Assembly: GCA_021800535.1 (NCBI GenBank) | Contig: JAJYYV010000002.1 | Coordinates: 89,620 to 125,787, forward strand | Source of the DNA: a bacterium | Lineage (GTDB): Bacteria > Ratteibacteria > UBA8468 > B48-G9 > DTJG01 | Length of the DNA stretch: 36,168 bases | Direction of reading: 5' to 3' | In this document: one piece after another, positions 1 to 36,168 of the stretch | Layout of the letters: every line of letters starts with the position of its first letter | Numbering within the stretch: the first letter of the stretch is position 1 | Program-made: the position numbers and the translations under genes | Notes under the pieces: model-generated | What the model saw: only the letters and a program-made list of their open reading frames with translations | Told to the model about the DNA's origin: nothing | Databases searched by the model: none

Positions 1-566
1 GCCTCCGGATTTATTGTGTCAAGATAGGTGTATCCATTATACCAGTCATTTAATTTTGTTGTTTCAAGATAAAAAATTAAAATCGTTTCATCAGGAGATA
101 TTGATTTTATTTTTTTGCCGGAAGGCATTTTTTGAACTTCATACGCAGAATATTTATCAAGATTAAGTTTTGCTACAAAAGCCGCCAATATATTTTTATC
201 CCATTTAATATTTTTCACATCCTTGAAAATCTTCATAACAATATGTTTCATTCTATATTTGGGATTTTTTGTAACAAGTCCACCTGCGGCTCCTGATGGC
301 CATCTGTCTTCATCGTAAAGATATGCATACATCCCTAACTTTTTCGCCTCATCAGCGCACGCATTTATACACTCAAACCATTCTTCTGATAAATATGGAG
401 TGTCAAGTCCAACCCGGGAATGCATAAAAAATCCACCAAGTCCCATTTTATTCATAAGCCTGATCTGTCTTCTTAACTCTTTTGGGTCTAATTTCCCATT
501 CCATGCCCAGAATGGAGCGCCCCTATAGATACATTCTGGCTTGTTAATTTTATCTTTATCAATCAT
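1..566 (-). CDS. Glycoside hydrolase, GH106-like, N-terminal part (runs off the window)
   Basis: About 188 codons are present and the frame is still open at the window edge, so the C-terminal part lies outside. The ATG at 564-566 is preceded by AGGAGA seven bases upstream. The N-terminus contains APFWAWNGKL, then GGFFMHSRVGL, LSEEWFE and YDEDRWPSGAAGG. This order is typical of large TIM-barrel glycosidases of the GH106 (alpha-L-rhamnosidase-like) type found in Planctomycetes and Lentisphaerae. No signal peptide is visible, so it probably acts in the cytoplasm. Substrate cannot be assigned from this fragment. It is divergent from larB, with about 126 bases between them. The GH106 link rests on remembered motifs, not a search; the glycosidase assignment is firmer than the family number. 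Confidence 0.65.
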   Translation of the reverse strand, partial: MIDKDKINKPECIYRGAPFWAWNGKLDPKELRRQIRLMNKMGLGGFFMHSRVGLDTPYLSEEWFECINACADEAKKLGMYAYLYDEDRWPSGAAGGLVTKNPKYRMKHIVMKIFKDVKNIKWDKNILAAFVAKLNLDKYSAYEVQKMPSGKKIKSISPDETILIFYLETTKLNDWYNGYTYLDTINPE

Positions 567-633
567 TTTTTCATCTCCTACATTAATTGTATATGTTAAT
601 AATATTTATTTATTAAATTATGCTTTAATTTTT

Positions 634-661
634 TTGTCAAATAAATAATATGGTATATTAT
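634..661 (+). promoter_or_regulatory. Probable sigma-70-like promoter of larB
   Basis: TTGTCA at 634-639 and TATTAT at 656-661 are separated by 16 bases, about 30 bases before the larB ATG. The surrounding DNA is very AT-rich, so neighbouring -10 choices are possible. Confidence 0.45.
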
Positions 662-692
662 TATTATATATCATATTATCATAAGGATATAA

Positions 693-1433
693 ATGGATAC
701 AGAAAAACTTAAAGAAATCCTTTTAGAATTTAAAAAAAATAAAAAATCTCTGGAAGCAGTTTTAAATGAGATAAAAATACTTCCTTTTGCTCAACTTAAA
801 TATGCCAATATTGACCATCATAGAAATTTAAGAATGGGATTTCCTGAGGTTATCTTTGGCAAAGGAAAAACCCTGGAACATCTTGTTGAAATAATAACAG
901 AAATGAAAAAACATTATAAAAAATTTATGCTTACAAAAATTGAAGAAAATATGGCAGAAAAAATTTGTAAAAAGTTTCCAGAACTTATCTATTTTAAAGA
1001 AGCAAAAATAATTTCATATAAAATCAAGGGACCTTTTAAAGAAAAAATAGCCGTAATATCTGCAGGAACCTCAGATATGCCAGTGGCTGAAGAAGCAGCA
1101 ATAACACTTGAAATTCTTGGAATTACTGCTGAACGAATCTACGATGTGGGGGTTAGTGGAATTCACAGAATTATTCCCAAACTAAAAACTATTCAAAAAT
1201 GTAAACTACTTATTGTTGTTGCTGGAATGGAAGGGGCTCTTCCAAGTGTTGTGGCAGGAATTACAGGAAAACCTGTTATTGGTGTGCCTACATCTATAGG
1301 TTATGGAACAAATTTTGCCGGGATTACACCTCTTTTTACAATGTTAAATAGTTGTTCCCCTATTGTTTCAGTTAATATAGACAATGGATTTGGGGCTGCT
1401 TTTTTTTCCATGCTAATTATAAAAAATATTTAA
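693..1433 (+). CDS. larB: LarB, pyridinium-3,5-biscarboxylate mononucleotide synthase
   Basis: LarB carboxylates nicotinic acid adenine dinucleotide in the first step of making the nickel-pincer nucleotide cofactor used by lactate racemase and related LarA enzymes. The 246-residue length fits the family. The N-terminal half has the LarB-specific DHHRNLRMGFPEVIFG stretch. The C-terminal half is the PurE-like domain, with SAGTSDMPVAEEAA, DVGVSGIHR, AGMEGALPSVVAG and a GVPTSIGYG loop. GGATATAAATGG gives only a weak ribosome site. LarC, LarE and LarA are not in the window, so the rest of the pathway must be encoded elsewhere. A lipoprotein gene with its own promoter follows. Confidence 0.93.
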   Translation: MDTEKLKEILLEFKKNKKSLEAVLNEIKILPFAQLKYANIDHHRNLRMGFPEVIFGKGKTLEHLVEIITEMKKHYKKFMLTKIEENMAEKICKKFPELIYFKEAKIISYKIKGPFKEKIAVISAGTSDMPVAEEAAITLEILGITAERIYDVGVSGIHRIIPKLKTIQKCKLLIVVAGMEGALPSVVAGITGKPVIGVPTSIGYGTNFAGITPLFTMLNSCSPIVSVNIDNGFGAAFFSMLIIKNI

Positions 1434-1461
1434 TTGAAAATTATAAAAAGTATAGTATAAT
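1434..1461 (+). promoter_or_regulatory. Promoter of the small lipoprotein gene
   Basis: TTGAAA at 1434-1439 and a perfect TATAAT at 1456-1461 are 16 bases apart. A strong AGGAGG ribosome site at 1469-1474 lies five bases before the ATG. Confidence 0.65.
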
Positions 1462-1479
1462 AAATAGCAGGAGGTCATT

Positions 1480-1785
1480 ATGAAAAAATATATATTTATT
1501 TTGATACCTTTGACTTTTTCTATTTTTCTTGTTGGATGTGGACAGGGATATGTTAATACTCCATCAGGAACAATGTATCAACATACATTTTCGTCAGCAA
1601 TAAAAGAAAAAAGAATAGAGATTGGAATGGATATGAAAAATGTTCTGGAAAGCTGGGGAAACCCTATAAAAACTGAAGGTATTCAAATAAAAAATAAATA
1701 TTATACAGTATGGGCTTATAATAGAAATAATAACATTATTGTACTTTATTTTTATCACGATAAACTTACATATATTCAGGAATAA
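1480..1785 (+). CDS. Small lipoprotein with BamE/SmpA-like fold
   Basis: The 101-residue protein starts with a Lys-rich, hydrophobic signal peptide ending in a lipobox (FLVGC), so Cys20 should be lipidated. The mature part contains IEIGMDMKNVLESWGNP, which resembles the 'G-M-x-xx-V-xxx-L-G-x-P' turn of the SmpA/OmlA (BamE) fold, followed by beta strands ending in YFYHDKLTYIQ. Proteins of this fold often sit on the outer membrane inner leaflet. It is too short and divergent to be called BamE itself. The stop is directly followed by the dCTP-deaminase-like gene, so the two are probably co-transcribed. Confidence 0.75.
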   Translation: MKKYIFILIPLTFSIFLVGCGQGYVNTPSGTMYQHTFSSAIKEKRIEIGMDMKNVLESWGNPIKTEGIQIKNKYYTVWAYNRNNNIIVLYFYHDKLTYIQE

Positions 1786-1786
1786 A

Positions 1787-2326
1787 ATGGTAATGCCAGA
1801 TAAATGGATAATTGAAAATGCCAAAAAAGGTATGATAACTCCATTTTTTCAAAATAATATACAGGAAGGTGTAATGAGTTATGGTGTTTCTTCTTATGGG
1901 TATGATTTTTCTCTTTCTGAAGAATTCAAGATTTTTAAAGGGAGTTCACCTATAGACCCCAAAAATATTCAAACAAATTCTTTTGTAGATTTTAAAGGTA
2001 AAATCTGTGAGATACAGGCAAATAGTTTTATTCTTGGCAGAAGCATTGAATCTTTTTCTATACCCAGAAATATTCTTGGTATATGCTATGGAAAATCAAG
2101 TTATGCAAGGTCAGGAATTGTCGTATATATTACGCCTCTGGAACCTGAATGGCAGGGACATCTGACAATTCTTATATATAATGTTTCACCAGTTTTAAAT
2201 AAAATATATGCTAATGAGGGTATCGGACAGGTTATATTTTTAAAATCTGATTCTATCTGTGAAAAATCTTATCTGGATAAAAAAGGGAAGTATCAGAATT
2301 CAAAAGGAATTGTTCTTGGCAAATAA
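1787..2326 (+). CDS. dCTP deaminase family protein lacking the catalytic glutamate
   Basis: The frame opens further upstream, but the ATG at 1787 follows AGGA at 1778-1781 and lies just after the lipoprotein stop; 1793 is an alternative start. The 179 residues match the dCTP deaminase/dUTPase fold throughout: MPDKWI, SSYGYDFSLSEEF, GKSSYARSG (Ser and Arg of the active site), TPLEPEWQG, YANEGIGQVIF and KKGKYQ. E. coli Dcd has Glu138 in GCIVLEFYN; the aligned stretch here is GHLTILIYN, putting Leu129 (codon CTT) at that position. The family assignment is secure. Deaminase activity is doubtful, so the gene name dcd is withheld. A true Dcd elsewhere in the genome would be expected if this copy is inactive. 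Confidence 0.85.
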   Translation: MVMPDKWIIENAKKGMITPFFQNNIQEGVMSYGVSSYGYDFSLSEEFKIFKGSSPIDPKNIQTNSFVDFKGKICEIQANSFILGRSIESFSIPRNILGICYGKSSYARSGIVVYITPLEPEWQGHLTILIYNVSPVLNKIYANEGIGQVIFLKSDSICEKSYLDKKGKYQNSKGIVLGK

Positions 2327-2329
2327 TAT

Positions 2330-2674
2330 ATGGACATGCAATCAGGAATTGATATTTTAGATATAAATAGAATAGAAAAGATACTTAAAGAGAAAAAAAG
2401 AAAAGCATTGTTTATAAAAAAAGTTTTCACCCAGCAGGAGATTAAAACCTTTCCGAAAAATAAAGATATTTATTATGCTTTAAATTTTTCGTTTAAAGAA
2501 TCCATATGGAAAGCAATTCCGGAAAACATTCAGAAAAAAACATATATAAAAAACATTGAAATATTATGGTATAATAATAATCCCGAACTTTTTTTATTTA
2601 ATAAAAAAATCAAAAACATACATTTAAAATTTATTAAGACTAACAAACATATAATAACAACAGCCATATTATAA
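2330..2674 (+). CDS. Divergent holo-[acyl-carrier-protein] synthase-like protein
   Basis: The family transfers the phosphopantetheine arm from CoA to acyl carrier proteins. The 114-residue product has the N-terminal SGIDILDINRIE with the metal-binding Asp8, KKVFTQQEI, and NFSFKESIWKAI with Glu57, which matches the family's AAKEAxxKAL helix. The C-terminal IEI and PELFLF strands also fit. The usual SxSH motif near the C-terminus is replaced by KFIKT, and the central Gly-rich loop is missing. It could be a rapidly evolving AcpS, since the position next to housekeeping genes is plausible, or a degenerate paralogue. It begins three bases after the previous stop, indicating one operon. Confidence 0.65.
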   Translation: MDMQSGIDILDINRIEKILKEKKRKALFIKKVFTQQEIKTFPKNKDIYYALNFSFKESIWKAIPENIQKKTYIKNIEILWYNNNPELFLFNKKIKNIHLKFIKTNKHIITTAIL

Positions 2675-2692
2675 TAAAAAACAGGAGAAAAA

Positions 2693-4102
2693 ATGGAAAA
2701 ACTCGGAATTGGTCTTATAGTGGGAAACAGAGGATTTTTCCCTGACCACTTATGTAAATCAGGAAGAGAAACATTTATAAAAATTCTTGAAAAAAAAGGA
2801 TGTGAGGTTTTTACTCTTTCAGAAAAAGATTCAAAATTTGGCAGTGTTGAAACATGGCAGGATGCGCAAAAATGTGCTGAACTTTTTAAAAAAAATAAGG
2901 ATAAGATATCAGGTATTATTGTCACTCTACCAAATTTTGGAGATGAAAGAGGTATTGCTGATACATTAAAATATTCGGAATTAAATGTCCCTGTCCTTAT
3001 TCATGCCTGGCCTGATGATATAAAAAAAATGGATCTTGCAAATAGAAGAGACAGCTTTTGTGGAAAAATATCCGCATGTAATAATTTAAATCAGTATGGA
3101 ATAAAGTTTTCTCTTACAACTTTTCATACAGAAGACCCTGAAAGTCAGATTTTTCAACATGATCTTGATAAGTTTTTTTCTATTTGTAGGATTAAACAAA
3201 GCTTAAAAAATTTAAAATTAGGAGCAATAGGAACAAGACCAGATGCATTTAAAACAGTTAGATATAGTGAAAAAATACTTGAAAGATATGGAATTTCAAT
3301 AAATGTAATAGACCTCTCTGAAATATTTTTAAAAATGGATAAAATACCTGATAATGATACCTCAGTAAAAAATAAAATAGAGGAAATATCTTCTTATCTT
3401 AACAAAAAACCTCTCAATATTACTGAGGGCCTTATAAAAATGACAAAGCTCTATATTGTTATTGAAAACTGGTTAAAAGAAAACGGTCTTCAAGGCTTTT
3501 CTTTTCAATGCTGGTTAGCAATAGAAGAAAAACTTGGAATCGTCCCATGTTCAGTCATGAGTTATTTCAGTCATAAACTTATACCTGCAGCATGTGAAGT
3601 TGATGTTACAGGACTTATTGGTATGTATGTGCTGCAAAAAGCCTCTTTAAAACCCAGCGCTATAGTAGACTGGAATAATAATTTTGGAGATGAAAAAAAC
3701 AAGGCAGTAATTTTTCATTGCAGCAATTTCCCTTTGGATATTTTGGAAAATCCTTCTATGGAATATCAGGCAATTCTTTCAGGTACAATAGGAAAAGAAA
3801 AATCTTTGGGGGCAGTTGAAGGAAAGATTAAAAAAGGACCATTTTCCTTTCTTAGAGTTTCAACAGATGATACATCAGGAAAAATCACTGGATATGTAGG
3901 CAAAGGTAAGATTACAGAAGATAAATTAAATACATTTGGCGGAATAGGTGTAGTTGAAATTGAAAATCTTCAGGATCTGTTACATTTTATATGTTCTAAT
4001 GGTTTTGAACATCATGTTGCAATCAATCTTTCAGAAACAGCAGATGCCATATATGAAGCATTACAGCATTATCTTAATTGGGATATTTTTCTTCATGTAT
4101 AA
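2693..4102 (+). CDS. L-fucose/L-arabinose isomerase family protein (COG2407)
   Basis: The 469-residue protein has the COG2407 layout. It opens with GLIVGNRGFFPDHLC, then VETWQDAQKCAELF, IIVTLPNFGDERGIAD, ANRRDSFCGK and LGAIGTRPDAFKTVRYSE in the N-terminal Rossmann-like domains. The later part (CWLAIEEKLG, ACEVDVTGLIGMY, VIFHCSNFP) should hold the metal and substrate site, with Glu and Asp ligands. These enzymes interconvert aldoses and ketoses; the sugar cannot be told from sequence. An AGGAGA site precedes the ATG. It is the last gene of the group that starts with the lipoprotein. A role in deoxy-sugar or pentose use would suit the glycosidases around it. Confidence 0.85.
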   Translation: MEKLGIGLIVGNRGFFPDHLCKSGRETFIKILEKKGCEVFTLSEKDSKFGSVETWQDAQKCAELFKKNKDKISGIIVTLPNFGDERGIADTLKYSELNVPVLIHAWPDDIKKMDLANRRDSFCGKISACNNLNQYGIKFSLTTFHTEDPESQIFQHDLDKFFSICRIKQSLKNLKLGAIGTRPDAFKTVRYSEKILERYGISINVIDLSEIFLKMDKIPDNDTSVKNKIEEISSYLNKKPLNITEGLIKMTKLYIVIENWLKENGLQGFSFQCWLAIEEKLGIVPCSVMSYFSHKLIPAACEVDVTGLIGMYVLQKASLKPSAIVDWNNNFGDEKNKAVIFHCSNFPLDILENPSMEYQAILSGTIGKEKSLGAVEGKIKKGPFSFLRVSTDDTSGKITGYVGKGKITEDKLNTFGGIGVVEIENLQDLLHFICSNGFEHHVAINLSETADAIYEALQHYLNWDIFLHV

Positions 4103-4133
4103 ATAATCTTAAACCAATAAAAAAGATAAATTA

Positions 4134-4162
4134 TTGCAAAAATTTTATTAAAGAGGTATAAT
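4134..4162 (+). promoter_or_regulatory. Promoter of the housekeeping block
   Basis: TTGCAA at 4134-4139, a 17-base spacer and a perfect TATAAT at 4157-4162 precede a strong ribosome site (AAGGAGG at 4183-4189, eight bases before the ATG at 4198). Confidence 0.7.
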
Positions 4163-4197
4163 AAAAAAGAAATCAGAATAAAAAGGAGGTATAGATT

Positions 4198-4674
4198 ATG
4201 AAAAAAAATATTTTAATCAATATAGGGATTATAAGTGCATTGGCTTTATTGACTGTTGGCTGTACATCAAATTTTAGTCCAGGAAGTTATTCACAGGGAC
4301 AGGTAATGCAATCTCAAAGTGTTCAATATGGAACAATTGTATCTATAGCTTATGTAAAAATTAAAGGTTCTTCATCTCCTTTAGGAGCAATTGCAGGCGG
4401 AGTCGCAGGTGCAGCGATTGGTAATACCATTGGCGGGGGAAGTGGAAAAACTCTTGCAACTGTTGCAGGAGCAATCGGCGGGGCAGTAGCAGGAAATGCT
4501 ATACAAAAAGGCGTAACACAAAAACCCGGTCTCCAAATTGTGGTAAAATTAGATAATGGTCCAAGTATCGCAGTAGTTCAGGGAATAGAACAAAATGTAA
4601 CATTTGAACCAGGGGAAAGAGTAATGGTTATTACCTCTCCTAATGGAGTTGCACGAATTCAACCTTTAGAGTAA
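4198..4674 (+). CDS. Glycine-zipper outer-membrane lipoprotein, SlyB/Pcp-like
   Basis: The 158-residue protein has a signal peptide ending in LLTVGC, a clear lipobox with Cys22. Residues about 60-100 form a two-pass glycine zipper, with repeats such as GAIAGGVAGAAIGNTIGGG and AGAIGGAVAGNAI. A beta-rich tail follows (IVVKLDNGPSIAVVQ, FEPGERVMVI). This is the arrangement of SlyB/Pcp 17-kDa surface antigen lipoproteins, which sit in the outer membrane of diderm bacteria. Its presence supports a Gram-negative-type envelope. It has its own promoter and very good ribosome site and is probably well expressed; rpsP follows 30 bases later. Confidence 0.85.
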   Translation: MKKNILINIGIISALALLTVGCTSNFSPGSYSQGQVMQSQSVQYGTIVSIAYVKIKGSSSPLGAIAGGVAGAAIGNTIGGGSGKTLATVAGAIGGAVAGNAIQKGVTQKPGLQIVVKLDNGPSIAVVQGIEQNVTFEPGERVMVITSPNGVARIQPLE

Positions 4675-4704
4675 AAAAAATATTTCATATAAATAAGGAG
4701 ATAT

Positions 4705-4950
4705 ATGGCAGCAAAAATAAGGCTTGTAAGAAAAGGTAAAAAGAACAGACCCTTTTATAGAATTATCGTTGTGAGTGATGAAAAAGATGGCAGAGGGGAT
4801 GTAATAGAAATTTTAGGACATTATGACCCTCTAAAAGAACCTGCTGAATTTCAAATAAAGCCTGAAAGACTTCATTATTGGTTAAAAACAGGAGCACAAC
4901 CCTCTGAAACTGTTAAAAGTTTTATTAGAAAAAATAATCTTATCTCATAA
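4705..4950 (+). CDS. rpsP: 30S ribosomal protein S16
   Basis: The 81-residue product is a standard S16: AAKIRLVRKGKKNRPFYRI, then GRGDVIEILGHYDP and the LHYWLKTGAQPSETV helix. It binds 16S rRNA in small-subunit assembly. A clear AAGGAGA site precedes the ATG. The stop overlaps the trmD start (TAATG), giving translational coupling. In many bacteria a KH-domain protein and RimM lie between rpsP and trmD; both are absent here. Confidence 0.97.
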   Translation: MAAKIRLVRKGKKNRPFYRIIVVSDEKDGRGDVIEILGHYDPLKEPAEFQIKPERLHYWLKTGAQPSETVKSFIRKNNLIS

Positions 4951-5654
4951 TGAGAATAGATATATTAAGTATTTTCCCTGAAATCTTTACACCTTTATAT
5001 TCTAGTATTATAAAAAGAGCACAGGAAAAAAATATATTATGTTTAAAAATATGGAATTTAAGGGATTTTGCTACAGGAAAACATAAAAAAACAGATGACC
5101 AACCATACGGTGGCGGCAAAGGAATGGTTTTTAAATGTTCTCCTATCTTTAAAGGTATAAAAAAAATAAAACAAAAAAATCCTGAAGGCTGGATTATTTT
5201 AACAAGTCCTCAAGGTAAATTATTTAATCAAAAAACTGCAGAAAAACTCACAAAGAAAAAAAACATTATAATAATATGTGGACACTATGAAGGGATAGAT
5301 GAAAGAGTAAAAACAATAGTTGATGAAGAAATTTCAATTGGAGATTATATTTTAACTGGTGGTGAACTTCCTGCTATGGTAATAGTAGACACTATAACCA
5401 GACTTTTACCTGGAGTTCTTCAGGAAGAAAGCTTAAAACATGAATCTTTTACTAATTATCTTCTTGATTGGCCATGCTGGACAAGGCCGCAAGTGTATAA
5501 AAATATGAGAGTCCCTAAAATTTTACTTTCAGGGGATCATAAAAAAATTGAGCAGTGGAAAATAAAAAAATCTATAGAAATAACAAAAATAAAAAGGCCT
5601 GACCTTTATAGATTATATTCAAAAAATGCAGAAAAACCTATAAAGGAAAGTTAA
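4950..5654 (+). CDS. trmD: tRNA (guanine-N1)-methyltransferase
   Basis: TrmD methylates G37 of tRNAs next to the anticodon using S-adenosylmethionine, which prevents frameshifting. The 234-residue length and motifs fit the SPOUT trefoil-knot family: MRIDILSIFPEIF, DDQPYGGGKGMV, LTSPQGKLFNQ, ICGHYEGIDERV, EISIGDYILTGGELP and SLKHESF. The active-site Asp in the DDQPYGGG region is present. It overlaps rpsP by one base, so the two are translationally coupled. rplS follows after a 78-base gap that holds its own promoter. Confidence 0.97.
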   Translation: MRIDILSIFPEIFTPLYSSIIKRAQEKNILCLKIWNLRDFATGKHKKTDDQPYGGGKGMVFKCSPIFKGIKKIKQKNPEGWIILTSPQGKLFNQKTAEKLTKKKNIIIICGHYEGIDERVKTIVDEEISIGDYILTGGELPAMVIVDTITRLLPGVLQEESLKHESFTNYLLDWPCWTRPQVYKNMRVPKILLSGDHKKIEQWKIKKSIEITKIKRPDLYRLYSKNAEKPIKES

Positions 5655-5659
5655 AAATT

Positions 5660-5688
5660 TTGACGAATTGATTAATTCCATATATAAT
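5660..5688 (+). promoter_or_regulatory. Promoter of rplS
   Basis: TTGACG at 5660-5665, a 17-base spacer and a perfect TATAAT at 5683-5688 lie in the trmD-rplS gap. This would let L19 be made independently of the upstream genes. Confidence 0.65.
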
Positions 5689-5732
5689 TCTTTACATTAA
5701 AACTATTACAAATTTTTTTATATGGAGGGAAT

Positions 5733-6062
5733 ATGCATCCCAAAGTTATAGCATTAGAAAATGAAATTATACCCAAAAAAGATATACCTGTTTTTTATCC
5801 CGGAGACGAAATAGAAATTTCTATAAAAATAAAAGAAGGGGAAAAAGAAAGAGAACAAATTTTTTCAGGTATATGTATAGCAAAAAAAGGAATAAAAAAC
5901 AGGGAAACTTTTACAGTTAGAAAAATTTCTTATGGAGAAGGTGTTGAAAGAATATTTCCTGTCAATAGTATGTTCATTAACAAAATAAAGATTTTAAAAA
6001 CAAGAAAAAACAATAAAATATCCCCAAGAGCGAAATTATATTATATAAGAAACAAACAATAA
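5733..6062 (+). CDS. rplS: 50S ribosomal protein L19
   Basis: The 109-residue protein has the L19 core: FYPGDEIEISIKIKEG, then REQIFSGICIAKKG, TFTVRKISYGEGVERIFPV and a basic C-terminal tail RAKLYYIRNK. It lies at the interface of the two ribosomal subunits. A GGAGGG-type ribosome site sits just before the ATG. The order rpsP-trmD-rplS is widely conserved, which supports all three calls. Confidence 0.97.
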   Translation: MHPKVIALENEIIPKKDIPVFYPGDEIEISIKIKEGEKEREQIFSGICIAKKGIKNRETFTVRKISYGEGVERIFPVNSMFINKIKILKTRKNNKISPRAKLYYIRNKQ

Positions 6063-6079
6063 ATAATATAAAAAAATAA

Positions 6080-6430
6080 GTGGATAAAAAAAAATTAGGG
6101 AAAACAGGTGAGATTTTAGCTCTTTCTTTTTTAAAAAACTTAGGATATACAATACTTGAAAGAAATTATAGAACAAAATGCGGGGAAATAGATATTATTG
6201 CCAGAGACAAAAATGAAATTGCTTTTATAGAAGTCAAAACCCGTTCATCAGATATTTTTGGTTTACCTCAGGAAGCAGTTAACAGGAAAAAAATAAGCAA
6301 AATTGAAAAAACTTCAATTATATACCTTGAAAAAAATAAAATTTCCACATCCACACCCATTAGATATGAAGTTTTATCTATTATCAAAAATAATAATAAT
6401 TGTATTTTTAAAATTATTCCTATTGAATAA
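6080..6430 (+). CDS. yraN: YraN family (UPF0102) endonuclease-like protein
   Basis: The 116-residue product has the UPF0102 signature: KKLGKTGEILALSFL, YTILERNYRTKCGEIDIIA and IAFIEVKTRSS. This is a restriction-endonuclease-like fold with a D...ExK metal site (GEIDI and EVK). The cellular role is unsettled, with processing of DNA ends or recombination intermediates suspected. The start is GTG at 6080, 17 bases after the rplS stop; no other in-frame start preserves the conserved N-terminus. The rplS-yraN-comM order is common in bacteria. Confidence 0.92.
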   Translation: MDKKKLGKTGEILALSFLKNLGYTILERNYRTKCGEIDIIARDKNEIAFIEVKTRSSDIFGLPQEAVNRKKISKIEKTSIIYLEKNKISTSTPIRYEVLSIIKNNNNCIFKIIPIE

Positions 6431-6439
6431 AACATTATT

Positions 6440-7963
6440 ATGCTTTCAAAAACAAAATCCCTTACCCACTTAGGAATTGAAGCATTTCCTGTAGAAGTGG
6501 AAATAGATATAAGCCGTGGATTACCAGGAATTTCCATTGTTGGGTTACCTGACCAGGCAGTAAAAGAAAGTAAAGACAGAATAAAACCAGCAATCAGAAA
6601 TTCAGGTTTTGATTTTCCTGCAAAAAAAATTACTGTTAACCTTGCACCGGCAGATTTAAAAAAAGAAGGCCCGGTTTTTGATTTGCCTATTGCTATTGGG
6701 ATCCTGCTTTCCTTTAAAAAAATAGAATGTCAGGACATTAATAAATTTTTTATTGTGGGCGAATTAGCTTTAGATGGAACAGTCCGGCCTGTAAAAGGAA
6801 TACTACCCATGGTTTTGGCTGCAAAAAAATCAGGAATCACTTCTTTTATTCTGCCTGAACAAAACGCAAATGAAGCCGCATTATTAAAAGATTTGAAAAT
6901 ATTTCCAGTAAAAACTTTAAATGAAGCTATAGAATTCCTGGAAGGTAAAATAAAAATTACAGAATTTAAAACCAATATTACAACTCTTTTTAAAGAAAAA
7001 AAACAATACTCTATAGATTTTAAAGAAATAAAGGGCAATAAATATGTAAAAAGAGCTGTAGAAGTAGCCGCCTGTGGATTTCATAATATTATCATGATAG
7101 GTTCTCCCGGAAGCGGGAAAACAATGATTGCCCAAAGAGTTCCCACTATATTACCATCACTTACAATAGAAGAATCCCTGGAAATTACAAAAATCTATAG
7201 TGTATCCGGACTCACAAAACAGAATGGAATAATTGCAATAAGGCCATTTCGCAGTCCGCATCATACAATATCAGATATTGCATTAATTGGTGGAGGCAGT
7301 TTCCCAAAACCTGGAGAAATAAGTCTGGCTCATAATGGAGTACTATTTTTAGATGAAATTCCTGAATTTCATAGAAATTCCCTTGAAGCATTGAGACAGC
7401 CTCTTGAAGATGGCATGGTTAGTATTTCCAGAGCCAAAACACAAATTATTTATCCATCCCGGTTTCTTTTAATCGCCGCATTAAATCCATGTCCATGCGG
7501 ATGGTATGGAGACAGACAACATAAATGTTCATGCAGTACTTCCCAAATTTTAAAATATAGAAAAAAAATTTCAGGTCCATTGATTGACAGGATAGATATT
7601 CATATTGAAGTTTCTTCTTTGCCTATTTCCATACTTATGGAAAACAACCAGGAAGAATCCTCAGATATAATCAAAAAACGGGTTGAAAAAGTCAGGAACA
7701 TACAGGGAAAAAGATTTAAAAATGAAAACATTTTCTTTAATGCTCATATGAATTCTTCAATGATAAAAAAATATTGCAAATTAAATTCAGAATGCCAGAC
7801 ATTCCTTAAAAAAGTTATTGAAGAATTTACGCTTTCTGCCAGAGGTTATGATAAAATATTAAAAGTTGCAAGAACTATTGCTGATATGGATAATTCTCAG
7901 GACATACAGGTTCATCATATTTCCGAAGCTATTCATTATAGAATCTTAGATAAGATTTTATAA
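6440..7963 (+). CDS. comM: ComM/YifB family Mg-chelatase-like AAA+ ATPase
   Basis: ComM is a hexameric helicase that promotes branch migration during integration of incoming DNA in transformable bacteria. The 507-residue protein has the N-terminal Lon-like domain (VEIDISRGLPGISIVGLPDQAVKE, GELALDGTVRPVKG). A Walker A GSPGSGKT lies at 221-228, followed by FRSPHHTISD, a Walker B GVLFLDEIPEF, and an arginine-rich sensor region SGPLIDRIDIHIEV. A Cys-rich insertion (CPCGWYGDRQHKCSC) before sensor regions is normal for the family. It begins ten bases after yraN stops, so it belongs to the same transcript. Confidence 0.93.
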   Translation: MLSKTKSLTHLGIEAFPVEVEIDISRGLPGISIVGLPDQAVKESKDRIKPAIRNSGFDFPAKKITVNLAPADLKKEGPVFDLPIAIGILLSFKKIECQDINKFFIVGELALDGTVRPVKGILPMVLAAKKSGITSFILPEQNANEAALLKDLKIFPVKTLNEAIEFLEGKIKITEFKTNITTLFKEKKQYSIDFKEIKGNKYVKRAVEVAACGFHNIIMIGSPGSGKTMIAQRVPTILPSLTIEESLEITKIYSVSGLTKQNGIIAIRPFRSPHHTISDIALIGGGSFPKPGEISLAHNGVLFLDEIPEFHRNSLEALRQPLEDGMVSISRAKTQIIYPSRFLLIAALNPCPCGWYGDRQHKCSCSTSQILKYRKKISGPLIDRIDIHIEVSSLPISILMENNQEESSDIIKKRVEKVRNIQGKRFKNENIFFNAHMNSSMIKKYCKLNSECQTFLKKVIEEFTLSARGYDKILKVARTIADMDNSQDIQVHHISEAIHYRILDKIL

Positions 7964-7970
7964 TTTTAAA

Positions 7971-8477
7971 ATGGACAATAAAAAAATCATAAATTGGATA
8001 GTCCCCATAAAAAATTGGAAAAAAGCCATAATTAGAACCTCTATTACAATAATTCTGCTTATTTTGATTAATACATTCTGGATAACAGGTTTTAAAACCT
8101 TTGGCCAAAGTATGGAACCAACAATTGGAAATAACTCTTTTGTTTTTGTTAATAAATTGGCATATATACACCATCTTCCCCAAATAGGTGATATAATTGT
8201 ATTTAGAACTTCAAACAGACCATATCTATACTTTGTAAAAAGAGTTCTTGGATTACCTGGGGATATAGTATCCTTCAAAAATGGTACTCTTTATATAAAT
8301 GGAATAAAAACTTCTCAGCCCTATATTATTTTTAAAAATCATTGGACAGTAAAACCATTTAGAGTAAAAAAAGGATTTGTTTTTGTTACAGGAGATAATA
8401 GACATTTTACATGGAATCAGCAGTTTCATGCACAAATAAATATAAAAGATATTGTAGGAAAAGTAATAATATATTAG
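7971..8477 (+). CDS. lepB: Signal peptidase I
   Basis: Signal peptidase I cleaves secretory signal peptides at the outer face of the cytoplasmic membrane. The 168-residue protein has one N-terminal membrane helix at about 20-37. The catalytic serine is in GQSMEPT (Ser47) and the general-base lysine in YFVKRVLGLPGD (Lys90). The box E-like GDNR is VTGDNRHFTWNQ near the C-terminus. It is short compared with E. coli LepB but normal for single-anchor bacterial types. The gene follows comM by seven bases and its TAG stop abuts the next ATG, so the three are one operon. Confidence 0.93.
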   Translation: MDNKKIINWIVPIKNWKKAIIRTSITIILLILINTFWITGFKTFGQSMEPTIGNNSFVFVNKLAYIHHLPQIGDIIVFRTSNRPYLYFVKRVLGLPGDIVSFKNGTLYINGIKTSQPYIIFKNHWTVKPFRVKKGFVFVTGDNRHFTWNQQFHAQINIKDIVGKVIIY

Positions 8478-8942
8478 ATGAAAAAAATTATCATAATTAT
8501 TTTATTGATTATTATTATTGGCTGTATATCAGGTTTTTTTATAAAAAAAATCTTTTTCCCAAATGATAAACAGCTGATAAAAAAAACAATCAATACTGTT
8601 GTAAAAAATCTTGAAGAAAAAAACATTCCCAAATTTATGAAACATTTTTCTCTTAGCTATAGAGATAATTATGGAAATACTTATGGCACACTTAATTTTG
8701 CTGTAAAATATGTTTTATCCCAGGTAGGAAGCCTTAGTATAAAATTAAGTCAGATGAAAATTAAAATTAAAAACACCCCTAATGGCAAACGGGCAATAGT
8801 AAAATTTGTTGCCTATGCTACAGGGTGGTCTGGCGGAGCTGAGGTAGCACAAGAAGGAGGAAGATTTTATCTTAAATTAAAAAAAGAATATTTTAAATGG
8901 AAAATATATAGATTTGGAGGAGTGAAACTTAATTTCCAGTAA
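8478..8942 (+). CDS. Membrane-anchored hypothetical protein, possibly NTF2-like
   Basis: I do not recognise a named family. The 154-residue protein has an N-terminal hydrophobic segment of about 20 residues. It includes IIGC, so either a membrane anchor or a lipoprotein is possible, although the FFIKKIFF after it favours an anchor. The remainder (KKTINTVVKNLEEKNIPKF, FSLSYRDNYG, then alternating strands ending in FKWKIYRFGGVKL) has the look of an NTF2-like alpha+beta barrel of the type seen in secreted, ligand-binding domains. It starts immediately after the lepB stop, so it is translated with signal peptidase. Confidence 0.6.
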   Translation: MKKIIIIILLIIIIGCISGFFIKKIFFPNDKQLIKKTINTVVKNLEEKNIPKFMKHFSLSYRDNYGNTYGTLNFAVKYVLSQVGSLSIKLSQMKIKIKNTPNGKRAIVKFVAYATGWSGGAEVAQEGGRFYLKLKKEYFKWKIYRFGGVKLNFQ

Positions 8943-8957
8943 AAAAAATACAAAAAT

Positions 8958-8987
8958 TTGACAACGATAACATATAAGTTTTATCAT
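8958..8987 (+). promoter_or_regulatory. Promoter of the lacI-type gene, with possible operator
   Basis: A perfect TTGACA at 8958-8963 and TATCAT at 8982-8987 are 18 bases apart. Transcription would begin around 8994-8995, only a few bases before the ATG at 8997, so the message would be nearly leaderless. Between the boxes, GATAAC (8966-8971) and GTTTTATC (8978-8985) form an imperfect inverted repeat that could be an autoregulatory operator. The operator idea is weak. Confidence 0.5.
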
Positions 8988-8996
8988 AGAACAAAA

Positions 8997-10076
8997 ATGG
9001 ATACACCAAAAAGTAAAAACATAACCATAAAAAATATAAAAAAGGGTATAAATGTAAAAACAATAGCAGAACTTGCAAATGTGTCTCCTGTAACAGTATC
9101 CAGGATATTACGTGGAAAAAACAAAAGAATAACAAAAACAACAGAAAAAATAAAATCCATTGCACAACAGCTTGGTTATAAGAAAAATTTAATAGCAAGA
9201 AGTTTAAAAACAGGTAAAAGCTGGTCAATAGGGGTTTTAATTTCAGAGATAAATTCATCTTTTTTCCCTGAAATTATAGATGGAATAGAAAGTGTATTAT
9301 ATAAAAAAGGGTATGGAATGATTTTAGCAAATACCCATGAAAATCCTGAAATAGAGGCACAGGGACTTCATAATTTTGTAAGCAGACAGGTTAATGGAAT
9401 AATAATATCTCCAATTATAGACAACATAAATGAACAATATTTCTGGGAATTAAAACAAAGAGAAATTCCATTGGTAGTAATAGACAGAAAATATCCTTTT
9501 GTTCAATGTGATTTTGTAGGAGTAGAAGATAAATTAGGAGCAAAAAATGGAGTAAATTATCTAATAAAATCAGGCCATATAAAAATAGGTATGCTAACAG
9601 GACCGCTTAATTCTTATACAGGCAAGGAAAGATTGGAAGGTTATAAAGAAGCCTTAATGGAAAATGGAATAGAATTTAAAAAAAGATATATAGTAGAAGG
9701 AAGTTATGTAAACCTGATTAATATTGGAATAGAAAAAGGAAAAGAATTAATCCAGAAATCTCCTGATATAACAGCAATATTTTGTGGAACAGACGAAACT
9801 GCAATAGGAGTAATAAAATACTTAAAAAAAATAGGTAAAAAAATTCCGGAGGATATATCCATTCTTGGATTTGGAGACCTACCTATAGCAACAATGGTGG
9901 AACCACAATTAACAACAATAAAACAGCCCCTGTATGAAATAGGGAAACAGGCAGCGTTGTTGTTATGTGAAAAAATAGAAGAAACCAATAAAAATGAAAA
10001 ACAAACGATACTTTTAAAAACAGAACTAATAATAAGAGAAAGTACAAAAAAAATTATTAATTCATCTATAAAGTAA
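8997..10076 (+). CDS. LacI family transcriptional regulator
   Basis: The 359-residue protein has a LacI helix-turn-helix near the N-terminus (VKTIAELANVSPVTVSRIL) and the hinge helix region NLIARSLKTGKS. A periplasmic-binding-like sugar-sensing domain follows (SWSIGVLISEINSSFFPEI, IFCGTDETAIGVIKYL, PEDISILGFGD, PQLTTIKQP). The open frame extends upstream to a TTG at 8958, but that TTG is part of the -35 box; ATG 8997 is the better start. It lies 30 bases ahead of a membrane protein and two URO-D-like genes in the same direction. It probably senses a sugar-like ligand and controls that operon. Confidence 0.92.
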   Translation: MDTPKSKNITIKNIKKGINVKTIAELANVSPVTVSRILRGKNKRITKTTEKIKSIAQQLGYKKNLIARSLKTGKSWSIGVLISEINSSFFPEIIDGIESVLYKKGYGMILANTHENPEIEAQGLHNFVSRQVNGIIISPIIDNINEQYFWELKQREIPLVVIDRKYPFVQCDFVGVEDKLGAKNGVNYLIKSGHIKIGMLTGPLNSYTGKERLEGYKEALMENGIEFKKRYIVEGSYVNLINIGIEKGKELIQKSPDITAIFCGTDETAIGVIKYLKKIGKKIPEDISILGFGDLPIATMVEPQLTTIKQPLYEIGKQAALLLCEKIEETNKNEKQTILLKTELIIRESTKKIINSSIK

Positions 10077-10106
10077 GAATATTTTTACAAATATTTAGAG
10101 TAAATT

Positions 10107-12050
10107 ATGAAATTTAATAATAAATTCCCTCTGTGGGCATTGTTTTGGGGATGTATTCTTGCTATTGGCATAAGCTTTATTCAAGCCCGTGCACTTAACG
10201 GAATGGCTGCTGATTTTATAACAGGAAGCGCATTCTTGGGACTTTTTCTTGTTGTTTTAATATTAAACCCTATTCTTATGACTATAAGAAAAAAATGGGC
10301 ATTATCCTCTTCGGAAATGCTTCTGATTTTTATAATGGGAGCCAGTGCCTGTGTTCTCCCTTCATGGGGTTTAATGGGAGGCTTTATTTCTATTATATCA
10401 GGCCTCAGTTATTATGCAACAAGTGAAAATGGATGGCGGAAAATTATTCTTCCTCATATAAAAAAATATTTTCTCCCACAAAATTCTCATATAATCAATC
10501 AATATTTTACAGGGGTATCTGCTGGAGAACATTTCAATTATTTGCCATGGATAAAACCTTTACTTATATGGTTTTTGTTCCTGATGTCTTTTTATTTTCT
10601 TTCTATGTGTATATCTGTAGTATTAAGAAAACAATGGGAGGAAAATGAAAACCTAATGTTTCCCTTGGCCCTTTTACCTAAGGATATGACAAAGATGCAT
10701 GAAAATAGTAAACTTCCTGCTATTTTTAAAAATAAATTATTATGGCTTGGTTTTGCCATTAGTTTTATATTTACCAGTTTAACAATTATTCCCTCATACT
10801 TCCCTTTATTTCCAGGTGTTATTTTATGGAAAGGTATTCCAATTTTTCGTAATACAACAACACTTATGTTTATTCTAAGCTGGCCAATACTTGGGTTTGC
10901 ATATCTTGTTAATCTTAATATATCTTTTTCTTTGTTTTTCTTCCAGATTATTTCAAAAATAGAAACAGGCTGGTTTAATATCACAGGATTTACAATCCCT
11001 GCACAGGGAGGTATCTTTGCAGCAAATTCCCCAATGGTAGCATTTCAAGGGGCAGGAGCAGTAATAGTATTTTTTATATATCTTATATGGGAGGCAAGAA
11101 AACATATTGGAGATGTTTTAAGAAAAGCCTTTAAAAGCAGCAGCAATAGCAAACATATAGATGATTCTGCAGAAATGCTTTCTTATAGAGTGGCTATCTG
11201 GGGGGGAATAATTTCAATAATAATAATAGGGGCATTTTTTCATCTTATGGGTATGCCGTTATTATTAAGTGTTATATATCTATTTTATCTTCTTGCAACA
11301 TTTGTTGTATTAAATAGATTTATATGTCAGGCTGGATTGGGTTTTGCAAGAAGTCAATGTGACCCACCGGGTTTTACTTCTTCAGTTATTCCATCAAATT
11401 ATGTTGGCTCTTCCGGTTATGTAGGATTAGGATTACAATATGTATACGCAGGAGATATAAGAACAACAGTAATGACATCCACACAGAATGGATTAAAAAT
11501 AAACCAGGAAGCTAAAATAAATCCAAGATTTCTTTTCTGGGCAATTGTAATCGCAATTGTAATTGCCTATTGTGTTGCGGCTTTTTCAAATATTAACAAC
11601 GGGTATATGCATGGAGAGTTAAATTCAATGGGATGGTTTTCACAAGATTTTCCTCAATCTGTGGGTCAATTTATAGCCAATAAAATAAACAATCCACCAA
11701 CAAAACAAATGGTTCTAAGCAGCTATTGGTTTATAGGCATTGGTGCTGCAATAATGGGGATTTTAATATTTTTACAGAATAGTTTCTTATGGTGGCCCTT
11801 ACATTATATAGGATTTCCAATTGCTGATAGTCTTCCTATTAGCAGAGGATGGTTTTCTATTTTTTTAGCATGGTTAATAAAATCTTTGGTTTTAAGATAT
11901 GGAGGTGTTAAGGTTTATAATAAAACAATCCCAATTTTCTATGGTATAATTTTAGGGTCTGTTGTAGGAACCGGAGTATGGATGGGGATTGGATATATAT
12001 ACCATTTAATAACCGGACAACCAGCATCTTTTCCATATTTTGGTATTTAA
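10107..12050 (+). CDS. Large multi-pass membrane protein, DUF6785/DUF6784 type
   Basis: The 647-residue protein has roughly 14-16 hydrophobic segments across its length. The N-terminal half contains NGMAADFITGSAF, SSSEMLLIFIMGA, SWGLMGG and the motif RKQWEENENLMFPLALLPKDM. The C-terminal half contains GLGFARSQCDPP, ending in WFSIFLAWLIKSLVLRYGG and a cluster of glycine-rich helices. I recognise this as the DUF6785/DUF6784 pair, common in Planctomycetes and Lentisphaerae and resembling oligopeptide-transporter (OPT) membrane architecture. Its substrate is unknown. It sits between a LacI-type regulator and two URO-D homologues, which suggests a catabolic transport role. Confidence 0.75.
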   Translation: MKFNNKFPLWALFWGCILAIGISFIQARALNGMAADFITGSAFLGLFLVVLILNPILMTIRKKWALSSSEMLLIFIMGASACVLPSWGLMGGFISIISGLSYYATSENGWRKIILPHIKKYFLPQNSHIINQYFTGVSAGEHFNYLPWIKPLLIWFLFLMSFYFLSMCISVVLRKQWEENENLMFPLALLPKDMTKMHENSKLPAIFKNKLLWLGFAISFIFTSLTIIPSYFPLFPGVILWKGIPIFRNTTTLMFILSWPILGFAYLVNLNISFSLFFFQIISKIETGWFNITGFTIPAQGGIFAANSPMVAFQGAGAVIVFFIYLIWEARKHIGDVLRKAFKSSSNSKHIDDSAEMLSYRVAIWGGIISIIIIGAFFHLMGMPLLLSVIYLFYLLATFVVLNRFICQAGLGFARSQCDPPGFTSSVIPSNYVGSSGYVGLGLQYVYAGDIRTTVMTSTQNGLKINQEAKINPRFLFWAIVIAIVIAYCVAAFSNINNGYMHGELNSMGWFSQDFPQSVGQFIANKINNPPTKQMVLSSYWFIGIGAAIMGILIFLQNSFLWWPLHYIGFPIADSLPISRGWFSIFLAWLIKSLVLRYGGVKVYNKTIPIFYGIILGSVVGTGVWMGIGYIYHLITGQPASFPYFGI

Positions 12051-12077
12051 TTGTTAGTGAACTTTAGAAAGGAACAA

Positions 12078-13154
12078 ATGACAGAGAGAGAAAGATTTTT
12101 AAAAACTATGAAGTATCAGCCAGTAGACCATCCACCAATTTTTATTCCCGGTCCATGGCCACTAACCAGAAAGATTTGGGAAAAACAAGGACTACCTCAA
12201 AATGTATCTTTGAATGAATATTTTGAGATTTCAGAAACCAACTTTGAATCTATTGCTTTTGACACCCTTATTTATCCTCCATTTGAAGAAAAAATTCTGG
12301 AAGAAACAGATAGGTTTATTATAAAAATCAATACCAGAGGAGTAAAAGAAAAAAATTTTAAGGACGACTCTTCTATGCCGGAATGGTTAGAATATCCCAT
12401 AAAAGGCAGAGAATCTCTGGAATGGATCAGAGAAAAACTTAATCCGGATAATCCAAAAAGATTAGACCCAAATTGGCTGGAAAAAGCTAAAAAAGCAAAA
12501 GAAAATGGCAGTATACTTTTTCTAAATGGTGGAGAATATTTTGGTTTTTTGAATGAACATATAGGAACAGAAAAACTTTTAACAATGTATTTTGATGACC
12601 CTGAAATAATCCATGAAATTAATGATTTACAATGCAGATGTTGTGAAAAGGGATTGGAAACAGTTTTACCACACTTTCAAATTGATTTTATTGGTTATCA
12701 TGAAGATATGGGATATAAAACAGGTTCCATGATATCCCCTAAAATGATTAAAGAATTTATGTGCCCTTATTATGCAAGGATACAAAAAATAGCAACAAAA
12801 TATGGAATAGACCTGCAATTTTTAGATAGTGATGGAAATATCTGGGAAATTATTCCAATATGGCTTGAATTTGGAATAAATGTACTTTTGCCAATGGAAG
12901 TTGCCGCAGGAATGGATGTGGTTTCATTAAGAAAAACTTTTGGAAAACAGCTAAGGATGATGGGCGGATTTGATAAACGTATTATGGCATCATCCAACAA
13001 ACAGGATATTAAGAAAGAATTGGAACGAATAAAACCTGTTATAGAAGATGGTGGATATATACCAGGTCTTGACCACGGAGCGCCGCCAGATATTCCTTTT
13101 GAAAATGTATGTTATTATATTGATTGTATAAAACATATGTATGGAATAAAATAA
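12078..13154 (+). CDS. URO-D family protein, DSDG-motif clade
   Basis: The 358-residue protein belongs to the uroporphyrinogen decarboxylase/cobalamin-methyltransferase superfamily (a TIM barrel). An upstream TTG extends the frame, but ATG 12078 has a proper AAAGGA site and gives the standard TERERFLKTM start. Visible motifs are PVDHPP, GYHEDMGYKTGSMISPKM at 206-223, DSDGN at 250-254 and DHGAPPDIPFENV near the end. At the position where methyltransferases such as MtaA have HxCG for zinc, this protein has DSDG. It is therefore unlikely to be HemE (no tetrapyrrole-type N-terminus) and may act on a different substrate. It follows the membrane protein by 27 bases. Confidence 0.8.
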   Translation: MTERERFLKTMKYQPVDHPPIFIPGPWPLTRKIWEKQGLPQNVSLNEYFEISETNFESIAFDTLIYPPFEEKILEETDRFIIKINTRGVKEKNFKDDSSMPEWLEYPIKGRESLEWIREKLNPDNPKRLDPNWLEKAKKAKENGSILFLNGGEYFGFLNEHIGTEKLLTMYFDDPEIIHEINDLQCRCCEKGLETVLPHFQIDFIGYHEDMGYKTGSMISPKMIKEFMCPYYARIQKIATKYGIDLQFLDSDGNIWEIIPIWLEFGINVLLPMEVAAGMDVVSLRKTFGKQLRMMGGFDKRIMASSNKQDIKKELERIKPVIEDGGYIPGLDHGAPPDIPFENVCYYIDCIKHMYGIK

Positions 13155-13168
13155 GGAAACATAATATT

Positions 13169-14221
13169 ATGAGCAGAGAATTAGCATTAGATATAATCAA
13201 TTTAAAACCAACAAATCGTTTTGGGCACACAGAATATAGTATGGAATATCATAAGGAATATATTGAAAAACTAACCGGGGAATTCAGTGAATCTTATGGA
13301 AAAGATTTTTATGATAGATGGGGTTTTGATTTTTTATGGGTTGTTAATGATGGAATGTTTGGTGATTGGTTTAAACGGGGAAGAGCAACAAATATGGGGC
13401 ATGCTGCCTATGCATTGGATGAAAGCGACAAAAAAGCTTCTCAGGAATCTCCATTTAAAACAGTAGAAGAAGTATGGGCATTTGATCCTATAAAAGAATA
13501 TGGTTTACCAGATTTTAATCAACAGGTTAAAGAATATGAAAGATTTGTTAAAGCACAAAGAGAGAAATTCCCAAATCAACTTTCAACAGGTGGATATTAT
13601 AAATCCATTATTTCAGGGGCAATACAGGCTTTTGGTTGGGATATGCTGCTTATGGCTGCTTCAGACTATAACAAATTTGAAAAAGTTCTGGATGGATTTT
13701 TTAGATATACCCTTCACCATATGCAGGCCTGGGCAGAAACAAGTATAGAGGTTATTATTCAACATGATGATTTTGTATGGTCATCCGGCCCTTTTATAAA
13801 TCCTAAATTTTATAGGAATATTATTATTCCAAGATATACAGAGTTGTGGAAACCATTATATAAAGCAGGAAAAAAGATTTTATTCTGCTCAGATGGTAAT
13901 TTTATGGAATTTGCAGAAGATATTATTAAAGCAGGAGCAGATGGTCTTATATTTGAACCTGTAAATGACTTTGAATTTATGGTGGAACGATTTGGAAATT
14001 CTATATGTATTGTAGGCAGTGCAGTTGATTGCAGAGATATGACATTTGGTTCCTGGGAAAAAGTAAAAATGGATATGGATAAAACATTTAAATTGGCTGA
14101 AAAGTGTAAGGGATTGATACTGGCTGTTGGTAATCATATCCCACCTAATGTTTCTGATGAAATGTGTGATTTATACATAAACTATCTACAAAAAAACTGG
14201 TTTAGAAAATCTATTATTTAA
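13169..14221 (+). CDS. URO-D family protein, CSDG-motif variant
   Basis: The 350-residue protein has the same barrel as its neighbour but a different sequence. ATG 13169 is chosen because an AAGGA site precedes it and the upstream ATG lies inside the previous gene. Motifs are IIQHDDFVWSSGPFINPKF at about 197-214, CSDGN at 240-244, and GNHIPPNVSDEM near the C-terminus in the place of the neighbour's DHGAPPDIP. It starts 14 bases after the previous stop. Tandem, diverged URO-D proteins behind one regulator could form two subunits or two steps. Its last bases overlap the oppositely oriented pntB end by 8 bases. Function is unknown. Confidence 0.78.
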   Translation: MSRELALDIINLKPTNRFGHTEYSMEYHKEYIEKLTGEFSESYGKDFYDRWGFDFLWVVNDGMFGDWFKRGRATNMGHAAYALDESDKKASQESPFKTVEEVWAFDPIKEYGLPDFNQQVKEYERFVKAQREKFPNQLSTGGYYKSIISGAIQAFGWDMLLMAASDYNKFEKVLDGFFRYTLHHMQAWAETSIEVIIQHDDFVWSSGPFINPKFYRNIIIPRYTELWKPLYKAGKKILFCSDGNFMEFAEDIIKAGADGLIFEPVNDFEFMVERFGNSICIVGSAVDCRDMTFGSWEKVKMDMDKTFKLAEKCKGLILAVGNHIPPNVSDEMCDLYINYLQKNWFRKSII

Positions 14222-15632
14222 CTTTTTTAAGTTCATTTATAAGTTTTGAGACAGAATCCTTTGCATCTCCAAAAAGCATTCGCGTATTTTCATTATAAAA
14301 AAGCTCATTTTCAATACCTGAAAAACCAGGATTCATACTACGTTTTAATACAATAACCTGTTTAGCCTGCTGGACATTTAAAATAGGCATTCCATAAATA
14401 GGACTTCCGGGATTATTTTTAGCCGCTGGATTTACAACATCATTAGCTCCTATAACAAGAACAACATCTGCCCGTTGAAATTCAGGATTAATCTGTTCCA
14501 TTTCATAAAGATGGTCATAAGGAACATTGGCTTCAGCTAAAAGAACATTCATATGACCTGGCATACGGCCCGCAACAGGATGAATTGCATATTTTACTTC
14601 TATGTTTCTTTTTTCAAGCTCATTTTCCAATTCACGAACCTGATGCTGCGCCTGAGCGACTGCCAGTCCATAACCAGGCACAATAATAACCAATTGTGCG
14701 TATGCAAGCATAATAGCCACTTCATCAGAAGTAATTGATTTAATTGTTTTGTCTCCTGTTGTCCCACCGGAAGAATCTGATGATGTAATTTTACCGAATG
14801 CACCAAAAAGTACATTTGTAATAGAGCGATTCATAGCTTTGCACATTAAAAGGGTTAGCAGTGTACCTGAAGACCCAACAAGAGTTCCTCCTATAATCAT
14901 AGCAATATTATGTATAGTAAAACCATCTACTGCTACTGCAAGACCTGTAAAAGAATTAAGTAATGCAATAACAACCGGCATATCTGCCCCCCCGATAGGA
15001 AGAGTCATTAATATTCCAAAAACCAGGGATATTATAAAAAACCATCCAAAAATTATATGACTATCTGAAAAAATTGTTAACAATCCTAATAAAATAATAC
15101 CAAACATAATAATTGCATTAACAATTTTTTGGAGAGAATATGTAACTGGTTTGTCTATTAATCCCTGTAGTTTACTAAAAGCTATTACACTTCCGGTAAA
15201 GGAAACGGCTCCTACTAATGATGCAAATAAAGTTGTAATTACAAAAAAATATGAAATTGTTTGTGGATTTGATGAATGAGTAAAAAATTCTATTGCTGAA
15301 ACTAACGCTGCTGCCCCTCCTCCAACTCCATTAAATATAGCAACCATTTGCGGAATAGCAGTCATTTTAACAGCATATGCGCCAAAAACTCCAACAATTA
15401 AACCTATCAAAATAGCTATAATAATTAATATATAATTTATCAAATGCTGTTGAAATATAGATTTATTTGTTATTCCGGGTAATAATGGAATAGTAGAAAC
15501 AATAGCAATAAACATACCAATAGATGAAAGAATATTCCCTAACCGGGCGGTCTCAGGAGAGCTCAAAAGTTTCATGCCCAAAATAAATAATACAGCTGCA
15601 ATAAGATAGAGTATTCCAATTATTAAATTCAT
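14214..15632 (-). CDS. pntB: NAD(P) transhydrogenase subunit beta
   Basis: PntB carries most of the membrane domain and the NADP(H)-binding domain III of the proton-translocating transhydrogenase, which makes NADPH from NADH using the proton gradient. The 472-residue length fits. The N-terminal two-thirds has about nine membrane helices, including the GVGGGAAALVSA and LPIGGADMPVVI regions. Domain III begins near residue 290 and has VPGYGLAVAQAQHQV, HPVAGRMPGHMNVLLAEA, VLVIGANDVVNPAA, and PGFSGIENELFY. Its ATG overlaps the TGA of the preceding gene (ATGA). It is the last of the three pnt genes. Confidence 0.96.
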   Translation of the reverse strand: MNLIIGILYLIAAVLFILGMKLLSSPETARLGNILSSIGMFIAIVSTIPLLPGITNKSIFQQHLINYILIIIAILIGLIVGVFGAYAVKMTAIPQMVAIFNGVGGGAAALVSAIEFFTHSSNPQTISYFFVITTLFASLVGAVSFTGSVIAFSKLQGLIDKPVTYSLQKIVNAIIMFGIILLGLLTIFSDSHIIFGWFFIISLVFGILMTLPIGGADMPVVIALLNSFTGLAVAVDGFTIHNIAMIIGGTLVGSSGTLLTLLMCKAMNRSITNVLFGAFGKITSSDSSGGTTGDKTIKSITSDEVAIMLAYAQLVIIVPGYGLAVAQAQHQVRELENELEKRNIEVKYAIHPVAGRMPGHMNVLLAEANVPYDHLYEMEQINPEFQRADVVLVIGANDVVNPAAKNNPGSPIYGMPILNVQQAKQVIVLKRSMNPGFSGIENELFYNENTRMLFGDAKDSVSKLINELKKVK

Positions 15633-15922
15633 CGTTTTTTCCTTTTAAACATCTGCAACATACGATGGGTTACCATAAATCCTCCAAAAACATTAATTGA
15701 ACCAAAAACAACTGCAATAAATCCACAAATAAAAGACAGAAGATTATTTGCAGAGGCCAAAATAAGAATCCCTCCAATAAGAATAATTCCATGAATAGCA
15801 TTTGTTCCTGACATAAGTGGTGTGTGAAGAATTACCGGAACCTTTGATATAACTTCAAATCCTACAAATATTGCCATAACAAATATATAAAAAAGAAAAA
15901 GTCCAATTATAGAACTATTCAT
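15629..15922 (-). CDS. pntAB: NAD(P) transhydrogenase subunit alpha part 2 (membrane)
   Basis: The 97-residue protein supplies the remaining membrane helices of domain II. Three or four hydrophobic segments are visible, with the signature VPVILHTPLMSGTNAIHGII and a following GSINVFGGFMVTHRML. This is the split three-subunit form of the enzyme, as in Rhodospirillum rubrum, not the fused PntA of E. coli. It ends in a TGA that overlaps the pntB start by four bases, so translation is coupled. It is the only intact gene in the window ending in TGA. Confidence 0.95.
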   Translation of the reverse strand: MNSSIIGLFLFYIFVMAIFVGFEVISKVPVILHTPLMSGTNAIHGIILIGGILILASANNLLSFICGFIAVVFGSINVFGGFMVTHRMLQMFKRKKR

Positions 15923-15946
15923 AATATTCTCCTAAAAAATATTTTG

Positions 15947-17068
15947 TTACTTTTTTAATATTTCACCCTGGTGAGTGATACAGGTTTGCTTAATAATAAT
16001 GTCATTAAAATCAATATTTATCTTACCATCTTTTATAATGAGATTAAGAAAATTAAAAATATTCCGTGAATACATTTGACTGGCATGATGACTCATCATA
16101 CTTGGGACATTAACAGGCCCTAAAATTGTAACATTATTATATATTACCTGCTCATTTGCTTTAGTCAGTTCGCAATTCCCTCCTTGTTCAGCAGCAAGGT
16201 CAACAATAACAGAACCGGATTTCATTGTCTCTACCATTTCCTTAGTGATAAGAATAGGAGATTTTTTACCAGGAATTAACGCTGTAGTTATAGCTATATC
16301 TGCATCTTTTATATACTGAGAAATTAATTCTTTTTCTTTTTTCTGGTGTTCCTGACTTACTTCTTTTGCATATCCTGTTGTGGCAGTAGCTTCTTCAATT
16401 GTTAAACCTACAAACTTTGCGCCCAAACTTTCTACTTCCTGTTTAACAGCTGGACGGACATCAAAAGCCTGAACAACGGCACCTAAACGTTTTGCTGTTG
16501 CAATGGCTTGTAATCCTGCAACTCCTGCGCCCAAAATAAAAACTTTGGCAGGTATAATTGTTCCTGCAGCTGTAGTCAGCATTGGCAAAAGTTTTTTAAT
16601 GGTATTTGCCGCTAATAAAACAGATTTATATCCTGATATATTACTTTGAGATGAAAGAACATCCATTGGCTGGGCACGGCTTATCCGTGGAATAAATTCT
16701 AAAGCAAAGGATGTAATGTTATGTTGAGATAACATCTGGATAAGTTCAGGTTCAGAAGTAATTTGAAGCAATCCGATTAAAATTGCTCCTTTCTTCATTA
16801 TCTCTATTTCATGCTTATTAATAATTGAATTAAAAACTGGTTTTTGCACTTTAAATATTATATCCGCATTTTCAAACAAATTCTGAATATCTGAAACAAT
16901 CACAGCTCCTGCCTGACTATAAAGACTGTCGGCAAAATCGGCTTTTTCACCAGCTTTGGATTCAATAGAAATATCTATTCCTGATTTTACTAATTTTTCA
17001 ACTATATCAGGAGTAATCGCAACCCTATGCTCATTTGGCACAATTTCTTTTGGAATAGCAATTTTCAT
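15947..17068 (-). CDS. pntAA: NAD(P) transhydrogenase subunit alpha part 1 (NAD-binding)
   Basis: This is the soluble NAD(H)-binding domain I, related to alanine dehydrogenase. The 373 residues begin MKIAIPKEIVPNEHRVAITP and include SIESKAGEKADF, LGAGVAGLQAIATAKRLGA (the dinucleotide-binding loop at about 179) and VIVDLAAEQGGNCE. The C-terminal linker in domain II is absent, as expected for the split type. The order pntAA-pntAB-pntB with small gaps is a normal operon. No good promoter is visible in the short gap between it and the tRNA gene, so some read-through from the tRNA promoter is possible. Confidence 0.95.
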   Translation of the reverse strand: MKIAIPKEIVPNEHRVAITPDIVEKLVKSGIDISIESKAGEKADFADSLYSQAGAVIVSDIQNLFENADIIFKVQKPVFNSIINKHEIEIMKKGAILIGLLQITSEPELIQMLSQHNITSFALEFIPRISRAQPMDVLSSQSNISGYKSVLLAANTIKKLLPMLTTAAGTIIPAKVFILGAGVAGLQAIATAKRLGAVVQAFDVRPAVKQEVESLGAKFVGLTIEEATATTGYAKEVSQEHQKKEKELISQYIKDADIAITTALIPGKKSPILITKEMVETMKSGSVIVDLAAEQGGNCELTKANEQVIYNNVTILGPVNVPSMMSHHASQMYSRNIFNFLNLIIKDGKINIDFNDIIIKQTCITHQGEILKK

Positions 17069-17117
17069 AATATTTATATATGTTCAACTCCCTTTCCCCA
17101 AGAAGATTTAACACTAA

Positions 17118-17189
17118 AGCGGGAAACGGGATTTGAACCCGCGACTTCGACCTTGGCAAGGTCGCACTCTACCGCTGAGTTATTCCCGC
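17118..17189 (-). tRNA. tRNA-Gly (anticodon GCC)
   Basis: Read on the minus strand from 17189, the 72 bases fold into a standard cloverleaf. The acceptor stem GCGGGAA pairs with TTCCCGC, a D-arm with AGCGGTAGAG follows, then the anticodon stem CGACC/GGTCG with loop TTGCCAA (anticodon GCC). The T-arm is GCGGG-TTCGAAT-CCCGT-like with the TTCGAAT loop. The discriminator base is T, as usual for tRNA-Gly. The 3' CCA is not encoded and must be added by the CCA enzyme. Confidence 0.97.
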
Positions 17190-17201
17190 AAATAAATAAA
17201 T

Positions 17202-17229
17202 ATAATATACTATACGCTATATTTGTCAA
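17202..17229 (-). promoter_or_regulatory. Promoter of tRNA-Gly
   Basis: On the minus strand a perfect TTGACA (17224-17229) is followed after 16 bases by TATTAT (17202-17207). Transcription would begin about 6-8 bases before the mature tRNA 5' end. Confidence 0.7.
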
Positions 17230-17250
17230 CTGCTGTGGCTTTAAAAAAAA

Positions 17251-18216
17251 TTATATCTTGATTTTATATATTTGTTTTTTATTTTCTATATACCATTCAA
17301 TAGTTTTTTTCATTCCTTCATTAAAAAAAACTACTGGTTTCCATTTTAATAATTGTTCTGCCTTTTTAATATTTGCCCAGGTTGCTTTCATATCTGATGG
17401 ATGAAAAGGTTTATATATAATTTTTGCTTTTTTCCCCAACAGATTTTCTATTATAGATATAGCTTCATTTAATTTATGGGGTTCATCACTTCCAAAATTT
17501 ATAATTTCAAATCCTAATTTTTTTTTTGCTAAAAATGTTCCTTTACTTATATCACTAATATAAGTAAAATCCCTACTTTGAGAACCATCACCATAAACAA
17601 TAATTTTTTTACCTTCATCAATCTGTTTTATAAATCTGAATATTGACAGATCCGGTCTTCCCCATGGACCATATACAGTAAAATATCTAAGTATTGTTAT
17701 ATCTATACCATAAAGATAATGATAGGCATAACAGGTAACCTCTGCAGATTTTTTTGATGCTGCATAAGGAGATATAGGTTGATTTACCGGTAATGATTCT
17801 ATAAATGGCATTTTCTGTCCGGCATATAATGAAGAGGTGGAAGAGAATATTACTTTTTCAACCTTATATTTTTTTGCTGATTCAAGCAGATTAAGGGTCC
17901 CGATAGTATTGGTTTCAAAATATATATTCGGATTTAATATACTGGCTCTTACACCTGCCCGTGCCGCTAAATTTATAATAACATTGGGTAAAAAATGTTT
18001 AACAATTTGTTCTATGGAATTTTTATTGGTAATATCAGCCTTTTTAAATGTAAAATTTTTATTATTTTTTAATATTTTAAGCCGTAAAAATTTCATCTTT
18101 ACATCATAATAATTATTAAGATTATCAATACCCAATACTTCATATCCTTTATTCAAAAATTCTTCACAGGTTTTATGGCCTATAAAACCTGCACATCCTG
18201 TAATTAAAGTCTTCAT
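17251..18216 (-). CDS. NAD-dependent sugar-nucleotide epimerase (SDR family)
   Basis: The 321-residue protein is an extended short-chain dehydrogenase. The NAD loop is TGCAGFIG (Gly7, Gly10, Gly13), followed by IDNLNNYYD with the ribose-binding Asp. The catalytic triad is near SSTSS (about 125-129), Tyr151 and Lys155 in SPYAASKKSAE. The later FTVYGPWGRPDLSIFRF and SRDFTYISDI motifs are typical of UDP-glucuronate 4-epimerase and UDP-glucose 4-epimerase groups. The NNYYD and GRPD features favour the UDP-glucuronate type, with cell-surface polysaccharide precursors as product. It begins five bases after the rhomboid gene ends. Confidence 0.88.
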   Translation of the reverse strand: MKTLITGCAGFIGHKTCEEFLNKGYEVLGIDNLNNYYDVKMKFLRLKILKNNKNFTFKKADITNKNSIEQIVKHFLPNVIINLAARAGVRASILNPNIYFETNTIGTLNLLESAKKYKVEKVIFSSTSSLYAGQKMPFIESLPVNQPISPYAASKKSAEVTCYAYHYLYGIDITILRYFTVYGPWGRPDLSIFRFIKQIDEGKKIIVYGDGSQSRDFTYISDISKGTFLAKKKLGFEIINFGSDEPHKLNEAISIIENLLGKKAKIIYKPFHPSDMKATWANIKKAEQLLKWKPVVFFNEGMKKTIEWYIENKKQIYKIKI

Positions 18217-18221
18217 AATAT

Positions 18222-18857
18222 TTATTTTATCATATTTGGAAAATTTTTGGATAAATCACCTTGTTTTATTACTTGTCTTACTGAAAAAATAAAAATTGCT
18301 GAAATTACACCCGCCAGGTGGCAAACAAAAACCGGAATACCTACGCTACCCAAAAGAAGAAACTGAAATGGGAATTTTTGGTTAATCATTTCATAAGATA
18401 CCAGCCATAACATAAAGAAAAAAGAAAATATGCCAGCGGCTTTAATAATTTTATCCTTTCTGTTAAAAATCAGTTCAAGAGCGGTAATTATTATGAATCC
18501 ATATGTAATTCCTGAAAGACCTCTTATACTGGTAATATTTATTGGATGAAAAAATAACACAGCAATAATATTGCCCATCCAGATAATAAGAAAATAGAAC
18601 ATTCTCCAGAAAGGATTTTTTTCATCAAGAAAAAAATAAAGCGCAAGAAAAGGCAGAACATCAATAAAAAAGTGAAACACAGTAAGATGGGCAAAAACAA
18701 AGGTAAAGATTTGCCACCAATGTTTTGTATGTCCAAAATAAAAAGCAAAATTGTTTGTATTTCCTCCAATAAAAAGAGGAAAATTAATAACAACCAGTAT
18801 TAATAAAAATAAAAACAAATCAAAATGAGCAATAAAGAAATATTTGATGTTTTTCAT
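18222..18857 (-). CDS. Rhomboid-family intramembrane serine protease
   Basis: The 211-residue protein has about six hydrophobic helices. The catalytic serine lies in RGLSGITYG (Ser115) and the paired histidine in CHLAGVISA (His180). An early HWWQIFTFVFAH and HFFIDV match the first-helix HxxxxH region of rhomboids, although the usual Asn is replaced by Asp66. The small size also recalls rhombosortases, which trim GlyGly-CTERM proteins at the cell surface. No protein with such a tail was seen in this window, so the rhombosortase label is open. It lies in one operon with the P-type ATPase and the epimerase. Confidence 0.75.
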   Translation of the reverse strand: MKNIKYFFIAHFDLFLFLLILVVINFPLFIGGNTNNFAFYFGHTKHWWQIFTFVFAHLTVFHFFIDVLPFLALYFFLDEKNPFWRMFYFLIIWMGNIIAVLFFHPINITSIRGLSGITYGFIIITALELIFNRKDKIIKAAGIFSFFFMLWLVSYEMINQKFPFQFLLLGSVGIPVFVCHLAGVISAIFIFSVRQVIKQGDLSKNFPNMIK

Positions 18858-18874
18858 ATTATTAATATTTTATC

Positions 18875-21418
18875 CTAAATTATCCTTTTTATTGTTTTTA
18901 ATATTTCAAACCAAAACAAACTTGAAATTCCTGCAATAAATACAATAATCCAATCATGCCAGGATAATTTTGAAAAATAGAAGAATTTTTGTATATCAGG
19001 TGTATAAATTGTAAAAATTAAAACAGCTAAAGAGATAAAAGATACTATCCAGATTGCCTTATTTTTTGTTTTTATAACCATTAAAATATTCTGAGACCAT
19101 GAAAAATTTACAAGAATCAAAAGTATATTAGTAAAAACAAGTGTTGAAAAAGTAAGAGCACGTATTTCTGTATCACTTTTTTTCTTATATAAAGCAAACA
19201 TAAAAATGATAAGTACAACTGTTAAAACACTAATTCCCTGTAATAAACTGATAGATAATGTCTGTTTGTTAAGTAAAGGTTCTTTTAAATCTCTTGGAGG
19301 TCTTTTCATAATATCTTTTTCTTCTGGAGCAGATTCAAAAACAATTCCACAAACCGGGTCTATAATCAATTCAAGAAAAGCAATCTGTACAGGAAATAAT
19401 ACAATTGGTAAATTAAAAACAATAGGAAATAATACTAATCCTGCTATCGGAATATGTATAGCAATAGCATAAGCAATAGCCTTTTTAATATTCCCAAAAG
19501 TCTTTCTACCTGATTGAATGCCATCTACAATAGAAGAAAAATCATCATTAAGAACTACCAGTACTGCCGATTCTCTTGCGACATCTGTTCCCCTTTCTCC
19601 CATAGCAATTCCAATATTAGATGATTTTAAAGCCGGAGCATCATTCACTCCATCTCCAGTCATTGCTATTACTTCTCCATTTTTTTTAAGCGCATTCACT
19701 ATTTTAAGTTTTTGTTCAGGAGTGATCCGGGCAAATATATTAGTTGTTTTTATTCTTTCTTTTAAGAACTCTTCATCTATTTTTTCCAATTCATCCCCTG
19801 TTATATATTGAAATGAATTTTTTAATCCTATTTCTTTGGCAACATAAATTGCAGTTTGGGGATAATCTCCGGTTAACATAATAATCCTGATACCTGCAGC
19901 ATATGCTTTTTTTATTGAATCTTTCACTGTTGGTCTTATTGGGTCAGTAAAACCAAGTAATCCAACAAATCTAAAATCAAAATCATGTTGAGCTTCGGGC
20001 AGAATTGTTTTTTTAAAAGATGCCTGTGCAACCCCTAATATTCTTAGTCCGTTTTTAGCTAAATTTTCTATGTCTGACTTAACATTATTTTTTTGTTTGT
20101 CATTAAAGTGGCAAAGATCCATAATAGATTCAGGAGACCCCTTTGCTGAAATAACATAATTTTCCCTATCAGGAGATTCCCAGACATTTGATATGGCAAG
20201 CAACTCTTTTGAAAGCGGATATTCTTTTATAAATTTCCAGTTTAAATGAATATGTTCTGTGCCTTTAAGATAATTTTCTCCTATTTGTTTTATTTCTTTT
20301 TCCAGCGGGTCAAAAGGGTCTTTCTGACTTGCCAAAATACTATATTCTATCAGTTTATGAACATCCTCCGGTAAAAAATCTATATGGTTTTTTTCTATAT
20401 TGTAAAATATTCCATTTGAATATAGTGTTGTAAGTTTTGTAGTATTTAATGTAAGCGTACCTGTTTTATCAACAGCCAGAGTTGTTATATCCCCGAGTGT
20501 TTCAAATGCATAAATATCCCTGCATAAAACCTGATTCTGGGACAGTCTCCATGCACCTAAAGTAAGAAAAATTACAAGAATAACAGGAATTTCTTCAGGA
20601 AGTATTGACATACTTAATGTTAGTCCGGAAAGGATTCCTTCAAGCCAGTTATTCTTTATAAATCCATATATTAAAATTATAATAGTACAAAGTACAAGAC
20701 TAACAATAGAAATATTGTAAACAAGATTTGAAGTTTCTTTCTGAATAGGGGTTTTTTCATGGGAAATATTCTGGATAGATTTTCCAATTTTCCCTATTTC
20801 TGTGTTTTGTCCTGCAGCATATACTTTTGCAATACCTGTTCCCTGTATAACAAGTGAACCTGAATAAATAAAAGGTAATCCTTCACCTCCAGGTTTTGAA
20901 AAATTTTTTTTACCATCCCATTCGGTTTTTCTTACAGGAACTGATTCCCCAGTTAAAATAGATTCATCCACCAAAAGATTTATACAGGACAAAACAATGG
21001 CATCAGCTGGAACTCTATCACCTGTTTTAAGAATAATAATATCATCACAAACCACTTCTATTCCTGGAATTCTTTTTTGTTTGCTATCTCTGACAACCAG
21101 GGCTCTTGGACTGGCAAGAGCTCTTAAAGAAACAAGAGCCTTTTCTGTTTTCCACTGCTGATAAAACACAATATAAATAATTACTAATATAAAACTCATT
21201 AAAACAAAAGCATTTTGTGCCTGGCCAAGAATCAAATAAATAATACCAATACCAAGAATTAATATAAGCATTGGTTCTTTTAAAACATTAAGTAAAATCA
21301 AAGGAATATTACGCTTTTTCTGAGAAGGTAGTTCATTGTAGCCGCTTTCCCTGATTTTTTGGGAAGCCTCTTTCTCAGAAAGTCCTTTAATATTTTTTAA
21401 ATCAATTAAATTGTCCAT
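18875..21418 (-). CDS. Cation-transporting P-type ATPase (P2-like)
   Basis: The 847-residue protein pumps a cation across the cytoplasmic membrane using ATP. Key motifs are LTGES (actuator domain, TGES at 156-159), PEEIPV in membrane helix 4 (274-279), DKTGTLT at 317-323 with Asp317 as the phosphorylated residue, an ALKSSNIGIAMG region and MTGDGVND. The ion path in helix 6 is FLELIIDPVCGIVFE, unlike the NxxTDG motif of classical SERCA-type calcium pumps. The transported ion (Ca2+, Mn2+ or Mg2+) therefore cannot be assigned. Its length and N-terminal Lys-rich segment are normal. It is the first gene of an operon with the rhomboid and epimerase. Confidence 0.93.
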   Translation of the reverse strand: MDNLIDLKNIKGLSEKEASQKIRESGYNELPSQKKRNIPLILLNVLKEPMLILILGIGIIYLILGQAQNAFVLMSFILVIIYIVFYQQWKTEKALVSLRALASPRALVVRDSKQKRIPGIEVVCDDIIILKTGDRVPADAIVLSCINLLVDESILTGESVPVRKTEWDGKKNFSKPGGEGLPFIYSGSLVIQGTGIAKVYAAGQNTEIGKIGKSIQNISHEKTPIQKETSNLVYNISIVSLVLCTIIILIYGFIKNNWLEGILSGLTLSMSILPEEIPVILVIFLTLGAWRLSQNQVLCRDIYAFETLGDITTLAVDKTGTLTLNTTKLTTLYSNGIFYNIEKNHIDFLPEDVHKLIEYSILASQKDPFDPLEKEIKQIGENYLKGTEHIHLNWKFIKEYPLSKELLAISNVWESPDRENYVISAKGSPESIMDLCHFNDKQKNNVKSDIENLAKNGLRILGVAQASFKKTILPEAQHDFDFRFVGLLGFTDPIRPTVKDSIKKAYAAGIRIIMLTGDYPQTAIYVAKEIGLKNSFQYITGDELEKIDEEFLKERIKTTNIFARITPEQKLKIVNALKKNGEVIAMTGDGVNDAPALKSSNIGIAMGERGTDVARESAVLVVLNDDFSSIVDGIQSGRKTFGNIKKAIAYAIAIHIPIAGLVLFPIVFNLPIVLFPVQIAFLELIIDPVCGIVFESAPEEKDIMKRPPRDLKEPLLNKQTLSISLLQGISVLTVVLIIFMFALYKKKSDTEIRALTFSTLVFTNILLILVNFSWSQNILMVIKTKNKAIWIVSFISLAVLIFTIYTPDIQKFFYFSKLSWHDWIIVFIAGISSLFWFEILKTIKRII

Positions 21419-21568
21419 ATTTTATTATTATATTTTATAAATTATTTTAAGAAAAAATATTCTTCAATATAATTTTCATTTTAGTTAAAAGTATGCATAT
21501 TAAAATTAATAATATATTATTATGTATGCGAGAGAAAGGAAATTTAAGAATAACTGGCTATAAGTTGA

Positions 21569-23845
21569 CTATAATATATAATTTTCAACAATAATTGTTT
21601 TTGTGGTTTTTCCTTTAATGGTAAAGTGGGGTATTTTTACATTTGAATTATCTCTGATTACTATCACTTCATTTTCAGAATTAAGTGCAAAAGTTTCCAG
21701 ATTAATTACTTCAGGGGTCATAGAAAGAATACGACCATTTAACACTTCAACTCCGGTTTTCAGTAATTTTACATAAGTTTGATGGAAAAAAGATGTATCT
21801 AATGTAAAAAAAGTCTGATGAGATTCATTTGAAAAAGGAATTCCATCAGGAACAGAAATATATGTTTCTCCTATTTGCTGGCTGCCAAACCCTAAAAAAT
21901 TATACCAGTAAGGATCCACAGCAAAACCAAAATTAAATACTCCGTTATTTATATCTACAGATTGTACACAATTTGCTATGGTAGCATACGCATCAATCAG
22001 ATAGTTCCAATTACCTGTTGCCATGAATAAAGAATGAGAAAAAGATGCACTCCATGCATTCCACCCATGTCCTCCTAACATACATGAACCAAGCCCCAAT
22101 GCCCACAATCCTTCCCAGTGACGAAGGGTAGATGCAAAAAAACGAGCATCTGGTACGCGGGGTTTAAACATACGACGGTTATTAAAAATGTTAATAGCCA
22201 CTTTTAAATCTTCCAGATGACGGCCAAAGTAAGGCCAAAGTGCTGCGATTTGATATCCCGCGCAAGAAGTCATTCCATCTTCATAAGTATCATATCCTTC
22301 AGTTACAGTATCATCTCCATCATGAACAATATTCCGATAAGCCCGTTCTATACAAACATGTATTTCGTCTGCTTCAGTGGTAAGTCCATGTTCTCTAAGA
22401 TGTAAACTCCAATCAAATAGACTTTTTACAGGATATATAACATTATTATAAATACGACCTTCCATACCATAAAAATTTCCATCAATACTTTGAGATTTCA
22501 TAAGATAACGAGCACATTTTTGCCCTAAAATAAGATATTTATCAGTACGAAATGCTCTATGATAAATACGGATAGCATCTAAAAGAGTTCCATAATTTTG
22601 AGGTCTCCACTCTGTATTTCGCTGACAACCGGTTTCCGGATCATAATAAGTATATACTTGTTTCATAATTTCATGAGCTTTAACCTGACACACTTTATCA
22701 TCAAAAAATTCTGCACATTGGCAGAGAGTAATCAATCCTAAAAGACTTTCTGAATTATAAACAGAAGGAATTTTGTGAATAGCAGTATACGTACCTGCTG
22801 TTTGTAAAATTTGTTTCCAGTCTTTTTGTTGCCAAAAACACGCTTCAGTTTTTTTCCCGCCATTATCTAGTCTGATAATTTGATAATTTATTCCTTCTTT
22901 TAAAGATAATGATATATGATTTTCATTTAAATTATAATTATTTAATAAAGTATTGGTATCTTTATCATAAATATTTACATTTATCGGATTAGAGGAATTA
23001 GAAGGATGTATTACAGGGATAGTAAGTGTTTCTTTTTCAAAACCACTGCAACGTTGAGGTATTAAAAAAGATACATTCAGCATATCTGATATTTTTTGCC
23101 ATAATGTTTCCATGGTATAAAATCTGCCTATATAAAAAGTACCATTATATGTGGGTTGATTGCCATCAAGTATCACTTCCTGGTGTTTCCATCTGGTTGG
23201 ATGAACATCTATAGAATTAATAAAATCTATACCTAAAGATACAATACGAACACTTCCCGGGTGGTCATACCAAATGTGCCAATTATCCACTTTACAGTTT
23301 GAAAAAACACCAATAATATCATAATCTTTGGAAATTAATCCTGCCCAAAAGAAGTCCTGTTCTATGCGTATATTTGTTGGATATGGCCGATGGTTCCATT
23401 CAGGAGCAAATTCAGTCCAGCAGTTAATACCAGTACAGTAACGAAGCCGGCGAATCGGGGCAGATATATTATTTTTTATCGTTTGTTCCTGATAATTAGT
23501 AGGATAATTCCAAAGAGTTATATTTGTTAATTTAAAATCACAACGTAATAATTCATTTTCAATAGAATATGTTTTTTCTAATTCAAACTTCCAGTGCGAT
23601 GGTCCTGTAAGAATTGTTTTGATTGTTAACTGAGGTGGGTTAAAATGAAATTGCCGAATACTTGTTTCCGGGTCAAATAAAACTTCATGATGTCCACAAT
23701 GAAGATACCAATTCCCTTCACGAAGTGGTCCATTAAGATGAAAACAAGAATGTTGTTTTTTAAGTTTATCCGGATGGCCAAGATTAATCAACCGTCCCAG
23801 AGAATCAAAACGGGCCTGAATATTTCCTTGAGTCAAACGGTACAT
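21569..23845 (-). CDS. Predicted intracellular six-hairpin-type carbohydrate-active enzyme
   Basis: I do not recognise a named family. The 758-residue protein has no signal peptide. Residues 1-250 look like a beta-sandwich substrate-binding domain (FHLNGPLREGNWYLHCGHHEV, WNYPTNYQEQ). The middle and C-terminal parts are helical repeats with alternating hydrophobic helices (YDPETGCQRNTEW, LLDAIRIYHRAF, GYDTYEDGMTSCAGYQIAAL, HGWNAWSASFSHSLFMATG). This pattern is characteristic of (alpha/alpha)6-barrel glycosidases or lyases. The conserved acidic residues needed to name a mechanism cannot be judged by eye. It follows the secreted GH42-like gene by 71 bases and has a GAAGGA ribosome site. A role in finishing oligosaccharide breakdown inside the cell fits. 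Confidence 0.6.
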   Translation of the reverse strand: MYRLTQGNIQARFDSLGRLINLGHPDKLKKQHSCFHLNGPLREGNWYLHCGHHEVLFDPETSIRQFHFNPPQLTIKTILTGPSHWKFELEKTYSIENELLRCDFKLTNITLWNYPTNYQEQTIKNNISAPIRRLRYCTGINCWTEFAPEWNHRPYPTNIRIEQDFFWAGLISKDYDIIGVFSNCKVDNWHIWYDHPGSVRIVSLGIDFINSIDVHPTRWKHQEVILDGNQPTYNGTFYIGRFYTMETLWQKISDMLNVSFLIPQRCSGFEKETLTIPVIHPSNSSNPINVNIYDKDTNTLLNNYNLNENHISLSLKEGINYQIIRLDNGGKKTEACFWQQKDWKQILQTAGTYTAIHKIPSVYNSESLLGLITLCQCAEFFDDKVCQVKAHEIMKQVYTYYDPETGCQRNTEWRPQNYGTLLDAIRIYHRAFRTDKYLILGQKCARYLMKSQSIDGNFYGMEGRIYNNVIYPVKSLFDWSLHLREHGLTTEADEIHVCIERAYRNIVHDGDDTVTEGYDTYEDGMTSCAGYQIAALWPYFGRHLEDLKVAINIFNNRRMFKPRVPDARFFASTLRHWEGLWALGLGSCMLGGHGWNAWSASFSHSLFMATGNWNYLIDAYATIANCVQSVDINNGVFNFGFAVDPYWYNFLGFGSQQIGETYISVPDGIPFSNESHQTFFTLDTSFFHQTYVKLLKTGVEVLNGRILSMTPEVINLETFALNSENEVIVIRDNSNVKIPHFTIKGKTTKTIIVENYIL

Positions 23846-23916
23846 TTATATATTCCTTCTATGTTAATAATCATAATCATATTTTTTGAATAAAATTTTT
23901 AAAACAATAAGACTTG

Positions 23917-26373
23917 TTATTTTTTTAAAAGGATAATGTCAGTCAGGTTTATAGGAATATTAAATACAATTCTACCATTATCTTTCTTAAAAGAGATTGC
24001 TCCATGTTTTATTGAAGAAACAGACTGATATCCTTTATCCGCAACTGATATTGTTAATTTATTTATTGGCTGCCGTGAAATATTTACCAGTACCAACGCA
24101 GCTCCTTTTTTAGATACTAATAGGTCTGCTTCAAATGCTTTTTCTGTGTTAAGAATTACATCTCTTTTTACTTTTGCTAATTTACATGGAAAATCTATTA
24201 AATTTCTTCCTCCTATAGGAAAATCTGTAACATAATGCGGCACTGGATTTGTCTGCGCTGTCCTGTCAAAAAAACTCCAGCCAGGCATAAATCCATAAGA
24301 TATTACTTCTCCTTTACCTACCTTGTTTTCTATTATTGCCGGCAAACCATCTGAAAATCTCCCTAATACATTTCCTTTTATATCTGAAAAAGAACTTTTC
24401 CTGTATAAAGATATATCAACCTGTTTTGTTATTCCTGTTTCTGCAGATAAACTTATGGTATCTGTTCCTTTTTTTTCATCTCCCTGTTGAATAAGGGTTT
24501 GTTTGGCTCCTGTTAATTGTTCAAGGCTATCTATAGGATTGTTATATTCATCTTTTGTTCCTGCCTGAGGGTCCATTACCAAAATTCCTCCATTTTCTAC
24601 ATATTGCTTTAAAGATGGATATATTGATTCTGGTAAACGCTCATCTACCAAATAAAGAACTTTATATTTGGAAAGGATATCTGCCATTTTATTTTTTTCA
24701 AGTAAAAGCTGATCATCACTTATAATATTTACAGGGTATTGTTCTTGCGCAAGAGCTATATATAAAAATTGTTTTTCCTGTCCGTTAAATCCTCCTGTAT
24801 CCCAGATTTCATCTGTTGTGCTGTATATTATTCCTACTTTGGATGTTACTGGTTGGCCTGGATATAATAGACTCTCTGCCTTTCCTGTATCTCTTATTAG
24901 TCTTGCTATTCCTTTATATTCTGAAAGACTGTCTGACCAGTAATTTTCTGTCGCTGCATATGTTGGTCCATAATCAAAAAAATAAATTGTTTTTACTCCA
25001 TGTCCTATTACAATCAACCCTTTCATTAATAGATTTTCACCTGCATCCATTGTAATGTAATATCCAAGTGGTTGATGATATATACTGGCTGCATTACGTA
25101 ATGTATCACAGACAAATCCAAGCCTTTGAAATAATCCATTGCCCCAGGATGTTATACCTTCATATAACCAGTCTTCACTCCACATTAGTGTTGTCGCATC
25201 TGTTAATCCTATGTTAAACCAGTCTATACTATTCATCATATTCCCGCCAAGAATAAGCGGATGGTCTGTAAAATTCGTGAAAGAAAGTGTTCCTGCCGGA
25301 TAATTTTCCTTTACACGCTCTGTAGCTTTTTTAAATTCCATTGCTGTAATGTATTCAAGATATCGCGCTGTCCAGTAGTATTCTTTTTTGGCTGCATCTC
25401 CATATTTTTTACCCCAGGTATATGCAATCTCTTTTATTTTTTCCTGGTCTGTTACTGGCACAACTGAACTCCAGTTATCTGTATTAAAATCTGCCGGCGT
25501 TAATCCTTCTGATTGAAGATATTTGTGAAATTCTCCAGCATTAATCTGAGAGACCCCTGCATGACCAGGTTCATCCATTAGACAAACCTGCCTTATTTCA
25601 TTAAATGCACCTGGATATTTCTCTGATATCTGTTTGTCTCTTTTTATATTATTAGGGTCTGCCATCCAGTTGTTATCATCATATCTGGTAAATCCAAGCT
25701 CCTGCTCTATCTTTAATGTTTCTTCATCCCAAGGATATGGTACTCCATTTATTCCAAGAATCTTGATTGTTTTTAATTCGTTTTCCGCTATCTGAGGGTC
25801 TGTATACTCAGAACCAAATCCTCCTGTAGCTGAAGTGTAAAATGAAAATTTCTTTGGAAGATTGTTTTGACTTAAATGTAAAGATTCCGCCATTTTTAAG
25901 TGTTGTTCTGAATTTTGTTTGATTGTCATTATATCTGTAGATGGATTTTCCCAATAATTCGGTTGTAATACTATTCCTACTATATTACCCTGCTGGTTTA
26001 TATTTATTGTTTTAAATACACTGGAAGGATTTGGTTTTGAAGCTAATTGTACTTCAAGATTTATTTGTTTTACTGGTTGTGGGTTGTATATCCTTAAAAG
26101 AATTGTTCCCCAATCTGAACCAATCTTTTCCCACTCTGAGTATGTATTCTTTTGAATCCATAATCTGGGATATGCTGCTCCGGGTCTGGGTATATTTTGA
26201 TATCCCACAGACCATGGGTCATGATGAATTACTGTGGTCACTGTGGCATATACCCCACCTATAGATATTGGCTTAAATCTGAGATATATATTTTGAGGCT
26301 GTTGTTCTGCTGTTTTTCCTGTTATACACCAAAACATCAAAATTATACCTATTATCCAGAGATATTTTTTCAT
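23917..26373 (-). CDS. Secreted GH42-like glycoside hydrolase
   Basis: The 818-residue protein begins with a standard signal peptide of about 22 residues (hydrophobic core then TGKTAEQQ). A beta-sandwich region covers about 25-140. The TIM barrel follows, with ILGINGVPYPWDEETL, TRYDDNNW and the motif CLMDEPGHAG (Asp267, Glu268), whose Glu is a candidate acid/base. Later VKTIYFFDYGP and a domain with VGIIYST, YPVNIISDDQL and GGILVMDP resemble the trimerisation domain of GH42 beta-galactosidases. The C-terminus ends in short beta strands. It should act in the periplasm or outside. The GH42 label is by architecture only. The 449-residue gene is upstream, and a purine-rich AAGGGGG site precedes the ATG. 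Confidence 0.7.
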   Translation of the reverse strand: MKKYLWIIGIILMFWCITGKTAEQQPQNIYLRFKPISIGGVYATVTTVIHHDPWSVGYQNIPRPGAAYPRLWIQKNTYSEWEKIGSDWGTILLRIYNPQPVKQINLEVQLASKPNPSSVFKTININQQGNIVGIVLQPNYWENPSTDIMTIKQNSEQHLKMAESLHLSQNNLPKKFSFYTSATGGFGSEYTDPQIAENELKTIKILGINGVPYPWDEETLKIEQELGFTRYDDNNWMADPNNIKRDKQISEKYPGAFNEIRQVCLMDEPGHAGVSQINAGEFHKYLQSEGLTPADFNTDNWSSVVPVTDQEKIKEIAYTWGKKYGDAAKKEYYWTARYLEYITAMEFKKATERVKENYPAGTLSFTNFTDHPLILGGNMMNSIDWFNIGLTDATTLMWSEDWLYEGITSWGNGLFQRLGFVCDTLRNAASIYHQPLGYYITMDAGENLLMKGLIVIGHGVKTIYFFDYGPTYAATENYWSDSLSEYKGIARLIRDTGKAESLLYPGQPVTSKVGIIYSTTDEIWDTGGFNGQEKQFLYIALAQEQYPVNIISDDQLLLEKNKMADILSKYKVLYLVDERLPESIYPSLKQYVENGGILVMDPQAGTKDEYNNPIDSLEQLTGAKQTLIQQGDEKKGTDTISLSAETGITKQVDISLYRKSSFSDIKGNVLGRFSDGLPAIIENKVGKGEVISYGFMPGWSFFDRTAQTNPVPHYVTDFPIGGRNLIDFPCKLAKVKRDVILNTEKAFEADLLVSKKGAALVLVNISRQPINKLTISVADKGYQSVSSIKHGAISFKKDNGRIVFNIPINLTDIILLKK

Positions 26374-26395
26374 TTTTTCCCCCTTGTTAAAAAAG

Positions 26396-27745
26396 TTATG
26401 GAGTAACTATTAATTTAATTTCTTTTTCTTCTTTATAGGATATTTTAAATTTCATTATACGGGCTAATCCGGGTGTAGTGTTTTCCTTACTGATTGCTTC
26501 TCCATCCTCTACTACATATATATAATGGCCATTGGGACTTATTGCTACATCATGTGGTGCAGTGAATTCTAAATTTGATGCATTTTTTCCAAATGAACCG
26601 AATGATGCTACATAATCAAATCCAAATCCTGTGTCTGAAAATTTAACTATTCTGCTATATTTTCTTTGAACTGCATATACACCATCCTCATGGTCAGAAG
26701 CCAGACCTCTTATATCATTTAGATTAATCTGCATTTTGGTAATAGGATCTGTAAAACTATTTAGTGAATAATTAGAAATTAAATAACCTTCCGGAGTTTT
26801 ATAAATAACTTTACCATTTTTATATGTTGTTTCATCAATTATTTTATGTAATCCTGTATAACTCCATGGACTACCAGGAGCCCAATATATTGCATTTTTT
26901 CCATCTGTAGTTATTGCATCTGCTGTCAATGGCTGGTCTTTTTGTTTTATCCCCCATAAGCCACCTGTATTTCCTGGTTTTCTTACATCCCAGCATAATA
27001 TAACATAACTTCCTGCATACAAATGACTTCCATTTATTCCAACCCATACCGGGTAATAACATCCATCTCCTGGTTTATATGGGCCATTCCAATAAGGATT
27101 ACCAGCTCCTCCTATATAATATAAAAGAGCTCCTGTTTTTCCATCATATACTCCTATTACATGACTGGTGGAATGTGTAAATGACAGATAAATACGTCCA
27201 TCGTTGCCAATACAAAATGAACCCCATAACGGCGCTGTCGTAGATTCAATAAAATTCTTTCCATTGATATCTTTTAACGGTTTCCCATCCGCAGTGAATT
27301 TGTATAGAATTGATGCCCCTTCGTCTAAAACATATAGATTGCCTGACCTGTCTGTCTGGACATCTGTTGGACTTATAATACCTGTATCTGAAATTATTCC
27401 ATCTTTCCCAAAACTTTTATCCAATGTAAAGGTAATCCCTGAAAGATATTTGAGGGTATATTGACCTGGTTTAACTTTTTTACCCCACTGGCCCCTTAGA
27501 TTCCATGGAACTACAATTGTTGTCTCTGTAGAACATTTATCTAAAATTGTCCTGACATACTTTCCTTTATTATTAAACACTTTTACTGCATGGTCCCCGG
27601 GTTTTAGATTGCCAAGTGTTATTACAAACACATTGCCTGATTGTAAAGACTCTGTTGCCGGGTTAACTGAAATTTCTACTGCGAATATAAATCCTGCCCA
27701 TAAAATAATTCCACTTATTATTCCTGCTATTATTTTTCTATCCAT
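26396..27745 (-). CDS. Secreted protein with FlgD-like Ig domain and beta-propeller repeats
   Basis: The 449-residue protein has a signal peptide ending near FIFAVEIS. Residues about 25-110 resemble the FlgD Ig-like fold (GDHAVKVFNNKGKYVRTIL, GQYTLKYL). The rest has NHL-like blades, for example SPTDVQTDRSGNLYVLDEG, SFCIGNDGRIYLSF and APHDVAISPNGHYIYVVEDG. Such proteins often bind glycans or other proteins on the outer surface; no catalytic residues are apparent. It is the first gene of the three-gene carbohydrate locus. A very strong AGGAGGAGA ribosome site precedes the ATG. Confidence 0.7.
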   Translation of the reverse strand: MDRKIIAGIISGIILWAGFIFAVEISVNPATESLQSGNVFVITLGNLKPGDHAVKVFNNKGKYVRTILDKCSTETTIVVPWNLRGQWGKKVKPGQYTLKYLSGITFTLDKSFGKDGIISDTGIISPTDVQTDRSGNLYVLDEGASILYKFTADGKPLKDINGKNFIESTTAPLWGSFCIGNDGRIYLSFTHSTSHVIGVYDGKTGALLYYIGGAGNPYWNGPYKPGDGCYYPVWVGINGSHLYAGSYVILCWDVRKPGNTGGLWGIKQKDQPLTADAITTDGKNAIYWAPGSPWSYTGLHKIIDETTYKNGKVIYKTPEGYLISNYSLNSFTDPITKMQINLNDIRGLASDHEDGVYAVQRKYSRIVKFSDTGFGFDYVASFGSFGKNASNLEFTAPHDVAISPNGHYIYVVEDGEAISKENTTPGLARIMKFKISYKEEKEIKLIVTP

Positions 27746-27833
27746 CTATACCATCTCCTCCTCTCCCTATCAGATTAATAATAAAATTTATATGCCTTTT
27801 TCTTTTATATATCGTTTTATATTTTAATTTTAT

Positions 27834-27861
27834 GTTATAATTAAATAATATTTGTTGTCAA
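27834..27861 (-). promoter_or_regulatory. Promoter of the FlgD-Ig/beta-propeller gene
   Basis: On the minus strand TTGACA (27856-27861) and TATAAC (27834-27839) are 16 bases apart, about 90 bases before the ATG at 27745. The leader is long and AT-rich, with the strong ribosome site near its end. Confidence 0.6.
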
Positions 27862-27953
27862 TTTTTTTTGTACGAGTTGAGTACAGAGTCAATACTTTTT
27901 TATTTAAAAATTAGATTAAAAATTCTAATATAAAAAATAATTGTTAAAATCTT

Positions 27954-28390
27954 ATGGATAAAAAAATTTTCTTACGCAATGCAATAGTTTTTGATTTTGA
28001 TGGAACATTAATTAAAAATGGTAAGTATAACAATGATAAATCTATACATATTATGTATGCATCCTGGGTATCCTGTTATGAAAATAAATTTAGAGAATTT
28101 CTTCAATCTGACAATATCAAATCAGATGTTTTCCACATGTCACGAGCATACATGCATTATCCTGGGGCTCCACGTTTCCAACAATTAGCCGCTATCGTAA
28201 ATGCACTTGTTAATAGATGTTATAAATCTGTTGATAACTTTTTAAAAATTTCCCTTCTTTGACAAAAATGTGGACATTTTCCCATGAAGAAGCAGCATTT
28301 ATGAAAGATAAAACACGTGAACTTCTTGAAATGTATGTTTCGGGATGTTCCATGACATTTTCACAAATTGTTAGTTGGATAAACCACTAA
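27954..28390 (+). pseudogene. Decayed HAD-family hydrolase
   Basis: The first frame encodes 102 residues beginning with the HAD nucleophile motif VFDFDGTLI and ends at TGA 28260-28262. A further open stretch lies in another frame from 28259 to the TAA at 28388-28390, with KMWTFSHEEAAFMKDKTREL and a GCSMTFSQIVSWINH tail. HAD phosphatases of this type normally have over 200 residues between these ends, including motifs II and III, none of which is present. An internal deletion plus a frame change explains the pattern. No ribosome site is seen before the ATG. It is very probably non-functional. Confidence 0.65.
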
Positions 28391-28415
28391 TTTTTACTTT
28401 ATACCAGAAGATAAC

Positions 28416-29494
28416 ATGTTTAAAGTTCAAAATACAAAAAAATATATTCAGATTGAAACTGGCAATGCAGTTTATGAATGGAATGCTCTTAGAGGAGGGT
28501 TATTGACAAATTTAATAGTTAAAGATGAAAAAAATAAAAATGGATGAATAATGGAGGTAGCAATGGTGAACCGATGGCAGATTATCGTGCTCATGATCCA
28601 GTTTGGCTCAAAGCATTTATCAAACGAGCCCATGAATTAAATATGCGTGTACTTCTTTATATCCGCGGAATTGAAAATTATGCAGCATATCAGAATTTTT
28701 TTGAAACCTATCTTATTAAAAATAGAGATGGACTATATATAGATTGGGCACTTCCATTTGCTATGGGATTTGCCAAAGCTACATCTAAACATTTTTCGGT
28801 ATATAATTATTTTATGTTCATACGGTCTCTTCGTAAAACAGTTGGGGAATATGGTATGCTAATAGACCATGCAATCCTTCAGACAGCAAGTTCCTATGCT
28901 ATTTTTGATGCAGCTATAACCGGAGAATTTTCTGTTTTGCATTCCGGACTTCTGGAATCTCCACTTATAAGCACCAGTTATGCAGGTATGTCATGTACAG
29001 GTATTCATCTTATAGCAGGTAATTCTCCTGATCGCGCAATATTCTCCGGACAAAAAGCAGCCGGTTTTGCCGCAGGATTAGGATGGGCAAATCATCCTTT
29101 TCTAGACCCAGATAAAGACTTTGCTTCATGTGCGGCTTTTACTAAACCGTTGTGGGATATAATTACCTCTCTTTCGTCCGATCCAATTAAAATGTTTAAT
29201 CCTTCAACTGAACCTATTTCTTTTGCTAAATGTACAAATGAAGCATTATATCCTATTGCTTATAAAGATAAATTTGGAAATGTTGTTGTTATTGTCGCAA
29301 ACTTAAGTGATAAGTCCATCAGTGATAAAGTTGAAATTAATATGTCTGTTTTAGGCATAAAATCCGGCAGTCTCCAGGTATTAAATATTCCCGGTACACA
29401 TGCGGTTATGGTAAAAAAAAATATTATTCTAATTAATTCAATGTCCCCTTACTTTTTTTGCGGTATATTTATAAATGGACAAAAAGCAAAATAA
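28416..29494 (+). pseudogene. Glycoside hydrolase with internal deletion and frameshift
   Basis: A first frame from the ATG at 28416 gives a typical glycosidase N-terminus (IETGNAVYEWNALRGGLLTNLIVKD split here as FKVQNTKKY and GNAVYEWNALRGG) and stops at TGA 28545-28547. A second frame from about 28541 gives 316 residues: RAHELNMRVLLYIRG, YIDWALPFAMGFAKA, LIDHAILQTASSYA, HLIAGNSPDRAIFSGQ and a C-terminal beta domain (FGNVVVIVANLSD). The two halves are in different frames and a large central part, including most of the barrel's first half, is missing. The original enzyme was probably a DUF6259- or GH36-related TIM-barrel glycosidase. An ORF finder would report the second half alone as a normal gene. 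Confidence 0.65.
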
Positions 29495-29518
29495 CTTTTC
29501 TTACAGTGTATAATGGGT

Positions 29519-29552
29519 AAACGTTCATGCCGAACATTCGGCCTGAACGTTT
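29519..29552. terminator. Strong perfect-arm palindrome between pseudogene and next gene
   Basis: AAACGTTCA (29519-29527) pairs with TGAACGTTT (29544-29552), and inside it GCCGA pairs with TCGGC around an ACAT loop, with a single T/C mismatch between the two stems. A long U-run does not follow, so it could be a bidirectional terminator or a protein-binding site. It is the most stable hairpin noticed in the window. Confidence 0.5.
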
Positions 29553-29575
29553 ATTCAAATTTAAGTTAAATACGT

Positions 29576-30400
29576 ATGGAGTATATAATTATCCTTCTTG
29601 GACTGATAGGAATTCAGAAATATTTATTCTATTTGCATGACGAATCAGAAGCTTTTTTCTTTGAACTGATTTTAAGTGAGATTGCTGCTTTATTTGGTAT
29701 AATTTTTTTAATGATTGAACTTTTCACAACCCAACTACTCCCAAACCCGCTCATTGTTTCTCTATTAATTTCTGCTCCTCTAATAGTATGGTTCATTCTT
29801 GAAGAAATAAGAAAAACAATAGAAAAAATAAAACAAAAAAATGAGGAAAATCAAAAAATACAGAGTCGACTTTTTACTATAGAAACGTCTAATACAGTAG
29901 AACTGATATATTTCTCTTGTATAGAATTAGCAGATATTTATTTTAAGAAAGGTATATATGATAAGGCACTTGAATTCTATAAACGAGCAGAGAGCATACT
30001 CAAAGAGCACGAAATCAATGATAATATTCATTTAAATCAAAAAATACAATCTGCAGAAAAAGAGTATAGAATTAAAACCAGAGAAATATGGATTTGTCCG
30101 GAATGTGGTGTGGAAAATTCCGGGGATAATAATATATGTAAAAATCCGGAATGTGGATATAGTAAAAACTTCTTTGTATGGACAATCAAGGATATCTTAA
30201 AAAACAAAGAAGATTTTAAAAAATGGATATTGCTTGGCATATTAATTATTTTGGCATTATTTGTAATTAAGTTAATATTAATCTTGTCAGTGAAATTGGC
30301 AACAATATTTCCAGGATTGGCTCTTGTATTTACTATATTAACACTTTTATTTTTGATAATTGGCGGAATTTTTTTAATTTATCTTTTCCGCATCTTTTAA
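29576..30400 (+). CDS. Membrane protein with coiled coil, TPR-like helices and zinc ribbon
   Basis: I do not recognise the family. The 274-residue protein has two hydrophobic helices at about 3-16 and 30-75, then a charged coiled-coil segment (EEIRKTIEKIKQKNEENQK). A TPR-like helix pair follows, IYFKKGIYDKALEFYKRAE. A four-cysteine zinc ribbon is formed by Cys174, Cys177, Cys188 and Cys193, with CPECG and KNPECGYS. Two more hydrophobic helices (about 218-274) finish the protein. The layout suggests a membrane-bound adaptor with cytosolic TPR and metal domains. It stands alone between a pseudogene and an oppositely oriented gene. Confidence 0.6.
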   Translation: MEYIIILLGLIGIQKYLFYLHDESEAFFFELILSEIAALFGIIFLMIELFTTQLLPNPLIVSLLISAPLIVWFILEEIRKTIEKIKQKNEENQKIQSRLFTIETSNTVELIYFSCIELADIYFKKGIYDKALEFYKRAESILKEHEINDNIHLNQKIQSAEKEYRIKTREIWICPECGVENSGDNNICKNPECGYSKNFFVWTIKDILKNKEDFKKWILLGILIILALFVIKLILILSVKLATIFPGLALVFTILTLLFLIIGGIFLIYLFRIF

Positions 30401-30522
30401 TATCAGGTGTATATCTACTTGGGGTAAAAATTTTAGTAAAAAATTGCGATGTTTTACCACTGAATATGTAATTAATTATACAAGAATATTTTTAAGTAAG
30501 AAAAAGCCTGAAAATTTGTATT

Positions 30523-32136
30523 TTAATATGCATTCCATGGATTGTAACGATCCACAACCAAATCATAAATATATTTGGTATCGTGATAATTCACTTTTGG
30601 CCACTCTCCGTTGATTATTTCGGAAAGTATTGTTCTATTGCCAAAACAACGCATTGGCTCCCATTCAGTACCTATGATAGATTCGGCATCCCAGAAAAAA
30701 CCTCCATCAAGCCCAGCGTCAAGTATCTTAGCCATATAACCAGCCCGTGCTGCAAGGTTTCCTTTTACCCATGCATTGCCAAGTACTATATTATCTGACC
30801 CACCAGCATATATTTTTGTTCCTAAAGATTTTAATATCTTTAATGGTTCTAAATGTTCATTCAGAACAGGATTATCCTTGTGTCCTGCACCAATCATAAC
30901 TGATTCAATGAATCCTTTGCTGACCAATATTTCAATATCCAATCCAAAAATTTTATTTTTTTCAAAATCACGGGGAACAATACATGAAAGCACCTTGCCA
31001 TGTTTGGAAACAAGTTTATGAACACGTGCAATAAAATCTGTAAGCAATTGATACCTTACAGAAAGCATTTCAGAACTATCAACTTCTTCTGGTAAAGATG
31101 GTTTTCTGCCATAAATTTGTTCAAAAGCATTAATTACTGGTTCTTCACAAATCATAAGAGGCAGTCCTCTATTGAAAGATAAACATAATCCTTCGGGTTC
31201 ATATTCAAGCACTTTTTCAAAATATGAAAGAATTTTATCCTGCACTTCAGGGTAAGCATAACTAATTCTTTTAACTTTATGACCAAATTCATCACAACAA
31301 TGCCATTGGGGATTTTCATTGAAAAATTGTGTTGTATAAGAATGTATGGGAAATGGAGCATAAAATGCACCAACTCTAAAGTAGAAATGTAATTCCATAC
31401 CAATTTCACGTGTTGCATCACGCACCACAGTTAAAGGATCAACACCTGCTGAAAGTACATTTCTGATAGACTGATTTAGTACCCAATGATTTGCGTAGAA
31501 GCTTTTAGAATCATCCCGTGGAACAATATCTATTCCAGATAAGTCTGCCCAGGTTCCAATAAGACCTCCACCATATAATCCCCAAATCATCCTGAAGAAA
31601 TCACTATCTTTAAAAGGAAGTATATGGCGGTAAATATCACGGGGACAATCAATTCCAGACCAGAATATACCATGTCCATCATTGGTTGCGATAAGATTCC
31701 TGCGTGAATTATATGGTTCACAAGATTCTGCTCTTAAATAAAAAACAATCAGCTCACGTGAAAGTGTTTTTCCATGTACCGGTGAAATATGAAGATTTTT
31801 TCCTGTAAAGTCAGCTGCAGGAAATGCATAATCACGTATATCTGAAGTGAAGCCTGGAATTTCGCAATATCCTTTATCTCCGTCTAACCAGACCCTAATA
31901 GATGGTGTGTGCGCAAGATAAAGCCGATGCCAGCCTTTTAAATTAAGATTTAAAACAAGTTCATTTGCAGAAGAATGTGCACCGGTAGCCAGACCCGTAC
32001 CTGCAAAATCATCAAATTTATATTCAAACGGTATCCATCCTATTCCTATATCTTTTGCTGGTTTGAATCCTCCGGTAACGAGTGATGGAAGATTTTTGAA
32101 TAGTAAGTGTTTATTGTTTTTGTTTATTATTTCCAT
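30523..32136 (-). CDS. Putative glycoside-hydrolase-like TIM-barrel protein
   Basis: I cannot assign a family with certainty. The 537-residue protein lacks a signal peptide. Its first 150 residues are beta-rich (GWHRLYLAHTPSIRVWLDGD, ELIVFYLRAE), resembling an N-terminal sandwich. The second part is barrel-like: GMELHFYFRVGAFYAPFP, EGLCLSFNRGLPLMICEEP, KVLSCIVPRDFE, KIYAGGSD and GGFFWDAESIIGTEWEP. The CEEP and WDAES stretches supply acidic residues that could be catalytic. Proteins of this look occur in Planctomycetes as GHL10-type or unnamed hydrolases. There is no clear ribosome site before the ATG; start uncertain. It follows the GH20-like gene by 190 bases. Confidence 0.5.
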   Translation of the reverse strand: MEIINKNNKHLLFKNLPSLVTGGFKPAKDIGIGWIPFEYKFDDFAGTGLATGAHSSANELVLNLNLKGWHRLYLAHTPSIRVWLDGDKGYCEIPGFTSDIRDYAFPAADFTGKNLHISPVHGKTLSRELIVFYLRAESCEPYNSRRNLIATNDGHGIFWSGIDCPRDIYRHILPFKDSDFFRMIWGLYGGGLIGTWADLSGIDIVPRDDSKSFYANHWVLNQSIRNVLSAGVDPLTVVRDATREIGMELHFYFRVGAFYAPFPIHSYTTQFFNENPQWHCCDEFGHKVKRISYAYPEVQDKILSYFEKVLEYEPEGLCLSFNRGLPLMICEEPVINAFEQIYGRKPSLPEEVDSSEMLSVRYQLLTDFIARVHKLVSKHGKVLSCIVPRDFEKNKIFGLDIEILVSKGFIESVMIGAGHKDNPVLNEHLEPLKILKSLGTKIYAGGSDNIVLGNAWVKGNLAARAGYMAKILDAGLDGGFFWDAESIIGTEWEPMRCFGNRTILSEIINGEWPKVNYHDTKYIYDLVVDRYNPWNAY

Positions 32137-32326
32137 ATTTTATTGAGATTTATTTTAGCGTAAAACCTATAATCGGAAATCTGCTATATTAAATCCAGCG
32201 GATATCTTTTTTATTTTTAAAAGACATTTTATTACAAAAAATAGCATGTATCAAAAAAATTTCTCCTTTTTCAATGCCATTTTTAAATTGATATGGCGTA
32301 TACAGGATAAAATAATTTCTTTTTTA

Positions 32327-34012
32327 TTATAGATGTTTTTTTAGTAAAGTAATAGATTTTTTTGCACATTCAAAATCCATACCAAAAATACCGTTCCACC
32401 ATAGGTCAAAAGCAGATTGTTCTCCTATCCATTTCAAAAAATATCTTCTCCATTCAGGTTTTAAGGATTTCATATTACTCTGGATTTCTTTAAATCGTTT
32501 TTCCATCTCCAGGGGAATAATTTTAAGCCCATAGTCTTTGGTAGGAAACCACCATCTACCTTCTTCAATAATAAACTGAAGTTTTGCCTGTAATATTTCT
32601 GCTTCAATAGACATTATTAGACCTTTCCCAAATAATCCGGATACCTGTGCGTTCTTCAGTAATTCCAAAATATGTGTGAGTGAAAGTAATTTCCCATATG
32701 GTCCGGAAGATGCCATATTTCCAGATATAGTCCAAAAAATATCATCAAGCGACCACTCTCCTATCATTTTGGGCATGTCTAATTCAAGAGCAATTTCTGA
32801 TGCTCTTTCACGTAAATCTTCCGGATTTGTTTTTCCTGTCCATGCACTAACCGCCCATTGAACTATGCAGTAAAGAGAAAGAGTCCAGGGGGCATTAATA
32901 GGGGCAAACGAATGACCCCGTGCCCATGATGTTGCTATAATTCCTTCTCCCTGGTTCTCAATGAGAAATTTACACATTTCATTGGAATTCATAAATCCAC
33001 GAACCAAATGAGCACGAAATGGACCATCTCCACTCATCTGAATTGCACATGCCCCCCATAAGGGCTTATCAGAATTTTTCATTACTCTGAGTTGGGCAAA
33101 ATTTAACGGATATCCTGTATCAGGGTCAAATCCTCCTATTTTTTCAATATCCTCAGTATGAAGATCTTCTACAAAATCACCAGGCTTTGAAAACGGAACA
33201 ATAGGGTTTGCTGGAAATTCAGTGTTATAAGGATGTCTAAATTGTTGCTTTGCCGCTCTAAATCCTTTATATATAGTATACTTCATCTGTTTTTTTGTAG
33301 AACCATATTCCCATGGTATAATAACTACACGTTTATCTATTTTTTGTAGCAAATCAAGCCGTCCTTCTCCAAGAAGCATATCCCCCCACAACATAGGAAT
33401 GCGTCCCCTATTTAGAACTTCTGAGCAAACCCATTGCACATGTTCCAAATAAAGTTCTATTTTACCACCAAGCTTATTCATACGCTTTTGACAAAGTGAA
33501 CAATATCCCAGCCAATGTGTTTCATCTTGTCCGACATTAATTTTTGTACTGTACGGATGAATTTCGCATATATATGAAATTAAACGTTTAAGATAATTTT
33601 TCACTTCATCGCGCAAAGGACAAAGTTGATTCGGAAATTCCGGATTTTCAAAAAAATTTTCAGTCCCCTTAAGATGACTTAAATATTCAACATGTCCGAA
33701 TGTTTGAATTAAAGGTATCCATTCAATATCAAGAGATTTGGCTAATTCAGTTAATTCTTTTATTTCTTCCAGAGTATATCTGTCTTCTTTAGAAAACTGT
33801 GCTGAAAGTGGCAACTGCGGTAAACGATGTTCATATTCAACAAGTATGCCATTGATACCCCATCTGGCAAGTGTATAAAGAAATTTTTTGAATACTTCAA
33901 ATGGAATTTTGGGCCCTTTCAAATCAATATGAAGTATACGATACCTAATTGCTGGTTTATTGTATATTATACGCCATGCCGGAAGTTTTGATTTTTTTTG
34001 AAATAATATCAT
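32327..34012 (-). CDS. GH20-like beta-N-acetylhexosaminidase, intracellular
   Basis: The 561-residue protein matches the hexosaminidase D-type branch of GH20. An early TIM-barrel strand has RWGINGILVEYEH, then IPLIQTFGHVEYLSHL, and the catalytic Asp-Glu pair is in INVGQDETHWLG (Asp163, Glu164). A Cys-x2-Cys (Cys171, Cys174) follows, as in that branch. The later LWGDMLLG and IIPWEYG fit the remaining strands. There is no signal peptide, so it would act on internalised amino-sugar oligosaccharides. An AGGAGA site is present but very close (2-3 bases) to the ATG. A URO-D-family gene is upstream, and the 537-residue protein is downstream. Confidence 0.78.
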   Translation of the reverse strand: MILFQKKSKLPAWRIIYNKPAIRYRILHIDLKGPKIPFEVFKKFLYTLARWGINGILVEYEHRLPQLPLSAQFSKEDRYTLEEIKELTELAKSLDIEWIPLIQTFGHVEYLSHLKGTENFFENPEFPNQLCPLRDEVKNYLKRLISYICEIHPYSTKINVGQDETHWLGYCSLCQKRMNKLGGKIELYLEHVQWVCSEVLNRGRIPMLWGDMLLGEGRLDLLQKIDKRVVIIPWEYGSTKKQMKYTIYKGFRAAKQQFRHPYNTEFPANPIVPFSKPGDFVEDLHTEDIEKIGGFDPDTGYPLNFAQLRVMKNSDKPLWGACAIQMSGDGPFRAHLVRGFMNSNEMCKFLIENQGEGIIATSWARGHSFAPINAPWTLSLYCIVQWAVSAWTGKTNPEDLRERASEIALELDMPKMIGEWSLDDIFWTISGNMASSGPYGKLLSLTHILELLKNAQVSGLFGKGLIMSIEAEILQAKLQFIIEEGRWWFPTKDYGLKIIPLEMEKRFKEIQSNMKSLKPEWRRYFLKWIGEQSAFDLWWNGIFGMDFECAKKSITLLKKHL

Positions 34013-34090
34013 TTTCTCCTTTAGATTATTTATTAAAAATTAGTTTTCTTGTTTTTCCAAACTTATTCTATCACCTATCTAGCTAAATTT

Positions 34091-35062
34091 CTACATAGTT
34101 CTTTTTGCAGTAAACATTGCCAGGAGATTTTTTGTGGGAATATCAGGTAAAAAATTCTGGCTTGGAGCAAGAAATGCTCTGGTTGTTCCAAGTATGGAAA
34201 TAATGTGGCTAACCTCTTTTTTAATATCTTCCGTGTTACCATATGGAAGAAGATATTGAGTATCTATTCCCCCATGAAAACAAATTTTCCCTCTGAATTT
34301 AGCAGCAAGATTTTCAATTTCCATATTTTTTGCGTGAACCTGAATAGGATCAAGTATATCTGCACCCATTTCTATAATATCTGGAATAATTTGAGAAATA
34401 GCACCACACGAATGAAACTGAACAAAATATCCATAGTTTTTGATATGTTGTATAATTTTTTTAAAAGCCTGTTTATAAAAAGTAAGAAACATTTTGTAAC
34501 TGATATACAAAGAGGTTTGTGTGCCAAAATCATCTTCAAGTGATATGATATCAACAGCATTGCCAACATCTCTGTAAAATTTATCCATTACTGCTACAGC
34601 ATAATCAACACCACATTTTATTGTTTCCTGTATAAGATCCGGCCTGATAGAGTGGTGCATCAAGGAAATTTCATATCCAAATGCGCTGTTATTTCCAAGG
34701 AATAATGATCCCGGGCCATAGGTTAATATTGCATATTCAGGATAGTTATTTCTTATATTAGGAATGTGTGAAAAATCCATTAATTCATCTAAAGGGGGAA
34801 TATCTTCCAATATTTTTTTTATCTCTGCCGGAGAATCTACTTTTTTTAAAAATTCCTTGTCTCTTTTAAATGCTGTTTTACCGGGATTTGGATATACTCT
34901 TATTATATCAGCATTAAGATAATTGATAAGTTCAAATTCATCTTTAAGATTTAGTTCCTTAATATACTTTTCTGTTGCTTCTGGGATACCATAATAATCC
35001 ACAGGTATTCTATCAGTGGATTTACCATAAATTGAAGATAATACCCGTTCTTTATGGGTCAT
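34091..35062 (-). CDS. URO-D family protein with HxCG zinc motif
   Basis: The 323-residue protein begins MTHKERVLSSIYGKSTDRIPVD, a standard start for URO-D-family proteins. It has SLEDDFGTQTSLYISYKMF at about 174-192 and FHSCG at 216-220 (His217, Cys219). HxCG is the zinc-binding pair in cobalamin-dependent methyltransferases such as MtaA, MtbA and CmuA. The third ligand position near the C-terminus reads LAPSQN, where many relatives have APSHN, so it may be weakened. A GGAAAATATA ribosome site precedes the ATG, and the start is clear. The gene is upstream of the GH20-like gene in the same direction, with a 78-base gap. Confidence 0.82.
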   Translation of the reverse strand: MTHKERVLSSIYGKSTDRIPVDYYGIPEATEKYIKELNLKDEFELINYLNADIIRVYPNPGKTAFKRDKEFLKKVDSPAEIKKILEDIPPLDELMDFSHIPNIRNNYPEYAILTYGPGSLFLGNNSAFGYEISLMHHSIRPDLIQETIKCGVDYAVAVMDKFYRDVGNAVDIISLEDDFGTQTSLYISYKMFLTFYKQAFKKIIQHIKNYGYFVQFHSCGAISQIIPDIIEMGADILDPIQVHAKNMEIENLAAKFRGKICFHGGIDTQYLLPYGNTEDIKKEVSHIISILGTTRAFLAPSQNFLPDIPTKNLLAMFTAKRTM

Positions 35063-35173
35063 TATATTTTCCTTTTTAGCATTTTAAAAAAATAATCAGA
35101 AAGGTAATACTGATTATGTACTCAATTTCCACCTCATATTGCAGAAGTTGAGATACATAGGAAACACCTCGAT

Positions 35174-35218
35174 GGTTTTGGAAAAGATTACAGATTTAAG
35201 TAAAATAAACCAAAACCA
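35174..35218 (+). repeat. Inverted repeat within IS leader
   Basis: GGTTTTGG (35174-35181) and CCAAAACC (35211-35218) can pair; with flanking bases the stem reaches nine pairs with a loop of about 29 bases. It lies between the presumed IS end and the transposase start. Confidence 0.4.
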
Positions 35219-35235
35219 GGGAAGTGACCTATAAA

Positions 35236-35262
35236 GGCAAAATTTAGTGGTAAATTTTTGCC
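35236..35262 (+). promoter_or_regulatory. Hairpin that covers the transposase start
   Basis: GGCAAAATTTA (35236-35246) pairs with TAAATTTTTGCC (35251-35262), leaving a GTGG loop and a one-base bulge. The TTG start codon at 35258-35260 lies inside the 3' arm, so translation would be blocked when the stem forms. Similar sequestering stems limit transposase translation from read-through transcripts in IS10 and IS50. Confidence 0.5.
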
Positions 35263-36168
35263 TATACCAAGGAATAACACATCAATAATAATATCAAAAA
35301 AGGTATGGGCAAGTCAAGAATTAAACAAGCAGGAAAAAATAAGATTAAATTGGATGGATTATTACTATCAGCATAAAAAAAATGCCTCATTAACAAGTCG
35401 GTATTTTGGGATAAGCAGAAAAACATTTTATAAATGGTATAAGAGGTATAAAATATTCGGTATAAGGGGTCTAAAAGATATGGAAAAAAGACCGGAAAGA
35501 CTAAGGCAACCAGAGATAACCAGACAACAAGAATTAAATATAATAGAGATATGAAAACAAAACATAAGATATGGGAAAGAAAAATTAGCGATATTATATT
35601 ATGAAAAATATGGAGAAAAAATAAGTGGCTGGAAAATATACAGAATAATTCGCAAATACAATTTATATTATCATACGGTTAAAAATGAGAAATTAAGAAG
35701 AAAAAGGAAATTGGCAGAAAATAAAAAAAGAATAACAGAATTAAAAAAGAAACCAATAGATAAATTATTGTTTCAAATGGATACAAAAGTAATCTGGTGT
35801 AATCCAACAAAACGATATATATTTTCAGCAGTGGAAACCCATAGTAAAATAGCATTTTCCCGGATGTATAAAAATGGCAGCAGTTATAATGCCAGAGACT
35901 TTTTATTAAGATTATATTATTTAGTAAACAAGAATGATTTTTATGTTCAAAGTGATAATGGAAGTGAATATCATAAATATTTTAATCAAGCTTGTAATAA
36001 CTTAAATTTGGAACATTATTTTTCAAGGATAAAAACCCCAAAAGATAATGCATGCGTAGAAAGATTTAATAGAACATTGCAGGAAGAGTTTTTACAGATG
36101 GGAAACTATATAGATGATGTGGATGTTTTTAATCCTCCTGTTGCGTCATGGGAAAATCTATATGAAAT
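35258..36168 (+). pseudogene. IS481-like DDE transposase interrupted by an in-frame TGA
   Basis: The frame from TTG 35258 starts with MPIPRNNTS and a helix-turn-helix domain (YFGISRKTFYKWYKRYKIFG). It is cut by TGA at 35552-35554 after 98 codons, between NIIEI and KQNIRYGKEKLAIL. The same frame continues without further stops. It contains the integrase core triad: LFQMDTKVIW (Asp about 175), YVQSDNGSEYH (Asp about 233) and DNACVERFNRTLQEE (Glu about 268). The spacing of the last two fits DD(34-35)E. Relatives normally have Arg where the stop is, so a single AGA to TGA change is likely. The last dozen residues after VFN do not follow the usual family pattern (FNxxLxxWLxxYN). The copy is probably inactive unless TGA is read through. 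Confidence 0.7.

Follow-up and report, generated by a model that had tools for sequence, protein, structure and literature searches.

The 758-residue protein encoded in the window (the whole 36,168-nucleotide stretch of DNA that was analysed) has a predicted fold of the PL27 type. By its sequence it appears to be a lone branch, the deepest of the group found here, beside an unnamed family that profile comparison identifies as a remote sister of PL27. Its most likely role is the intracellular processing of uronate-bearing oligosaccharides. The fuller reading, in which an enzyme of the PL27 superfamily acts on these compounds inside the cell after a pair of proteins has acted outside, is given a probability of roughly 0.5.

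An earlier reading made from the sequence alone had described a carbohydrate locus of three open reading frames (449, 818 and 758 residues, all on the reverse strand); the frames were confirmed and the description as a carbohydrate locus is upheld (Table 1). The genes are separated by 22 and 71 bp, stretches resembling ribosome sites were recognized by eye, and the gene order suggests co-transcription of the three genes. As judged by eye, the N-termini of the 449- and 818-residue proteins are those of exported proteins, and that of the 758-residue protein is cytoplasmic; because an in-frame stop directly precedes its start, a longer N-terminus is impossible in that frame. Where a strong promoter was claimed earlier, the promoter-like site matches 10 of 12 consensus positions, but such sites are not enriched over chance in the scanned stretch (37 found, 44.3 expected). 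A palindrome just upstream of its -35 element is a possible operator. The pattern TGTAC-N7-GTACA, picked after the palindrome had been seen, has this one match in the window (0.01 expected in shuffles), and a looser form was not found in loci L038-L043 or L144. The GC3 of the 758-residue gene (20.0) lies within the range of eight other window genes (18.4-24.4), which lends no compositional support to a recent foreign origin. Among 17 window proteins scanned with Pfam, no sugar transporter, SusC/SusD or GH89 was found. The labels COG4299-like membrane protein (no Pfam match), HAD-like fragment and prepilin-like genes were likewise given by eye.

Table 1. Features of the locus, in window coordinates.
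Feature	Position	Strand	Remarks
449-aa protein, first gene	26396..27745	-	ORF list; NHL-type propeller; exported by eye
818-aa GH42-like protein	23917..26373	-	ORF list; C-terminal GH42M-type domain; exported by eye
758-aa PL27-like protein	21569..23845	-	beta-sandwich, Ig-like stretch, (alpha/alpha)6 domain; intracellular by eye
Promoter-like site TTGACA-N18-TAACAT	27832..27861	-	before the 449-aa gene
Palindrome TGTACGAGTTGAGTACA	27869..27885		just upstream of -35; possible operator

The first two proteins fit their earlier labels in part. The 449-residue protein barely exceeds the Pfam cut-off for NHL (20.1 against 20.0 bits) and its PDB matches are NHL-type and designed 'Pizza' propellers, but the FlgD-Ig-like domain at its N-terminus (PF13860) scores 12.4 bits, under the cut-off of 27, and the NCBIfam FlgD match is weak (E 0.0085). 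Likewise, the name GH42-like for the 818-residue protein holds for its C-terminal trimerisation domain GH42M (PF08532, 29.7 bits), the only one to exceed its Pfam cut-off (25.8), but not for the GH42 catalytic family PF02449: the Pfam scan did not detect it, and this gene is not among the six PF02449 matches in the genome. Over 16 aligned members, E268, E400 and E500 are invariant and D267 is nearly so.

A 449-type homologue adjoins an 818-type gene in five of eight relative regions, and the pair is also present, re-paired, elsewhere in the same genome, where a copy of the 449-residue protein with 79% identity is encoded. The gene that follows the pair varies: it is glucuronoyl-esterase-like (PF22244), xylose-isomerase-like or, here, the PL27-like gene. 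An arabinofuranosidase-like gene lies near the pair in two relatives. The 758-residue protein was found in no other of the 386 genomes searched. The 'three-gene system' is a two-gene unit: in the relatives examined, the first two genes stay together without the third, and the fixed pathway proposed earlier (binding, outer cut, inner processing) is not supported in that form. As a conserved unit, the propeller and GH42-like proteins would bind and cleave a glycan outside the cell, and the third place may be taken by interchangeable finishing enzymes.

Built with 41 distant relatives, the model of the 758-residue protein reached a pLDDT of 79.6 and a pTM of 0.84; the fold predicted without an alignment was useless (pLDDT 36.7) and was left out of the structure search. 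That search covered the PDB library, in which both aligners put the PL27 entries 5no8 and 5nok in the first two places. The match to BACCELL_00875 takes in almost the entire protein (603 residues at 12% identity, with a VIA Z of 26.9 and a Foldseek E of 5e-23), and the next VIA match spans 286 residues, in the helical domain. The model and these matches bear out the six-hairpin-type fold suggested before. PL27 is an L-rhamnose-alpha-1,4-D-glucuronate lyase family that trims plant gums, and the predicted model has the architecture given, together with the activity, in an excerpt of PMC8377490.

As a single sequence the protein has no Pfam family over cut-off (a Rieske match at E 0.16 was rejected), no NCBIfam match and, by phmmer, no PDB match at E up to 10, which leaves intact the earlier suggestion that it could represent an undescribed glycosidase or lyase family. 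A smaller profile (A1) lists 5no8 at E 0.013; the A2 profile does not, so that at this level the PL27 reading is disfavoured, and its matches to GH76, filamin and other PDB entries were short, weak and set aside. A single-sequence scan of genome contigs found nothing, and there was no match in phages and no relative in viral contigs. A second profile match in the phylum, in genome G012 (35 positions, E 1e-3), was taken as chance, and a second weak stretch in the window protein's own genome (E 0.04, two stops) was dropped.

The relatives that link the protein to PL27 form a family of 62 loci in Bacteroidota, Bacillota, Lentisphaerota and others, including some gut Bacteroides and Phocaeicola genomes; this count comes from degenerate-peptide scans and plasmid searches and is a lower bound, many loci being cut by contig ends. 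Without the window protein, 57 members compared with six PL27-type proteins gave an HHalign probability of 96.1% (E 3e-9, 489 columns), and ten control families gave at most 22.7%; with it included, PL27 scored 97.0% and the best control 27.8%. The controls were GH89, GH27, GH97, GH35, GH115, GH95, an MGH1/GH63-like protein, SusD, a 1050-residue protein without Pfam match and a 642-residue protein called GH127 by eye (no Pfam match). The window protein matches the profile of this sister family at 100% (E 2.8e-45) and shares an invariant core of 26 columns over 44 sequences with members such as Persicobacter WP_338399192.1 (annotated hypothetical) and those of Phocaeicola, Bacteroides, Paenibacillus and others. 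It has at most 24% identity to any of them, and in the tree it falls outside the remaining 53. Unlike the 17 window proteins scanned, the sister-family loci include SusC/SusD-type genes, GH27, GH95, GH97 and GH115, and GH89 is encoded nearby in 19 of 62, about a third; the GH89 co-occurrences are not phylogenetically independent, since L049 and L084 are near-identical copies from one species. PMC6499787 counts GH89 with the families that show more frequent duplication in single-family loci. Scans of 44 members gave no Pfam model for the sister family and scans of 3 members no NCBIfam model, and no member with tested activity was found. The titles and abstract openings in the literature listings do not describe the family, although a recent or unclassified CAZy entry may exist; none of six fold terms was present in PMC8511951.

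By the sequence-only reading's own account, structural likeness to a named CAZy family of known specificity would refute it. This came about by half: the PL27 fold was found over nearly the full length, but with 12% identity and no single-protein sequence match (HHalign 2.6% against the six PL27-type proteins), so the protein is a PL27 relative and not a member. That it is an ordinary PL27 enzyme is scarcely credible, as the tree also separates the six PL27 rows from the window protein and its sister family (SH-aLRT 100). Loss of the active site, leaving a catalytically dead or binding relative, is improbable as well. The very long end branch (6.19) and the replacement of four family-conserved histidines (F165, V199, N364, R557) and of D672 by serine favour it; against it, the reading frame runs unbroken through 758 codons, and the protein retains 42 of the 69 (alpha/alpha)6 columns with strong conservation, R414, E522, R575 and W577 among them.

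A more serious competitor, although less probable than the preferred reading, is an inverting exo-glycosidase that uses an (alpha/alpha)6 barrel and two carboxylates, as many six-hairpin glycosidases do; the likeness to PL27 would then reflect descent, not chemistry. Over 44 sequences E366, E516 and D523 are invariant and E522, D566 and E578 at least 90% conserved, and several hydrolases are similar to the helical domain too, with Z about 20 to 23.5. A GH88-family protein would normally process a lyase product, and the genome (MAG, 90.8% complete) has no GH88-family (PF07470) match. On the other side, a lyase family gives the sole nearly full-length match with a reasonable rmsd, and E522, R575, W577 and W595 are shared with it.

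For the intracellular PL27-superfamily enzyme, imported oligosaccharides with glucuronic acid would most likely be the substrate, from which the sugar attached to the uronate is removed, either through beta-elimination, like PL27, or through some other chemistry at that site. The fold, the remote homology and the gene context in the relatives and in the sister-family loci speak for this reading. Of the 13 columns that PL27 and the sister family both conserve, the window protein keeps nine, a count made without a shuffled control, and the PL27 equivalents retained include R414, E522, R575, W577, W595 and T610. Against this reading stand the lost shared columns (F165 for His, S672 for Asp, Gly at 319 and Pro beside 592), the retention of just 49 of 90 strongly conserved sister-family columns (7 of 19 in the N-terminal domain), and the lack of a GH88 match and of a sugar transporter in the scans above. 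The protein further differs from PL27 in being, by eye, intracellular.

It is conceivable, if rather unlikely, that the sister family represents a novel group of CAZymes acting on a non-rhamnose sugar alpha-linked to glucuronate, with the window protein founding a second, intracellular subfamily of altered catalytic residues and specificity; GlcNAc-alpha-1,4-GlcA is suggested as a target because the GH89 neighbours hint at it. If the relationship is true, a PL27 sister family without a Pfam or NCBIfam model among the members scanned would leave gaps in predicted glycan-digestion loci, and the structural match to PL27 may offer some 60 loci together a hypothesis of action at glucuronate.

The third gene of the locus encodes a deep-branching PL27-like protein. 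As proposed by the sequence-only reading, three open reading frames of 449, 818 and 758 residues are present on the minus strand, separated by gaps of 22 and 71 bp that hold ribosome-site-like sequence (by eye); a P-type ATPase gene lies 150 bp beyond the run. The promoter-like site claimed upstream of the first gene fits the consensus well, but shuffled sequences hold such sites at least as often as the scanned stretch does. A palindrome, TGTACGAGTTGAGTACA (27869-27885), lies just before the -35 element of this gene and is a possible regulator site. Its pattern, which was picked after sight of the palindrome, matches once in the window against 0.01 expected, and was not found in L038-L043 (regions with 818-type genes from related genomes) or in L144 (a second pair in the window's own genome).

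Features of the locus and its surroundings in the window
Feature	Position	Strand	Remarks
First gene, 449 aa	26396-27745	-	ORF; propeller
Second gene, 818 aa	23917-26373	-	ORF; GH42-like
Third gene, 758 aa	21569-23845	-	ORF; PL27-like
Remnant-looking ORF	27954-28262	+	HAD-like start (by eye)
Remnant-looking ORF	28544-29494	+	glycosidase-like piece (by eye); sub-cut-off Pfam match only
537-aa protein	30523-32136		no Pfam match at E 1e-5; in the same region as the GH20-like protein
GH20-like protein	32327-34012		same strand as the URO-D-type protein
URO-D-type protein	34091-35062		same strand as GH20-like protein

A Pfam search with the 758-residue sequence gave nothing over the cut-off, sequence searches of NCBIfam and PDB gave no match, and as a single query it matched only its own genome, both in the first set (1 of 61) and in a wider draw (1 of 386). 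A profile search of the phylum sample (35 genomes) matched two, namely the window's genome (2.0 Mb, 86 contigs, 90.8% complete) and one with a 35-position match that was treated as chance. In plasmid records, tblastn found relatives in Persicobacter (E 2e-30, 24.4% identity) and Phocaeicola massiliensis (E 1e-20, 21.8% identity), both within SusC/SusD-type glycan loci (from annotation and ORF clustering). Scanning one genome per species with these two relatives yielded 60 distinct loci of an unnamed sister family in Bacteroidota, Bacillota, Lentisphaerota, a planctomycete, an acidobacterium, Hydrogenedentes and a Kiritimatiellaeota bacterium. The window protein itself matched 8 of 194 genomes of a Lentisphaerae genome's phylum, two of them previously collected. 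Pfam matches among 44 members were scattered and weak: at E up to 0.01, each family was hit in four members at most; 26 columns are invariant across 44 aligned sequences.

Modelled without an alignment, the 758-residue protein gave a useless result (pLDDT 36.7); with 41 relatives, pLDDT rose to 79.6 (pTM 0.84), although the stretches 511-520 and 571-590, both of which carry conserved motifs, reach no more than moderate confidence (61 to 68). The first two Foldseek ranks are the PL27 lyase BACCELL_00875 (E 5e-23 and 8e-23; TM 0.66 by query, 0.74 by target), followed by a cellobiose phosphorylase (E 7e-8, TM 0.27). VIA-align gave Z 26.9 over 603 residues for 5no8, and Z 23.5 over 286 residues, in the helical domain, for the best entry besides 5no8/5nok. 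According to PMC8377490, PL27 combines a beta-sandwich with an (alpha/alpha)6 domain. The protein, which had been proposed as a possible undescribed family, matches a named family in predicted fold, but at 12% identity to BACCELL_00875 and with four of the 13 columns common to PL27 and the sister family lost.

The PL27 set comprised six PL27-type proteins: a starter 78% identical to 5no8 over 123 residues, and five others with 51-58% identity to the starter. In HHalign, 57 sister-family members without the window protein matched this set at 96.1% (E 3e-9, 489 columns), and ten control families reached at most 22.7%; adding the window protein changed these values to 97.0% and at most 27.8%. The window protein matched the sister-family profile at 100% (E 2.8e-45) and gave no match to the PL27 set directly (2.6%). 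After exclusion of four fusions longer than 900 aa, 53 family and six PL27 rows were aligned with MAFFT, and PL27 has the same residue at 13 of 90 strongly conserved family columns. The window protein retains nine of these (N108, P148, R414, E522, P565, R575, W577, W595 and T610) and lacks the His at 165, the Gly at 319, the Pro by 592 and the Asp at 672; of the family columns it retains 49 of 90 (helical domain 42/69, N-terminal domain 7/19, elsewhere 0/2). In a quick-mode tree without bootstrap, it stands alone outside the 53 members and on the same side of PL27 as they are; so long an end branch (6.19) leaves its exact position unsure.

The three-gene locus claimed earlier is real but less unified than supposed: the propeller and GH42-like genes recur together as a unit, and what stands in third place varies, since relatives keep the pair with differing next genes. 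Both homologues lie side by side in five of eight fetched regions (L039-L043), followed by a xylose-isomerase-like gene (AP_endonuc_2) in three and a glucuronoyl-esterase-like gene (PF22244) in two, these clusters being named via Pfam on one or two members each. The contigs of L044 and L045 stop at the 818-type gene; L044 also has the esterase type and L045 the isomerase type. An arabinofuranosidase-like gene lies one or two genes beyond in L039 and L041. In L038, from a same-genus genome, the 818-type gene is 80% identical but has no propeller neighbour; the genes upstream of it look prepilin-like (by eye). The window's genome carries, at L144 8627-13135 (G000:C76), a 79% identical propeller and a different GH42-like gene in reversed order, with an oxidoreductase-type gene after and prepilin-like genes (by eye) before. 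E268, E400 and E500 are invariant and D267 nearly so in 16 aligned 818-type proteins. One relative yields as many as 23 matches to this protein family and the window's genome three, with some genes matching repeatedly; the protein family appears much expanded in G002-G009, genomes of about 2 Mb from the window's family.

Beside the predicted fold, remote homology and gene arrangement observed here, we infer location, substrate and chemistry. The pair most likely acts on a glycan outside the cell, and the 758-residue protein would most likely complete the processing of imported pieces inside, at glucuronate. PL27 members desaturate glucuronate, whereby rhamnose is freed from gum arabic (PMC8377490). 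Two observations speak against lyase chemistry here: the window's genome has no GH88-family match, and the protein has lost the residues listed. A hydrolase is a serious rival. GH88 matches occur in 13 of the 35 phylum genomes at E up to 0.001, five of them over the cut-off.

Among 62 sister-family loci, 19 carry a GH89-type gene on the same strand inside the fetched stretch: adjacent in 12, two genes off in six and eight off in one. One scanned member was identified by Pfam (NAGLU) and the others by clustering; these 19 loci, one from Lachnospiraceae (L057) and the others from Bacteroidota, are not independent. Other clusters were SusC-type (16), SusD-type (16), GH27 (5), GH97 (4), GH35 (4), GH95 (3) and GH115 (3), with one member per cluster checked by Pfam and the SusC/SusD clusters named from annotation instead. 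The remaining close same-strand neighbours (n=121; 81 scanned, one per cluster) showed no family in more than three of 81 among the 25 of 101 families listed. B. fragilis loci L069 and L087 have GH115 and lack GH89. From these counts and the B. fragilis loci, GH89 is the commonest enzyme partner of the sister family, though not the sole one. A membrane protein, which we take to resemble COG4299, occurs in 10 loci, nine of which also have GH89; in Phocaeicola loci L049 (14009-17158), L084 and L091 the sister-family gene is separated from GH89 by the gene of a 1050-aa protein that matched nothing in Pfam.

According to PMC8225759, the characterised GH89 Bt3590 of B. theta cleaves GlcNAc-alpha-1,4-GlcA in heparosan; glucuronate glycans are therefore plausible substrates of the sister family. 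Of most general interest is this unnamed family, of which our searches of Pfam, NCBIfam and PDB gave no description.
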